From Paludibacter sp. (GTDB lineage Bacteria; Bacteroidota; Bacteroidia; Bacteroidales; Paludibacteraceae): DNA of 54,303 nt. Shown here piece after piece: positions 1 through 54,303 of this stretch; the first letter of the stretch is position 1, and each line of letters starts with the position of its first letter. The notes beneath the pieces were generated by a model that was not told where the DNA came from, did not search any database, and saw nothing but the letters and a program-made list of their open reading frames with translations. Made by a program: the position numbers and the translations under genes. The DNA is taken from contig JARKQF010000269.1 in the NCBI GenBank assembly GCA_029973975.1, positions 1 through 54,303 of the forward strand. The letters are read 5' to 3'.

Positions 1-107
1 TCTCACAGAGGCTATACCAAAGATTGTGCTGTTTTTGAACGAAAAATTGGAATGATTACATACTTCATAAAATTTAAGTTAAATAACAGATCCTTCACTC
101 CGCTATC

Positions 108-294
108 AACCTTATTTATTAACCTTATTTTCTAACTAAACAACCTTAGTAGCAGAGATTTGGTCGATAATTTCTCTGACCTTATTACCTTATTTTTTGA
201 TATGGTTTTAATAAGCTAATAAGGTTAGGTATGGTGGGGGTGTTCATTTTCTACTAAGGTAGTTTAGTTAGAAAATAAGGTTGGGAATAAGGTT
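108..294. repeat. Nested inverted repeat built from AACCTTATT words
   Basis: AACCTTATT stands at 108-116 and 121-129, with shorter ACCTTATT copies at 179-186 and 187-194. The reverse word AATAAGGTT stands at 218-226, 274-282 and 286-294. The 32-bp arms 121-152 and 251-282 are complementary except for one base, and the outer words 108-116 and 286-294 pair as well, so about 187 bp could fold into one long hairpin. There is no open reading frame of note inside. Confidence 0.75.
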
Positions 295-392
295 TTGGTT
301 GAGCGTAATTGGCCTTCGAACCCGTCGCTGCAAATCACTCAATAAATCTGCAAAACCAACAGCGACGTATATATGACCCCAATCAACGCACC

Positions 393-426
393 GTCTTTGC
401 GAGTCGGCGAAGCCGACGAAGCAATC
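393..426. repeat. REP-like TTGCGAG...GAAGCAATC element
   Basis: TTGCGAG (397-403) and GAAGCAATC (418-426) flank a perfect hairpin with arms GTCGGC (403-408) and GCCGAC (412-417) and a GAA loop. Sequences of this TTGCGAG/GAAGCAATC form are common dispersed repeats in Bacteroidota and other phyla (recalled, not searched). Confidence 0.5.
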
Positions 427-446
427 CCCCGATAAGTTGTGTTGGC

Positions 447-486
447 GGATACGTAGAGACGCGATTAATTGCGTCTCTACGTATCC
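447..486. repeat. GTAGAGACG/CGTCTCTAC palindrome, copy 1
   Basis: A 40-bp palindrome centred at 466/467 with a single mismatched pair (463/470). Its arms contain GTAGAGACG and CGTCTCTAC. A shorter relative with a different centre lies at 40933-40960, so this is probably a dispersed family. Confidence 0.7.
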
Positions 487-548
487 CATTTTGTTAATCC
501 AACAACAAACTGTAACTTTACCTCTCAATTTATAAAAACTTCAATGTT

Positions 549-1250
549 ATGAAAAACAGAATAATCGAAGCCTCCATCCTTGCTTTGGGTTTTTGTGTAC
601 TTGGTTTAATGCTGTATATGGGCATCAATAGTTTTAAAGACAAAGACCGGGTAGTGAGTGTCAAAGGTCTGGCCGAAATGGAAGTGCCTGCCAACAAAAT
701 CATTTGGCCGTTGATGTACAAAGATCTGGGCGATGATCTGATTTCGCTTTACAATAACATCAACACGAAAAACAAAGCTATTATTGCTTTCCTGAAATCA
801 AATGGTATTGCTGAAGAAGAAATCAGCGTGGCTGCACCCGAAATTCTCGACCTCAAGGCTGAAAGGTATAACACAACAGTACCTGAGTTTCGCTACAACG
901 CCACTTCGGTCATCACAGTCACCTCAAACAATGTGGATAAAGTACGCAAACTGATGTCGGAACAAACGGAGTTGCTAAAACAGGGCATCGCCATTTCCGG
1001 TGGAGATTACCGCTTCAATGTCAGCTATGAATTTACCGGTTTGAATGAAATCAAGCCGGGCATGATTGAAGAAGCAACACGTAACGCCAGACTCGCTGCT
1101 GAGAAATTTGCCAAGGACTCCAATAGCAAGTTAGGCAAAATCCGGGATGCGTATCAGGGGCAGTTTACCATTACCGACCGGGATTCGAATACGCCGTATA
1201 TTAAGAATGTGCGGGTGGTAACTACCGTAAACTATTATTTGAAACGCTGA
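549..1250 (+). CDS. SIMPL domain-containing protein (DUF541)
   Basis: A 233-residue protein with an N-terminal membrane segment (about residues 7-28) that probably anchors it facing the periplasm, followed by a SIMPL domain (PF04402) that opens with VVSVKGLAEMEVPA. The family is found in bacterial envelopes and in mouse SIMPL; its biochemical role is not settled. The C-terminal part, with KFAKDSNSKLGKI and a closing VTTVNYYLKR strand, is typical of the family. It stands alone, follows a repeat-rich stretch and ends 8 nt before the convergent acyl-CoA ligase, with no strong terminator between. Start at ATG 549; no better start exists downstream. Confidence 0.85.
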   Translation: MKNRIIEASILALGFCVLGLMLYMGINSFKDKDRVVSVKGLAEMEVPANKIIWPLMYKDLGDDLISLYNNINTKNKAIIAFLKSNGIAEEEISVAAPEILDLKAERYNTTVPEFRYNATSVITVTSNNVDKVRKLMSEQTELLKQGIAISGGDYRFNVSYEFTGLNEIKPGMIEEATRNARLAAEKFAKDSNSKLGKIRDAYQGQFTITDRDSNTPYIKNVRVVTTVNYYLKR

Positions 1251-1258
1251 TAAAAACA

Positions 1259-2917
1259 TCACCCCTTTCTATCCTTCTCCCTGATCTCCGTCCTCCGGAT
1301 TTTTCCGCTGATGGTCTTGGGGAGTTCGTCAACAAACTCGATGATGCGGGGATATTTATAAGGTGCAGTAACGGTTTTTACATGCTCCTGAATTTCTTTT
1401 ATCAAGGCTTCACCGGCTTTGTCTTTGTAATCTTTAGCCAAAATGATGGTGGCTTTCACAATTTGGCCCCGGATTTCGTCGGGGACTCCGGTAATGGCAC
1501 ATTCAACCACGGCAGGATGAGTCATCAGGGCGCTTTCGACTTCGAACGGACCTATACGATATCCTGAACTTTTAATTACATCGTCGGTACGCCCCACGAA
1601 CCAGAAAAATCCATCTTCATCGCGCCAGGCCACATCGCCGGTATGGTAGATATTGTCGTACCAGGCTTCTTTCGTCAGGGTTTCATTGCGGTAATAGCCT
1701 TTGAACAGTCCAACCGGATATTGACGATCGGTACGGATAACAATTTCGCCCTGTTCACCGGCTTCGGCTGTACGACCGTCCGGGGTCAGCAAATCAATGT
1801 CGTAATGCGGATTGGGAAGCCCCATGGAGCCCGGCTTCGGATTGGTCCAGGGCGAAGTAAAAATGGTCAGTGTCGTCTCACTTTGCCCGTAACCTTCACA
1901 CAACTTCACTCCTGTCAGTTTGAGAAACTGCTCATAAACCGCAGGATTCAGCGCTTCTCCGGCAATAGTACAGTATTCAAGTGATGTCAAATCATATTTG
2001 CTCACATCTTCACGGATGAGAAAACGAAAGATAGTAGGAGGCGCACAAAGAGAGGTAATACGATATTTTTCTATCATCGCCAACATATCAACCGGCGTAA
2101 ACTTCTCATGGTCGTATACAAACACACAAGCGCCCACTATCCACTGTCCGTATAACTTTCCCCAAACAGCTTTCAGCCAGCCGGTATCGGCAATGGTCAG
2201 GTGCAGACTGCCTTCATGCAGGTTATGCCAGTATTTGGCCGTGACAATATGCGCCAACGGATAAACATAGTCCAGCATCACCATTTTCGGATTTCCGGTA
2301 GTTCCGGACGTGAAACTGATAATCAGTGGATCAGAGTTTTCATTGACCTTTTCTATTTTGGTGAAAGCAGGCGCTGTTTCAATGCCTTTGTGAAAATCGA
2401 GCCATCCTTCCGGCACAACCGGTCCGACCGAAATCAACATTTCAATGGTAGGCGATTCCGCCCTCGAATCGTTGATGTGAGATAGAATCGGTTCCTCTCC
2501 TACGGCTATAATGGCTTTGATATCGGCCGCATTGTTGCGGTATACCAGATCTTTTTTTGTCAACAGATGGGTTGCCGGGATAATAATGGCGCCAATTTTA
2601 TGCAGCGCGACGATGGTGAACCAGAACTCGTACCGACGTTTCAAAATAGCCATTACAATGTCGCCTTTTTTGATTCCCAGGCTCTGAAAGTAAGACGCTG
2701 TCTGATCGGAATGATATTTCAACTCGGCAAAGGTGAATTCGCGGCATTCTCCTTTATCATTCGTCCATAACAAGGCTCTTTTATTGGGTTCCTTTTCAGC
2801 CCAGGCATCGACGACATCATATCCGAAATTAAAATTGTCGGGAACAACTAATTGATAGTTCGATTTGAAATCTTCGAAGTCTTTAAACTGAGTTTGTCTG
2901 AGGAACTGTTCGAGCAT
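1259..2917 (-). CDS. AMP-forming acyl-CoA synthetase
   Basis: A 552-residue member of the ANL (acyl-CoA synthetase/AMP-binding) family, which activates a carboxylic acid to an acyl-adenylate and then to acyl-CoA. Visible motifs: SFTSGTTGNPK at 201-211 (phosphate loop), GYGQSETT at 342-349, the hinge region VGRTDDVIKSSGYRIG near 440-455, and the C-terminal catalytic lysine in PKTISGKIRR near 534-543. Length and motifs resemble medium-chain or acetyl/butyryl-type ligases, but the substrate cannot be read from the sequence. The XRE/cupin regulator lies 118 nt upstream on the same strand and may control it. There is no signal peptide, so it is cytoplasmic. Confidence 0.9.
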   Translation of the reverse strand: MLEQFLRQTQFKDFEDFKSNYQLVVPDNFNFGYDVVDAWAEKEPNKRALLWTNDKGECREFTFAELKYHSDQTASYFQSLGIKKGDIVMAILKRRYEFWFTIVALHKIGAIIIPATHLLTKKDLVYRNNAADIKAIIAVGEEPILSHINDSRAESPTIEMLISVGPVVPEGWLDFHKGIETAPAFTKIEKVNENSDPLIISFTSGTTGNPKMVMLDYVYPLAHIVTAKYWHNLHEGSLHLTIADTGWLKAVWGKLYGQWIVGACVFVYDHEKFTPVDMLAMIEKYRITSLCAPPTIFRFLIREDVSKYDLTSLEYCTIAGEALNPAVYEQFLKLTGVKLCEGYGQSETTLTIFTSPWTNPKPGSMGLPNPHYDIDLLTPDGRTAEAGEQGEIVIRTDRQYPVGLFKGYYRNETLTKEAWYDNIYHTGDVAWRDEDGFFWFVGRTDDVIKSSGYRIGPFEVESALMTHPAVVECAITGVPDEIRGQIVKATIILAKDYKDKAGEALIKEIQEHVKTVTAPYKYPRIIEFVDELPKTISGKIRRTEIREKDRKG

Positions 2918-3035
2918 GGCGTTACGATATTTTGATTAATTCGGCTGCAAAGGAAATATCTTAATTCAAGAAACTGCACAAACAGGGGCAAAACGTGTAA
3001 ATATGGGATAAAATGCCCAATAATGGGATGAAAAT

Positions 3036-3584
3036 TTATCCGATTATCGCCAGAAATCTCACTTTTCTGCCTCCGACAGCTTTCATTCCATGGGGTTTTG
3101 TGGCATCGAAATAAATGCTGTCACCTTCGTTTAACACCAGATCATTTCCGGCAATGTGCAATTGTAAAGTGCCTTCCAACACCTGATTAAACTCTTGTCC
3201 GGCGTGTGTGTTAAGCGTAATGGGCAAATCATTGGGCTCAACAGTCACCTCAAACGGAGCCATCTTTGCCTGACGGAATCCATGGGCCAACGCCAGGTAT
3301 TTGTAAGCTTTGGTGCGTTCTACGCTAACACCTGTTCCCTTGCGGGTAACAAAATAGGTCGACACGTGTGGTTCTTCTCCCGACATCAACGTAGTACATT
3401 CTACACCATAACATTGGGCAAACTGACAGATGAAACTCACCGGGATATCGCTTGTTCCGGACTCATACCTGATCAATTCGGATTCAGTTACCCCACATTT
3501 TGTGGCTGCATCCTCAACCGAAACATTCAATACTTCTCTTAATCCGCGGATTCTTTGGGCAATTTGTTTGATTTGTGTATTCAT
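3036..3584 (-). CDS. XRE-family regulator with C-terminal cupin domain
   Basis: A 182-residue protein: helix-turn-helix domain at about residues 5-60 ([20 protein letters not shown]) and a cupin_2 barrel at about 110-180 ([29 protein letters not shown]). Proteins of this build are transcription factors that sense a small molecule through the cupin. The start was placed at ATG 3584 rather than the upstream ATG 3626, because a TACATTTG promoter box lies between them (3621-3614). Its position directly upstream of the acyl-CoA ligase suggests it regulates that gene, perhaps in response to a carboxylic acid; this is inference. Confidence 0.85.
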
Positions 3585-3613
3585 AGCAGTATTAAATTTA
3601 ATTTTTATTATCG

Positions 3614-3621
3614 CAAATGTA
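3614..3621 (-). promoter_or_regulatory. -7 box TACATTTG for the XRE/cupin gene
   Basis: Reads TACATTTG on the minus strand, a match to the Bacteroidetes TAnnTTTG box, 30 nt upstream of ATG 3584. No clear -33 element. Confidence 0.55.
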
Positions 3622-3667
3622 AGCAATTCTGTCGATATACATAGTTTTCAGGTTCAGCTTTTTTGCC

Positions 3668-3675
3668 TATCTTTG
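3668..3675 (+). promoter_or_regulatory. -7 box TATCTTTG for ychF
   Basis: A perfect TAnnTTTG box 30 nt before the ychF ATG. It shows that the open frame extending upstream to 3430 is not translated as part of ychF. Confidence 0.65.
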
Positions 3676-3705
3676 CAGCCCAAATCAAATCAAATCATAG
3701 TTATA

Positions 3706-4806
3706 ATGGCGTTACAATGTGGTATTGTCGGATTACCCAACGTAGGGAAATCGACCCTTTTCAACTGTTTATCGAATGCAAAAGCCCAGGCTGCAAACTT
3801 TCCTTTCTGCACCATCGAACCCAATGTGGGTGTGATTACAGTGCCTGATGAAAGATTGAATAAATTAGCCGGACTGGTCAACCCGCAACGCATTGTACCC
3901 ACTACTGTCGAGATTGTGGATATTGCCGGGCTGGTGAAAGGCGCCAGCAAAGGTGAAGGTCTTGGAAATAAATTTTTAGCCAACATCAGGGAAACAGACG
4001 CCATCATTCACGTGTTACGTTGTTTTGAAAACGACAACATTGTGCATGTCGACGGCAGTATCAATCCGGTGAGAGACAAAGAAATTATCGATACGGAATT
4101 ACAACTGAAAGATCTTGAAACGGTTGAAAGCCGTATCAACAAAGTACAGAAACAAGCGCAAACCGGAGGTGATAAAACTGCCAAAATCGTGTACGATATC
4201 TTGCTGAAATACCGCGAAGCTCTTTTGCAGGGAAAATCAGCCCGCACGGTTATCCTCGACAAGGCCGAAAAACCTTATGTAAAGGACTTGTTCCTGCTTA
4301 CCGACAAACCGGTGATGTATATCTGTAATGTTGATGAAGCATCGGCAGTTAATGGTAATGCTTATGTAGATGCCGTCAGAGAGGCTGTTAAAGATGAAAA
4401 TGCAGAAATACTGATTGTAGCGGCAGCCACTGAGGCCGACATTGCCGAATTAGAAACCTACGAAGAACGTCAGATGTTCCTCGAGGAAGTCGGACTAACC
4501 GAATCGGGAGTTGCCCGGCTGATTAAATCAGCCTATAAATTACTAAACCTGCAAACTTATTTCACAGCAGGAGTTCAGGAAGTCAGGGCATGGACCTTCC
4601 ACGAAGGATGGAAAGCTCCCCAGTGCGCCGGTGTTATCCATTCTGATTTTGAAAAAGGTTTTATCCGTGCCGAGGTTATTAAATACGACGATTTTATTAC
4701 ACTGGGTTCCGAAGCTGCTTGCAAAGAAGCTGGTAAGATGAATGTGGAAGGCAAAGATTATGTGGTTCAGGACGGAGATATCATGCACTTCAGATTTAAT
4801 GTATAA
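3706..4806 (+). CDS. ychF: Redox-regulated ATPase YchF (OLA1 family)
   Basis: A 366-residue Obg-superfamily P-loop NTPase, the usual length for YchF. The Walker A/G1 motif GLPNVGKST lies near residues 9-17. The G4 motif is NVDE instead of NKxD, which is the known reason why YchF prefers ATP over GTP. The C-terminal TGS domain ends in the conserved [11 protein letters not shown]. YchF/OLA1 proteins bind ribosomes and are linked to translation and oxidative-stress control. Start ATG 3706 follows the TATCTTTG promoter; the frame upstream lacks family similarity. It is a single gene followed by a strong terminator. Confidence 0.96.
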
Positions 4807-4840
4807 AGCGATTCAAGAAACAATATAGCTTTACAAAATG

Positions 4841-4883
4841 ACAAGGCACTGATCTTTTTACAGATTCAGTGCCTTGTTTTTTT
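4841..4883 (+). terminator. Rho-independent terminator after ychF
   Basis: Arms ACAAGGCACTGA (4841-4852) and TCAGTGCCTTGT (4866-4877) pair perfectly around a 13-nt loop and are followed by a run of T. Confidence 0.85.
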
Positions 4884-5054
4884 ACTTTTCAGGAAAGCAA
4901 ATTTTGCAAACTCACAAATCATTTCATCGGTTAAGCAATTTCATTTAAGTCTGTAAAGTTTCAATAAAATGTTGTATAATTCGATGCAAAGATAAATAAT
5001 TATTATCTTATATACAAATACAATATCTGTTGTTTAAATAACCTCAGCAACACA

Positions 5055-5094
5055 AAAGTGCACACCATGGCCAGAAGCTCATTATATGCACTTT
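5055..5094 (-). terminator. Possible terminator of the TetR gene
   Basis: On the minus strand an 8-bp stem with a 24-nt loop is followed by TTG; the T-run is weak. Confidence 0.3.
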
Positions 5095-5130
5095 AAATAA
5101 AACACTTTTTCTGCTTACCGTTGACGTTGG

Positions 5131-5844
5131 TTACTTAAGCTCTATACAACGGTCAATGATGTCCTGACTCACCCCTGCTTCCCTCAAACGTTGCGCAATC
5201 TGATGCTTTTCCTGTTGATGCCTCAATTCGGAGAAAAACAAAGAAATAAGTTGATCGAGTGCCTTTTCTAATCTCTTCTTTCCCGCTTTGGTAGAAAAAT
5301 CAACATCACAGAATTTAGAGATATTCTGGTGCAGAATTAAATAATACACTCCCGAAATGCACACGGCGGTAAGCACGTTCATATCCAGCCCGGAGCCATC
5401 GAAACGCTGCTCCAACAATTGAATCAGTGACTTATTCAGGATTTCACGCTGCACTGCAGTTCGCCGGGTTACCGGATTATTTTCATCACACAACTCCCAA
5501 ATCAGCAATCTTTGCATGATTTTGTTGCTATAGAGTTCCTTTGCCAAATTCTGAATAATCCATTTAAACGCATCTTCGTCATTCAGATTTTTTGGCATGT
5601 TATCAGCGACACTCATGAACCAGTAGTCATACTTTCTGGTATAATCATCAAAGAGTTCTTCCAGATTATCATACCTGCGATAAAACACCGAAGCTTCAAT
5701 TTTAGCGCGTGTAGCAATTTCTTTGAGTGTTACTTTTCCAAACCCAACATCCTCAATTACGGATGTTACCGCATCAAGCACATCTTTTTCTACATTCTTT
5801 TTGGTCCTACGGGGCCTTCTTGGTTTTTTTACTTCTTCAGCCAT
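5131..5844 (-). CDS. TetR/AcrR family transcriptional regulator
   Basis: A 237-residue protein with a basic N-terminus (KKPRRPRRTKKN) and a TetR-type helix-turn-helix at about 18-65: VTLKEIATRAKIEASVFYRRY carries the recognition helix and the conserved F/Y-Y-R-Y end. The all-helical C-terminal part should bind a ligand and form the dimer. The basic N-terminal tail is longer than in most TetR proteins. No target gene is next to it: ychF is on the other strand and a tRNA lies behind. It has its own promoter (5897-5890). The ligand is unknown. Confidence 0.85.
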   Translation of the reverse strand: MAEEVKKPRRPRRTKKNVEKDVLDAVTSVIEDVGFGKVTLKEIATRAKIEASVFYRRYDNLEELFDDYTRKYDYWFMSVADNMPKNLNDEDAFKWIIQNLAKELYSNKIMQRLLIWELCDENNPVTRRTAVQREILNKSLIQLLEQRFDGSGLDMNVLTAVCISGVYYLILHQNISKFCDVDFSTKAGKKRLEKALDQLISLFFSELRHQQEKHQIAQRLREAGVSQDIIDRCIELK

Positions 5845-5889
5845 CTTCTAATTCTCCTTAATTTCAATGAATTAATCATCATTTTGATG

Positions 5890-5897
5890 CAAAGATA
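5890..5897 (-). promoter_or_regulatory. -7 box TATCTTTG for the TetR gene
   Basis: A perfect TAnnTTTG match on the minus strand, 45 nt upstream of the ATG at 5844. Confidence 0.6.
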
Positions 5898-6050
5898 TAA
5901 AGTTTATCGAAACAAATCAACTCAATTAAAAAAAAATAATATCTGGTAGTTACTATAGACTAACCGGCATAAAGAGTACAAAGCCTGCAAAACAGCCGGG
6001 TAACATATCCGGAGATATAATTCAATAAATTTGAAAAAACCCGAAATTAA

Positions 6051-6082
6051 TTTTGGTGATTTCGGTAAAAACATTACCTTTG
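6051..6082 (+). promoter_or_regulatory. Promoter of tRNA-Arg
   Basis: TTTTG at 6051-6055 and TACCTTTG at 6075-6082 are separated by 19 nt, the standard Bacteroidetes -33/-7 arrangement; the tRNA begins 20 nt later. A 7-bp inverted pair, CCGAAAT (6041-6047) and ATTTCGG (6059-6065), overlaps the -33 element. Confidence 0.7.
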
Positions 6083-6102
6083 CACACGCAAAAAGCAAAA
6101 AC

Positions 6103-6176
6103 GGCTCCGTAGCTCAACTGTATAGAGCATCTGACTACGGATCAGAAGGTTAAAGGTTAGAATCCTTTCGGAGTCA
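6103..6176 (+). tRNA. tRNA-Arg (anticodon ACG)
   Basis: A full cloverleaf: acceptor GGCTCCG with CGGAGTC, anticodon stem TCTGA/TCAGA with loop CTACGGA (anticodon ACG), T-stem AAAGG/CCTTT. The discriminator is A; CCA is not encoded. It has its own promoter and terminator. Confidence 0.93.
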
Positions 6177-6186
6177 CAAATGCAAC

Positions 6187-6230
6187 AAATGCCCTGTAAA
6201 TAAAATATTTGCAGGGCATTTTTCTTTTTC
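6187..6230 (+). terminator. Terminator of tRNA-Arg
   Basis: Arms AAATGCCCTG (6187-6196) and CAGGGCATTT (6212-6221) pair perfectly and are followed by a T-rich tract. Confidence 0.85.
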
Positions 6231-6255
6231 CGGAATGTTTACGATTTTAGTATGC

Positions 6256-6298
6256 AAAAAAACAAAAAGCGCCACAATTGTTAAATTGCAGCGCTTTT
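6256..6298 (-). terminator. Terminator of tRNA-Phe
   Basis: On the minus strand AAAAGCGC (6298-6291) pairs with GCGCTTTT (6272-6265), with further pairing of CAATT/AATTG inside, followed by a long T-run. Confidence 0.8.
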
Positions 6299-6308
6299 CT
6301 TTTAAAAG

Positions 6309-6381
6309 TGGTGCCACCAGGAATCGAACCGGGGACACAAGGATTTTCAGTCCTTTGCTCTACCAACTGAGCTATGGCACC
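6309..6381 (-). tRNA. tRNA-Phe (anticodon GAA)
   Basis: Acceptor GGTGCCA with TGGCACC, anticodon loop CTGAAAA (anticodon GAA), anticodon stem AAGGA/TCCTT, T-loop TTCGATT. The T-stem CCCGG/CCTGG holds one C-U mismatch (position 51/63). The discriminator is A; CCA is not encoded. Confidence 0.95.
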
Positions 6382-6396
6382 TTGCTTTTGCGGGTG

Positions 6397-6404
6397 CAAA
6401 TATA
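6397..6404 (-). promoter_or_regulatory. -7 box TATATTTG for tRNA-Phe
   Basis: A TAnnTTTG match on the minus strand, 16 nt upstream of the tRNA 5' end. Confidence 0.6.
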
Positions 6405-6448
6405 CAGTGTTTTTTTGATCCTGCAAAAGAAAAAACAAAAAAAAATTG

Positions 6449-6456
6449 TATTTTTG
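6449..6456 (+). promoter_or_regulatory. -7 box TATTTTTG for the antiporter
   Basis: A TAnnTTTG match 57 nt before the antiporter ATG, in an A/T-rich stretch, so a chance match is possible. Confidence 0.45.
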
Positions 6457-6512
6457 CAATTATCAAAAAAAAAGGAGACGCAACTTCTGTAAAAATAGTT
6501 AGTTAATCGCTT

Positions 6513-8009
6513 ATGGGTTTGAATTTTGATCTTTTTATTTTAGTTACATCGGTATTGCTGTTCATCAGCTTAATCGCAGGTAAAACCGGCTATAAATACG
6601 GAGTACCTACACTCTTGTTATTTCTTTTTATTGGTATTATTTCCGGGAGCGGAGGGCTCGGCATTCAATTCAGCTCACCAAGCGTCACACAATATATCGG
6701 GGTAGTAGCACTTAATATCATCCTCTTTTCCGGAGGTATGGACACCAGACTGTCCGAGATTAAGCCAATTGCCCGCGAGGGAGTGGTATTAGCCACTATA
6801 GGAGTTCTTCTTACCGCTTTAATCACAGGAGTCTTTGTCTACTGGCTAACTAACAACATCCTTCATAGCGTTACTTTCACGCTGCTCGAATCAATTCTAT
6901 TGGCAGGAGTGATGTCATCAACCGACTCGGCTTCCGTATTTTCAATATTACGATCGAAGAATCTTTCAATGAAAGAAAACCTACGTCCGTTGCTTGAACT
7001 TGAGAGTGGTAGTAACGACCCTATGGCTTACATGATCACAATTGTTTTGATTCAGTTATTGAACACCCCTGAAATAAGTGGCTGGATGGTAATATTGAAA
7101 TTCATGCAACAACTCTTATTCGGTGCGGGTGCAGGATATTTACTTGGAAAATTCGCAGTGAAACTTATCAACAAAATCAACCTTGATAACGACGCATTGT
7201 ACTCGGTATTGATGCTGACCATTATGTTTTTCATTTATGGAATAACCACCCAGATAGGAGGTAACGGATATTTAGCCGTTTATTTAGGCGGTTTGATAAT
7301 CGGAAATCATAAGATTGTACATCGCCGGAGTACCTTAAAGTTTTTTGATGGACTTACCTGGCTCTTTCAAATTATCATGTTCCTGGCTTTAGGGCTGTTG
7401 GTAGAACCAAGTGAATTGCTGCCAATTGCCGGCGTAGGAATTATCGTCGGAGTATTTATGATTATTGTGTCCCGTCCGCTTTCAGTTTTTCTGTGTCTGC
7501 TGCCCTTTAAAAAACTATCGTTCAGGGCACGCATATTTACTTCATGGGTTGGCCTACGGGGAGCAGTGCCTATCATATTTGCAACTTACCCCTGGGTAAA
7601 CGATGTGCCACAGGCCAAAATGATTTTTAATATTGTATTTTTCATCACCATACTCTCATTAATGGTTCAGGGAACATCTGTGCCTTTAATTGCCAAATGG
7701 CTGAAGCTATCAAGCGTAGCACCCACCAGACCTAAATTGAAAGAATTTGATGTAGAGTTTTCCGACGAGATCAAATCTGCTACCTGCGAAATCAAAGTAA
7801 ATCAGGAAATGCTGAAGCAAGGGAATAACCTTATGAACATCAACCTTCCTGAACACACACTTGTAGTAATGGTAAAACGACATGACCGCTACTTCATCCC
7901 ACGCGGAAATACACATCTGGAAGAAGGTGATTCGTTGTTGGTAATAACCGACAACGAAGAAGCAATGCGGGAAACATACCGACAATTAGGCATATCCCCG
8001 TTAGAATAG
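6513..8009 (+). CDS. K+/H+ antiporter, CPA1 family with RCK_C domain
   Basis: A 498-residue inner-membrane protein with about 12-13 hydrophobic segments over residues 1-395, carrying the CPA1 landmarks SSTDSASV and ELESGSNDP (near 130-170), which form the cation/proton site. The C-terminal 90 residues (about 408-490, INLPEHTLVVMVKR to EEGDSLLVITD) look like a TrkA-C/RCK_C domain, as in NhaP2/CvrA-type potassium-proton antiporters. The likely role is cytoplasmic K+ and pH control. It is a single gene convergent with purN, and the 112 nt between them form a structured element. Confidence 0.9.
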   Translation: MGLNFDLFILVTSVLLFISLIAGKTGYKYGVPTLLLFLFIGIISGSGGLGIQFSSPSVTQYIGVVALNIILFSGGMDTRLSEIKPIAREGVVLATIGVLLTALITGVFVYWLTNNILHSVTFTLLESILLAGVMSSTDSASVFSILRSKNLSMKENLRPLLELESGSNDPMAYMITIVLIQLLNTPEISGWMVILKFMQQLLFGAGAGYLLGKFAVKLINKINLDNDALYSVLMLTIMFFIYGITTQIGGNGYLAVYLGGLIIGNHKIVHRRSTLKFFDGLTWLFQIIMFLALGLLVEPSELLPIAGVGIIVGVFMIIVSRPLSVFLCLLPFKKLSFRARIFTSWVGLRGAVPIIFATYPWVNDVPQAKMIFNIVFFITILSLMVQGTSVPLIAKWLKLSSVAPTRPKLKEFDVEFSDEIKSATCEIKVNQEMLKQGNNLMNINLPEHTLVVMVKRHDRYFIPRGNTHLEEGDSLLVITDNEEAMRETYRQLGISPLE

Positions 8010-8022
8010 GACGGTATTTCAG

Positions 8023-8123
8023 AAGTGTTCAAATACAAGGCGCTGAGATATTGAGGATGAGGGTGTGTACTGAAGTACGTGACCGAATCCGAATATCGAA
8101 AGTAACACCGCAGTTGGGCACTT
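8023..8123. other. Structured convergent intergenic element
   Basis: Between the antiporter and purN stops the sequence can fold in three levels: 8023-8032 with 8114-8123 (10 pairs including two G-U), GATATT...GGAT (8047-8058) with ATCCGAATATC (8087-8097), and GTAC/GTAC around a TGAA loop (8067-8078). No T-run follows on either strand, so a classical terminator is unlikely. Confidence 0.45.
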
Positions 8124-8697
8124 ATAAAACACCGATAGCTAATTTTTCTATTACTTCCGGAAAGTATCGATATTCCAGTGCATGTACTTTATCTGCAACC
8201 ATATCGGGAGTATCGCCGACAGACACTTCACAGGTAGCCTGAAAAATAATACTTCCTTCGTCGTATTGCTCATTCACATAGTGAATCGTAATACCCGAAT
8301 GTGTCTCACCGGCATCCACCACCGCCTGATGCACATGGTGTCCGTACATGCCCTTTCCGCCGAATTTAGGTAAAAGCGCCGGATGGATATTGATGATTTT
8401 GTTGGGGTAGGCCTCCAGTATTGGCAATGAAACTTTAAGCAAAAAACCTGCAAGTACGATAAAATCAACCTCATATTTATCTAGTAATGAGACTATTTTT
8501 CGTCCGTCTGCAAACTCGTCTCTTGAAAATGTAACCGATGGAACTCCCAGCATCTTTGCCCTTTCATGAACAAAAGCATCTTGTTTATTAGATAAAATCA
8601 GGGGGAACTCAACCGTCTTTTTTCCGGCAAAATACCGGACGATGTTTTCAACATTGGATCCTGAACCGGATGCAAAAAGGGCTATTTTAGGGGTCAT
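8122..8697 (-). CDS. purN: Phosphoribosylglycinamide formyltransferase
   Basis: A 191-residue folate-dependent GAR transformylase, the third step of purine synthesis (GAR + 10-formyl-THF to formyl-GAR). Visible: the phosphate-binding start [12 protein letters not shown], the catalytic stretch NIHPALLP with the Asn and His, and the aspartate in [10 protein letters not shown]. Length is normal (E. coli 212). The ATG at 8697 was chosen because the protein then begins directly with the first strand, [11 protein letters not shown]; the ATG seven codons upstream adds nothing conserved. It is divergent from acpP. Confidence 0.95.
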
Positions 8698-8845
8698 AAA
8701 GCGAATAATTTTGCGCAAAATTGGAAAAATTGTGCAAAAAAGAGTAATTTTTTCAACAATGTCGAGGTTATGTCGAGAAAATTATTTTACTTTGCAGCGC
8801 AAAATTAAAAAACAAATTTTATTTATCAACTTAAAAAACAAAATT

Positions 8846-9076
8846 ATGTCAGAAGTTGCAGCTAAAGTAAAAGCGATCATCGTGGAGAAATTAGGTGTTG
8901 ACGAATCAGAAGTGGTTCCAACAGCAAGTTTTACTAACGATCTGGGAGCAGATTCATTAGACACTGTAGAATTGATCATGGAATTCGAAAAAGAATTCGG
9001 AATCACTATTCCTGAAGATCAGGCAGAAAAAATCTCTACAGTTGGTGATGCTATCGCATACATCGAAGCATTATAA
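8846..9076 (+). CDS. acpP: Acyl carrier protein
   Basis: A 76-residue acidic four-helix protein that carries acyl chains on 4'-phosphopantetheine during fatty acid synthesis. The attachment serine is S37 in GADSLD, in the family's usual context. The start is ATG 8846; the frame extending upstream to 8642 has no conservation and crosses the likely promoter (TTACTTTG at 8787-8794, one base from consensus). It is followed 21 nt later by fabF, the standard Bacteroidetes order acpP-fabF-rnc. Confidence 0.97.
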
Positions 9077-9097
9077 TAATTATTCCTTAAGAACATT

Positions 9098-10360
9098 ATG
9101 GAATTAAAAAGAGTTGTAGTAACCGGTCTTGGTGCCGTTACTCCTCTTGGTAATACTATTCCGGAATTCTGGAATAGTATTATCAATGGAAAGAGCGGTG
9201 CTTCACTGATTACCCGCTTTGATACTACCAATTTTAAAACGAAGTTTGCCTGTCAGGTAAAAGATTTCGATCCGAACCAGCATTTCGACCGGAAAGAAGC
9301 CAGAAAAATGGACATTTATGCGCAACTCGCGATGGTATCCGCCAAAGAAGCGATTGAGCATAGTGGATTAGATCTGGAAACGGTTGACAAAGATGAAGTA
9401 GGAGTAATCTTCTCTGCAGGAATTGGCGGTATAACTACTTTTGAGCAGGAAATTGGGTACTATTATCAGAACCTTGAAAATGGTCCGAAATTCAATCCTT
9501 TCTTTATTCCGAAAATGATTTCGGATATTGCAGCAGGACAGATTTCAATTACCTATGGGTTCAGAGGTCCCAACTATTCTATTGCTTCTGCCTGTGCTTC
9601 TTCTACCAATGCTTTAATTGACGCTTTCAATTATATCCGGTTAGGAAAAGCTAATGTAATGATCACCGGAGGTGCAGAATCTGCATTGACTCCTGGTGGC
9701 GTGGGCGGTTTTAACGCGTTAACAGCGTTATCGACAAGAAACGATAGCCCTGAAACAGCATCCCGCCCATTCAGTGGAAGTCGTGATGGTTTTGTGATGG
9801 GAGAAGGTGCCGGATGTCTGGTTTTCGAAGAGCTTGAACACGCACTTGCCCGTGGCGCAAATATCATTTGCGAGGTTGTTGGCGGTGGTCTGTCTGCCGA
9901 TGCTTATCACCTCACTGCAACACATCCTGATGGATTAGGTGCCATGCTGGTGATGAAAAGAGCATTGAAAGATGCCGGTTTGAAACCTGAAGACATTGAC
10001 TACATCAATGTTCACGGAACCTCAACGCCGGTTGGAGACCCTTCTGAAGCGAAAGCAATAAAAGATGTTTTCGGAGATCATGCCTACAAACTGAATATCA
10101 GTTCTACTAAATCGATGACGGGTCATTTACTGGGAGCTGCCGGTGCTGTAGAAGCAATCGTGGCTGTACTGTCGGTTCAGGATGACATTGTCCCTCCAAC
10201 CATCAATCATGAAGAAGGAGACAATGATCCGGAAATTGATTATAACCTTAATTTTACGTTTAACAAAGCTCAAAAACGCACGGTAAATGCTGCTCTTTCA
10301 AATACCTTTGGATTTGGCGGGCACAATGCGAGCTTAATTGTAAAAAAGTTCAAAAGATAA
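9098..10360 (+). CDS. fabF: Beta-ketoacyl-ACP synthase II
   Basis: A 420-residue condensing enzyme that elongates acyl-ACP with malonyl-ACP. The catalytic triad is visible: C166 in SACASST, H306 in NVHGTSTP and H343 in TGHLLGAAGA; the FabF-type ending NTFGFGGHN precedes the C-terminus. Length is normal. It is co-transcribed with acpP, its substrate carrier, and with rnc, which starts 1 nt after its stop. Confidence 0.97.
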   Translation: MELKRVVVTGLGAVTPLGNTIPEFWNSIINGKSGASLITRFDTTNFKTKFACQVKDFDPNQHFDRKEARKMDIYAQLAMVSAKEAIEHSGLDLETVDKDEVGVIFSAGIGGITTFEQEIGYYYQNLENGPKFNPFFIPKMISDIAAGQISITYGFRGPNYSIASACASSTNALIDAFNYIRLGKANVMITGGAESALTPGGVGGFNALTALSTRNDSPETASRPFSGSRDGFVMGEGAGCLVFEELEHALARGANIICEVVGGGLSADAYHLTATHPDGLGAMLVMKRALKDAGLKPEDIDYINVHGTSTPVGDPSEAKAIKDVFGDHAYKLNISSTKSMTGHLLGAAGAVEAIVAVLSVQDDIVPPTINHEEGDNDPEIDYNLNFTFNKAQKRTVNAALSNTFGFGGHNASLIVKKFKR

Positions 10361-10361
10361 G

Positions 10362-11141
10362 GTGTTTAAATATTTATTAAGAAAAATAAGGCTCTTATCG
10401 AACGCTCGAAAAGAGCCTTATTTGCAATTTTATCATATCCTGGGATTTTATCCGGATAAAATCAATTACTATCAATTGGCATTGCGGCACCGCTCGATGA
10501 CCCGTTCATCACCCAGCGGACATTTCCTGAGCAATGAAAGGCTCGAATTTTTGGGAGATGCCGTACTCAATTCGGTGGTCACCGATATTTTGTTTACCCG
10601 TTACGACCGTCAACGGGAAGGCTTCCTGACCAATACCCGGTCGAAGTTGGTAAAACGTGACTTTTTAAACCAACTGGCTCTGGAAATGGGACTTGATAAA
10701 TTGGTCGTAAAGTCGCGTCACATCGCTAACAGCTCCAATAGCAATATCTATGGGAATGCCTTTGAAGCGTTAATTGGTGCCATATACCTTGATCAAGGAT
10801 ACAAGCAATGTAAAAGATTTGTGGAAAAAAGACTATTCAAGACTTTTATCGATCTCGACAAAGTAGTTATTGATGAGAAAAACTACAAGTCCAAAATCAT
10901 TGAGTATTGTCAGAAATATCACCTGAAATATGAATTTGTATTACTCGAAGAAGAAGTGTTTTCTGCCAACTCACACCTGTTCCGTACTGGTCTGGTGATT
11001 AACGGCAAAAAAATATGTGAAGCCAGTGGCGCCAGCAAAAAAGAGTCGCAACAGAATGCATCTTACAAAGCATTCTGTATGATACAGGAAAATCCGAATT
11101 TTTTAAAAGGGATAGAAACCTTTACTGTTGTGGAACAATAA
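10362..11141 (+). CDS. rnc: Ribonuclease III
   Basis: A 259-residue double-strand-specific RNase that processes rRNA precursors and structured mRNAs. The catalytic signature NERLEFLGDAVL lies at about 58-69, and the second acidic site is in GNAFEALIGAIYLDQGY near 130. A C-terminal double-stranded-RNA-binding domain covers about 181-250 (ASGASKKESQQNASYKAF). A GTG at 10362, 1 nt after the fabF stop, is taken as the start; no ATG occurs before residue 46, so GTG is the most reasonable choice. It is the last gene of the acpP-fabF-rnc operon and is followed by a bidirectional terminator. Confidence 0.93.
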   Translation: MFKYLLRKIRLLSNARKEPYLQFYHILGFYPDKINYYQLALRHRSMTRSSPSGHFLSNERLEFLGDAVLNSVVTDILFTRYDRQREGFLTNTRSKLVKRDFLNQLALEMGLDKLVVKSRHIANSSNSNIYGNAFEALIGAIYLDQGYKQCKRFVEKRLFKTFIDLDKVVIDEKNYKSKIIEYCQKYHLKYEFVLLEEEVFSANSHLFRTGLVINGKKICEASGASKKESQQNASYKAFCMIQENPNFLKGIETFTVVEQ

Positions 11142-11182
11142 AAAAGGTTCGCTGGCAACAACCACGAACCTTTTTTATTGTT
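11134..11182. terminator. Bidirectional terminator between rnc and the DUF4831 gene
   Basis: Perfect 18-bp arms (11134-11151 and 11165-11182) around a 13-nt loop. Each arm contains A6 or T6 next to GGTTCG/CGAACC, so the hairpin is followed by T6 on both strands. Confidence 0.9.
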
Positions 11183-11201
11183 ATCAATGTAATTCTTAAT
11201 G

Positions 11202-12245
11202 TCAATGTTGAGTTGTCATCCCGGTTATTCTACCGGTAGGCACATCAACAATAATCTTGATTCCGGGTGTGCGCAACAAGGATTCAGGTAGTGTCACCAA
11301 CTGTCCAAACTGTGGCATCTGGATTGTTTGTTGCAACACCAGATTTACTCCATCGCTGACTGTCACAGTTGTAAGGGCAGGCAAAACCGTATATAAGCCA
11401 GCCTTTTCTACTTTTGCTTTAGGATCACGTTCCTGCATTTGTATTTTCTCAGGCGTAATAGAAATAAAATACGGTTCTCCACTCAAATCGTCCTTAGCAA
11501 CTACACCACGGGTTGCCGACAAGCGAAACAAAACCTCATTAGAAACAATATTATCCGGACTCAGATTTAACTTGTAAACCTTTGTATTTTTTCTAACCGA
11601 ACCGACAAATAATTCCGTCAACTCTTTCTCCTTTGCATCAAGTCCGCAGAGCATCGTTTTTAGCGCCTCACCATCGGGCAACTGATCCATTTCTCCCGAC
11701 AAGAGATTTAAACGGCTTGCACGAATATCGTATATTTGCTTGGCTGCACCTTCTGCCATCTTGGCTGTTGAACCGGCCATCATATACTCCTGAGTTAAGG
11801 GCAGCAAATCAGTCTCAGATTTGGTGATTTCCTGTTTCTGCTGCTTAATATCAGCAATTGACGGAGATGAAGGAGTGATATTAACTCCGCACAAAATCCC
11901 CTGCTCATTTACCACAATACCATTCAGGGGAGATTTAGCCATCGGTTCAATTGCGAACCGGCGATTCACATCCGGAACCGTAACAGTCTTCATGCTGACA
12001 GCCTTCACTTTTGATGTGGTTTTTTCTTCCATTACAACCTGGCTTGTAGCCAGATAACGTTGAGAATACAAATAGAACACACCCGGTTTTTCAACCGTAG
12101 TTTCCACTTCTATTTCAAAACACAGGTTGGTTTTGGGCAGCGCATACACCAGGGCTGGTACTCCATCCGTCAGTGCAAATGCTGACTGCGCATGAATACC
12201 GGTAATTCCAACAAAAAGCAGGCTGATGATAATTAACTTCTTCAT
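11202..12245 (-). CDS. DUF4831 family exported protein
   Basis: A 347-residue protein with a signal peptide (MKKLIIISLLFVGITGIHA, cleavage about residue 19). Family size and the ALPKTNLCFEIEVE opening agree with DUF4831, a Bacteroidales family of unknown function. The rest reads as beta-strands with a repeated pattern around 35-100 and 230-330. There is no lipobox, so it is periplasmic or outer-membrane associated. It is a single gene downstream of topA on the same strand, separated from it by a hairpin. Confidence 0.75.
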   Translation of the reverse strand: MKKLIIISLLFVGITGIHAQSAFALTDGVPALVYALPKTNLCFEIEVETTVEKPGVFYLYSQRYLATSQVVMEEKTTSKVKAVSMKTVTVPDVNRRFAIEPMAKSPLNGIVVNEQGILCGVNITPSSPSIADIKQQKQEITKSETDLLPLTQEYMMAGSTAKMAEGAAKQIYDIRASRLNLLSGEMDQLPDGEALKTMLCGLDAKEKELTELFVGSVRKNTKVYKLNLSPDNIVSNEVLFRLSATRGVVAKDDLSGEPYFISITPEKIQMQERDPKAKVEKAGLYTVLPALTTVTVSDGVNLVLQQTIQMPQFGQLVTLPESLLRTPGIKIIVDVPTGRITGMTTQH

Positions 12246-12279
12246 ATGAATTATGCAATTTAATTATTGGTAAGTGATC

Positions 12280-12311
12280 AGTGGTCAGTTAGCAATTAAC
12301 CACTGACCACT
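12280..12311. repeat. Hairpin AGTGGTCAGT/ACTGACCACT
   Basis: 10-bp perfect arms (12280-12289 and 12302-12311) separated by 12 nt, just past the topA stop codon. It may end topA transcription, although no T-run follows on the minus strand. The word resembles the TAGTGGT arms at 37619-37723. Confidence 0.5.
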
Positions 12312-12323
12312 AACAATTATACC

Positions 12324-14648
12324 CTATTTTTTTCGAAATCCTTTCTTTTTTGGTTTTACAGTTCCCTGTTGTTCTACCAGTTCCCTGCACTTATCTGCCG
12401 TCAGGGTTTTAGGATCAATACTTTTAGGGATTTTGTAATTATTCTTCTCATACGTAAAATAAGGTCCGAAACGACCGTTCAACACCTGATACTCATTTTG
12501 CTCACCCAACACAGCTATTACCTTATTCTTTTCAGCTTCGCGTTTTTCCTCTATAATACTGATCGCCCGTTCAGCAGTTACACTCAACGGATCATCGGCC
12601 TTGGGAAGGGAATAAAAACTTCCGTCGTGACGGATATAAGGGCCAAAACGACCAATGGCAACGGTCATCTCTTTACCTTCAAACTCACCCAATTGTCTGG
12701 GCAATTTAAACAACTCCAACGCATCCTCAAGGGTAATGGTCTCTATCAACTGATCTTTCCGAAGTGAAGCAAAAACAGGTTTTTCTTCTTCCTCAGCAGT
12801 TCCGATTTGAGCAACAGGACCGAAACGACCAATCTTCACCGAAACCTGACGACCCGACTTAGGATCTGTTCCAAGTACCCGCTCGCCTACCTGGCGTTCC
12901 GAATTCTTCAGCGTATCTTCCACCACCGGATGAAACTGCTTGTAGAACTTATCAATCGAACTCACCCAGTTTATTTTTCCATCGGCAATACTGTCAAATT
13001 CTTTTTCAACCTGAGCCGTGAAGTTATAATTTAGTATTGTCGGGAAGTATTCCGTGAGAAAGTCATTGACAACCATCCCGATATCGGTAGGAAACAGCTT
13101 GGATTTCTCTGCACCGGTATTTTCCGTCTTTGTTTTATCTGAAACACTTCCGTCTTTGAGAACCAGCATATTGAATGTACGTTTTTCTGCCGGACGGTCA
13201 CCTTTTTCAACATAAGATCTGTTTTGAATCGTCGTAATCGTGGGGGCATAGGTTGAAGGCCGGCCAATTCCCAGTTCCTCAAGTTTTCTAACCAGACTCG
13301 CTTCGCCATAACGTGGTGGCTTTTGTGTAAAACGCTGCTGGGCAATAATCTCTTCTGCTTTCAGTGATTGATTTGCTTTCAAGGCCGGTAACATATCAGT
13401 TGTTTCCTCGTCTTCGTCATCAGTCGATTCGAGATACACTTTCAGGAAGCCATCAAAAACAATCACTTCCCCTGTAGCCACAAACTGATGTTGGTTACAG
13501 GAACAGTTAATATAAACAGATGTTTTCTCCAGTTCAGCATCCGCCATTTGAGAAGCAATGGTACGTTTCCAGATCAGGTCATAGAGTTTTTTTTCCTGTG
13601 CTGTACCCTCAATGGTATGCGCGTTCATATAAGTCGGACGAATGGCCTCATGCGCTTCCTGAGCACCTTTGGTATTTGTTGTGAATTTTCTGATTTTTAC
13701 ATATTTTTCTCCAGCCATCGACGTAATTTCAGCACGAGAAGTATTCAGCGCCAAATCCGATAGATTTACCGAGTCGGTACGCATATAGGTAATCTTTCCG
13801 GATTCATATAAAGTTTGCGCTACCCGCATGGTTTGGGAAACGGAGAAACCGAGTTTCCGGGCAGCTTCCTGCTGCAGTGTAGAGGTCGTAAATGGCGGAG
13901 CCGGCGATTTCTTCGCAGGTTTGGTAACAATATCACTGATACTGAATGAGGCATCTTTACAATGCTCCAGAAAAGTCATGGCATCTTCCTTGTTAGCAAA
14001 GCGGTGTTGTAATTCGGCTTTCAGCATGGCTGGATTTCCTTTCACGTCAACAGCCTGAAAAACAGCATTGACACGATAGGATGATTCAGCTACAAAATTA
14101 TTGATTTCGCGTTCGCGTTCTACAATCAGCCTGACTGCGACCGACTGTACACGTCCCGCCGAAAGCGATGGTTTTACTTTTTTCCACAAAACGGGAGACA
14201 ATTCGAAGCCTACGATGCGATCGAGTACCCGGCGAGCTTGTTGCGCATCCACCAGGTGACCGTCAATTTCACGGGGATTATCAATGGCCCTGACGATTGC
14301 ATCTTTAGTTATTTCGTGAAAAACAATACGTCTGGTTTTTTGTCTATCTAATTTTAATTCATCGAATAAATGCCAGGCTATGGCTTCTCCTTCACGGTCT
14401 TCATCGGAAGCCAGCCAAACGGTTTCAGCTTCTTTTGCCGCTTTTTTAAGTTCCGAAACTACTTTTTTCTTATCAGAAGAAACTACATAAAGAGGTTTGT
14501 AATTGTGTTCGAAATCAATCCCGATACCTTTCTCTGCCAAATCCCGGATATGACCGAAACTGGACATGACCTGATAATCGGAACCGAGAAATTTTTCTAT
14601 GGTCTTGGCTTTTGCAGGAGATTCTACAATGACTAGGTTTTTTGACAT
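12324..14648 (-). CDS. topA: DNA topoisomerase I (type IA)
   Basis: A 774-residue enzyme that relaxes negative supercoils by single-strand passage. Toprim domain: VESPAKAKTIEKFLG at 8-22 and the metal-binding SDEDREGEA at 81-89. The active tyrosine is Y288 in GKITYMRTDSVNLS. Instead of zinc-finger CxxC modules the C-terminus holds three glycine-rich TopA repeats (KIGRFGPVAQIG, AIGRFGPYIRHDG, NGRFGPYFTYEK) and a basic tail (KPKKKGFRKK), the usual form in this phylum. It is transcribed alone; a long inverted repeat lies upstream. Confidence 0.97.
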   Translation of the reverse strand: MSKNLVIVESPAKAKTIEKFLGSDYQVMSSFGHIRDLAEKGIGIDFEHNYKPLYVVSSDKKKVVSELKKAAKEAETVWLASDEDREGEAIAWHLFDELKLDRQKTRRIVFHEITKDAIVRAIDNPREIDGHLVDAQQARRVLDRIVGFELSPVLWKKVKPSLSAGRVQSVAVRLIVEREREINNFVAESSYRVNAVFQAVDVKGNPAMLKAELQHRFANKEDAMTFLEHCKDASFSISDIVTKPAKKSPAPPFTTSTLQQEAARKLGFSVSQTMRVAQTLYESGKITYMRTDSVNLSDLALNTSRAEITSMAGEKYVKIRKFTTNTKGAQEAHEAIRPTYMNAHTIEGTAQEKKLYDLIWKRTIASQMADAELEKTSVYINCSCNQHQFVATGEVIVFDGFLKVYLESTDDEDEETTDMLPALKANQSLKAEEIIAQQRFTQKPPRYGEASLVRKLEELGIGRPSTYAPTITTIQNRSYVEKGDRPAEKRTFNMLVLKDGSVSDKTKTENTGAEKSKLFPTDIGMVVNDFLTEYFPTILNYNFTAQVEKEFDSIADGKINWVSSIDKFYKQFHPVVEDTLKNSERQVGERVLGTDPKSGRQVSVKIGRFGPVAQIGTAEEEEKPVFASLRKDQLIETITLEDALELFKLPRQLGEFEGKEMTVAIGRFGPYIRHDGSFYSLPKADDPLSVTAERAISIIEEKREAEKNKVIAVLGEQNEYQVLNGRFGPYFTYEKNNYKIPKSIDPKTLTADKCRELVEQQGTVKPKKKGFRKK

Positions 14649-14754
14649 AAAAACTGTGTTTTAGTTACTTTTAGCTCATAATCGGCTGCAAAATAACAAA
14701 AACAATATGTTACAAACCAAATTTTGAGGGATTTATTTTTATATTTTAATAATA

Positions 14755-14909
14755 AACCATATAAGTCATATAAGATACATATAAGTTTGTGTAAAATGGA
14801 GTCCAGTATTTGCATTGCCAATTTTCTGCCTAAACAGGTAAATAATTTGTATCACAGAGTTCTATAAACGCTCCAAAACTTATATGTATCTTATATGACT
14901 TATATGGTT
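14755..14909. repeat. Long inverted repeat with CATATAAG-word arms
   Basis: The 34-bp arms 14755-14788 and 14876-14909 are perfectly complementary and separated by 87 nt. Each arm holds three copies of CATATAAG (or its reverse). The element lies between the stop of the M16 protease (6 nt away) and the start of topA. No target-site duplication is visible at its ends. Confidence 0.85.
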
Positions 14910-14915
14910 AAAAAA

Positions 14916-17729
14916 CTATTCTCCCGGCATCATCACCACTTCCAGTACATTTCCCTGCTCTGTAAGTTTTCTTAATGTCGATTGGATTTTTTCTGAAGTC
15001 AGGGCTTCTACTGCTGCCGTATAGTCTTCCACAAAGTTCAGCTCATCCTGATAGAACCTGGCAATGGCACCCGACCACCAATTATTTTCTCTCAGGTCTT
15101 CAGCATATTTCTTAATCATATTTTCCTTTACCTTGCCTAGATCATCAGTGCGCGGACCTTTTTCAACAATTTCATCGACTTCCTTGTGGATAATACTCAT
15201 CAGGTGCGCCTGTTTTTCCGGGTCGGTATCAAATTGCATCATTACACTCGCCTGATCAACCGGAGTATTACCAAGAGCTCCTCTCACCCCTACCCCATAA
15301 GAACCACCTTCTTTTTCACGTATGCTTTCAAGATAGCGCATGTTCAGAATATTCCCAATGGCATTCATGGTAACATAATTCTCTATATTAAAAGGAAGAT
15401 GACCTGTGTACAGGATAAAATTGGATGCTTTCTTAATCTGCATATCCCGTTTGAAGTGATTATTTACCAAGCCTCTTGGGAAGCGAATTTTATTGTCGGT
15501 AAATTTTTCGGTTTTCTTTTTCGATTTCAAACCTCCGAGGTAAGTCAATATAGCCTGTTTAACAGTTTCATTCTCCGGATCAACATTTCCTGTAAATACA
15601 AATGTAAAATCAGCAGGAATTGCAAATCTGTCTTTGTAAATAGCCAACGCTTTATCCTGATCAAGCTTATTGAGGGTTTCCATGTTCAATATAACTGTTC
15701 TTGGATTACGATTATATAACATGACCGAGACCGAATCAGAAAAAGCCCTGCGCGGGTCGTTGACACTATTGGCCAGACTCGTCTTATACATATTCACCAA
15801 AGCGCCAAACGCATTATCATCTTTACGCGGAGCAGTGAAGTACAGATAAACCAGTTGCAGCATCGTTTCAAAATCGGCAACGGATGATTTTCCACTGAAA
15901 CCTTCATCATACTGACCGATTTTAGGAGTAACAGTTGCTATTTTGCCCGTCAGCATTTTATTCAGGTCGATCAGAGAAAACTCACCCACCCCGTTATTAG
16001 CGACAATAGTTGCGGCAAGCATTCCGGAAACCATATCCCCGGCATCTTTCACTTTCGACAATCCTCCCTCGCTGAAAGCATTTAACAAGACTTCATCGTT
16101 TTTAAAATCTGTTTTCTTGAACACCACTTTTACTCCATTCGCAAGTTTCCATGTAGTAGTTCCAAATATTTTATCCTGTTCTGTCTTTTTAATTTTACCT
16201 GCTTTCGGAGCCGTCTCAATCAATGGTCTATTCAAATCCTCCTCTTCTCTGGCAGTCAACTCAGCAGCTTTAACTTCTGCTATTGTCCGAAGAATGGCTT
16301 CTTCAGAAGGCACTAAAACAGAAGGCTTGTCGGGAGCCATGAATGAAACGACCATATTCTCATCTGTCACATAATTTTTCACAACCTGATTAATCAGATC
16401 AGCAGTCAGTTGTGGAATCAGCATCTGAGCAGTTTGATACTCCCATTCGATACCCGGAATTACTTCTCCATCCAGAAAATGGCGGACATATTCACGAACC
16501 AAATCTCTGTTACGCTGGTTTTCCCGGTCATTATATGCATTTTCGAGTGATTTCAGGATATCTGTTTTTGCCCTTTCCACCTCAGCATTCGTAAAACCGA
16601 ATCTTTTCATTTTCTCGGCTTCGAGCAATAATGCTTTCAGTCCCTGTTGCTCCAGACCTTCTTTAGGAATCGCCAGCAATTGAAACGCATCTTTTGATTT
16701 CACCAATTCGCCGTATTCTGCAAAACCAGCTACGAAAGGAGCATCTGCCTGTTGTGTAATTTCCTCAAAACGGTATCCCATAATCGTAGAAACGACAGAA
16801 TTTAAAAGCCCTGTCATATATCCGGCCATTGTGGGTTTTATTTCATCCGGCATAACTTCATGCTTGTACTCCAGTTCAATACGGGTCATACGAGCTTCCT
16901 TGTCTTTTACAATTGAAATGATTGGCTCTTTATTATCCAGAATTGGATATACCGGACGTTCTCCTGCATTTTCCTTTGCAGATATATCAGCAAACATCGT
17001 TTTGATTCTTGCCTCCACCTGATCAACATCCACGTCGCCCACAATTAGTATTGCCTGCAAATCGGGACGATACCATTTGCGATAAAATGCACGCAACGTT
17101 TCGTGACTGAAGTTATTAATCACAGCCGTATCACCGATAACATCTCTTTTAGCATATTGAGAACCGGGATATTTCAGATAATTGGAAGCTTTCCACATCC
17201 TCCGTTCTGGACCGGCACCTGTACGCCATTCCTCGCGGATTACACCTCTCTCAGCATCAATCTCTTCTCCCAGCAAAGAAATAAATCCCGACCAATCGTG
17301 TAAGACCAGCAAGGCACTGTCGATAACACTTTCCCGAACCGTCGGCACATCCGACAGGTTGTAAACCGTTTCATCCAGAGATGTGTAAGCATTAATATTA
17401 GAACCAAATTTGACACCTATCTTTTCGAAATACTCGATAATCATTTTATCGGGAAAGTTTTTAGTCCCGTTAAATGCCATGTGTTCGAGAAAATGCGCCA
17501 ATCCATTCTGATCATCATTTTCCAGAATCGCACCTACATTTTGAGCAATGTAAAACTCAGCCCTTTGTTTGGGCTGCTGGTTATGACGGATATAGTAGGT
17601 CAAACCATTTTCTAATTTGCCATAACGCACTTTCGGATCGATCGGAACCGGAGGCATTTGCTGAGCAAACACAGGGATTGTCATCCCAAGTGAAATCAGC
17701 ATTATAAAAAATAACTGAAAAATTTTCAT
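14916..17729 (-). CDS. M16 family zinc metalloprotease (PqqL-like, two-unit)
   Basis: A 937-residue exported protease with a signal peptide (residues 1-22, ending PVFAQQ). The inverted zinc motif HFLEH lies at 79-83, within NGLAHFLEHMAFNGTKNFP. The protein holds two M16 units, an active N-terminal one and a C-terminal one (from about 540, WKLANGVKVVFKKTDF, and GGSYGVGVRG near 825). Such clamshell proteases digest peptides, probably in the periplasm. The gene stands alone. Confidence 0.93.
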   Translation of the reverse strand: MKIFQLFFIMLISLGMTIPVFAQQMPPVPIDPKVRYGKLENGLTYYIRHNQQPKQRAEFYIAQNVGAILENDDQNGLAHFLEHMAFNGTKNFPDKMIIEYFEKIGVKFGSNINAYTSLDETVYNLSDVPTVRESVIDSALLVLHDWSGFISLLGEEIDAERGVIREEWRTGAGPERRMWKASNYLKYPGSQYAKRDVIGDTAVINNFSHETLRAFYRKWYRPDLQAILIVGDVDVDQVEARIKTMFADISAKENAGERPVYPILDNKEPIISIVKDKEARMTRIELEYKHEVMPDEIKPTMAGYMTGLLNSVVSTIMGYRFEEITQQADAPFVAGFAEYGELVKSKDAFQLLAIPKEGLEQQGLKALLLEAEKMKRFGFTNAEVERAKTDILKSLENAYNDRENQRNRDLVREYVRHFLDGEVIPGIEWEYQTAQMLIPQLTADLINQVVKNYVTDENMVVSFMAPDKPSVLVPSEEAILRTIAEVKAAELTAREEEDLNRPLIETAPKAGKIKKTEQDKIFGTTTWKLANGVKVVFKKTDFKNDEVLLNAFSEGGLSKVKDAGDMVSGMLAATIVANNGVGEFSLIDLNKMLTGKIATVTPKIGQYDEGFSGKSSVADFETMLQLVYLYFTAPRKDDNAFGALVNMYKTSLANSVNDPRRAFSDSVSVMLYNRNPRTVILNMETLNKLDQDKALAIYKDRFAIPADFTFVFTGNVDPENETVKQAILTYLGGLKSKKKTEKFTDNKIRFPRGLVNNHFKRDMQIKKASNFILYTGHLPFNIENYVTMNAIGNILNMRYLESIREKEGGSYGVGVRGALGNTPVDQASVMMQFDTDPEKQAHLMSIIHKEVDEIVEKGPRTDDLGKVKENMIKKYAEDLRENNWWSGAIARFYQDELNFVEDYTAAVEALTSEKIQSTLRKLTEQGNVLEVVMMPGE

Positions 17730-17892
17730 TTTAAACTGTTTTAATTATGAGAACTGGATTTTAATATATTCATTTGAATATAAACCAAAATTAAGCATAA
17801 AAAGTTGAGTCCTGAAACTTAATTCTTTAAATTTACATCATCAGAATATGCAAAGTAACTGAATAATTCACTTTTATCAAAATAAAAATTTA

Positions 17893-17900
17893 TATCTTTG
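17893..17900 (+). promoter_or_regulatory. -7 box TATCTTTG for the GNAT gene
   Basis: A perfect TAnnTTTG match, 30 nt before ATG 17931. It overlaps the upstream ATG of the longer frame and so argues for the later start. Confidence 0.65.
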
Positions 17901-17930
17901 ACGCTCTTTAATAAAAATATACAACTTTAC

Positions 17931-18407
17931 ATGGTTATAAGCATAACATTTGAACAATGTAACTGGCAAAACACAGAACATACAAGAGCCTATCTTGATC
18001 TTCTGAATCATTACATGTCGGATCCAATGGGTGATTACCCTCCCTTGAATGAGCATCAACAGCAGAAACTTTTAAAAAATCTACAAGAGCACCCCACTGC
18101 AGAAGTGCTACTCATGAAATACGAAAATAATTATGCCGGTATGGCAACAACATTTATCAATTATTCAACGTTCAAGCTGAAGCCCTACATGTACATTCAT
18201 GATGTGGTTGTTTTGGATAAATTCAGAGGCAAAGGATTGGGAAAAGCATTGATCCAGGAATTAATTAATATTTCGAAAGAAAGGGGTTATTGTAAACTCA
18301 CGCTTGAAGTCAGGGAAGACAATTCTGCTGCACAACAAGTTTATGCAAACCTGGGATTTGAAGAGTGTAAACCAAGGATGTATTTTTGGGAGAAAAAAAT
18401 ATCATGA
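17931..18407 (+). CDS. GNAT family N-acetyltransferase
   Basis: A 158-residue acetyl-CoA-dependent acyltransferase. The acetyl-CoA pyrophosphate loop is visible in DKFRGKGLGKALIQEL, a version of the family's Q/RxxGxG/A, and a typical late motif in NSAAQQVYANLGFEEC. The acceptor is unknown. ATG 17931 was chosen because a TATCTTTG promoter box covers the earlier ATG at 17898. It converges with the MscS gene, with only 6 nt between the two stops. Confidence 0.88.
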   Translation: MVISITFEQCNWQNTEHTRAYLDLLNHYMSDPMGDYPPLNEHQQQKLLKNLQEHPTAEVLLMKYENNYAGMATTFINYSTFKLKPYMYIHDVVVLDKFRGKGLGKALIQELINISKERGYCKLTLEVREDNSAAQQVYANLGFEECKPRMYFWEKKIS

Positions 18408-18413
18408 AAACAT

Positions 18414-19673
18414 TCATGTGTTACCGGTCAGTTTTGTAAAATCCTTACCACTGGGTTCCTGGAATATATCAAGATCGAAAAACGACACAGTTGAATATAA
18501 ATGATCAAAAATATCACTTTGGATTTCTTCATACTCGAGCCATGCCGTCGTATTGGTAAAACAATATATTTCCATTGGAATACCCTTGCTTTCCATAGCT
18601 AACTGTCTGACCATTATAGTCATCTTCTGATTGATTCTGGGATGATTCTTAAGATAGTTTTCAATATATTTTCTAAATACACCAATATTGGTCATTCGCC
18701 TTCCATTAATCAAAACGGATGTATCCATCTGATTAGAAGAATTGTATAACTCGATTTCCTGTTGCCTTTTTTCCACATAATTACTAATCAGAGAATACTT
18801 CTTTAATCGCTCTCTCATTTCAGGATCAACAAATTTCACGGAATGTGCATCCAAAAATACAGAACGTTTAATTCTCCTCCCTCCGCTTTGCTGCATTCCC
18901 CGCCAGTTTTTAAAGCTATCTGTTATAAAATAATAAGTCGGAATAGTTGTAATCGTTTTATCCCAGTTCTGCACTTTTACTGTATTCAGATTAATCGCTA
19001 TAACATCGCCATCAGCATTGAATTTGGGCATCTCCACCCAATCACCGACATGCACCATGTCATTAGCTGATATCTGAACACTCGCCACCAATCCTAATAT
19101 CGTATCCTTGAATATCAATAACAATATTGCTGATATAGCGCCAAAAGCGCTCAAAAAGTACAAAGGAGATTTTCCCAGCAAGACAGAAAGGACTAGTATT
19201 AGAGCAACAATATAAAGCAGAATCTTAATAAGCTGGAAATAGCTTGTAAGTGGTTTGTCCTTAAAAATCTCATTTTTTGACAAACTGTATTCTATCACTT
19301 TTAAAAATGCCGCCAATATTGTCATGCCTACAATAATCAGATAGGAATCTGTCAGTTTCACCACAACAGGCAACACTTTTTCAAAATTAGCAAATATAAC
19401 AGGCGCCATAATCCTGACAATTACCGCCGGAATAACATGAGCAACATTATTGAACACCTTATTTTCTACCAGCAAGTCATCCCATTTGATGGAAGTTTTC
19501 TTAAATAACCTGTAAATATTACGGATGAATACTTTTTTAGTCAGCTGAAAAGCCAACCACGAAAAAAGAAATAAAATCAAAAGAAAAAGAAATAATCTCA
19601 AATAAATAGCCAGGGTATCAGGAACACCCATGTTTACCAACAATGTATCAACAAGATTTTCAAGATAACTCAT
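18414..19673 (-). CDS. Mechanosensitive ion channel (MscS family, YbdG-like)
   Basis: A 419-residue membrane protein with about five hydrophobic segments (near 24-46, 75-95, 105-125, 145-165 and 172-195). The last carries the pore-like FGAISAILLLIFKDTILGLVASVQISANDM, followed by the MscS beta domain with VHVGDWVEMPKFNADGDV. The order and the soluble C-terminus resemble E. coli YbdG. The role would be release of solutes on osmotic downshock. It is transcribed alone from its own promoter. Confidence 0.9.
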   Translation of the reverse strand: MSYLENLVDTLLVNMGVPDTLAIYLRLFLFLLILFLFSWLAFQLTKKVFIRNIYRLFKKTSIKWDDLLVENKVFNNVAHVIPAVIVRIMAPVIFANFEKVLPVVVKLTDSYLIIVGMTILAAFLKVIEYSLSKNEIFKDKPLTSYFQLIKILLYIVALILVLSVLLGKSPLYFLSAFGAISAILLLIFKDTILGLVASVQISANDMVHVGDWVEMPKFNADGDVIAINLNTVKVQNWDKTITTIPTYYFITDSFKNWRGMQQSGGRRIKRSVFLDAHSVKFVDPEMRERLKKYSLISNYVEKRQQEIELYNSSNQMDTSVLINGRRMTNIGVFRKYIENYLKNHPRINQKMTIMVRQLAMESKGIPMEIYCFTNTTAWLEYEEIQSDIFDHLYSTVSFFDLDIFQEPSGKDFTKLTGNT

Positions 19674-19731
19674 TACTTTTTCAAATTATAATACAACTTC
19701 AATAAAATCTTAAAAATATTCCGTTCACATG

Positions 19732-19739
19732 CAAATATA
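19732..19739 (-). promoter_or_regulatory. -7 box TATATTTG for the MscS-like gene
   Basis: A TAnnTTTG match on the minus strand, 58 nt upstream of the ATG at 19673. Confidence 0.45.
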
Positions 19740-19914
19740 TACAAAAACACATTGTCGATGAAATGACATACATCAATTTTATTATAAATAATGTGAATCA
19801 GAAGTTAAGGAGCGGAACTTTTTTCATGAGATTCAGCAAGAAATGAAGCGGGGTGAAGTGAAGAACGCTTTTTTAATTATAGTCGCTTTTCAACTATTGA
19901 TTCACAGAAATTAC

Positions 19915-19922
19915 TAAATTTG
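19915..19922 (+). promoter_or_regulatory. -7 box TAAATTTG for msrC, almost touching the start codon
   Basis: A TAnnTTTG match whose last base is only 10 nt before the ATG at 19933, which would leave a leader of a few bases at most. Confidence 0.5.
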
Positions 19923-19932
19923 CAAAAAAAAA

Positions 19933-20418
19933 ATGGCAGAAAACTTACTTGTTTCATCTTCAAGCTCAAAAACTGAAAAATATATACAACTGTTACCACA
20001 GCTTCAGGCGTTAACAGCAAACGAAGTGGATATCGTAGCTAACTTAGCCAACATCTCCGCCGCGCTGAAAGAAACCTTTAATTGGTGGTGGGTAGGTTTT
20101 TATCTTGTAAAAGGCGACGAACTGGTACTGGGCCCGTTTCAGGGACCAATAGCCTGTACCCGCATCCGGTATGGCAAAGGTGTTTGCGGCACAGCCTGGA
20201 AAGAAAAGAAGAGCATCCTGGTTCCGGATGTCAATGCATTCCCGGGACACATTGCCTGTAGTTCTGCTTCAGTTTCAGAAATTGTAACACCGATATTAAA
20301 TAAATCAGGAGAAGTAGCTGGAGTTTTGGACGTTGACAGCGAACGCTATGACATACTGGACGATACCGATGTCCGCTTTCTGGAGGAAATAAGCAAAATT
20401 TGCAGCAAATTCCTGTAA
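19933..20418 (+). CDS. msrC: Free methionine-(R)-sulfoxide reductase (GAF domain)
   Basis: A 161-residue single GAF-domain enzyme that reduces free methionine-(R)-sulfoxide with thioredoxin. The three redox cysteines are C75, C85 and C109; their spacing (10 and 24) equals that of E. coli fRMsr (C84, C94, C118). The family stretch GKGVCGTAWK and PILNKSGEVAGVLDVDS are present. A cytoplasmic oxidative-stress repair enzyme; the neighbour 48 nt away, on the other strand, is a DNA-alkylation repair protein. The likely promoter ends 10 nt before the ATG. Confidence 0.93.
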   Translation: MAENLLVSSSSSKTEKYIQLLPQLQALTANEVDIVANLANISAALKETFNWWWVGFYLVKGDELVLGPFQGPIACTRIRYGKGVCGTAWKEKKSILVPDVNAFPGHIACSSASVSEIVTPILNKSGEVAGVLDVDSERYDILDDTDVRFLEEISKICSKFL

Positions 20419-20466
20419 ATACATAAACAGTTATTGCATTAGGAAAACAGGCTCATTTTGTGATTT

Positions 20467-20943
20467 TTATATGCCAACCCTTTCCGCTTGCAACATTTGC
20501 TGTTTTAAGGCAAGTCCCCAGCGGTAACCACCCAAACCACCATCAGTACGAACAACCCGGTGACAAGGAATTAAATACGCGATAGGATTAGCTCCGATAG
20601 CTGTACCAACGGCTCTGACAGCTTTAGGTTTTCCAATTGCATCCGCAATCTGCGCATAAGTCCGGGTTTCTCCTTCAGGAATCTCTTGTAATGCTTTCCA
20701 GACTGATTGTTGAAAAGGCGTACCCAGCGGACAAAGCCGCACATTTTTCCGTTGCTTAAAAAGTTGATCTCCCAACAATTTAGCCTGCGCGGCATCTAAA
20801 GTAAAATCTGTTTTCGGAAACCGGTCATGCAAATCTTTAACAGCTTCTTCTTCAGTTTTTGTAAAAATAAGTCCAAATAAACCTTCTGTTGTAAAAGCTA
20901 TACAACATTTCCCAAATGGTGAGGTGTAAAATCCGTAGTTCAT
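20467..20943 (-). CDS. ogt: Methylated-DNA--protein-cysteine methyltransferase
   Basis: A 158-residue suicide DNA-repair protein that moves the methyl group from O6-methylguanine to its own C127, in the signature IPCHRVV. The helix-turn-helix (RTYAQIADAIGKPKAVRAVG) and the asparagine hinge (GANP) precede it. It has the Ogt form with a short N-terminal domain (about 1-65) and no AdaA or AlkA fusion. The TonB receptor gene lies 53 nt further up on the same strand, but no functional link is apparent. Confidence 0.93.
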   Translation of the reverse strand: MNYGFYTSPFGKCCIAFTTEGLFGLIFTKTEEEAVKDLHDRFPKTDFTLDAAQAKLLGDQLFKQRKNVRLCPLGTPFQQSVWKALQEIPEGETRTYAQIADAIGKPKAVRAVGTAIGANPIAYLIPCHRVVRTDGGLGGYRWGLALKQQMLQAERVGI

Positions 20944-20996
20944 TTAATTAGTAGTTAGTTTAAGTGTTTAAAAGTTTAATTGCTGTTCGCTATTCG

Positions 20997-23090
20997 CTAA
21001 AACAAAATCTTCGCTTTCAGGAAGACATTTCTGCCCGGTTCCAAACGATTAATCCCCCTGAGTGATGACAGATGCTCTTCGTAAGCCAGATTCATTATAT
21101 TGTGGACTCCTCCGGTAAATTGAACATTGATCATCCCTATCTTTCGGGGTGTTGTATGAAATCCGGCATTGAAAATGGCATGACGATGGGCTTCATGACT
21201 CTCTCCATGTTCTTCTTCCGACTCGAATTCCCAGTCCATTTCGGCATAGGCGCCGATTTTATCATGGAAATGATAATGCAACTTCACAATCCCATGCAAC
21301 GCAGGGATAAAAGGCAAATGTTCTTTAGTCTTTGCATCAATCGCATACACATACGAAGCATGAGTCTCAAACTCAAGTGCATGCGAAATCAACCATTTTA
21401 AATCAAATTCGCCGCCCAGATACAGAGCCTGGTCGACATTGGTACTGATCCAGGCTGGTATGCCCGAATATAGTCCTTCTTTTTCTGTAATCAAATCAAA
21501 AAGATAACTGGCAAAAATATCTGTATTAAACAATAACTTCTTTCCTGTATAAGCATAACTCAGATTTGAAAACAATCCTTTTTCCGGCTTTAAATCAGGA
21601 TTACCAACCAATGGCATACCCAACTGATCAATGTATTTGAATCTCTCTTCAATGGATGCCACCCGGTAAGCATTAGCGATTGACAAAATCAGTTTATGAC
21701 GTTCTGCAGGCTTAAATGCAACATCAATATGCGCTGAGTAAGCCAGTTCGTTTTTAGTTCCTTCCTGAAACAACACCGTTTTGTTTGCAGGCACTTCTGT
21801 TCTGACGCCATTCACATACTTATATCTTGATATCTCTCTGAATGCTGTGTCATTGGCAGTCCTGATAAAATCAAGACGCAAACCGGTATTAATGGTCCAG
21901 TATTTCGGGTCTACGACCCATTTATGCTGGGCAAAAATACCGACATCAAACATATTTGCTCTCGGTGTAGGTTGCTCCCTGATAACAATGGTATCCGAAG
22001 CTGTTGAAATTTTCATTCTGGAAGTTTGCTGGTCGCGGTTCCACCCTTCAACTCCAACCGTCATGGTTTCATAATCATTAAAATACAAATCCGCTGTTGC
22101 TTTTAATCCGGAGGTAACATTGTAACTTCCCGGGAATACTGCCGTAGTGGAATTAGCCACATTTTCCACTTCTCTTTTGATGTTTTGAGTGTATGCTTTT
22201 ATACTCAATACTTTCAGCACGTGCGACAAATCCTTGAAAACATATTCTCCATTCAGCTGATTCCTTGTAAAACCCAAATAACGAACAATAGCACCGGGAG
22301 TAAAAACACTTCCTCCGGGTAATCCGACATCCCAGGCTTCAAAATGATTATAGTTTACCTGCAACTCCTGATTATCGCCATTTCGCATACCTCCCTTCAG
22401 CCCCCACGAAGCATCATTAAACTGGCTGTTTGCCAGCTTTCCATCCGGAGTCGTAGTGTTTTGTGCCATACGGTAACTTCCGTCTAAAGTCAGATACCAG
22501 TCATGATTAGTCAGATTAACATTAAGATTATTTTCCCATAAACTATTTACAGAATGGAATCCGGTTGAAAACTGACCATTGGTTTTAAACTTCTCAGTAT
22601 AACCCGGGCGTTTTGTAACAAAATTAACCACCCCTCCCATGGCTCCTGTACCGTATATAACCGAACCGGCACCTTTAATCACTTCTATTTTTTCCAGATT
22701 CCCCATATCGACAGTCGACAATACACCGGCAATATCCGATGCAGTTTGCATCCGGTCTCCATCAGCCAGAAAGAGTAATTTTGATTCCGAAAAGCCACGG
22801 ATATTCACCGAAGTTGCCCATATTGCATCACGACTCAGCGCCACACCCGGCACATGATGCAAAGCATTCGCCGGTGTAATAAAACCGTGGCTAACGGCTT
22901 CCTCGCCCAGAACCATCTGATAAGGGAAGTTCAATTTATTAGCCAGAGCCCCCTGCACGGTTATCTCAGATATCTGCTTGTAGGTAAGTGAATCTGCAAT
23001 CTCATGTCCATGATTATGAGAATGATGTTGCGAAAACGTAATAACGGGTAGCATCAAAGCCCCCACAATTGAAAATATTATTTTAAACAT
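20997..23090 (-). CDS. TonB-dependent outer-membrane receptor, histidine-rich
   Basis: A 697-residue outer-membrane receptor. Signal peptide 1-20 (ending ITFSQ), then HHSHNHGHE at 22-30, a plug domain at about 55-165 (FPYQMVLGEEAV, IEVIKGAGSVIYGTGAMGGVVNF) and a beta-barrel ending in the Bam signal KAKILF. It has no carboxypeptidase-like N-terminal extension and no SusD partner next door, which argues against glycan import. The N-terminal histidines and a second histidine-rich stretch near 630-640 (EEEHGESHEAHRH) suggest a metal or metal chelate as substrate; this is inference. Confidence 0.88.
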   Translation of the reverse strand: MFKIIFSIVGALMLPVITFSQHHSHNHGHEIADSLTYKQISEITVQGALANKLNFPYQMVLGEEAVSHGFITPANALHHVPGVALSRDAIWATSVNIRGFSESKLLFLADGDRMQTASDIAGVLSTVDMGNLEKIEVIKGAGSVIYGTGAMGGVVNFVTKRPGYTEKFKTNGQFSTGFHSVNSLWENNLNVNLTNHDWYLTLDGSYRMAQNTTTPDGKLANSQFNDASWGLKGGMRNGDNQELQVNYNHFEAWDVGLPGGSVFTPGAIVRYLGFTRNQLNGEYVFKDLSHVLKVLSIKAYTQNIKREVENVANSTTAVFPGSYNVTSGLKATADLYFNDYETMTVGVEGWNRDQQTSRMKISTASDTIVIREQPTPRANMFDVGIFAQHKWVVDPKYWTINTGLRLDFIRTANDTAFREISRYKYVNGVRTEVPANKTVLFQEGTKNELAYSAHIDVAFKPAERHKLILSIANAYRVASIEERFKYIDQLGMPLVGNPDLKPEKGLFSNLSYAYTGKKLLFNTDIFASYLFDLITEKEGLYSGIPAWISTNVDQALYLGGEFDLKWLISHALEFETHASYVYAIDAKTKEHLPFIPALHGIVKLHYHFHDKIGAYAEMDWEFESEEEHGESHEAHRHAIFNAGFHTTPRKIGMINVQFTGGVHNIMNLAYEEHLSSLRGINRLEPGRNVFLKAKILF

Positions 23091-23125
23091 TCGGTCTACT
23101 TTTTGTATACTGATTTTTAAACATG

Positions 23126-23133
23126 CAAAAATA
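23126..23133 (-). promoter_or_regulatory. -7 box TATTTTTG for the TonB receptor gene
   Basis: A TAnnTTTG match on the minus strand, 35 nt upstream of the ATG at 23090. Confidence 0.45.
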
Positions 23134-23244
23134 CAAAAAAGTTGTCATAAACGGCATTTAAATCAAACTGAACAGCTTTTAAAATCGCTTGCATTCACTT
23201 ATAGAACAACTGTATAAATATTGTAATAAATAAAATTATTGTAT

Positions 23245-23252
23245 TATCTTTG
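23245..23252 (+). promoter_or_regulatory. -7 box TATCTTTG for the C69 dipeptidase
   Basis: A perfect TAnnTTTG match 31 nt before ATG 23284; it shows that the upstream ATG at 23239 is not used. Confidence 0.65.
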
Positions 23253-23283
23253 TTCGCTTTTTCATGCAAAAAGACAATTCAGG

Positions 23284-24942
23284 ATGAGATTTATTGTAAC
23301 ATTATTAATATTCATATTCTCTGTTTCCTTTCGTATTTTTTCCTGTACAAATTTAATTGCGGGAAAACTGGCGACGGTCGACGGATCTACAATGATTACT
23401 TATGCGGCTGATTCCTATGGGCTGTTTGGGTCATTATATCATTACCCTTCACGCACCTATCCGCCGGGGACCATGCTCGACATTTACGAATGGGACACTG
23501 GAAAATTTCTGGGGCAAATAAAACAAGTTGAAAAGACATTCGCCGTTATCGGCAACATGAATGAAAATCAGGTTTCGATTGCAGAAACAACTTTCGGAGG
23601 CAGAGAAGAATTAAGAGATACAACCGGCATACTTGATTATGGAAGCCTGATGTACATCGCGTTACAACGCTCCCGCTCAGCACGTGAGGCTATCCGAATC
23701 ATGACTTCTTTAGTTGAAGAATATGGTTATTATAGTTCAGGCGAATCATTTACAATTGCCGACCCAAATGAAGTCTGGATTATGGAGATGACAGGTAAAG
23801 GCCCTAAAAACAAAGGCGCAGTCTGGGTTGCACAGCGTATTCCTGACGATTGTATTGCGGCTCATGCTAATCAGGCCCGCATTACCACTTTCCCCTTCGA
23901 CGACAGGAATAACTGCCTTTATTCCGTTGATGTCATTGCTTTTGCCCGGGAACAAGGTTATTTCAAAGGAAAAAATAAAGATTTCAGTTTTTCCGATACG
24001 TATGCACCACTTGATTATGGCGCATTGAGAGCTTGCGAGGCCAGGGTGTGGAGTTTCTTCCGGCAAGTAAATCCGGATATGGAGAAATACATCACATATA
24101 TTAAAGGAGAAACTGTAGATCGCATGCCGCTTTGGATTAAACCGGCAAAGAAACTAAGCGTACAGGATATGAAAAGCTTCATGCGTGACCAGTACGAAGG
24201 GACGGAACTCGACATCACAAAAGGATTTGGAGCCGGACAATACGGAAGCAAACTGCGTTTGAGCCCCCTGAGTTTCAAAGTCGACGGAGTTGAATATTAT
24301 CACGAACGTCCGATTGCCACCCAACAAACCGGTTTTTCTTTTGTCGCCCAGATGCGCAACTGGCTGCCTCCATACGTGGGGGGAATCCTCTGGTTTGGAG
24401 TTGATGATGCTGCCTCATCGGTATATGTGCCCATGTATTGCGGCATCAACAGTGTACCGGAATGCTTCAGTGATCACAACGGAAGTTTGCTTGAGTACTC
24501 TCCTACCGCAGCTTTCTGGATATTCAACCAAGTATCAAATTTTGCTTATCCAAGGTATTCACTCGTGATGCCCGACATAAAAAAGGTTCAACAACACTGG
24601 GAAACAAACTTTCACACCATGATACCGAGTATCGACAAAACGGTAACCGGTCTGCCTGAGGAAAACGCCCGGGAATTTCTGACAACTTTCAGCCATACTC
24701 AGGCTACAAACGTTACTACCGCATGGAAAAAACTGGGAGAATTCCTGCTGGTTAAATACTTAGATGGTGTTATTAAAAAAGAAGAGAACGGTAAGTTCTT
24801 ACAAAACGATAAAAAAATTCCAACAGAAATCATTCGTCCGGGTTATCCAGAAGAATACCTGAGACAGCTTATCAAAGAAACTCCCGGCATGAAAGCCAAA
24901 ACACAAGAAGAACTGAATAACCGCAAGTCAATGGAACAATAA
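23284..24942 (+). CDS. C69 family dipeptidase (exported)
   Basis: A 552-residue Ntn-hydrolase of peptidase family C69 (U34). The signal-like segment 1-20 leads to C21 in [10 protein letters not shown]; in this family that cysteine becomes the N-terminal nucleophile after processing. [13 protein letters not shown] and the later blocks ([35 protein letters not shown]) match the family. It would cleave dipeptides in the periplasm or at the surface, in keeping with an amino-acid-fermenting lifestyle. ATG 23284 was chosen over 23239 because of the promoter between them. Confidence 0.92.
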
Positions 24943-24952
24943 ATATTTTTTG

Positions 24953-24960
24953 TACCTTTG
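24953..24960 (+). promoter_or_regulatory. -7 box TACCTTTG for guaA
   Basis: A perfect TAnnTTTG match 19 nt before the guaA ATG at 24980, directly after the stop of the dipeptidase gene. Confidence 0.65.
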
Positions 24961-24979
24961 CGGCAAATTTCAGAATTAT

Positions 24980-26500
24980 ATGCTTGAAAAAATAATCATC
25001 CTCGACTTTGGTTCACAGACCACCCAGCTTATCGGCAGAAGATTACGCGAATTAAAAGAATATTGCGAAATAGTACCTTACAATAAATTTCCTGAAAAGA
25101 CCGACGACATAAGAGGAGTCATTCTCTCCGGAAGTCCGTTTTCGGTTTACGACCCGACTGCCTTTACAACAACCCTTTCCAACATCAGAGGAAAATTCCC
25201 GGTATTGGGAATTTGTTATGGAGCACAACTGATGGTGCACCAGGAAGGCGGTAAGGTAGAGGCCGCCGGTTCTCGGGAATACGGTCGTGCCAATTTGTCG
25301 TACATTGCTGACGGAGATGAACTTTTTAAAGGCATATCAGCCGGATCGCAAATCTGGATGTCGCATGGAGACAGCATCACACAACTTCCCGGGAAATTCA
25401 AAAAAGTAGCCAGCACCGAAGATGTAGAACTGGCAGCCTATAAAATAGAAGGAGAAAAAACCTGGGGCGTTCAGTTTCACCCGGAAGTATTTCATACCCT
25501 TGACGGCATGTTTCTACTGGAAAACTTCCTGAATATTTGTGCATGTAAACGTGACTGGTCACCTGCATCATTCATTGAAACAACTGTCAGCGAGTTAAAA
25601 GCTCAGCTTGGCAACGACAAGGTCGTACTTGGTCTTTCAGGAGGTGTAGATTCTTCAGTAGCAGCCGTTTTACTCAACAAAGCAATAGGCAAGAACCTCA
25701 CTTGTATCTTTGTAGATCACGGATTACTCAGAAAAAATGAATTCGAAACCGTACTGAGAGACTACGAACACCTGGGATTAAATGTCATCGGGGTGAATGC
25801 ACGCGATTATTTTTACAGACTCCTGAAAGATGTTACTGAACCTGAGAAAAAACGTAAAATTATCGGATCCGCCTTTATTGATGTATTCGACAAAGAAGCC
25901 CACAAAATAAAAGATGTAAAGTGGCTTGCTCAGGGAACAATTTATCCCGATATCATAGAATCACTTTCAATCACAGGCACAACCATCAAATCGCATCATA
26001 ATGTGGGTGGTTTACCTGAGAAAATGAATCTCAGGCTATGCGAACCATTACGTTTATTATTTAAAGATGAAGTTAGAAAGGTAGGAACCGAACTTGGCAT
26101 GATGAGCCATCTCATCAAACGTCATCCATTCCCGGGACCCGGACTTGCTGTACGTATATTAGGAGACATAACACCTGAAAAGGTAAGAATCTTACAGGAT
26201 GCCGATGATATTTTCATCAACGGGCTCAGAGAATGGAACCTGTATGATAAGGTTTGGCAGGCAGGAGTAATCCTACTCCCCGTACAATCGGTAGGCGTAA
26301 TGGGTGATGAAAGAACGTATGAAAATGCGGTCGCCCTGCGTGCTGTAACTTCAACCGATGCCATGACGGCCGACTGGGCGCAGTTGCCGTATGAATTTCT
26401 GGCAAAAGTTTCGAATGACATCATCAACAAAGTAAAAGGAGTAAACCGGGTGGTTTACGACATCAGTTCAAAACCACCTGCAACCATCGAATGGGAATAA
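24980..26500 (+). CDS. guaA: GMP synthase (glutamine-hydrolysing)
   Basis: A 506-residue enzyme making GMP from XMP, glutamine and ATP. Class I glutaminase domain with C79 (LGICYGAQ), H167 and E169 (QFHPEVF); ATP-pyrophosphatase domain with the P-loop SGGVDSS at 220-226; C-terminal dimerisation domain ending in [10 protein letters not shown]. It is slightly shorter than E. coli GuaA (525). ATG 24980 was chosen because the frame upstream crosses the TACCTTTG promoter. tatD follows 3 nt after the stop and is probably co-transcribed. Confidence 0.97.
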
Positions 26501-26503
26501 ATC

Positions 26504-27277
26504 ATGATCGACACGCATGCACATTTATATGCTGAAGAATTTGATTCCGACAGAGATGCAGTAATCGAAAGAGCCAAGGCTGCCGGAGTTACGAATATTA
26601 TTCTACCTAATATCGACAGCAGTTCACTGGATGCCATGCTTAAACTCGAAGAAAGTTATTCCGGGTATTGCCATGCTGCAATAGGGTTACACCCAACCAG
26701 TGTAAAAGCAGATTATCAGAGAGAATTAGATTCAGTTGAATCTGAATTAAAACGCAGGACATATATTGCTATAGGAGAAATCGGTATCGATTTATATTGG
26801 GATCAAACCTATGTAAAAGAACAAATAATGGCATTTCAGCAGCAATTAAAATGGGCACTGGAATACAATAAACCGGTTATTATCCACGTTAGAAATTCAT
26901 TCAGTGAAACCATGCTCGCTATGGAACCTTTCAAAAACAGCGGTTTAAGAGGTATATTCCATAGTTTTGGAGGTACAACTGAAGAAGCAGCCAGGATAAT
27001 TGAATTTGGAGGTTTTCTACTTGGAATCAACGGTATTGTTACTTTTAAGAACTCAACTCTCGGTGAGGTTATACAACAAACAGATCTGGAATATATCGTA
27101 CTTGAGACAGATGCCCCTTACCTCACTCCGGTCCCTCACAGAGGCAAAAGGAATGAAAGTGCTTATATGTCATACACGGCTCGTCAGATAGCCTCATTGC
27201 AATCCACAAGCTATGAAGCTGTCGTTAAACAAACTACGAAAAACGCCTTAAACCTTTTTAATTTAGGTTCAAAGTAA
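26504..27277 (+). CDS. TatD family metal-dependent hydrolase
   Basis: A 257-residue TIM-barrel DNase of the TatD/YcfH family. Metal ligands are visible in order: DTHAHL at 3-8, the glutamate in GEIGID near 92, IIHVRNS near 127, the histidine of IFHSFGG near 150 and the aspartate in LETDAPYLTP near 203. Family members act as 3'-5' exonucleases or phosphoesterases. The gene follows guaA by 3 nt, so it is translated from the same mRNA. It is the last gene before tRNA-Ser. Confidence 0.93.
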   Translation: MIDTHAHLYAEEFDSDRDAVIERAKAAGVTNIILPNIDSSSLDAMLKLEESYSGYCHAAIGLHPTSVKADYQRELDSVESELKRRTYIAIGEIGIDLYWDQTYVKEQIMAFQQQLKWALEYNKPVIIHVRNSFSETMLAMEPFKNSGLRGIFHSFGGTTEEAARIIEFGGFLLGINGIVTFKNSTLGEVIQQTDLEYIVLETDAPYLTPVPHRGKRNESAYMSYTARQIASLQSTSYEAVVKQTTKNALNLFNLGSK

Positions 27278-27379
27278 TCATTATCCGTTCTGTTTACTAA
27301 AAAAAACATTTTTTGACTTACAAAATAATATATTTTTATTTGTATGTCACAAATTTTTGCTAACTTGCGCCGCTAATTC

Positions 27380-27469
27380 GGAGAGGTGCTCGAGTGGTTG
27401 AAGAGGTACGCCTGGAAAGCGTATATACGGTGTGGAATCGTATCGAGAGTTCGAATCTCTTCCTCTCCG
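27380..27469 (+). tRNA. tRNA-Ser (anticodon GGA)
   Basis: A 90-nt class II tRNA: acceptor GGAGAGG with CCTCTCC, anticodon stem TACGC/GCGTA with loop CTGGAAA (anticodon GGA), a long variable arm as expected for serine, T-loop TTCGAAT. The discriminator is G; CCA is not encoded. A near-consensus CTAACTTG lies just upstream. Confidence 0.95.
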
Positions 27470-27534
27470 CAAACAGATAGAAATGAGATAAATAAACACA
27501 AAATAAAAATTCAAAAATTCAAAAAAAAAGTAAA

Positions 27535-28317
27535 ATGAAAAAGGTATTTGCAACTTTCTCAATCGTGGCACTTTTCACTTTTGGTATTACATTAAATGTG
27601 ATTGCACAGGATTCTATTCAGGCTGCAGGAGGCGACACCACTGTCAGCGAAGTAGTGGAAACAACAGCTCCGGCCGTTGTAGAAGAACAAGGAATGCATA
27701 AAGCATTGAAACAAAAATTCATCGAAGGAGATGCTATGTGGATGGCTCCGGTAGCATTCTGTTTGATTCTGGGTTTAGCTTTAAGCATCGAAAGAATTAT
27801 TTATCTAAGCTTGTCTTCAACAAACACAAAAAAACTGTTGACCAGCATTGACGAAGCGTGGGAAAAAGGTGGTGTGGAAGCTGCCATGGAAGTATGCCGC
27901 GATACACGTGGCCCTGTTGCTTCTATTTTCTACCAGGGGCTTTCACGCTATGATGAAGGGGTGGAAGTTGTTGAAAAAACGGTTGCATCTTATGGAGGTG
28001 TACAGTTAGGATTACTTGAGAAAAACCTGACATGGATTTCTCTTTTTATTGCTCTTTCCCCTTCTTTAGGATTCTTGGGAACAGTAATCGGGATGATTCA
28101 GGCTTTTGACAAAATCCAACAGGTAGGTGACATTTCTGCAACTGTAGTTGCCGGTGGTATCAAGGTAGCACTTTTAACAACAGTATTCGGTTTGATCGTT
28201 GCAATGATTCTACAGGTATTCTACAACTATATTCTTACAATCATTGAAAGTCTTACCAACGACATGGAAGATTCATCAATTTCATTGTTGGATATCATTG
28301 TAAAACATTCAAAATAA
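27535..28317 (+). CDS. exbB: MotA/TolQ/ExbB proton channel family protein
   Basis: A 260-residue inner-membrane protein with a cleavable-signal-like N-terminus (1-24), a membrane segment near 78-98, a cytoplasmic loop and two further segments near 163-185 and 205-235. LSPSLGFLGTVIGMIQAF and ATVVAGGIKVALLTTVFGLIVA are the ExbB/TolQ core. It pairs with the two ExbD proteins downstream to form the proton-driven motor for TonB-dependent import. The gene begins 65 nt after tRNA-Ser with no clear promoter in between. Confidence 0.93.
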   Translation: MKKVFATFSIVALFTFGITLNVIAQDSIQAAGGDTTVSEVVETTAPAVVEEQGMHKALKQKFIEGDAMWMAPVAFCLILGLALSIERIIYLSLSSTNTKKLLTSIDEAWEKGGVEAAMEVCRDTRGPVASIFYQGLSRYDEGVEVVEKTVASYGGVQLGLLEKNLTWISLFIALSPSLGFLGTVIGMIQAFDKIQQVGDISATVVAGGIKVALLTTVFGLIVAMILQVFYNYILTIIESLTNDMEDSSISLLDIIVKHSK

Positions 28318-28326
28318 GAAGAAATT

Positions 28327-28800
28327 ATGTTTAAAGCAATCAAAATATCAGGCCTTGTACTGGTACTGATTTCTTTCCTTTTGCTTATTGCATTTTATGC
28401 AACTTTAGGACAAGGAAGCGAATCCATTGCCAGTGCTGCAGGTGAGGCCATACATGTGCCTCTGCTAACAGACACAATTATTTACTGGTTATATATTTTG
28501 TTCGGGATTGCCATCGTCGTTACTCTATCAATGGCACTTGTTCAATTCATCAAATCATTCATAAGTAATCCGGTTTCTGCATTGAAGTCATTAATTCCAA
28601 TTTTGATTTTTGCAGGTGTATTCGTTGTTTCATACATACTTGGCAGTAGTGAAAAAATGAACATCATCGGTTACGAAGGGACACAAAATGAGGGAACCTG
28701 GGCACAAATAACGGATATGTTTATTTATACCATCTACACCTTATTTGTGGTTATTATCCTGACAATCTTTGGTTCCAGGATATATACCAGCTTAAAATAA
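28327..28800 (+). CDS. Uncharacterised membrane protein of the ExbB-ExbD cluster
   Basis: A 157-residue protein with four hydrophobic segments at about 7-26, 50-72, 87-106 and 132-152. I see no enzyme motif. It starts 9 nt after exbB and is followed by two exbD genes, so it belongs to the same operon. Similar small membrane proteins sit at this place in other Bacteroidales ExbB-ExbD-ExbD loci as I recall, which suggests an accessory subunit of the motor. This is inference from position only. Confidence 0.75.
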   Translation: MFKAIKISGLVLVLISFLLLIAFYATLGQGSESIASAAGEAIHVPLLTDTIIYWLYILFGIAIVVTLSMALVQFIKSFISNPVSALKSLIPILIFAGVFVVSYILGSSEKMNIIGYEGTQNEGTWAQITDMFIYTIYTLFVVIILTIFGSRIYTSLK

Positions 28801-28833
28801 TTATCAAACGTATACCTAATTATTTCAAAAATA

Positions 28834-29415
28834 ATGGCTAGAAAATTAAATGAAATCAATGCGAGCTCGATGGCAGACATCTCGTTCCTGCTTTTAATTT
28901 TCTTCCTTGTAACAACATCGATGAATGTCAGCACAGGGTTGACAAGGCGTCTTCCGCCACCGCTACCCCCTGACCAAAAACCACAGGATATTGACATCAA
29001 AAAAAGAAATATCTTCGTTGTTAAAATCAATAGCTTAAACCAGTTATTGGTACAAGGAGAGGAAATGAACATCCGGGATCTCAAAGAAAAAGCCAAGGAG
29101 TTTGTAAAAAACGAAGCAAACGATGCACATCTGCCCGAAAAATTCGCTAAAGAATTTGAAACACTTGGTGTAGTCGAATATACACGTGATCACGTTATTT
29201 CTGTACAAAATGACGTTGATACGCAATATCAGGCGTACATTGACGTGCAGAACGAACTGGTTGCTGCATATAACGAATTGCGTAATGAATTGTCGCAACT
29301 CAAATTCGGAAAGAAATTTGACGAATTGAATGAAATGCAACAAAAAGATGTTCAAACGGTTTATCCTCAGAAAATATCCGAGGCCGAACCTAAAAATTAT
29401 GGAGGATCCAACTAA
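28834..29415 (+). CDS. exbD: ExbD/TolR biopolymer transport protein, longer copy
   Basis: A 193-residue protein with an N-terminal membrane segment (about 14-35) carrying the conserved aspartate in SSMADISFLLLIFFLVTTSM, then a periplasmic domain. It is longer than usual (E. coli ExbD 141) because of a charged helical insert at about 105-180. The following exbD overlaps it by one base (TAATG), so they are translationally coupled. Confidence 0.92.
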   Translation: MARKLNEINASSMADISFLLLIFFLVTTSMNVSTGLTRRLPPPLPPDQKPQDIDIKKRNIFVVKINSLNQLLVQGEEMNIRDLKEKAKEFVKNEANDAHLPEKFAKEFETLGVVEYTRDHVISVQNDVDTQYQAYIDVQNELVAAYNELRNELSQLKFGKKFDELNEMQQKDVQTVYPQKISEAEPKNYGGSN

Positions 29416-29885
29416 TGGCAGTAATAAGAAAAGGAGAAAAAAGGGGCATGCCTGCACTTAGCACATCGTCTCTACCTGATATCATCTTTATGTTGTTATT
29501 CTTCTTCATGGCTGTTACAACCATGAAGGAAGTAACCTATAAAGTAAAGGTAACACCACCTTCTGCAACGGAACTTCAGAAACTTGAGAATAAATCTTTG
29601 GTGCGCTATATCTATGTAGGTGAGCCGACCAGAGAATTTAGGGAGCAGTTTGGTTCAGCTACCCGCATCCAGTTAAATGATCAGTTTGCAGATGTATCTG
29701 AGATTGAAAATTTTATTACCATGGAGCGTACTGCAATGAAAGAAGAGGATCAAAATGTCATGACCGTTTCTATCAAAGCTGACAAAGAAACAAAAATGGG
29801 TATCATAACTGATATCAAACAAGCCCTTAGGCGTGCTTACGCACTGAAGATCAACTATCAGGCGTCAACCCGTCAGTCTTTCTAA
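29415..29885 (+). CDS. exbD: ExbD/TolR biopolymer transport protein, shorter copy
   Basis: A 156-residue second ExbD, with its conserved aspartate in SLPDIIFMLLFFFMAVTTM (about 17-35) and a periplasmic domain ending in a helix (DIKQALRRAYALKINYQAS). The start codon overlaps the stop of the first exbD. Two different ExbD chains per ExbB are common in Bacteroidota and could form a mixed pair in the motor's pore. A strong terminator follows. Confidence 0.92.
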   Translation: MAVIRKGEKRGMPALSTSSLPDIIFMLLFFFMAVTTMKEVTYKVKVTPPSATELQKLENKSLVRYIYVGEPTREFREQFGSATRIQLNDQFADVSEIENFITMERTAMKEEDQNVMTVSIKADKETKMGIITDIKQALRRAYALKINYQASTRQSF

Positions 29886-29908
29886 AAGCAAATACCTCTT
29901 AAATAGTA

Positions 29909-29953
29909 AAGAGTCACAACTGATTTACGGTTGTGACTCTTTCGTTTTTTTCA
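29909..29953 (+). terminator. Terminator of the exbB operon
   Basis: 12-bp perfect arms, AAGAGTCACAAC (29909-29920) and GTTGTGACTCTT (29930-29941), a 9-nt loop, then a T-run. Confidence 0.92.
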
Positions 29954-29995
29954 GAATCATACAAACAATATTATTAGAAATGTGTTTTAGTTGAC

Positions 29996-32296
29996 ATGAA
30001 AACAGAAATATTTGATATAAAAGGAATGAGTTGTTCGGCTTGTGTGGCTCATGTCGACAAGTCGGTGCGAAATTTGGATGGAATTATAGCCGTTCAGGTA
30101 AACTTGCTTACTAATTCGATGTCGGTGCGGTATGATGAAGCAGTAATGAGTAATACTGATATAGAATCTGCAGTTAAGAAAGCCGGATATGAAGCCAGTA
30201 CGAGGGTTAAAATAGAAACGGAAGGACAAACTATTGCAAAAAAATCCGGAAACGGGAATGAGTTGAAAGTTGATAAAGAAACAATAAACATGAAAAAACG
30301 ATGGCAACGTTCCTTGTTTTTTCTGATTCCCCTGCTCTATGTTTCGATGGGTGATATGTTAGCGCTACCATATCCTGCGGTTCTGAAAGGGCATGCCAAC
30401 GCACTCAATTTTGCATTTATACAGTTTCTACTGGCTCTACCGATCTACCTGATTAACAGGAAGTACTTCATTACAGGTTTCAGAAGTCTGATGAGGCTTG
30501 CCCCCAACATGGATTCTCTAATTGCTATCGGCTCATCGGCAGCCATGTTTTATGGTATTTATGTCATCTTCAGAATTGGCTATGGAATGGGAAGTACTCA
30601 TGATACAAACATCATGAAATTTGCTCACGATATTTATTTCGAATCGGGAGCCACTATTCTTACACTAATCACTTTAGGGAAGTATTTTGAAGCCAGATCA
30701 AAAAGCCGGACATCAGAAGCTTTAACCAAACTAATGGATTTATCTCCTAAAACAGCTTTGGTTATACGTGATGATAAAGAAACAGAAGTTCCGGTTTGTC
30801 AGGTTGTAATAGGAGATCTCGTTATTATAAAATCCGGTCAGTCGGTTCCGGTAGATGGAGAAGTAATGGCAGGCAATGCTTCGCTGGACGAATCTGCATT
30901 GACAGGTGAAAGTATACCTGTATTCAAAAAGGAAGGTGACACCGTGATGTCGGCAACCATTTGTCAAACAGGCTATCTGACACTAAAAGCAACTAAAGTC
31001 GGTGAAGATACCACCCTGTCTCAAATTATTCGTTTGGTTGAAGAAGCATCAGCTTCTAAAGCTCCTATAGCTAAATTAGCAGATAAAATCAGTGGTTTTT
31101 TTGTGCCCGTTGTCATCGCAATTGCTCTCGTTGCATCGGCTGTATGGCTGCTCCTGGGGTACCCTGTTGATTTTGCTTTATCAATTGGTATTTCCGTGCT
31201 GGTGATTTCCTGTCCTTGTGCACTCGGACTGGCAACTCCGGTAGCTATTATGGTCGGAACAGGCAAAGCAGCCAGTCATGGTATGCTGATCAAATCGGCT
31301 GAATCACTGGAAACCGGACACAAAATTGATACAATCGTATTAGATAAAACAGGAACACTAACTGCTGGGAAACCGATGGTTACTAAAATCATTTCCAATC
31401 GTTTTCTTCCCGAAAATAAATTGCTGGAAATTGCAGCCTCACTAGAAAAACAATCTGAACACCCACTGGCAAATGCTGTACTGGACGAAGCTGAATTCAG
31501 AGGTATTCTTCCGCAACCTGTTGTTGACTTCGAAGTATTTCCCGGATTGGGAATTAAAGCTGTTATTAATGAACGGGTATATTTCGCCGGCAGCGCCAAA
31601 CTCATGGAAGAAAAAAACATTGCAACAGATTCATTTTCAAACAAAACTGAGTTGCTGGTCGACGAAGGAAACACATTGCTTTATATTGCCAATTCAACAG
31701 AAGTATTGGGTATTATTGCAGTTGCTGATGTATTAAAACCACACAGTGCAGAGGCTGTTAAACATATTCAGCAAATGGGACTGGAAGTGATTATGCTGAC
31801 TGGAGACCACCTCAGGGTTGCACAGCACATACAACAAAAACTCGGAATAAAACATGTAATTGCCGGTGTCCTGCCACAGGGTAAAGAAGACGAAATCCGC
31901 AAGTTACAGGCTGAAGGCAAAAAAGTAGCCATGGTTGGCGATGGAATCAACGACGCCCCCGCTCTTATGCGGGCAGATTTGGGAATTGCAATCGGAGCAG
32001 GAACCGACATAGCCATTGAATCGGCAGACGTAGTACTTATCAGCAACGATCTCTCAGGTGTTAGTTCCTATATTCAACTTAGTAAAGAAGTTATGCTGAA
32101 TATCAAACAAAATCTGTTCTGGGCGTTTTTCTATAACATATTGGGAATTCCTTTGGCTGCAGGTGTTTTTTACCCGATCTGGGGATGGACATTAAGCCCC
32201 ATGTTTGCTGCAGCAGCTATGAGTCTCAGTTCTGTAACCGTTGTATTAAACGCACTGAGAATCAAATCAGGAAAAAATTTCAAAAAACCAGTATAA
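29996..32296 (+). CDS. copA: Copper-translocating P1B-type ATPase
   Basis: A 766-residue metal pump with one N-terminal HMA domain (C13 and C16 in GMSCSAC), TGES at 303-306 in the actuator domain, the membrane site CPC at 406-408, the phosphorylation site DKTGT at 450-454, SEHPLANA in the nucleotide domain and GDGINDAP near 647. The last two membrane segments carry FYN and MSLSS, the residues that mark Cu(I) transport (P1B-1). It exports Cu(I) from the cytoplasm. No CsoR or CueR regulator lies beside it; its terminator lies inside the 3' end of argH. Confidence 0.94.
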   Translation: MKTEIFDIKGMSCSACVAHVDKSVRNLDGIIAVQVNLLTNSMSVRYDEAVMSNTDIESAVKKAGYEASTRVKIETEGQTIAKKSGNGNELKVDKETINMKKRWQRSLFFLIPLLYVSMGDMLALPYPAVLKGHANALNFAFIQFLLALPIYLINRKYFITGFRSLMRLAPNMDSLIAIGSSAAMFYGIYVIFRIGYGMGSTHDTNIMKFAHDIYFESGATILTLITLGKYFEARSKSRTSEALTKLMDLSPKTALVIRDDKETEVPVCQVVIGDLVIIKSGQSVPVDGEVMAGNASLDESALTGESIPVFKKEGDTVMSATICQTGYLTLKATKVGEDTTLSQIIRLVEEASASKAPIAKLADKISGFFVPVVIAIALVASAVWLLLGYPVDFALSIGISVLVISCPCALGLATPVAIMVGTGKAASHGMLIKSAESLETGHKIDTIVLDKTGTLTAGKPMVTKIISNRFLPENKLLEIAASLEKQSEHPLANAVLDEAEFRGILPQPVVDFEVFPGLGIKAVINERVYFAGSAKLMEEKNIATDSFSNKTELLVDEGNTLLYIANSTEVLGIIAVADVLKPHSAEAVKHIQQMGLEVIMLTGDHLRVAQHIQQKLGIKHVIAGVLPQGKEDEIRKLQAEGKKVAMVGDGINDAPALMRADLGIAIGAGTDIAIESADVVLISNDLSGVSSYIQLSKEVMLNIKQNLFWAFFYNILGIPLAAGVFYPIWGWTLSPMFAAAAMSLSSVTVVLNALRIKSGKNFKKPV

Positions 32297-32329
32297 TTTC
32301 CGCTAAATAAATCGGTTATTGGCTTTCAA

Positions 32330-32367
32330 TTAAGCAAGCAATTGATCAATTGCTTGCTTAACTTTTT
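32330..32367 (+). terminator. Terminator of copA embedded in the 3' end of argH
   Basis: A perfect 32-bp palindrome (32330-32361) followed on the plus strand by CTTTTTC. It comprises the last nine sense codons of argH and its stop, plus two bases. Confidence 0.7.
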
Positions 32368-33667
32368 CAAAATCAAATTGACTGATAATTTCGTTCTTAT
32401 ATAACAATATTTCATCGTTACACAGATTTCCTATACTCCCTTCATGCGTATGCCGAATGGCTTTATCCGGATTAAAACCACCAGTTTCTATATCCAAGCC
32501 AACTTGCTTATAAGCATCACGGAAAGGCACCCCACTCAGTGTAAGCTTATTGACAGTTTCAACACTAAAAATCAGGTCGTATTTTGAATCATCCAATATA
32601 CGCTCGTTCACCTGAAGCCGTGACATCATAAGACTTGTCATATCCAAACAATCCTTCAACTCATCAAAAGCAGGAATAAAAACTTCTTTGATAATCTGCA
32701 AATCCCGGAAATATCCGGAAGGTAGATTATTGGTTATCAGCATGATTTGCTGAGGTAACGACTGTATCTTGTTACATTTGGCACGCGTAAGTTCAAATAC
32801 ATCCGGATTTTTCTTATGTGGCATGATACTCGATCCGGTAGTAAATTCATCCGGTAGTTTGATAAAACCAAAATTCTGTGAGTTGTACATACAGGCATCA
32901 AAAGCTAGCTTGGAGACAGTTGCAGCAACCGATGCCAAAGCATTAGCAACCGTTCGTTCCATTTTACCACGTCCCATCTGGGCATAAACCACATTATAAT
33001 TCATGCTGTCAAAACCCAACAAATCAGTCGTCATCTGCCTGTTTAAAGGAAAAGAAGAACCATAACCGGCAGCTGAACCTAAGGGATTTCTGTTGGTTAT
33101 TTTCCATGCCGATAGTAATAATTGCAGATCATCAGCCAGACTCTCAGCGTAGGCGCCAAACCACAATCCGAAGGAAGATGGCATCGCAATCTGCAGGTGG
33201 GTATATCCGGGCAGGAGCACATGCTTATAGCGGTTACTCTGTTCAATCAGGGCTTCAATCAGGTAGTTCACCTGACCGGTAATTTTCATCAATTCAGTAC
33301 GCGCAAAAAGCTTGAGGTCAACCAATACCTGATCGTTACGGGAACGGCCACTGTGAATTTTCTTACCCACATCACCAAGTTTACGTGTCAGTAAAAGCTC
33401 TACCTGAGAATGAACATCTTCTACATCATCCTCTATAACAAAAGTTCCCTCTTCAATCGTCTGATAAATTTCTTTCAGCACAATCAGAAGCACCTCCAGT
33501 TCGTCAGCTTGTAACAGTCCGACAGACTCAAGCATGCGAATGTGCGCCATAGAGCCAAGCACATCGTATTTAGCCAGACAAAGGTCCATTTCACGATCTC
33601 TTCCTACCGTGAACTTCTCAATCCGTTGATCTGCCTGCACATTTTTTTCCCAGATTTTTTCTGCCAT
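32330..33667 (-). CDS. argH: Argininosuccinate lyase
   Basis: A 445-residue enzyme of the fumarase/aspartase superfamily that splits argininosuccinate to arginine and fumarate. The signature GSSIMPHKKNPD with the catalytic serine lies near 268-279; HSRSRNDQ-type contact is seen as IHSGRSRNDQVLVDLKLF near 96-113. It is slightly shorter than E. coli ArgH (457). The ATG at 33667 gives a normal N-terminus; the 14 codons upstream are not conserved. It is the last gene of the operon pyrE-SRPBCC-argH, with short gaps of 4 and 10 nt. Its last codons form a perfect palindrome. Confidence 0.95.
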   Translation of the reverse strand: MAEKIWEKNVQADQRIEKFTVGRDREMDLCLAKYDVLGSMAHIRMLESVGLLQADELEVLLIVLKEIYQTIEEGTFVIEDDVEDVHSQVELLLTRKLGDVGKKIHSGRSRNDQVLVDLKLFARTELMKITGQVNYLIEALIEQSNRYKHVLLPGYTHLQIAMPSSFGLWFGAYAESLADDLQLLLSAWKITNRNPLGSAAGYGSSFPLNRQMTTDLLGFDSMNYNVVYAQMGRGKMERTVANALASVAATVSKLAFDACMYNSQNFGFIKLPDEFTTGSSIMPHKKNPDVFELTRAKCNKIQSLPQQIMLITNNLPSGYFRDLQIIKEVFIPAFDELKDCLDMTSLMMSRLQVNERILDDSKYDLIFSVETVNKLTLSGVPFRDAYKQVGLDIETGGFNPDKAIRHTHEGSIGNLCNDEILLYKNEIISQFDFEKVKQAIDQLLA

Positions 33668-33677
33668 AATCGTTGTA

Positions 33678-34103
33678 TTATGTGAGCTTTTTATTGAGTA
33701 ATTTCTCAAACAAATCAGCCAAGGTATTAATTCCCTGCTCGAGTTGTTTGTTTAACATCATTTTCAACACCGAGGGAAGATTGGCATGCAACAGCAACTG
33801 CATTTGCGTTTGGTTTGAGGATAATTCATCCAGTTTAATTTCGGCATTTACCTCAACCGGCAGATAAGAAGTTTCGAACCGGATAGAATTATGTGGTGTT
33901 TTTTCTGTAATTCTGAAACCCACTTTCCCAAACTGGCTCAGTTCAAGCAGACAAGAGTCGGCATCATACTCCACCACCCTGAATTTCCCCTGTAATTTAT
34001 CCATATCACCAAGTTTCCCCAGATTATTGAGGTCACTCAGCATGCCAAAAACCACTTCTTCTGAAGAAGAAATGGTTTTTATATCACTTTTGTATGTTGT
34101 CAT
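33678..34103 (-). CDS. SRPBCC/START-like small protein
   Basis: A 141-residue protein with the pattern of a SRPBCC (START-like) lipid- or ligand-binding fold: an opening strand and helix (ISSSEEVVFGMLSDLNNLGKL), a run of beta-strands at 40-95, and a closing long helix (KQLEQGINTLADLFEKLLNKK). The ligand is unknown. It lies between pyrE (4 nt upstream) and argH (10 nt downstream) on one strand and is surely co-transcribed, but no link to arginine or pyrimidine synthesis can be read from its sequence. Confidence 0.75.
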   Translation of the reverse strand: MTTYKSDIKTISSSEEVVFGMLSDLNNLGKLGDMDKLQGKFRVVEYDADSCLLELSQFGKVGFRITEKTPHNSIRFETSYLPVEVNAEIKLDELSSNQTQMQLLLHANLPSVLKMMLNKQLEQGINTLADLFEKLLNKKLT

Positions 34104-34107
34104 TCAA

Positions 34108-34746
34108 TTAATAGTCTTTTCTCCATTCAGCAGGATTCATCCGCCATTCTTTGAGGGTTTCAATATCTTCTTCATTAATATAGTTGATCGAGAGCGCCTC
34201 TGCCAGCACTGCATCATAATCGCAGAGGGTAGTCAGTTTTACTCTCGCTGCCCTGAATTTCTCAGTTGCAACAGGAAAACCATAAGAAAATACAGCGACC
34301 ATTCCAAGTACTTCAGAACCGTCTTTGCGGATAGCTTCCACTGCTTTAAGACTACTGCCACCAGTTGAAATCAAGTCTTCAATAACCACTACCTTTTGTT
34401 TCGGTCTCAAATCTCCTTCGATAAGATTCTCCAATCCGTGATCTTTTGGAGTCGGTCGAATGTAGATGAATGGCAAACCAAGCAAGTCGGCAACCAACGC
34501 TCCCTGTGCAATAGCACCTGTAGCCACTCCGGCAATGACCTCTGCTTCCGGATAGTTTTCCTGAATTAGCCGGGCAATCTGCAACTTGATATAAGTTCTG
34601 ATTTGCGGATAAGATAATGTTTTGCGGTTATCGCAGTAAATCGGCGATTTCCATCCCGACGCCCAGGTAAAAGGATTATGCGGTTGTAACTTAACAGCTT
34701 TTATTCTTAGGAGTTTATCGGCTACTTGTTTTTCAATGAGTTTCAT
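34108..34746 (-). CDS. pyrE: Orotate phosphoribosyltransferase
   Basis: A 212-residue enzyme that joins orotate with PRPP to give OMP, the fifth step of pyrimidine synthesis. The PRPP loop is VVVIEDLISTGGSS near 118-131; KDHGLENLIEG near 98-108 is the flexible catalytic loop. It leads an operon with an SRPBCC protein and argH; arginine and pyrimidine synthesis share carbamoyl phosphate, so co-regulation makes sense. Confidence 0.95.
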   Translation of the reverse strand: MKLIEKQVADKLLRIKAVKLQPHNPFTWASGWKSPIYCDNRKTLSYPQIRTYIKLQIARLIQENYPEAEVIAGVATGAIAQGALVADLLGLPFIYIRPTPKDHGLENLIEGDLRPKQKVVVIEDLISTGGSSLKAVEAIRKDGSEVLGMVAVFSYGFPVATEKFRAARVKLTTLCDYDAVLAEALSINYINEEDIETLKEWRMNPAEWRKDY

Positions 34747-34807
34747 TTTGTCGTAAATTGTGATGGTTTGATATAAAATAAACGGGATTATAGCGTATTA
34801 TTCTGTG

Positions 34808-34815
34808 CAAAATTA
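34808..34815 (-). promoter_or_regulatory. -7 box TAATTTTG for pyrE
   Basis: A TAnnTTTG match on the minus strand, 61 nt upstream of the pyrE ATG. Confidence 0.4.
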
Positions 34816-34882
34816 ACCAAACTATTTTACACACGAAAGATAAATGTTTTTTTTATCATATTTTTTATTTTTTGCCCCTGAT

Positions 34883-35248
34883 TCAGAAAACCGGAGGTAA
34901 AAAGGCATCTTCGATATGTTCAATTTTGAAATCATCTCCGTCAGGCATCACCGATACCACATCGAATCGTGTCTCGCCCTGCCAATTATAACGTTTGATG
35001 TAGCTCCCTGCCGCATTTACCAAATTTTTGATTTTGCGCAGATCAATGGTTTCCTCCGGAGCAAGAAACGTATCGGTAGAACGGGTTCTGACCTCTACAA
35101 CTACCAACCAGCCATCTTTTTCTGCGATGATATCAATCTCTAATTTTCCAGCATGGTAATTGGTGGTACGGATTTTGTACCCTTTTGCAACCAAAAATTC
35201 CAGAGCGCGTTTTTCGCCGATTAAACCAAGTTCATTGTGTTTAGCCAT
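34883..35248 (-). CDS. YraN family protein (UPF0102, nuclease-like)
   Basis: A 121-residue protein of the restriction-endonuclease-like fold: KLEIDIIAEKDGWLVVVEVRTRS carries the D...E-x-R form of the PD-(D/E)xK site (usual YraN: E-x-K), near 32-55. YraN proteins are linked to DNA recombination or repair, but the function is not established. It has its own promoter (35284-35277) and is divergent from the ribbon-helix-helix gene. Confidence 0.9.
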   Translation of the reverse strand: MAKHNELGLIGEKRALEFLVAKGYKIRTTNYHAGKLEIDIIAEKDGWLVVVEVRTRSTDTFLAPEETIDLRKIKNLVNAAGSYIKRYNWQGETRFDVVSVMPDGDDFKIEHIEDAFLPPVF

Positions 35249-35276
35249 AGTTAAAGTGTTTGTTGATTAAGTAATG

Positions 35277-35284
35277 CAAATGTA
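35277..35284 (-). promoter_or_regulatory. -7 box TACATTTG for the yraN gene
   Basis: A TAnnTTTG match on the minus strand, 28 nt upstream of ATG 35248. Confidence 0.55.
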
Positions 35285-35301
35285 GGGAATTTCCCCGTAA
35301 A

Positions 35302-35334
35302 TTGTAAAAGTTAAGACATTTAATATTACTTTTG
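35302..35334 (+). promoter_or_regulatory. Promoter of the ribbon-helix-helix gene
   Basis: TTG at 35302-35304 and TACTTTTG at 35327-35334 (spacer 22 nt). The ATG follows at 35354. Confidence 0.5.
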
Positions 35335-35353
35335 TACTACTTTTTTCAACATA

Positions 35354-35563
35354 ATGGGGAATAAAAAACAAGAATCTTCATTGAGCCGCAATAAACTGCG
35401 GAAGCACAAACATTTATTCATGCTCAATGATGCGGAAAACAAGGCGCTCAACAGGTATATCAATCAATACAATGTGTCCAATAAATCAAAATTTATACGG
35501 GAAACATTGATGCAGGCAATTCTTCGCAGATTTGAAGAAGATGCCCCGACTTTGTTTGATTAA
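35354..35563 (+). CDS. Small ribbon-helix-helix DNA-binding protein
   Basis: A 69-residue protein: a basic N-terminus (SRNKLRKHKH), a strand (LFMLND), and two helices around NKSKFIRETLMQAIL, matching the ribbon-helix-helix fold of Arc/CopG or MobC-type accessory proteins. The length is right for such a repressor, but no partner toxin or relaxase lies beside it. It is divergent from yraN and is followed 31 nt later by a DUF3078 gene on the same strand. Its role may be local gene control; the target is unknown. Confidence 0.7.
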   Translation: MGNKKQESSLSRNKLRKHKHLFMLNDAENKALNRYINQYNVSNKSKFIRETLMQAILRRFEEDAPTLFD

Positions 35564-35594
35564 TGAAGAAAAAACAGCATTTTACTGTCAGAAG

Positions 35595-37061
35595 ATGAAA
35601 TTGAAATTTATTTTTGCTCCTTTTTTATTTATTCTGGTTCCGCTTTCAGTATTTCCTGCTACTGAGATCAATCAGGATACCATCATTGTTACTGCGATTA
35701 AACATTTAATTGAAAATTCCTTTAATGAGAAAGATTCGCTGACCATTGCTCCGGAGAATGTCACGCCTGAAATTACACTGCCTGAAACCAGACCTGATTC
35801 GTCTGTCAAAAACGGAAAAAAAACATACGTACCAATAGACATCCGGCAAATATTGTTAAATGTAGAGCAAAGTCGACCAAAAACAAAACAGGTTATCATC
35901 AATGACAGATTCTTAAAAACAAATCCTCTTTTTATCGATATATTATTTCATGGTTATTCAGCTAAGCCTGTTCATTTTGACTCATGGTCTGCAAATGACT
36001 ATTTTTCAAAGTTTGCAACCTCAGGATTTAATTCACTCAACACAACAAAACTGAATAGTGCAGAAGAGATATTGCAGGAATTAAGGGAAATTACCATTCG
36101 GAAGTTTGTCACTTACAATCCGCATTTTATTGCGTACAAAATTGACAACCTGCCCGATGTGACTGATTTCATTAATTTTGAACTGAATGCAAAGCCTATA
36201 GACGAAACCGTTTTGATGAACAGGAACAGGTTAAACTATGATCACAGGAGACTAACCATTGAAAAAATTAAACGCAACCCATGGACCACAAAATCAAATG
36301 CCATGTTGCAATTTTCTCAGAATTATATTTCCAAAAACTGGTATCAGGGTGGTAGCGATAATATTTCTATTCTGGGCATCGTGAACGGAACTTTCAATTA
36401 TGATGACAAAAAGAATATTCAATGGGATAATTTTGCGGAATGGCGGATGGGTTTTAACTCGGTTGAAGGAGATACATTACGGTTACTAAACACCAATGAT
36501 GATATCTTAAGGGCTACCAGCAAACTGGGGGTCAAAGCGGGAGGAAACTGGTTTTATAGTGGATCGGTAGATTTCTCAACTCAGTTCTTCAATAGTTACA
36601 AAGCGATTAATTCTTCGGTTATGAAAGCTAAACTATTAACTCCGGTGAGATTTAACGTGAATGTCGGTTTAGACTACAAGTACAAAAAATTGTTTTCACT
36701 CATGTTCTCTCCTTTAAGCTATAAGTTTATCTATGCGAACGACACTTTACTTGTAGATCAAAAGTCGTTCGGTATACCCAAAGGGGAAAATATCCTGAGT
36801 CAGGTGGGTAGTTCTTTCAGAGCACAAATATCTTACAGTCCGGTGCGTGAACTGCAAATTGACTCCAAACTCTCTTTTTATACCAACTACGAAAAAATTG
36901 AAGTGGATTGGGAAATTATAGGTAACTTCAAGTTTAACAGGTTCCTTTCTACCCGTCTTTCTCTTAACCCGAGATACGACAACACCGTACTAACCGACGA
37001 AAAGGCTATGATTCAGTTTAAACAATTGCTCACTTTCGGACTATCTTACAAGCTCCTTTAG
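35595..37061 (+). CDS. DUF3078 family outer-membrane-type protein
   Basis: A 488-residue exported protein: signal peptide 1-19 (ending SVFPA), then a proline- and charge-rich linker to about residue 90, then a C-terminal domain rich in alternating beta-strands (WYQGGSDNISILGIV, GVKAGGNWFYSGSVDFSTQFF, LKTLLTFGLSYKL-like end) that matches DUF3078 and is likely a beta-barrel. The function is not known. The start ATG 35595 begins with the signal peptide; the frame further upstream overlaps the preceding gene. It converges with the HD-domain gene, 3 nt between stops. Confidence 0.8.
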   Translation: MKLKFIFAPFLFILVPLSVFPATEINQDTIIVTAIKHLIENSFNEKDSLTIAPENVTPEITLPETRPDSSVKNGKKTYVPIDIRQILLNVEQSRPKTKQVIINDRFLKTNPLFIDILFHGYSAKPVHFDSWSANDYFSKFATSGFNSLNTTKLNSAEEILQELREITIRKFVTYNPHFIAYKIDNLPDVTDFINFELNAKPIDETVLMNRNRLNYDHRRLTIEKIKRNPWTTKSNAMLQFSQNYISKNWYQGGSDNISILGIVNGTFNYDDKKNIQWDNFAEWRMGFNSVEGDTLRLLNTNDDILRATSKLGVKAGGNWFYSGSVDFSTQFFNSYKAINSSVMKAKLLTPVRFNVNVGLDYKYKKLFSLMFSPLSYKFIYANDTLLVDQKSFGIPKGENILSQVGSSFRAQISYSPVRELQIDSKLSFYTNYEKIEVDWEIIGNFKFNRFLSTRLSLNPRYDNTVLTDEKAMIQFKQLLTFGLSYKLL

Positions 37062-37064
37062 GTT

Positions 37065-37601
37065 TTAAGAAAACCGGATATGCCAGGTATCAAAAACGGC
37101 AATATTTTCCTGACCGTGACGACCGAGCATCTTGCTTATTTTTTCCGGATCATGCATGCTGTTTAACGCCGTTTTCGAGAAAAACTTATCAGCATAACAA
37201 ATAATCTGCTCCTCGATGGTTACCGGCAACATATCCCGGTGCGGCACTGGCAAATTATGCTCCTTTATCTTTTCCAACGATATTCCGGTTCCGGTATGTC
37301 GCTCACAAACAAGAGCATGACGATCCAGCCCTTCTTTTCGCAACAGATCAGCCCCTAAGTAACCATGTTCGATATACTGATGACTGCCATGGCAAAAAAT
37401 CCGGGGAGCATCACACAAAAAAATTCCGATGTCATGTAACATTGCAGCTTCAGCAATAAATTCAATATCTGCTTCTAACTCCGGATGTTTTTTTGCCACT
37501 TCAAGCGCCAAATCCCTGACTTGTTCACTGTGGGTAACCAGTACGTGATATAATTCGGTACCCGGCGTATAATATTTTTGGATAAGAGGATAGGGATTCA
37601 T
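37065..37601 (-). CDS. HD domain phosphohydrolase
   Basis: A 178-residue protein with the HD metal ligands in order: H24 (VTHSEQV), H55-D56 (AAMLHDIGIF), a later His in FCHGSHQYIEHGYLGADLL and the final Asp in IICYADKFF near 140. Similar stand-alone HD proteins hydrolyse nucleotides or phosphates; the substrate is unknown. It faces priA across the symmetrical promoter and converges with the DUF3078 gene. Confidence 0.85.
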   Translation of the reverse strand: MNPYPLIQKYYTPGTELYHVLVTHSEQVRDLALEVAKKHPELEADIEFIAEAAMLHDIGIFLCDAPRIFCHGSHQYIEHGYLGADLLRKEGLDRHALVCERHTGTGISLEKIKEHNLPVPHRDMLPVTIEEQIICYADKFFSKTALNSMHDPEKISKMLGRHGQENIAVFDTWHIRFS

Positions 37602-37618
37602 ACTGATGATGTTTGGTG

Positions 37619-37723
37619 CAAAGATAGTTATTTTAGTGGTTAGTGGTAAATTGATAGTGGTTAATTATTTCCTAAAACTTACTACTGAGCATTAACCACT
37701 AACCACTAAAATAACTATCTTTG
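37619..37723. promoter_or_regulatory. Symmetrical divergent promoter: 29-bp inverted repeat with TATCTTTG at both ends
   Basis: The arms 37619-37647 and 37695-37723 are perfectly complementary. Their outer ends are TATCTTTG on the plus strand (37716-37723, reading to priA) and on the minus strand (37626-37619, reading to the HD gene). The inner parts consist of repeated TAGTGGT/ACCACTA words. ATG of priA follows 18 nt after one box; ATG of the HD gene lies 18 nt from the other. Confidence 0.75.
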
Positions 37724-37741
37724 TAATTCAATTTTTCTTTC

Positions 37742-40198
37742 ATGAAGTACGTCGATGTTGTGGTTCCATTGCCAGTTTCAGGCACTTTTACCTATGCTGT
37801 TCCCACTGAGTGGACCGACAGTATACGAATTGGCATGCGGGTCGTAGTACAGTTCGGAGCCAGGAAGTTATACACTGGCATCATTACGGTAATACACACA
37901 CAGGAACCAACTTTATATAAACCCAAAGAAATTTTATGTTTGCTCGATACAGAGCCTGTAATGCGGAGACCACAATATAAATTCTGGGAATGGATCAGTG
38001 GGTATTACATGTCAACCATCGGAGAGGTCTATCAGGCAGCTGTACCTTCCGGACTAAAACTGGAAAGTGAGACAGAAGTTTGCATTAATCCCGATTTTGA
38101 GGCTGACGAAATATTATCTGTCAAGGAACAGCAGGTTCTGGATGTCCTGTCAGACACCAAACCACATTCCATTGCTGAATTAAACAAATTTTGTTCTGTT
38201 ACGGACATCATGCCTGTAATTAAAAAACTGTTGGACAAAGGCGCTGTGGAGGTCAATGAGTCTGTTTCTGAGAAGTTCAAAGCTAAAACAGAAGCATGTA
38301 TTCGCCTTTCGACACTTTATTCAGAGGAAGATAAACTAAAAAGTCTTTTTGATAGTTTATCAAGGGCGCCCAAGCAACTGACCCTGCTGATGCGCTATAT
38401 AGAACTTTCGAAATGTTTGAAAGCCAAAAATACCGAGATTGTATTCAAAAAAGCACTTCTTGAAAAGACAGCAATCAGTGCAGCCGTACTCAACAACATG
38501 GTTGAAAAAGGCATTTTTGAAATTTATCAACTGGAAACAGGACGACTGGGGGTTGCTACACTTGAAACTGCACATGCCTTTCCTCTGAATGATTCTCAGC
38601 AAAAAGCCCTGTCGGACATTGAAAATCAATTCATAGATAAGCCGGTTGTATTGCTGCATGGTGTAACTTCCAGCGGAAAAACCGAAATTTACACCCACCT
38701 GATTAACAAAACGCTTGCTGAGGGTAGACAGGTACTGTATCTGGTCCCTGAAATCGCCCTGACCACTCAACTGACTTCCCGGCTAAAACGTGTATTTGGA
38801 AATAAACTGGGCATTTATCATTCTAAATTTTCTGACGCTGAACGGGTCGAAATCTGGAACAATGTATTACACAATAAATCATACGAAATTATTTTGGGGG
38901 TACGTTCGTCAATATTTTTACCATTTCGCCACCTTGGCCTGGTGATTGTGGACGAGGAACACGAACCGAGCTTCAAACAATACGACCCGACTCCCAGGTA
39001 CCATGCCCGGAATGCAGCGATTGTTCTGGCTAATATGCATGGAGCAAAAACTCTATTGGGAACAGCCACTCCATCCATCGAAAGTTATTTTAACGCCCAA
39101 ACAGGCAAATATGGTTTCGTGGAACTGAAAGAACGGCACGAAGAAATGCAGTTACCCGAAATTCAGGTAGTAAACATGCAAGAAGCTTACCGAAAAAAAC
39201 AATTTGACGGTCATTTCTCAGATGTGTTACTGGAAAAAATTTCATCAGCCCTAAAGAACAAAGAGCAGGTTATTCTCTTTCAGAACCGAAGGGGCTATGC
39301 GCCTTTTGTAGAATGTAAGGCCTGTGCATATATTCCGAAATGCAAAAACTGTGACGTAAGTCTCACTTTACATGCTTCGGTCAACACGCTGAACTGCCAT
39401 TATTGTGGTTATACGGAAAGGCTGCCGGATATTTGTCCCGTTTGCAAAACACCAGGATTGCAAACCCGTGGTTTCGGCACGGAGAAAATAGAAGAAGAGA
39501 TTAAAAAAATATTTCCCGATGCCCGTGTACAACGAATGGATTTAGACACAACCCGTTCAAAAAAAGCCTACGAGCAAATCATCACTGCTGTGGAAAATCA
39601 CAAAATTGATATTTTGATTGGTACGCAAATGGTCACAAAAGGACTCGACTTTCAGAAGGTAAGTCTGGTAGGCATTCTGAACGCCGACAACCTGCTGAAT
39701 TTCCCTGATTTCAGGGCACACGAAAGAGCATTTCAGCTCATGGCTCAGGTAAGTGGCAGAGCCGGAAGAAAGCATAAAAGAGGATTAGTCATTATTCAGA
39801 CATCCACCCCGCAACATCCGGTTATCACACAGGTACTGCATCACGACTACCAGGCCATGTACGAATTACAATCAGCCGAAAGACAGCTGTTTAAATATCC
39901 TCCTTATTACAGAATGATACAGATAACTCTGAAACACAGGGATGCCGCTGTCGTCAACCGGGTAACAAAAGAGATGGCTGTCGAAATGAAAGCTGTTTTT
40001 GGTAACAGGGTATTGGGACCCGTTATCCCTGCCATTTCCCGTATTCAAAATCTGTTTATTCGTCAGATACTTTTTAAGATTGAAACGGAAGCATCCTTAC
40101 AAACGGCTAAAAATTATCTGCAGGATATCATGCAACGTATGTTATCGAAACAAGAGTTTAAAAGTGTCAGAATCAGTTTTGATGTAGATCCGAATTAA
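37742..40198 (+). CDS. priA: Primosomal protein N' (helicase PriA)
   Basis: An 818-residue superfamily 2 helicase that restarts stalled replication forks. The N-terminal 3'-DNA-binding and winged-helix parts cover about 1-260; Walker A is GVTSSGKT near 305-312, DEEH near 404-407, and eight zinc cysteines in CKAC, CKNC, CHYC and CPVC lie near 522-575. TQMVTKGLDFQKV and QVSGRAGR are helicase motifs V and VI. birA follows without a spacer. Confidence 0.96.
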   Translation: MKYVDVVVPLPVSGTFTYAVPTEWTDSIRIGMRVVVQFGARKLYTGIITVIHTQEPTLYKPKEILCLLDTEPVMRRPQYKFWEWISGYYMSTIGEVYQAAVPSGLKLESETEVCINPDFEADEILSVKEQQVLDVLSDTKPHSIAELNKFCSVTDIMPVIKKLLDKGAVEVNESVSEKFKAKTEACIRLSTLYSEEDKLKSLFDSLSRAPKQLTLLMRYIELSKCLKAKNTEIVFKKALLEKTAISAAVLNNMVEKGIFEIYQLETGRLGVATLETAHAFPLNDSQQKALSDIENQFIDKPVVLLHGVTSSGKTEIYTHLINKTLAEGRQVLYLVPEIALTTQLTSRLKRVFGNKLGIYHSKFSDAERVEIWNNVLHNKSYEIILGVRSSIFLPFRHLGLVIVDEEHEPSFKQYDPTPRYHARNAAIVLANMHGAKTLLGTATPSIESYFNAQTGKYGFVELKERHEEMQLPEIQVVNMQEAYRKKQFDGHFSDVLLEKISSALKNKEQVILFQNRRGYAPFVECKACAYIPKCKNCDVSLTLHASVNTLNCHYCGYTERLPDICPVCKTPGLQTRGFGTEKIEEEIKKIFPDARVQRMDLDTTRSKKAYEQIITAVENHKIDILIGTQMVTKGLDFQKVSLVGILNADNLLNFPDFRAHERAFQLMAQVSGRAGRKHKRGLVIIQTSTPQHPVITQVLHHDYQAMYELQSAERQLFKYPPYYRMIQITLKHRDAAVVNRVTKEMAVEMKAVFGNRVLGPVIPAISRIQNLFIRQILFKIETEASLQTAKNYLQDIMQRMLSKQEFKSVRISFDVDPN

Positions 40199-40936
40199 AT
40201 GAACGAACTTTATCATCATATCAGCGAAACAGTATCAACCAATGTGTTGATGAAAGAAATGCTACGTAAAAGCCCTTTACCGGAAGGTTTTGTAGTTCAT
40301 ACTGATTTTCAGCATCAGGGCAAAGGCCAGGGAAATAACCAGTGGGAATCGGCAAAAGGTAAAAATTTACTTTTTAGCTTACTTTTACGCCCACATCATA
40401 TTGCCATTGAAGATCAGTTCATCATCTCGCAAATCGTATCATTAGGCATTATTGATGTATTGCGTAATTTGCATCCGGATCATGAAACTGCATTCTGCGT
40501 TAAATGGCCTAATGACATCTATTGGAAGAACAAGAAACTGGGGGGTATACTGATAGAAAACACATTACAGGGCAGAATCATCAATGCCTCAGTAATTGGA
40601 ATCGGACTGAATATCAACCAGACAACATTCACTTCTGACGCTCCTAATCCTGTTTCACTCAAACAAATCACAGGAAAAGAATACCCTATTGATTTGATAC
40701 TGGAGGCCATTACCGGCAACATCCTCCATTATTACGTTGAGGTAAGTCCGGAACTGGTTCGCAAACAATATATGGAGAATTTGTACCGCAAAACAGGTTA
40801 CCATTCATATCGTATCGATGAAAAATCCTTTTCTGCAAAAATCATAGACATTGAAAAAGATGGTCGATTGATGCTGGAGGATGTGAATGGTGATATGACG
40901 GGGTATTATTTTAAGGAAATTGAATTTTTACCGTAG
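40199..40936 (+). CDS. birA: Biotin--[acetyl-CoA-carboxylase] ligase
   Basis: A 245-residue biotin protein ligase without the N-terminal repressor HTH, so a monofunctional enzyme. The biotinyl-AMP loop is QGKGQGNNQWESAKGKN near 39-55 (the family's GRGRRGR is replaced by GKGQGNN), and VKWPNDIYWKNKKLGGILIEN near 101-121 holds the catalytic lysine. The start codon directly follows the priA stop (TAAATG). The stop TAG (40934-40936) is inside a palindromic repeat. Confidence 0.93.
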   Translation: MNELYHHISETVSTNVLMKEMLRKSPLPEGFVVHTDFQHQGKGQGNNQWESAKGKNLLFSLLLRPHHIAIEDQFIISQIVSLGIIDVLRNLHPDHETAFCVKWPNDIYWKNKKLGGILIENTLQGRIINASVIGIGLNINQTTFTSDAPNPVSLKQITGKEYPIDLILEAITGNILHYYVEVSPELVRKQYMENLYRKTGYHSYRIDEKSFSAKIIDIEKDGRLMLEDVNGDMTGYYFKEIEFLP

Positions 40937-40960
40937 AGACATTGCATGCAATGTCTCTAC
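40933..40960. repeat. GTAGAGACATTG palindrome, copy 2
   Basis: A perfect 28-bp palindrome with arms beginning GTAGAGACATTGCA and ending TGCAATGTCTCTAC. It overlaps the birA stop codon, and related sequence is at 447-486. It sits between convergent birA and the esterase gene and could end transcription on both strands. Confidence 0.8.
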
Positions 40961-40971
40961 AAAGGCAAAAT

Positions 40972-42261
40972 TTACCGCCCGATAATACCATCTGCCCATT
41001 TCCATGCTGCATCCCACATTTCCGGATAGGTATAATGTTCTATCTCTGGCACAACACACAAGGTTTTAGGCGATGTAATGACATTATAAACCGAGTAAGT
41101 CGATGTTGGTGGACAAACCATATCGTTGTAACCAAAACCAAAGAAAATCGGCGCTTTGAGGAGCCGGGCAAAATTCACAACATCGTAATAACCACTAGTT
41201 TTAACTTTCTCTGCTAAAACAGCCGGTACATCGTTATTATTTCTGAAGATGTGGGGCCATCCGCCGGCTCTGTTATGCAAGTAACCAGTCATATCAGCCA
41301 ATGCCGGATAAAAACAGATAGAACCTTTGATTCGTTGATCTAATGCTGCAGTAGTTACCGACAAGGCTCCACCCTGGCTACCCCCGTAAACCACAATATT
41401 CTCCCCATCAAACTCCGTCAAAGAGAAGATATAATCGACAGCACGAACGCAACCCAGATAAACACGTTTATAATACACATTATCTTTGTTATCGAAATTG
41501 CTGGTACTATACATTTGCAAGGCTCCGGCACGCAAATCGTCATAAACACCTTGTTCCATAGTCACTGGAATGCCATGTATGCCCATATCTAAAGTAATCA
41601 TCCCTCTGTCAGCATTCTTAATATCGCCCGTATAAGGACGGACCCCTGCACCGGGAACCCTTAACAAAGCCGGATATTTTCCCGGAGCTTTCGGGATACA
41701 CAAAATCCCGTACATACGCGAACCTGTACGAAAGTTCTGAAAATTCAGTTCATATACATTGGTTTTTTCCGTACATCTTTCAGGTAACAACCTGATTTTA
41801 GCATCCATCGGAATTTTTTTATTATCTGCTTTTGCCTTATCCCAAAATGCCTGAAAATCGGCCGGGACTTCAGCTGTAGGCTTAATAGTTTCAGGAGCAA
41901 AACCGGCGGTTCCCCGGCCTTCATATTCTTTATCATTATATTTTGCAAAAACACGGCAACGCAGGAATCCCGGTATTTTCATGCTACCTCCTTCTATCTG
42001 TGCTTTACCTTCTTTCAGGGTTATTGTGGCCGTTTTAAAGGCCGGCATCATGTCGTAAGATAACTCGTATCGAATCTCTACATCTTTTACCGGAATACCA
42101 CTTTGGGTAACGCTAATATCGAACTTTGCTTTTTTATTTAATGCATAATTCCAGTCCTGACTATCAGGCACAACGGAGACTTTAACAATCTGAACCTGTG
42201 GCTGTGCAAACAACAACAGGGAGCAACACAACGCAAATGATAAAAACAACGATTTTTTCAT
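40972..42261 (-). CDS. Acetylxylan esterase-like hydrolase (AXE1 family)
   Basis: A 429-residue exported alpha/beta-hydrolase. Signal peptide 1-19, an N-terminal beta-sandwich-like part to about 125, then the AXE1 (PF05448) domain: GGSQGGAL holds the nucleophile serine near 290, the aspartate lies near DMVCPP and the histidine in EIEHYTYPEM near 412. Members deacetylate xylan or cephalosporin C. The substrate here is unknown. No other glycan-degrading gene is next to it. Confidence 0.88.
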   Translation of the reverse strand: MKKSLFLSFALCCSLLLFAQPQVQIVKVSVVPDSQDWNYALNKKAKFDISVTQSGIPVKDVEIRYELSYDMMPAFKTATITLKEGKAQIEGGSMKIPGFLRCRVFAKYNDKEYEGRGTAGFAPETIKPTAEVPADFQAFWDKAKADNKKIPMDAKIRLLPERCTEKTNVYELNFQNFRTGSRMYGILCIPKAPGKYPALLRVPGAGVRPYTGDIKNADRGMITLDMGIHGIPVTMEQGVYDDLRAGALQMYSTSNFDNKDNVYYKRVYLGCVRAVDYIFSLTEFDGENIVVYGGSQGGALSVTTAALDQRIKGSICFYPALADMTGYLHNRAGGWPHIFRNNNDVPAVLAEKVKTSGYYDVVNFARLLKAPIFFGFGYNDMVCPPTSTYSVYNVITSPKTLCVVPEIEHYTYPEMWDAAWKWADGIIGR

Positions 42262-42275
42262 GATATAAATAATAA

Positions 42276-42518
42276 TTAATTCATTTCTTCATAATCCACA
42301 TATTCTCCTTCGTCTTTATCAATAATCTTCTTACTTTTTTTGGTGGTCTTAAAGGGATTATACCTTTCATTGGTTTCTCCATTAAAATTACGACCATCAG
42401 GAAAAGGATCTTTTCTGCGACGAAATCCAAAAATCGAGCGTACAAATCCCAGTACGGACAGCAGTATGACTACCCCTATGATAAATACAAAGAATATAAG
42501 TGAAAAAAGAAATCCCAT
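42276..42518 (-). CDS. DUF4834 family small membrane protein
   Basis: An 80-residue protein with an N-terminal hydrophobic segment (MGFLFSLIFFVFIIGVVILL, residues 1-20) and a basic, then acidic, hydrophilic tail (FRRRKDPFPDGRN and KIIDKDEGEYVDYEEMN). It matches the size and build of DUF4834, a Bacteroidetes family of unknown function. It is tightly followed by the esterase gene (14 nt) and preceded by ileS (43 nt), all on one strand. Confidence 0.7.
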   Translation of the reverse strand: MGFLFSLIFFVFIIGVVILLSVLGFVRSIFGFRRRKDPFPDGRNFNGETNERYNPFKTTKKSKKIIDKDEGEYVDYEEMN

Positions 42519-42561
42519 TTTAATACTAATAAGACGATAAGATTCTGGAATTCAATCAGAT

Positions 42562-45500
42562 TTATATCTTCTCAATTTTTATTTTTACAATATAATCTTC
42601 AAAATCAAGTTCAACCGGCGAATCAACCACATCAACCAACTGAATTGAGGCCGCCAGCGTTTGCGAGGCAATGTACTGACCGTAAGCCTCTACAGCCATA
42701 TTAATTTCTTCCAGCCGTTCTATTTCGATGTTGATTTTGTCTGTAATTTCCATTCCGGCCGATTTACGCAGGTTCTGAATGCGGTTTACCAATTCACGGG
42801 CAATACCTTCGCGTAACAAATCGTCAGTAACCGTGATATCGAGTGCAACAGTCAAACGACCTTCATTGGCCACCAACCAACCCGGCATGTCTTCAGTGAT
42901 GATTTCGACATCTTCTGCCAGGATTTCAACATCTTCTGCTCCTATTTTCAGCAGGTATTTACCATTTCGCTCAATTTCGCTGATTTGTGATTTACTCAGT
43001 GAAGTCATTGCTACGGCAATATCTTTCATCAGTTTTCCGTATTTTTTACCTAGCGTTTTGAAGTTCGGCTTCACCTTTTTCACCAGGTTAACCATATCCG
43101 CATCTGCCGGTATAACTTCCAGCTCCTTGATGTTTACTTCCGCTTTAATCAATTCGGCAATGTAACGAATCTGTTCGTAGGTTTGTTCGTCCGGTGCAGG
43201 CACCACTGCTTTTGTAAGCGGCTGGCGGACTTTCTTTTCTGCTTTCCGGCGTAAAGCTAATATCATCGAAGAAATCTGCTGTGCCTGTTGCATACAGTTC
43301 TCGAGGTGTTTATCAACAGCTGCTTCGCCATATCCAGGGAACATTGCAAGGTGCACCGACTCCGACTTATCTTTACCGGTGACTTTATTCAGGTCAAGGA
43401 ACAATTGATCGGCATAGAACGGAGCAATTGGCGCCATCAGTTTAGCCACGGTTTCCAGACAAGTATACAATGTCTGATAAGCCGAAAGTTTATCCTGATT
43501 GTATTCCCCTCCCCAATAACGTTTCCGGTTGAGGCGCACATACCAGTTACTCAGGTTTTCACCCACGAAATCGGAGATCGCACGGCCGGCTTTTGTAGGT
43601 TCGTAGCTTTCGTAATACTCCGTAACGTCTTTCACCAGTGTATTCAACAGAGAAATGATCCAGCGGTCAATTTCAGGACGTTGTTCCAATGGAATCTCTG
43701 CTTCAGCAAAACTGAAATTATCTACATTAGCATACAGAGCAAAAAAAGAATAAGTATTATACAAGGTGCCGAAGAATTTCCTTCTGACTTCTTCAATTCC
43801 CTCTACATCAAATTTTAAGTTATCCCAGGGAGATGCATTGGTCATCATGTACCAACGCAACGGATCGGAACCATATTTCTCAATTGTTGTGAATGGATCA
43901 ACAGCATTTCCCAGGCGTTTTGACATCTTATTCCCGTTTTTATCGAGCACCAGTCCGTTAGAGATAACACTTTTGAACGCAACCGAACCACGTACCATCG
44001 TGCTTATGGCATGTAAAGTGAAGAACCATCCACGGGTTTGGTCAACACCTTCCGAAATAAAATCAGCAGGGAAGAAAGAACCGGATTCAACCAAGTTCTT
44101 GTTTTCAAACGGATAATGCAATTGGGCATAAGGCATTGCCCCCGAGTCGAACCACACGTCAATCAGATCGAGTTCCCTCTTCATCGGTTTTCCGGAAAGA
44201 GATACCAACACGATATTATCGACAAAAGGCCTGTGTAAATCGATGTTTTCTATCGCGTAATTCTCAGCCGTATAAATTCCCGGTTTGAAGTTTTCATACG
44301 GATTTCCGGCCATGAAACCAGCTTTGATTGATTTCTCAATTTCCAGCATTAACTCTTCTGTCGAGCCAATACAAATTTCTTCTGTTCCATCTTCCGTTCT
44401 CCAAATGGGCAGGGGTGTACCCCAGTAGCGACTACGACTCAGGTTCCAGTCCTGTAGATTCTCAAGCCATTTACCAAAGCGACCCGTACCTGTCGATTGC
44501 GGTTTCCAGTTGATAGTATTATTAAGTGCGATCATCTCATCGCGACAAGCTGTTGTTTTAATAAACCAACTATCAAGTGGATAATATAGCACCGGCTTAT
44601 CCGTACGCCAGCAATGCGGATAATTGTGGACATGTTTCTCTATTTTGAATGCCAGTCCCTGTTGTTTCAGCATCACGCAAAGATCGATATCCAGCGTAGT
44701 TTCACTATCCTTTAACGCCTCATCATACGCATTCTTCACAAAGCAACCGGCGAATTCCCTATAAAGCTCAACACGCACCTTCTCTGCTACAAACTGTGCA
44801 TCCAAATCATCTATTCTGAAGAATTTACCTGTTCTGTCGACCATTGGTTGACGGTTTCCGTCCTTATCAATCAGTAACAAAGCGGGAACACCGTGTTGTT
44901 TTGCCACTCGGTCGTCATCGGCGCCAAAGGTCGGTGCAATGTGTACTATACCAGTGCCATCCTCCGTAGTTACAAAATCGCCGGTAATTACCCTGAACGC
45001 ACCTTCTCCAGGATTCACCCAGGGAATAAGCTGTTCGTATTGAACACCCGACAAATCAGAACCTTTACATTCTCCAACAATTTCATAAGGAATATTTTTA
45101 TCACCCGGCACATAATCTGCCAGTTTAAGTTCCGCATTTTTCGGATTAAAATGTGCTGCCACCAGATCTTTCGCCAAAATCAGCGAAACCGGAGCATGTG
45201 TATAAGGATTGAAGGAGTTAACCAACACATAGCTGATATTCGGCCCCACGCATAAAGCAGTATTCGACGGCAAAGTCCAGGGAGTCGTTGTCCATGCCAG
45301 AAAATAACACTCATTTTCATCTGTAACACTAAAAGGTAAAGCAGCCTTATCAATCACCTTAAACTGCGCTACACAAGTTGTATCTTTAACATCCCTGTAG
45401 CATCCAGGCTGATTCAACTCGTGCGTACTCAGCCCCGTACCGGCGGCCGGCGAATAAGGCTGAATGGTGTATCCCTTGTAAAGCAATCCTTTGTTATAAA

Positions 45501-45996
45501 GTTGTTTCAGCAACCACCACAAAGTTTCTATATAACGGTTATCGTAAGTAATATATGGATCATCCATATCGACCCAGTAACCCATTTTCTCAGTCAGATC
45601 TTCCCATTCTCTGGTATATTTCATCACATCACGCCGGCAGGCAGCGTTGTATTCCTCCACCGTAACAGTTTTCCCGATATCTTCTTTGGTAATGCCCAAC
45701 GCTTTCTCAACGCCCAGTTCAACCGGCAAGCCATGCGTATCCCAACCCGCCTTTCTTTTCACCTGAAAACCTTGCATGGTTTTATAGCGGCAGAAAATGT
45801 CTTTAATCGTACGCGCCATCACGTGGTGAATCCCCGGCATCCCGTTAGCTGAAGGCGGACCTTCATAAAACACGAACGAAGGCTTACCCTCCCGCAAGGT
45901 AACACTCTTATGAAAAACATCCTGCTCTTTCCAGAATGAAAGCATTTTTTTATTGATTTCCGATAAATTTAGCTGAGAGTATTCGTTGAATTTCAT
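42562..45996 (-). CDS. ileS: Isoleucyl-tRNA synthetase, eukaryote-like type
   Basis: A 1144-residue class Ia synthetase. The HIGH motif appears as PGIHH near 54-58, KMSKR lies near 689-693, and the editing domain spans about 190-400. Length, the GPPSANGMPGIHH opening and the extended C-terminal part (from about 900, PLTKAVVPAPDEQ) fit the longer, eukaryote-like IleRS (IleS2), which is often tolerant to mupirocin; no resistance is inferred. The zinc ribbon of the standard bacterial type is not visible at the C-terminus. The ATG 45996 was chosen because the next upstream one (46056) adds 20 unconserved codons over the leader. Confidence 0.95.
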   Translation of the reverse strand: MKFNEYSQLNLSEINKKMLSFWKEQDVFHKSVTLREGKPSFVFYEGPPSANGMPGIHHVMARTIKDIFCRYKTMQGFQVKRKAGWDTHGLPVELGVEKALGITKEDIGKTVTVEEYNAACRRDVMKYTREWEDLTEKMGYWVDMDDPYITYDNRYIETLWWLLKQLYNKGLLYKGYTIQPYSPAAGTGLSTHELNQPGCYRDVKDTTCVAQFKVIDKAALPFSVTDENECYFLAWTTTPWTLPSNTALCVGPNISYVLVNSFNPYTHAPVSLILAKDLVAAHFNPKNAELKLADYVPGDKNIPYEIVGECKGSDLSGVQYEQLIPWVNPGEGAFRVITGDFVTTEDGTGIVHIAPTFGADDDRVAKQHGVPALLLIDKDGNRQPMVDRTGKFFRIDDLDAQFVAEKVRVELYREFAGCFVKNAYDEALKDSETTLDIDLCVMLKQQGLAFKIEKHVHNYPHCWRTDKPVLYYPLDSWFIKTTACRDEMIALNNTINWKPQSTGTGRFGKWLENLQDWNLSRSRYWGTPLPIWRTEDGTEEICIGSTEELMLEIEKSIKAGFMAGNPYENFKPGIYTAENYAIENIDLHRPFVDNIVLVSLSGKPMKRELDLIDVWFDSGAMPYAQLHYPFENKNLVESGSFFPADFISEGVDQTRGWFFTLHAISTMVRGSVAFKSVISNGLVLDKNGNKMSKRLGNAVDPFTTIEKYGSDPLRWYMMTNASPWDNLKFDVEGIEEVRRKFFGTLYNTYSFFALYANVDNFSFAEAEIPLEQRPEIDRWIISLLNTLVKDVTEYYESYEPTKAGRAISDFVGENLSNWYVRLNRKRYWGGEYNQDKLSAYQTLYTCLETVAKLMAPIAPFYADQLFLDLNKVTGKDKSESVHLAMFPGYGEAAVDKHLENCMQQAQQISSMILALRRKAEKKVRQPLTKAVVPAPDEQTYEQIRYIAELIKAEVNIKELEVIPADADMVNLVKKVKPNFKTLGKKYGKLMKDIAVAMTSLSKSQISEIERNGKYLLKIGAEDVEILAEDVEIITEDMPGWLVANEGRLTVALDITVTDDLLREGIARELVNRIQNLRKSAGMEITDKINIEIERLEEINMAVEAYGQYIASQTLAASIQLVDVVDSPVELDFEDYIVKIKIEKI

Positions 45997-46039
45997 GCGA
46001 TTAAATCTTATTTTTTTTATTGTCGTATGGAACTCCCGA

Positions 46040-46090
46040 TGAAATAATTTAATCATCCACTTGGGTGGAATAAGTGATTAAATTATTTCA
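46040..46090 (-). promoter_or_regulatory. Structured leader of ileS
   Basis: Perfect 16-bp arms (46040-46055 and 46075-46090) with an inner TCCAC/GTGGA stem (46056-46060 and 46065-46069). The hairpin lies within the probable transcript of ileS, about 44 nt before its ATG. It lacks a T-box specifier/antiterminator that I can recognise. Confidence 0.55.
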
Positions 46091-46132
46091 TGTTCGTTTC
46101 ATACAATTATATCATGCGAATTTTTGAAGATG

Positions 46133-46140
46133 CAAATTTA
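46133..46140 (-). promoter_or_regulatory. -7 box TAAATTTG for ileS
   Basis: A TAnnTTTG match on the minus strand, 137 nt upstream of the ileS ATG, which would give a leader of about 130 nt. Confidence 0.45.
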
Positions 46141-46207
46141 CAAAAAATATTCAAACAAAGAGATAATAATGAGTAGCAAATATGAATAGTAAAATATAGG
46201 TAACTTC

Positions 46208-46238
46208 TTGTTAATTTCTTAACAATTAACTACATTTG
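46208..46238 (+). promoter_or_regulatory. Promoter of the VOC gene
   Basis: TTG at 46208-46210 and TACATTTG at 46231-46238 are 20 nt apart. The ATG follows at 46279. Confidence 0.65.
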
Positions 46239-46278
46239 ACGATGTAAACAGAATTTACTTTAATCATAAAAAATCAAC

Positions 46279-46665
46279 ATGAAAATTGAACACATTGCAA
46301 TATGGGTAAATGATTTAGAGGGTATGCGCAGCTTTTACCAGACCTATTTCAACATGCAATGCAGCAAAAAATATCAGAACTCCGACAAAGGATTTTCTTC
46401 TTACTTTCTCTCGTTTGATTCTGGTGCACGGCTTGAAATCATGAAAAAGGAAGACATCATCAACGAAACAAAAAACAAGGGGATAACAAACGGATTAACA
46501 CATCTTGCAATATCCGTGGGTAGTAAAGAAGCTGTTGATGTTTGCACAGACTGTTTACGGCGTGATGGTTTCACCATATACGGCGAACCAAGAACAACCG
46601 GCGACGGGTACTACGAAAGTGTTATTCTTGATCCTGAAGGCAATCATATTGAAATAACTGAATAA
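46279..46665 (+). CDS. VOC family protein (glyoxalase-like)
   Basis: A 128-residue protein of two beta-alpha-beta-beta-beta units. Possible metal ligands: His in MKIEHIAIWVND, Glu in ARLEIMKK, His in LTHLAIS near 74 and Glu in ILDPEGNHIEITE near 125, the pattern of lactoylglutathione lyase-like enzymes. The substrate is unknown; dimer-forming single-domain members include glyoxalase I and fosfomycin-resistance proteins. It is followed 13 nt later by a DUF3788 gene and then by a DUF1801 gene. Confidence 0.88.
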   Translation: MKIEHIAIWVNDLEGMRSFYQTYFNMQCSKKYQNSDKGFSSYFLSFDSGARLEIMKKEDIINETKNKGITNGLTHLAISVGSKEAVDVCTDCLRRDGFTIYGEPRTTGDGYYESVILDPEGNHIEITE

Positions 46666-46678
46666 AATCAATCTGGAC

Positions 46679-47101
46679 ATGAACATCACCCAACTCCTTA
46701 CAGACCCCGATCAATTACCATCCAACGAACTGTTCGAGGCAATTCTTAGCAAACAACTTTTGCAAACCTATCTGCAAATTGAGAACATCATTTCAGCATT
46801 CGGTTTGAACACGGAGTGGCGCTACTACCACGATGGGAAAGCGTGGCTATGCAAAATAACCAACAAAAAGAAAACAATAGCCTGGCTTTCTCTTTGGAGT
46901 GATTGTATCAAAACCAGTTTTTACTTTACTGAAAAAACGCGTGAAGGCGTCATGCTGCTGGATATTGGTAATGATATTAAAACTTTTTTCGCTCAGGCAA
47001 AAACAATCGGGAAGTTAACTCCGTTAATATTAATCATTAAACGACCCAATCAGGCTGATGACTTTAAGAAAATTGCAGAATACAAAATGACTTTAAAATA
47101 A
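46679..47101 (+). CDS. DUF3788 family protein
   Basis: A 140-residue soluble protein. EWRYYHDGKAWLCKITNKKKTIAWLSLW and FYFTEKTREGVMLLDI agree with DUF3788, a family of unknown function; the match is from memory of the pattern. It lies between the VOC and DUF1801 genes, with 13 and 8 nt gaps, and is probably co-transcribed. Confidence 0.6.
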   Translation: MNITQLLTDPDQLPSNELFEAILSKQLLQTYLQIENIISAFGLNTEWRYYHDGKAWLCKITNKKKTIAWLSLWSDCIKTSFYFTEKTREGVMLLDIGNDIKTFFAQAKTIGKLTPLILIIKRPNQADDFKKIAEYKMTLK

Positions 47102-47109
47102 ACAACCTT

Positions 47110-47532
47110 GTGGCCGAAATAAAAACCAAACAGAACGATGCTGATGTAGCAACTTTCATCAACACCTTCGCTGACACTGAATTAAAAAAGAAGGACAGCT
47201 TTGAGTTGTTGAAACTCATGCAAAACTTAACCGGTTTTGAACCTAAGATGTGGGGTGGTACAATCATCGGATTTGGGAGTTATCATTATAAATCAGAACG
47301 TAGCCGGCAGGAAGGCGACTGGCCCCTCATTGGTTTTTCGCCGCGGAAAGCAGCTATCTCGCTCTATGTATATTCAGGTTGCGCCGGACAGGAAGCGTTA
47401 TTAAATGAACTGGGTAAATTCAAAATGGGCAAAGGTTGCATTTATGTCAAGAAATTATCTGACATCAATATTGAAATTTTAATAAAAATGATGCAACAAA
47501 CCATAGAATTTCTTCAGACAAAATACAAATAG
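47110..47532 (+). CDS. DUF1801 family protein
   Basis: A 140-residue protein with the DUF1801 (YdhG-like) pattern: TGFEPKMWGGTIIGFGSYHY near 42-61 and FSPRKAAISLYVYSG near 77-91. The fold is related to YdhG/PF08818; the function is unknown. The start is a GTG, since no ATG lies at the beginning of the conserved region; this is the usual choice for the frame. It follows the DUF3788 gene by 8 nt. A hairpin follows the stop. Confidence 0.8.
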   Translation: MAEIKTKQNDADVATFINTFADTELKKKDSFELLKLMQNLTGFEPKMWGGTIIGFGSYHYKSERSRQEGDWPLIGFSPRKAAISLYVYSGCAGQEALLNELGKFKMGKGCIYVKKLSDINIEILIKMMQQTIEFLQTKYK

Positions 47533-47542
47533 AAAATTTAAA

Positions 47543-47573
47543 AAGGGAGCGACATTCATACTGCCGCTCCCTT
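47543..47573. terminator. Hairpin terminator AAGGGAGCG/CGCTCCCTT
   Basis: 9-bp perfect arms (47543-47551 and 47565-47573). A TTTTT-like tract follows on the minus strand; on the plus strand only CTTG follows. It could serve both the DUF1801 gene and the T9SS-domain gene. Confidence 0.65.
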
Positions 47574-47609
47574 GTAACAAATAAACTCTTTAAGGCTGAA
47601 ATATCATTG

Positions 47610-47870
47610 CTATTTCTTCTCCAATTTCCTCCTTTCAACTCCTCTCTTTGAAATGATTTTTGCTATATAAATCCCTTTAGGTAAGGATTTCACACAAATA
47701 TCATCATCGCTTGATACTTCGTCTTTCGTCATTAGAATTTTACAGTGAATATTACTGATAATCAACTTAGCGGTACCAACAATACCACTTACGCGGAAGA
47801 AATCAGCCGTAGGATTCGGAAACAGACTGATTTTTGTGTTTTGAGTGGTTTGATAGTTTGAGATTTCCAT
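47610..47870 (-). pseudogene. Orphan type IX secretion C-terminal sorting domain
   Basis: An 86-residue frame that consists almost only of a T9SS type A sorting domain: ISLFPNPTADFFRVSG near 15-30, then the family's strands and LPKGIYIAKIISKRG near 65-79. Normally this is the last 80 residues of a large secreted protein. Here there is no signal peptide and no cargo; upstream in frame a stop occurs about 17 codons before the ATG. It is most simply the remnant of a deleted gene, though a short expressed peptide cannot be excluded. It lies downstream of the response regulator. Confidence 0.7.
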
Positions 47871-47966
47871 ATATCCAATAATATTTGATGATTTTGAATT
47901 GCCAACTTAACAAGCTGCCATTAGGCTTACAAAATTAAGATAAACATAAAAAATCATGCCTAGTAC

Positions 47967-48002
47967 AAACCCTGATTTTATATCCGTGTAAACCCTGATT
48001 TA
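47967..48002. repeat. Direct repeat AAACCCTGATTTA
   Basis: AAACCCTGATTTTA at 47967-47980 and AAACCCTGATTTAA at 47990-48003 are direct repeats 23 nt apart, between the response-regulator stop and the sorting-domain remnant. Confidence 0.6.
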
Positions 48003-48013
48003 ATACAAAAGAT

Positions 48014-48664
48014 TTATATGGAAATCATATTATTTTTTATGGCATAAAGCACCAGATTAATGGTATTTCTGGTATTGGTCTTTTTCAGAAGCGCTGACCT
48101 GTGCGATTCAACAGTTTTGATACTTATGAATAACTTTGAAGCAATTTCACTTACCGTTAATCCTTCGCAAAAATACTGCAACACTTCTGTTTCACGTGCT
48201 GTTAATTTTTCATGCTGCCGATCCGTTGTGTTATGCACAAGTTCTCCATTATCCATATTGAGGATGATCTGACGCAACACATCATTAGAAAAATAACACT
48301 CTCCTCTGATAATTGCATTAATCGCCTTTTCAAACTCCTGTTTTCCTGCCGTTTTCAGGACAAAACCGGAGACTCCGGCATTTGTCATGTCAAAATAATT
48401 AGCCTTATCGTTCAACATAGTGAGAACTAAAACTTTGAGCTCCGGATGTATCTGCAACGCTTTGTGTGTGGCCTCCAATCCACCCATCACCGGCATTTCA
48501 ATGTCCATGATAACCAAATCAGGCTGGAGTGTTTTCAGCAAATCCAGCAACATTTGTCCGTTCTCAGCTTCGGCAATAACCTTCCCTAAGCCTTCATTTT
48601 CAATCAACAGCTTTATCCCTTCCCGGAATAAAGCATGATCATCGACAACAATTATCTTATTCAT
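48014..48664 (-). CDS. LuxR/NarL-type response regulator
   Basis: A 216-residue transcription factor: receiver domain 1-120 with the acidic pocket D8/D9 (VVDDHALF) and the phosphorylation site D54 (VIMDIEMP), and a LuxR-type HTH at about 147-212 (LTARETEVLQYFCEGLTVSEIASKL). ATG 48664 is chosen; a GTG at 48667 is possible. It begins 5 nt after the stop of the kinase gene, its evident partner. Targets are unknown. Confidence 0.93.
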   Translation of the reverse strand: MNKIIVVDDHALFREGIKLLIENEGLGKVIAEAENGQMLLDLLKTLQPDLVIMDIEMPVMGGLEATHKALQIHPELKVLVLTMLNDKANYFDMTNAGVSGFVLKTAGKQEFEKAINAIIRGECYFSNDVLRQIILNMDNGELVHNTTDRQHEKLTARETEVLQYFCEGLTVSEIASKLFISIKTVESHRSALLKKTNTRNTINLVLYAIKNNMISI

Positions 48665-48669
48665 CACGA

Positions 48670-50040
48670 CTATATTTTAACATCTTCGGTTTTATTATCT
48701 ACGGGGATTTGTATTAACACCTGCATTCCTTCTCCGGATCTGGCTTTTATTTTGATATCACCTTTCATAATGAGAACCCGTTGTTGAATATTCATCAGTC
48801 CAAGCCCTTTTTTTTGTTTTCTGATTTCTTCCCAGTCAAAACCGGCTCCGTCATCAATATAAGTAAACGAGATTAACTTCTTTAACTGATCATAATCAAA
48901 TACAATATCAATTCTGGAAGCATTAGCATAAGTAAGGGTATTTTTAATCAGTTCAGTCGTAATCCGGTAAAGCATAAGTTCAGGAAAACTCCCAAAACGG
49001 TCATTTGAATTTGTTACAAAATTAATATCGATTTTTTTTGTCAGGTTTATTTGTTGCACAAAATCATTTAACGCACTGATATACCCAACTTCTGACAAAA
49101 ATTGCGAACTTAACCCACGCGCCATTTCACGTGCTGTCTGAATCGCCATTTCAATACTATGACTACCCTTCTCCACAATTATCTTTTTCTTCTCAGGGTC
49201 TTCAGTATCAGCAAGCCACTGAAAGTACAACTTAATAGTAGAAAGCAACGGTCCCATTCCGTCGTGCAACTCAGCCGAGAACCGGTTACGTTCGCGCTCC
49301 TCCACATCAACCGTAATATTCAGCATTTGGATCGTTCTTTCCCTGATGCGCTCTTCCAACTGGTTATTCAAATCGACCAACGCCTGCTGAGCCTGTTTTT
49401 TTGCTTCTATGTCTTTTTTTAACTGCTCTTCCATTTGTTTCCGGCAGGTAATGTCAATATGAGTACCGTACATCAACAATGGCTTTCCATCAGCAGTCCA
49501 CGTTTTTACTCTACCTATCTGATGAAACCAGACCCAATGACCTTTTTTATGCCGCATTCTTACCTCCACAGAATGAAAAGGCAATTCTCCTGAGAAATGT
49601 TTCTGCAACATTTCATCGGCATAAGGGATATCGTCGGGATGTGTGATAGCACGCCAGCCTTTCTTTCCAAGCAGTGCAAGACCTATTTTTATTTCTGTAT
49701 TGGTATAACCCAGATTCTTGGCCCAGATACTGTTGAACTTCACCTTACCCGTTTGTACATTCCACTCCAGAGTACCGATATTTGCGCCTTCAAGTACATC
49801 TTCAAGCTGAACCTTTGTTTTACTTAGCGCTTCTTCAGCTTTTTTTCTTCCCGACCGCTCATTTTCAGCCAGTTTTACAATCTGTGCCTCTAATTTCGAC
49901 TGATAATCCAATAATTCATGCAATAATTCCAATACCTCTCCATCGACAGCCTCCTGAGATTCACCCGATTCTTTGGAGCGAATAAAATCTTCCGTTTTCC
50001 GACGAATATCAGAATATATATAATTGATTGCGTTTTTCAT
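48670..50040 (-). CDS. Cytoplasmic PAS-domain sensor histidine kinase (HisKA_3)
   Basis: A 456-residue protein without membrane segments. Coiled coil at about 35-80, PAS/PAC domain at about 80-205 (WNVQTGKVKFNS, WVWFHQIGRVKTW), a second coiled coil to about 240, then the HisKA_3 dimer domain with H259 in FSAELHDGMGPLLS, and a HATPase domain with ELIKNTLTYA and DDGAGFDW. It is of the NarX/DesK group, which pairs with LuxR-type regulators such as the next gene. With no periplasmic sensor it should detect an internal signal through the PAS domain. Confidence 0.93.
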   Translation of the reverse strand: MKNAINYIYSDIRRKTEDFIRSKESGESQEAVDGEVLELLHELLDYQSKLEAQIVKLAENERSGRKKAEEALSKTKVQLEDVLEGANIGTLEWNVQTGKVKFNSIWAKNLGYTNTEIKIGLALLGKKGWRAITHPDDIPYADEMLQKHFSGELPFHSVEVRMRHKKGHWVWFHQIGRVKTWTADGKPLLMYGTHIDITCRKQMEEQLKKDIEAKKQAQQALVDLNNQLEERIRERTIQMLNITVDVEERERNRFSAELHDGMGPLLSTIKLYFQWLADTEDPEKKKIIVEKGSHSIEMAIQTAREMARGLSSQFLSEVGYISALNDFVQQINLTKKIDINFVTNSNDRFGSFPELMLYRITTELIKNTLTYANASRIDIVFDYDQLKKLISFTYIDDGAGFDWEEIRKQKKGLGLMNIQQRVLIMKGDIKIKARSGEGMQVLIQIPVDNKTEDVKI

Positions 50041-50108
50041 ACAAACTTAATGCACTTGCAATTGTTGTGATCTTTGAAATTATTTCGGGTATTTTCAATC
50101 CGGATATG

Positions 50109-50116
50109 CAAAGATA
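50109..50116 (-). promoter_or_regulatory. -7 box TATCTTTG for the two-component operon
   Basis: A perfect TAnnTTTG match on the minus strand, 68 nt upstream of ATG 50040. Confidence 0.6.
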
Positions 50117-50176
50117 ATATTTTATCCCGAAAGCCATTAGAAAAGAAACACACTACTTAAAGTTGACAAAACACGC

Positions 50177-50207
50177 TTGTGTTTTCAGCATAAAACCCTT
50201 ACTTTTG
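50177..50207 (+). promoter_or_regulatory. Promoter of the Nudix gene
   Basis: TTG at 50177-50179 and TACTTTTG at 50200-50207, separated by 20 nt. The ATG follows at 50251. Confidence 0.65.
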
Positions 50208-50250
50208 AACCTCAAAAAAGCATCTGCAACTTATTTATAACTAAAGAATA

Positions 50251-50970
50251 ATGATAAGAATATCAGAGAATCAGTACAACGGAATCATCGTCGACCATGC
50301 AAGCCTTCCGGAAGATATAACCGAATTTAAATCAGAAATAACACAATTATTAGCATCAATAGACGACAAAAATCTGATGTGGATTAAAATTCCAATCAAA
50401 AAAGCTGCTCTTATCCCTGTACTCACTACGTATGGTTTTGAGTTTCACCATTGTGACGAGCGAAATCTTATGCTTGTCAAAAAAATAAACCCCGAAGCAT
50501 TTGTCCCGGCAACAAAAAACTACATCGTGGGCGTGGGTGCAATCGTATTCCACGAGCAGAAATTATTGGTTATCAAAGATCGTTTCTCAAACGGCTATAA
50601 ATTACCTGGGGGACATATTGAGAAAAACGAATTAATAAAAGAAGCACTCACAAGAGAAGTGTTTGAAGAAACTGGTATTGACATTCGTTTTGAATCTATC
50701 ATGAACATCGGACATTTTCACAACGGCCAGTTTGGAGAATCAAATCTCTATCTCGTGTGTACCGCACAAGCCTTATCTTACGAAATAAAAATACATGATA
50801 ACTCAGAGATTCTCGACGCAAAGTGGATAAATCCAACAGAGTTTCTGCATTCAGAAGAGGTGAGTGCCTACAATAAAAGTATTGTGGAAGCTGCAATCAA
50901 CAACAAAGAATTGAAACTTACCGAGCAACAGATTAAATTGAGAGTGGCAAACGGAGAAGTATTTTTCTGA
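50251..50970 (+). CDS. NUDT6-like Nudix hydrolase
   Basis: A 239-residue protein with two parts. Residues 1-85 form the pre-Nudix domain known from NUDT6/GFG proteins (NQYNGIIVDHASLPEDI, LMWIKIPIKKAALIPV, YGFEFHHCDERNLMLVKK). Residues 90-230 form a Nudix domain with the box G121-x5-E127-x7-R135-E136-x2-E139-E140-x-G142-I143. The substrate of such proteins is not settled. The gene stands alone with its own promoter and is the last chromosomal gene before the inserted element. Confidence 0.93.
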   Translation: MIRISENQYNGIIVDHASLPEDITEFKSEITQLLASIDDKNLMWIKIPIKKAALIPVLTTYGFEFHHCDERNLMLVKKINPEAFVPATKNYIVGVGAIVFHEQKLLVIKDRFSNGYKLPGGHIEKNELIKEALTREVFEETGIDIRFESIMNIGHFHNGQFGESNLYLVCTAQALSYEIKIHDNSEILDAKWINPTEFLHSEEVSAYNKSIVEAAINNKELKLTEQQIKLRVANGEVFF

Positions 50971-51309
50971 TCGTTAATTTAAAAAGCCTTGAAACGAATA
51001 AAGGTACATTAATCTTTTTATAATTAACAACACCTTTCTTTCATATCCCAAGAGGACATAACACTTTGATATCCTTATCAACGTCTCAATTTTTTATTTT
51101 GGTGGATGTAACAAAATTACATCGACGATGTGCGTTTGGTGCAACGTTGATTTGTGCATCAAAATAAAAGATTTTTTGGAAAAAACAGAAGATATGTTAG
51201 TCAAAATCTACCATTGAAAAATATTAATAGGGTGGAGTTTGGGAGAAAGATCCCCGTATTTGATTAGTAGAATATGGTTGATTTTGCTTGTTTAACTTGT
51301 TCATGAGTT

Positions 51310-51347
51310 AAAACGAAAACAGCTAATCACTAGTTGATGATTAGCTG
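51310..51347 (-). terminator. Minus-strand terminator, probably of an interrupted tRNA gene
   Basis: 10-bp perfect arms (51347-51338 and 51329-51320) with an 8-nt loop, followed on the minus strand by TTTTCGTTTT. Confidence 0.8.
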
Positions 51348-51365
51348 CGTTATTAATCTACTCTG

Positions 51366-51380
51366 TTGTCCCACCAGGAC
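51366..51380 (-). other. Putative attachment site: 3' end of a tRNA gene
   Basis: On the minus strand the 15 bp read as tRNA positions about 60-73: the T-loop end and T-stem (TCCTGG-like) and the acceptor strand TGGGACA with discriminator A. The rest of a tRNA does not follow toward the right, where the element begins, while a terminator lies 19 nt to the left. This is the standard remnant left when a tyrosine recombinase inserts at a tRNA 3' end. A U1-A72 pair would fit tRNA-Gln, with low certainty. Confidence 0.6.
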
Positions 51381-51464
51381 ACCTAAATATCATTTTTCAT
51401 TTATTCCCACTTAATCAAAAATATATTGTAAACATACTGTTTTACTGTGTTTTAAAAAGTTTTC

Positions 51465-51490
51465 TAATTAAGTAAGATAAGACTTAATTA
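51465..51490. repeat. Inverted repeat TAATTAAGT/ACTTAATTA
   Basis: 9-bp perfect arms, 51465-51473 and 51482-51490, 8 nt apart, between the attachment site and the integrase promoter; possibly a recombinase arm site or an operator. Confidence 0.5.
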
Positions 51491-51507
51491 AGTTAAATAT
51501 GAAATTA

Positions 51508-51549
51508 TTCTTACCATTATTCTTACCATGCATTGTTTTATGGTAAGAA
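51508..51549. repeat. Three copies of TTCTTACCAT before the integrase gene
   Basis: Two direct copies at 51508-51517 and 51520-51529, spaced by a full helical turn (12 nt start to start), and one inverted copy at 51540-51549. The last ends 5 nt before the -7 box of the integrase, so the set would cover its -33 region. Confidence 0.7.
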
Positions 51550-51554
51550 ATTTT

Positions 51555-51562
51555 TATATTTG
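51555..51562 (+). promoter_or_regulatory. -7 box TATATTTG for the integrase gene
   Basis: A TAnnTTTG match 30 nt before ATG 51593 and just downstream of three repeated words. Confidence 0.6.
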
Positions 51563-51592
51563 TTGTGTGTTTAACCAATCATACATATTACA

Positions 51593-52972
51593 ATGGCAAA
51601 AATTAGTTTTTATCTTACCAACCCACGAGCGAAAAGTGAAACCCCATTATTCTGTTTTATCAATTACGGACTTTATTCTATTGAATCAGGAAAGAAAAAG
51701 TATTTACCTTTAAAATACTATACAACCATTTCAATCAGGCCTGATTTATGGAATAAGGAATTAAACAGGGCAAAAGAATCAAACAAGTGGGCAGAACCCG
51801 ATACTTTTGATATAAGTATAGAGGCAGTTAAAAAATCTGCAAAAGAGAACTACAACGCAATCAATAAGAAAATTGAAGATTTTATTTCAACTACTAAAAA
51901 ATTAATCAACGACTTAACAACGGATGGGATTCCACCAACACATGAAAAACTAAGGATTGAATTAGACCGGATACATAGGCCTGAAAAAGTTGTAACAACG
52001 TGTGAAATCCCACGGGAATTATTTTCATTTATTGATTACCTGATACAAACATCAAACAACAAACAGTCAACACTAAAAAGTTACAAGGTTGTCAAAAAGA
52101 ATTTGCAGGACTACCAATCAGCAAAAAAGATAGCATTAAATTTCAACAGTATTGATATTGACTTTTATAATTCGTTTATTGAATTTCTGACAAAATCAGG
52201 ACTATCAAAAAACACAATCGGAACAAGGATTAAGATATTAAAAACGTTTTTGAGTGAGGCAAACGACAGGGGAATCAATGTCCCGGATGATTACCGCAAA
52301 AGAACCTTTAAGAAACCGAATGAAGAAACCGATTCCATTTATCTGAATGAAAAGGAATTGATGCAAATTTTCAATTTAGAAAAGAATCCTAAAAGTATAG
52401 AAATCATTAGCCGGGAACATCATTCCGATAAATTACCTGAATATCTGACAAAGGTCAGGGATTTATTTTTAGTTGGTTGTTATACCGGATTACGTTTTTC
52501 AGACTTAACACAACTAAGAAAAGAAAACATAACAGCTGATGAAACCATAAACATCAAAACCCAAAAAACGAATCAGAATGTTGTTGTACCTATTCACCCA
52601 ATCACAAGGCAAATACTGGAAAAATACAACTATCAATTACCAAGGGCAATCAGCAATCAAAAATTCAATGTATATCTGAAAGAAATTGCACGTATTGCCG
52701 GTATTAATGAAAAGATTACAACGGAAATCACAAAGGCAGGGTTTAAAGTTGCAACGACAACGGAAAAACACAATTTAGTAACCAGTCACACCGCCCGCCG
52801 GTCATTTGCCACCAATGCATTTTTAGCAGATATGCCGAGTATCTCTATCATGAAAATTACCGGTCATAAAACAGAGTCTGCATTTATGAAGTATATCAAA
52901 ATGAGTGCTAAGGACAATGCCACAAAAATGAAATCACACAAGTTTTTTAATCCAATGTTAATTGCTAAATAA
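51593..52972 (+). CDS. Tyrosine recombinase (integrase)
   Basis: A 459-residue site-specific recombinase. N-terminal arm-binding part at about 1-100 (YLTNPRAKSETPLF), a SAM-like core-binding domain at about 140-225, and a catalytic domain with a complete set: R301 (YTGLRFSDL), K323 or K325, H399 and R402 (HTARRSF), H425 (TGHKTES) and nucleophile Y434 (MKYIKM). The length and domain order are those of Bacteroidetes integrative elements and transposons. It lies next to the probable attachment site and is transcribed away from it. Confidence 0.95.
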   Translation: MAKISFYLTNPRAKSETPLFCFINYGLYSIESGKKKYLPLKYYTTISIRPDLWNKELNRAKESNKWAEPDTFDISIEAVKKSAKENYNAINKKIEDFISTTKKLINDLTTDGIPPTHEKLRIELDRIHRPEKVVTTCEIPRELFSFIDYLIQTSNNKQSTLKSYKVVKKNLQDYQSAKKIALNFNSIDIDFYNSFIEFLTKSGLSKNTIGTRIKILKTFLSEANDRGINVPDDYRKRTFKKPNEETDSIYLNEKELMQIFNLEKNPKSIEIISREHHSDKLPEYLTKVRDLFLVGCYTGLRFSDLTQLRKENITADETINIKTQKTNQNVVVPIHPITRQILEKYNYQLPRAISNQKFNVYLKEIARIAGINEKITTEITKAGFKVATTTEKHNLVTSHTARRSFATNAFLADMPSISIMKITGHKTESAFMKYIKMSAKDNATKMKSHKFFNPMLIAK

Positions 52973-52978
52973 AACAAA

Positions 52979-53887
52979 ATGAGGCGAGAGTACAGTACAT
53001 TCGAACAACTTTTTAATGATGCAATTACATTTAATGCAATTGAAACACCAAAATCAGATTTTGAAAAAAAAATTGCATTTTCAATTCATGATGTTGGTTT
53101 TACACAGTTTTTACAACAATATAAAAATTTAAAATATGGTGATACAGAGCATTACGATAGGCTACTTACCAAAGATATGTTCTTAGAGTATCTTACATAT
53201 CAAAAAAACAAGGAGTTTGAAAAAAAAACTGAGTATGTAATAGAAAAGAAGAGTTGGCAAATCAGCAATGACAACAATCAAAAATATAAGATGGATAATA
53301 TAAATGAACGTCTAATATATTTGAACACCAACAAAGAAAAGTATGAGTATTTACTAAACTTAAAATTAGAATTCATTAAAACTCATGGAATCTATAACGA
53401 ACATTTTGATAAAATATTTGGATACTGGAAAAAAACCATACCTGAACAAATTGACACTTTAATAAACTTATACAAAGAAATATCTAAACTTGAAAGGAAA
53501 ACCGAGACTAATGAAAAAGAGGCAAATTTTAAAGATTTATTCAAAGATGAATATCATGATAAAATTGATTCTTTTAAAGGATGGCTGAGGAATAATGAAT
53601 TTATAAATGAAAATAATCAATTATTAGATTTACCAACAAATTTTGCACGCATCTATTATTTATTAAAGTATCAAGGAATAATAAAACCAAATATAAAAGA
53701 CTCAGTTGGAATTAAAACATATTTTTCTGATTTTCAATGTGAAGTGAAAGAAAAAATCAATCCTGATTCCAAGAATAAGGAAATTACACGCAAAACGGTT
53801 ACCAATCAAAATGCAAAATCAGACTTAATATATTACCCGGACAATTCACCTATCAACAATGAAGATATAATTAAACTATTTTCCTAA
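52979..53887 (+). CDS. Unrecognised protein of the inserted element
   Basis: A 302-residue, lysine-, asparagine- and glutamate-rich soluble protein, predicted mostly helical, with a possible coiled coil at 160-185 (LYKEISKLERKTETNEKEAN) and a compact block near 198-232 (SFKGWLRNNEFI ... FARIYYLLKYQGIIKP). I recognise no family. It starts 6 nt after the integrase stop, so it is likely in one operon with it. Base composition is clearly more AT-rich than the chromosome. Position suggests a recombination or element-maintenance role, unproven. Confidence 0.7.
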   Translation: MRREYSTFEQLFNDAITFNAIETPKSDFEKKIAFSIHDVGFTQFLQQYKNLKYGDTEHYDRLLTKDMFLEYLTYQKNKEFEKKTEYVIEKKSWQISNDNNQKYKMDNINERLIYLNTNKEKYEYLLNLKLEFIKTHGIYNEHFDKIFGYWKKTIPEQIDTLINLYKEISKLERKTETNEKEANFKDLFKDEYHDKIDSFKGWLRNNEFINENNQLLDLPTNFARIYYLLKYQGIIKPNIKDSVGIKTYFSDFQCEVKEKINPDSKNKEITRKTVTNQNAKSDLIYYPDNSPINNEDIIKLFS

Positions 53888-53965
53888 TCTTAACTAAAAA
53901 ACAATCTTTTTATTTCCATTTTTCCAAAACGGAATTTTAGGAAATACCGACACAAACAAGTCTGG

Positions 53966-53973
53966 TAAGTTTG
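53966..53973 (+). promoter_or_regulatory. -7 box TAAGTTTG for the helix-turn-helix gene
   Basis: A TAnnTTTG match 23 nt before ATG 53997. Confidence 0.5.
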
Positions 53974-53996
53974 CGTAAACTTTTAATATAAAGAAT

Positions 53997-54303
53997 ATGC
54001 AAACAGAAATCATTTTATCAGGAATCAGTTTTGAGCAATTACAAAACAGCATCAAAACAATCGTACAAGATGAAGTACAAAAAATTGTAGTTGGTTTACC
54101 GCAACAACCAACGGAACCCACCCCGGAATTAATCACCCGAAAAGAAACAGCACAAATTTTAGGCATTTCATTGGTCACATTGAACGAATGGACTAAAACT
54201 GGTGTAATTCCCGCCCAGCGGATTGGAACACGTGTAAGATACCGCAAAACGGACATTTACAATTCTTTGAAAGATGTTGAAACTCTAAAATACAGGAGGG
54301 CAT
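53997..54303 (+). CDS. Excisionase-like helix-turn-helix protein (cut by window end)
   Basis: The first 102 residues are visible. A helical N-terminus (SGISFEQLQNSIKTIVQDEV), a proline-rich linker near 38-45, then a MerR/excisionase-type HTH_17 domain: LITRKETAQILGISLVTL and WTKTGVIPAQRIGTRVRYRK, near 47-88. Proteins of this build stand in most Bacteroidetes integrative elements near the integrase and serve as excisionase or regulator. No stop has been reached at the window edge, but the usual length suggests that it ends soon after. It has its own promoter box. Confidence 0.85.
   Translation, partial: MQTEIILSGISFEQLQNSIKTIVQDEVQKIVVGLPQQPTEPTPELITRKETAQILGISLVTLNEWTKTGVIPAQRIGTRVRYRKTDIYNSLKDVETLKYRRA

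Follow-up and report, generated by a model that had tools for sequence, protein, structure and literature searches.

A small integrative element at the 3′ end of a tRNA-Gln(TTG) gene in a Paludibacter draft genome, and a family of relatives with paired arm repeats

Results

Genes and sites at the left end

The window analyzed here is the entire contig G000:C99 (54,303 bp), one of 358 contigs in a draft assembly of Paludibacter sp. It ends 2.94 kb (~2.9 kb) inside an integrated element. The genes and sites around the left end of this element are collected in Table 1.

Table 1. Features at the left end of the element and in its host flank (window coordinates)
Feature	Position	Strand	Basis
NUDIX hydrolase gene, left host flank	50251-50970	+	Pfam NUDIX 5.3e-18; shares a contig with tRNA-Gln in G026 and G031
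Near-core TATCCCAAGAGGACA, possibly decayed left end of an older element	51044-51058	+	2/13 mismatches to core; weak
Terminator-like hairpin and T-run, outside the element	51310-51347	-	Perfect 10-bp stem 51320-51329/51338-51347, then TTTTCGTTTT
attL core TCTGTTGTCCCACCAGGA	51362-51379	.	18/18 bp match to C27:38757-38774, 3′ end of tRNA-Gln
Inverted repeat TGTCC-N5-GGACA around core	51367-51381	.	Presumed core-type integrase sites, read from sequence
Arm-type repeat pair TTCTTACC, 12 bp apart	51508-51527	+	Recurs within C27:38830-38852
Arm repeat, inverted copy ATGGTAAGAA	51540-51549	-	Sequence repeat listing
Box GTTTAACCAA	51569-51578	+	≤1 mismatch at 9/11 left ends and 3/9 right ends, including C27
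Tyrosine recombinase (integrase), 459 aa, complete	51593-52972	+	Phage_int_SAM_5 4.9e-15, Phage_integrase 1.1e-11, both above Pfam cut-off
302-aa protein	52979-53887	+	No Pfam or PHROG match; relatives have a 184-310-aa gene between int and HTH gene
HTH_17/MerR-like, excisionase-like protein	53997-54303	+	Pfam HTH_17 3.5e-10; PHROG HTH and excisionase matches; reaches contig end

On the minus strand, positions 51380-51366 read GTCCTGGTGGGACAA, the T-stem and acceptor end of a tRNA. Running ARAGORN, we found three tRNAs in the window, the nearest of which ends at 27470, and no tRNA body around 51366-51380. The first-pass annotation of this DNA had described just such a tRNA end without a body, with repeated sites and a complete tyrosine recombinase on the other side of the core, and both descriptions were confirmed. 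The integrase contains the motifs TGLR (from residue 298), KTQK (322), HTARR (399), GHKT (424), and KYIKM (433), which we take to hold the catalytic residues R-K-HxxR-H-Y. Comparison of the integrase with the PDB gave no convincing match. Counted along the minus strand, the hairpin stem starts 18 nt beyond 51366. Together with its T-rich tail, the hairpin folds at -15.7 kcal/mol, a value reached by none of 60 dinucleotide shuffles.

The right end and the intact tRNA on another contig

The genome contains a single exact copy of the 17-mer TTGTCCCACCAGGACAC. When up to 2 mismatches are allowed, one further site appears, the end of a tRNA-Gln gene on contig C27; two others match at 3 mismatches. 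Genome searches led to C27 twice, through the arm repeats (23/23 bases) and through the core 17-mer (2 mismatches). An intact tRNA-Gln(TTG) gene lies at C27:38700-38771 (= L009:5701-5772) and has a copy of the core, C27:38757-38774, in its 3′ end. An intact tRNA had been predicted at the far end of the element, and this gene is that tRNA. Likewise, the search for a second core outside the window succeeded, on C27 rather than on the window's own contig. The earlier reading of the core as a tRNA end held, while its proposed length of 15 bp did not; the core common to both ends is 18 bp (51362-51379).

Read in the orientation of the window, C27 presents element DNA, arm repeats, a terminator hairpin, the 18-bp core, and then the remainder of the intact tRNA-Gln(TTG). 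The contig stops 1.86 kb past the core, and this stretch is AT-rich, with the same 12-bp-spaced arm pair as the window. The G+C contents of the two element ends are 0.306 and 0.298, and those of the host parts are 0.404 and 0.395. By pattern search, the genome has two tRNA-Gln genes, of which only the one on C27 has the TTG anticodon. Another tRNA-Gln(TTG) copy could still exist beyond the assembly, because the assembly is 85.7% complete. A third match to the arm block, on C161 (43 bp), had no element gene nearby by eye.

Among the genome contigs searched, none overlapped either broken end (that of the window or that of C27), and searches for the middle of the element came up empty. A ~390-aa protein carried by some relatives had no match in the genome, in a search run without a positive control. 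If the element is as long as five relatives of 5.7-6.4 kb, the missing middle would be ~0.9-1.6 kb, and more if it resembles the longer ones. The same genome carries a second integrase of the family at G000:C343:26255-27478 (L057:6256-7485), with 43% identity. By eye, GTCCCC words 12 bp apart lie upstream of it, which a stricter spaced-pair scan missed.

Relatives without the element

We searched for the left flank in 48 genomes of the genus, our own included, and obtained matches in three others, one of which (G041, 26 bp) was left out. At E 1e-60, the NUDIX protein was present in 3 of the 48 genomes, again counting our own. The proposed comparison with element-free relatives gave the expected arrangement: G031 and G026 hold both flanks on one contig. 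In G031, 1.55 kb separates the NUDIX gene from tRNA-Gln, and this interval contains one unrelated 411-aa gene; in G026, the distance is 10.4 kb and filled with unrelated genes. None of the ORFs listed between the two landmarks in either genome encodes such an integrase. On the tRNA side, both have a tyrosyl-tRNA synthetase-like gene as on C27, and G026 additionally shares the lipoprotein-like gene of C27 (genes named by eye). Homology of G026 to the window ends at 51027. G031 and G026 are other species whose tRNA-adjacent sequence is unlike that of the window, and we found no element-free relative with the window's own intergenic flank.

A family of elements in tRNA-Gln and tRNA-Arg genes

The integrase was matched (E 1e-3) in 112 of 200 genomes of the family, including its own. 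We examined the eight closest besides its own (L049, L050, L053, L054, L055, L056, G001, and G002), together with L060 and L062 from other collections. Both ends were present in all eight, five in tRNA-Gln and three in tRNA-Arg; in the DNA examined, L060 and L062 showed no second end. The target is tRNA-Gln(CTG) in L049, L055, and L056, tRNA-Gln(TTG) in L053 and L054, and tRNA-Arg(CCT) in L050, G001, and G002. Measured from core start to core start, the elements are 6132 bp (L049), 10421 bp (L055), 5745 bp (L056), 6413 bp (L053), 6329 bp (L054), 6431 bp (L050), 10924 bp (G001), and 36412 bp (G002) long. Thus, seven of the eight span 5.7-10.9 kb, and G002 is a 36-kb composite. In the six relatives with both ends in one piece, the distance from the start of the left core to int is 216-241 bp, and the two ends have a stretch of 15-19 bp in common. 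A TGTCC-N5-GGACA-type inverted repeat, perfect or imperfect and least kept in L053, lies upstream of all ten other integrases.

The genes follow a common order: int comes first, then a variable gene (184-310 aa), an HTH protein (mostly ending in KYRRA), replication-like or unknown genes, and variable cargo. Profile searches recognized a DnaA-like/DnaD-like replication protein in L056 and a weakly endonuclease-like protein in L054. Scanning subsets of the ORFs of the eight relatives' elements with Pfam (10, 8, 8, and 10 proteins per scan), we recognized a relaxase in none of the 36 proteins. The 10.9-kb tRNA-Arg element of G001 (G001:C23:12763-23704, L073) carries an EcoRI-type methylase and a GmrSD/HNH nuclease. 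The 36-kb composite in tRNA-Arg of G002 (G002:C1:2360192-2396621, L071 and L072) carries type I restriction-modification and PrrC. Between its second gene and its HTH gene are ~18 kb of genes that look host-like by eye.

A conserved protein of ~390 aa, with a cysteine motif near its C-terminus, is encoded at L050:10774-11943, L053:3535-4704, and L063:5206-6384. The L050 and L063 copies had no Pfam match. A profile of five such proteins retrieved nothing convincing from the PDB; the best hit (E 0.027) was a small zinc-binding chain. The predicted structure of the L063 copy has a mean pLDDT of 33.8.

Arm repeats follow the N-terminal domain of the integrase

All 9 right ends and all 11 left ends contain a pair of 8-bp words spaced by 12 bp. 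The words fall into three classes, TTCTTACC, TTGTCCCC, and TTTCACCC, each word within one mismatch; the classes were defined on these same ends, and L060 and L062 are degenerate. Comparing the classes with the integrases, we find that arm class tracks identity in residues 1-90, and neither the SAM nor the catalytic domain. Identity within classes exceeded identity between classes by 31 points, and only 4 of 5000 permutations gave as large a difference, in a test that ignores descent. The corresponding numbers were 708 of 5000 for the SAM domain and 1271 of 5000 for the catalytic domain. As an example, the L062 integrase is 84% identical to that of the window in the catalytic domain and 43% identical in residues 1-90, and it has another arm word.

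Extending the search to 17 more distant integrases, we found a spaced pair in eight and none in nine. L025 and L027 have one word in common, and L032, L034, and L039 share another. We also collected the sequences downstream of tRNA-Gln in the genus, 83 rows that gave 81 distinct sequences after two were merged as identical. Arm-class pairs occur in 6 of these 81, three of which are elements already named; therefore, tRNA-Gln genes do not carry them as a rule. Searching for spaced repeats regardless of class, with one short sequence dropped, we counted 4/80 at spacing 12, 5/80 at spacing 11, and no more than 2 at any other spacing between 8 and 18, a search too strict to serve as a census.

Terminators at the two ends

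Directly after the tRNA, a hairpin stronger than all 60 shuffles was present in five of six tRNA-Gln elements and in none of three tRNA-Arg elements. The tRNA-Gln exception is L055, where 9 of 60 shuffles were as strong. Therefore, an element in tRNA-Gln usually supplies the rebuilt tRNA with a terminator. Outside the left core, a hairpin of such strength was found at 7 of 11 ends. Of the empty sites, G026 has a terminator-like hairpin after tRNA-Gln, and G031 has none by the same score (8/60).

The hairpin outside the window's core had been taken for the old terminator of the tRNA. Its perfect stem, terminator-like form, and position bear out part of this claim. Its identity as the tRNA's own terminator is putative. 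No relative was seen to carry it after tRNA-Gln; by eye, it was absent from all 81 distinct downstream sequences. A loose scan gave a single match (L086), outside the first 90 letters. The hairpin at 51320-51347 may have served the tRNA before the insertion, or it may be the terminator of an earlier element, the situation suggested for L053. In L053, TTCTTACC arms at positions 290-309, unlike the element's own class, lie left of the core beside a terminator; they resemble the right end of an earlier insertion on which the present one is stacked, in the same tRNA-Gln.

We had also considered the host's tRNA-Gln terminator as the template from which those of the elements were copied. This idea was dropped, as the CCTGATTATC...GATAGTC hairpin type is present with and without arm repeats. 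In the genus, it follows tRNA-Gln at 4/4 strict arm sites and at 21/76 others.

Discussion

Insertion at tRNA-Gln(TTG) and the alternatives

The 3′ end of a tRNA gene is a well-known landing place of such mobile elements. We conclude, with a probability of about 0.95, that a mobile element used its own tyrosine recombinase to enter the 3′ end of tRNA-Gln(TTG), and that 51362-54303 represents the left end of this element, where the integrase gene lies. An 18-bp core at both ends, a whole tRNA at the right end, the same arms, and the same low G+C all argue for this insertion. So do the two element-free relatives that join the flanks on one contig and the eight related elements that share its anatomy. 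Within the limits of a draft assembly, these grounds establish insertion at tRNA-Gln. A prediction made from raw sequence was borne out on a separate contig, and C99 and C27, two contigs of a draft genome, are now linked through the element.

In favor of a chance resemblance to a tRNA end, with no insertion at all, the 15-mer pattern is expected 0.83 times per window at ≤3 mismatches. This reading is refuted by the exact match that recurs at a real tRNA-Gln with matching arm repeats, and by the repetition of the pattern in eight relatives. As the bin is fragmented (85.7% complete, 5.7% contamination) and the two ends come from different contigs, the left end in the window and the right end on C27 could in principle be parts of two distinct but related elements, whether native to the genome or brought in by contamination. 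The presence of other, more distant family integrases on C343, C231, and C91 also lends this reading some room. We nevertheless regard it as very improbable, given an 18/18 core, an identical 23-bp arm block, the same G+C, a single tRNA-Gln(TTG) found, and flanks on one contig in G026 and G031.

Stacked insertions are a less remote alternative, in which the hairpin would not be the host's old terminator but would mark the right end of an earlier insertion at this tRNA, now decayed (51044-51361). G026 flank homology stops at 51027, just before the near-core at 51044-51058, and the relative L053 itself looks stacked, with intact other-class arms (290-309) and a terminator left of its core. Only 2 of 1000 shuffles of the flank contained as good a near-core; however, these were mononucleotide shuffles and the near-core was chosen after it had been seen. 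Moreover, no clear arm pair is seen in 51044-51361. We therefore consider stacking doubtful, though a genuine contender for the origin of the hairpin.

Proposed mechanism

For the element inserted at tRNA-Gln(TTG), we propose that the core-binding and catalytic domains of the integrase bind the inverted core-type sites. By analogy with IntCTnDOT-type integrases as treated in the available part of PMC8138268, its N-terminal domain would bind the 12-bp-spaced arm repeats. The HTH protein would direct excision. Integration would swap the last part of the tRNA for an identical copy and add a terminator of the element's own; in this way the tRNA gene, the sole tRNA-Gln(TTG) found in the assembly, would remain functional. 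This suggests that such islands may replace a tRNA's terminator as well as its 3′ end. The readable link between N-terminal domain and arm word is useful when the ends of elements are annotated and when the arm-site specificity of Bacteroidota integrases is tested.

A broader reading is that the family consists of minimal tRNA-Gln/Arg islands without relaxase or capsid genes, which are helper-borne and in which the arm-binding domain and both arm sets are swapped as one block. In the excised circle, the core is flanked by the right and left arms, and the start of int adjoins the left arms. We offer this as speculation that is probably wrong in at least some part. If block exchange did occur, elements stacked at one tRNA would get separate excision addresses.

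Comparison with known elements

This kind of insertion is already known. As described in the accessible portion of PMC5704250, NBU1, NBU2, MTnPi4, and Tn6031 are integrative mobilizable elements of Bacteroidetes that target tRNA-Leu, -Ser, -Leu, and -Pro, respectively. They share with the present family a tyrosine integrase and insertion at a tRNA 3′ end, whereas the present family targets tRNA-Gln or tRNA-Arg. According to the same text, the Bacteroidetes elements of the NBU1 kind known so far, which are few, have a relaxase gene of their own; in contrast, no relaxase was recognized among the proteins scanned from the present family.

Integrases of the IntCTnDOT subgroup of Bacteroidetes have an N-terminal arm-binding domain (missed by Pfam), a core-binding domain, and a catalytic domain, as set out in the part of PMC8138268 available to us. 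The integrase of the window, likened to them by domains and motifs, has a SAM-type core-binding domain and a catalytic domain with R-K-HxxR-H-Y motifs. It has the first catalytic arginine (TGLR), which that paper describes in NBU1 but not in CTnDOT. PMC12324425 deals with marine archaeal elements, which are unrelated to this family.

We found nothing on this element family in the literature searched, a search that left many journals outside. The tRNA-Gln/Arg target, the modularity of the arm domain, and the replacement of the terminator are family features that we did not meet in that literature, as far as the accessible parts of its papers go.

Phage satellites and PICI-type islands are small and carry an integrase, an HTH regulator, replication-type and small unknown genes, and, in some, defence cargo. 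The present family has a comparable gene set. It differs in that no packaging or capsid-remodelling gene was established in it; one relative, L055, encodes a tape-measure-like protein, and the resemblance of the DUF5681-type proteins to phage proteins is only weak. The L055 protein (937 aa, L055:11025-13838) lies in the 10.4-kb element and best matches a family of unknown function, and no other phage structural gene was recognized among the L055 proteins scanned. This protein and the IMG/VR contig named below are circumstantial signs of packaging by a helper phage. The fecal phage record L132, in which a distant copy of the ~390-aa protein occurs, was rejected as evidence of packaging, as it also contains a tRNA and genes judged bacterial by eye. 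L131 is a second such record. An IMG/VR contig carries int together with the ~390-aa protein.
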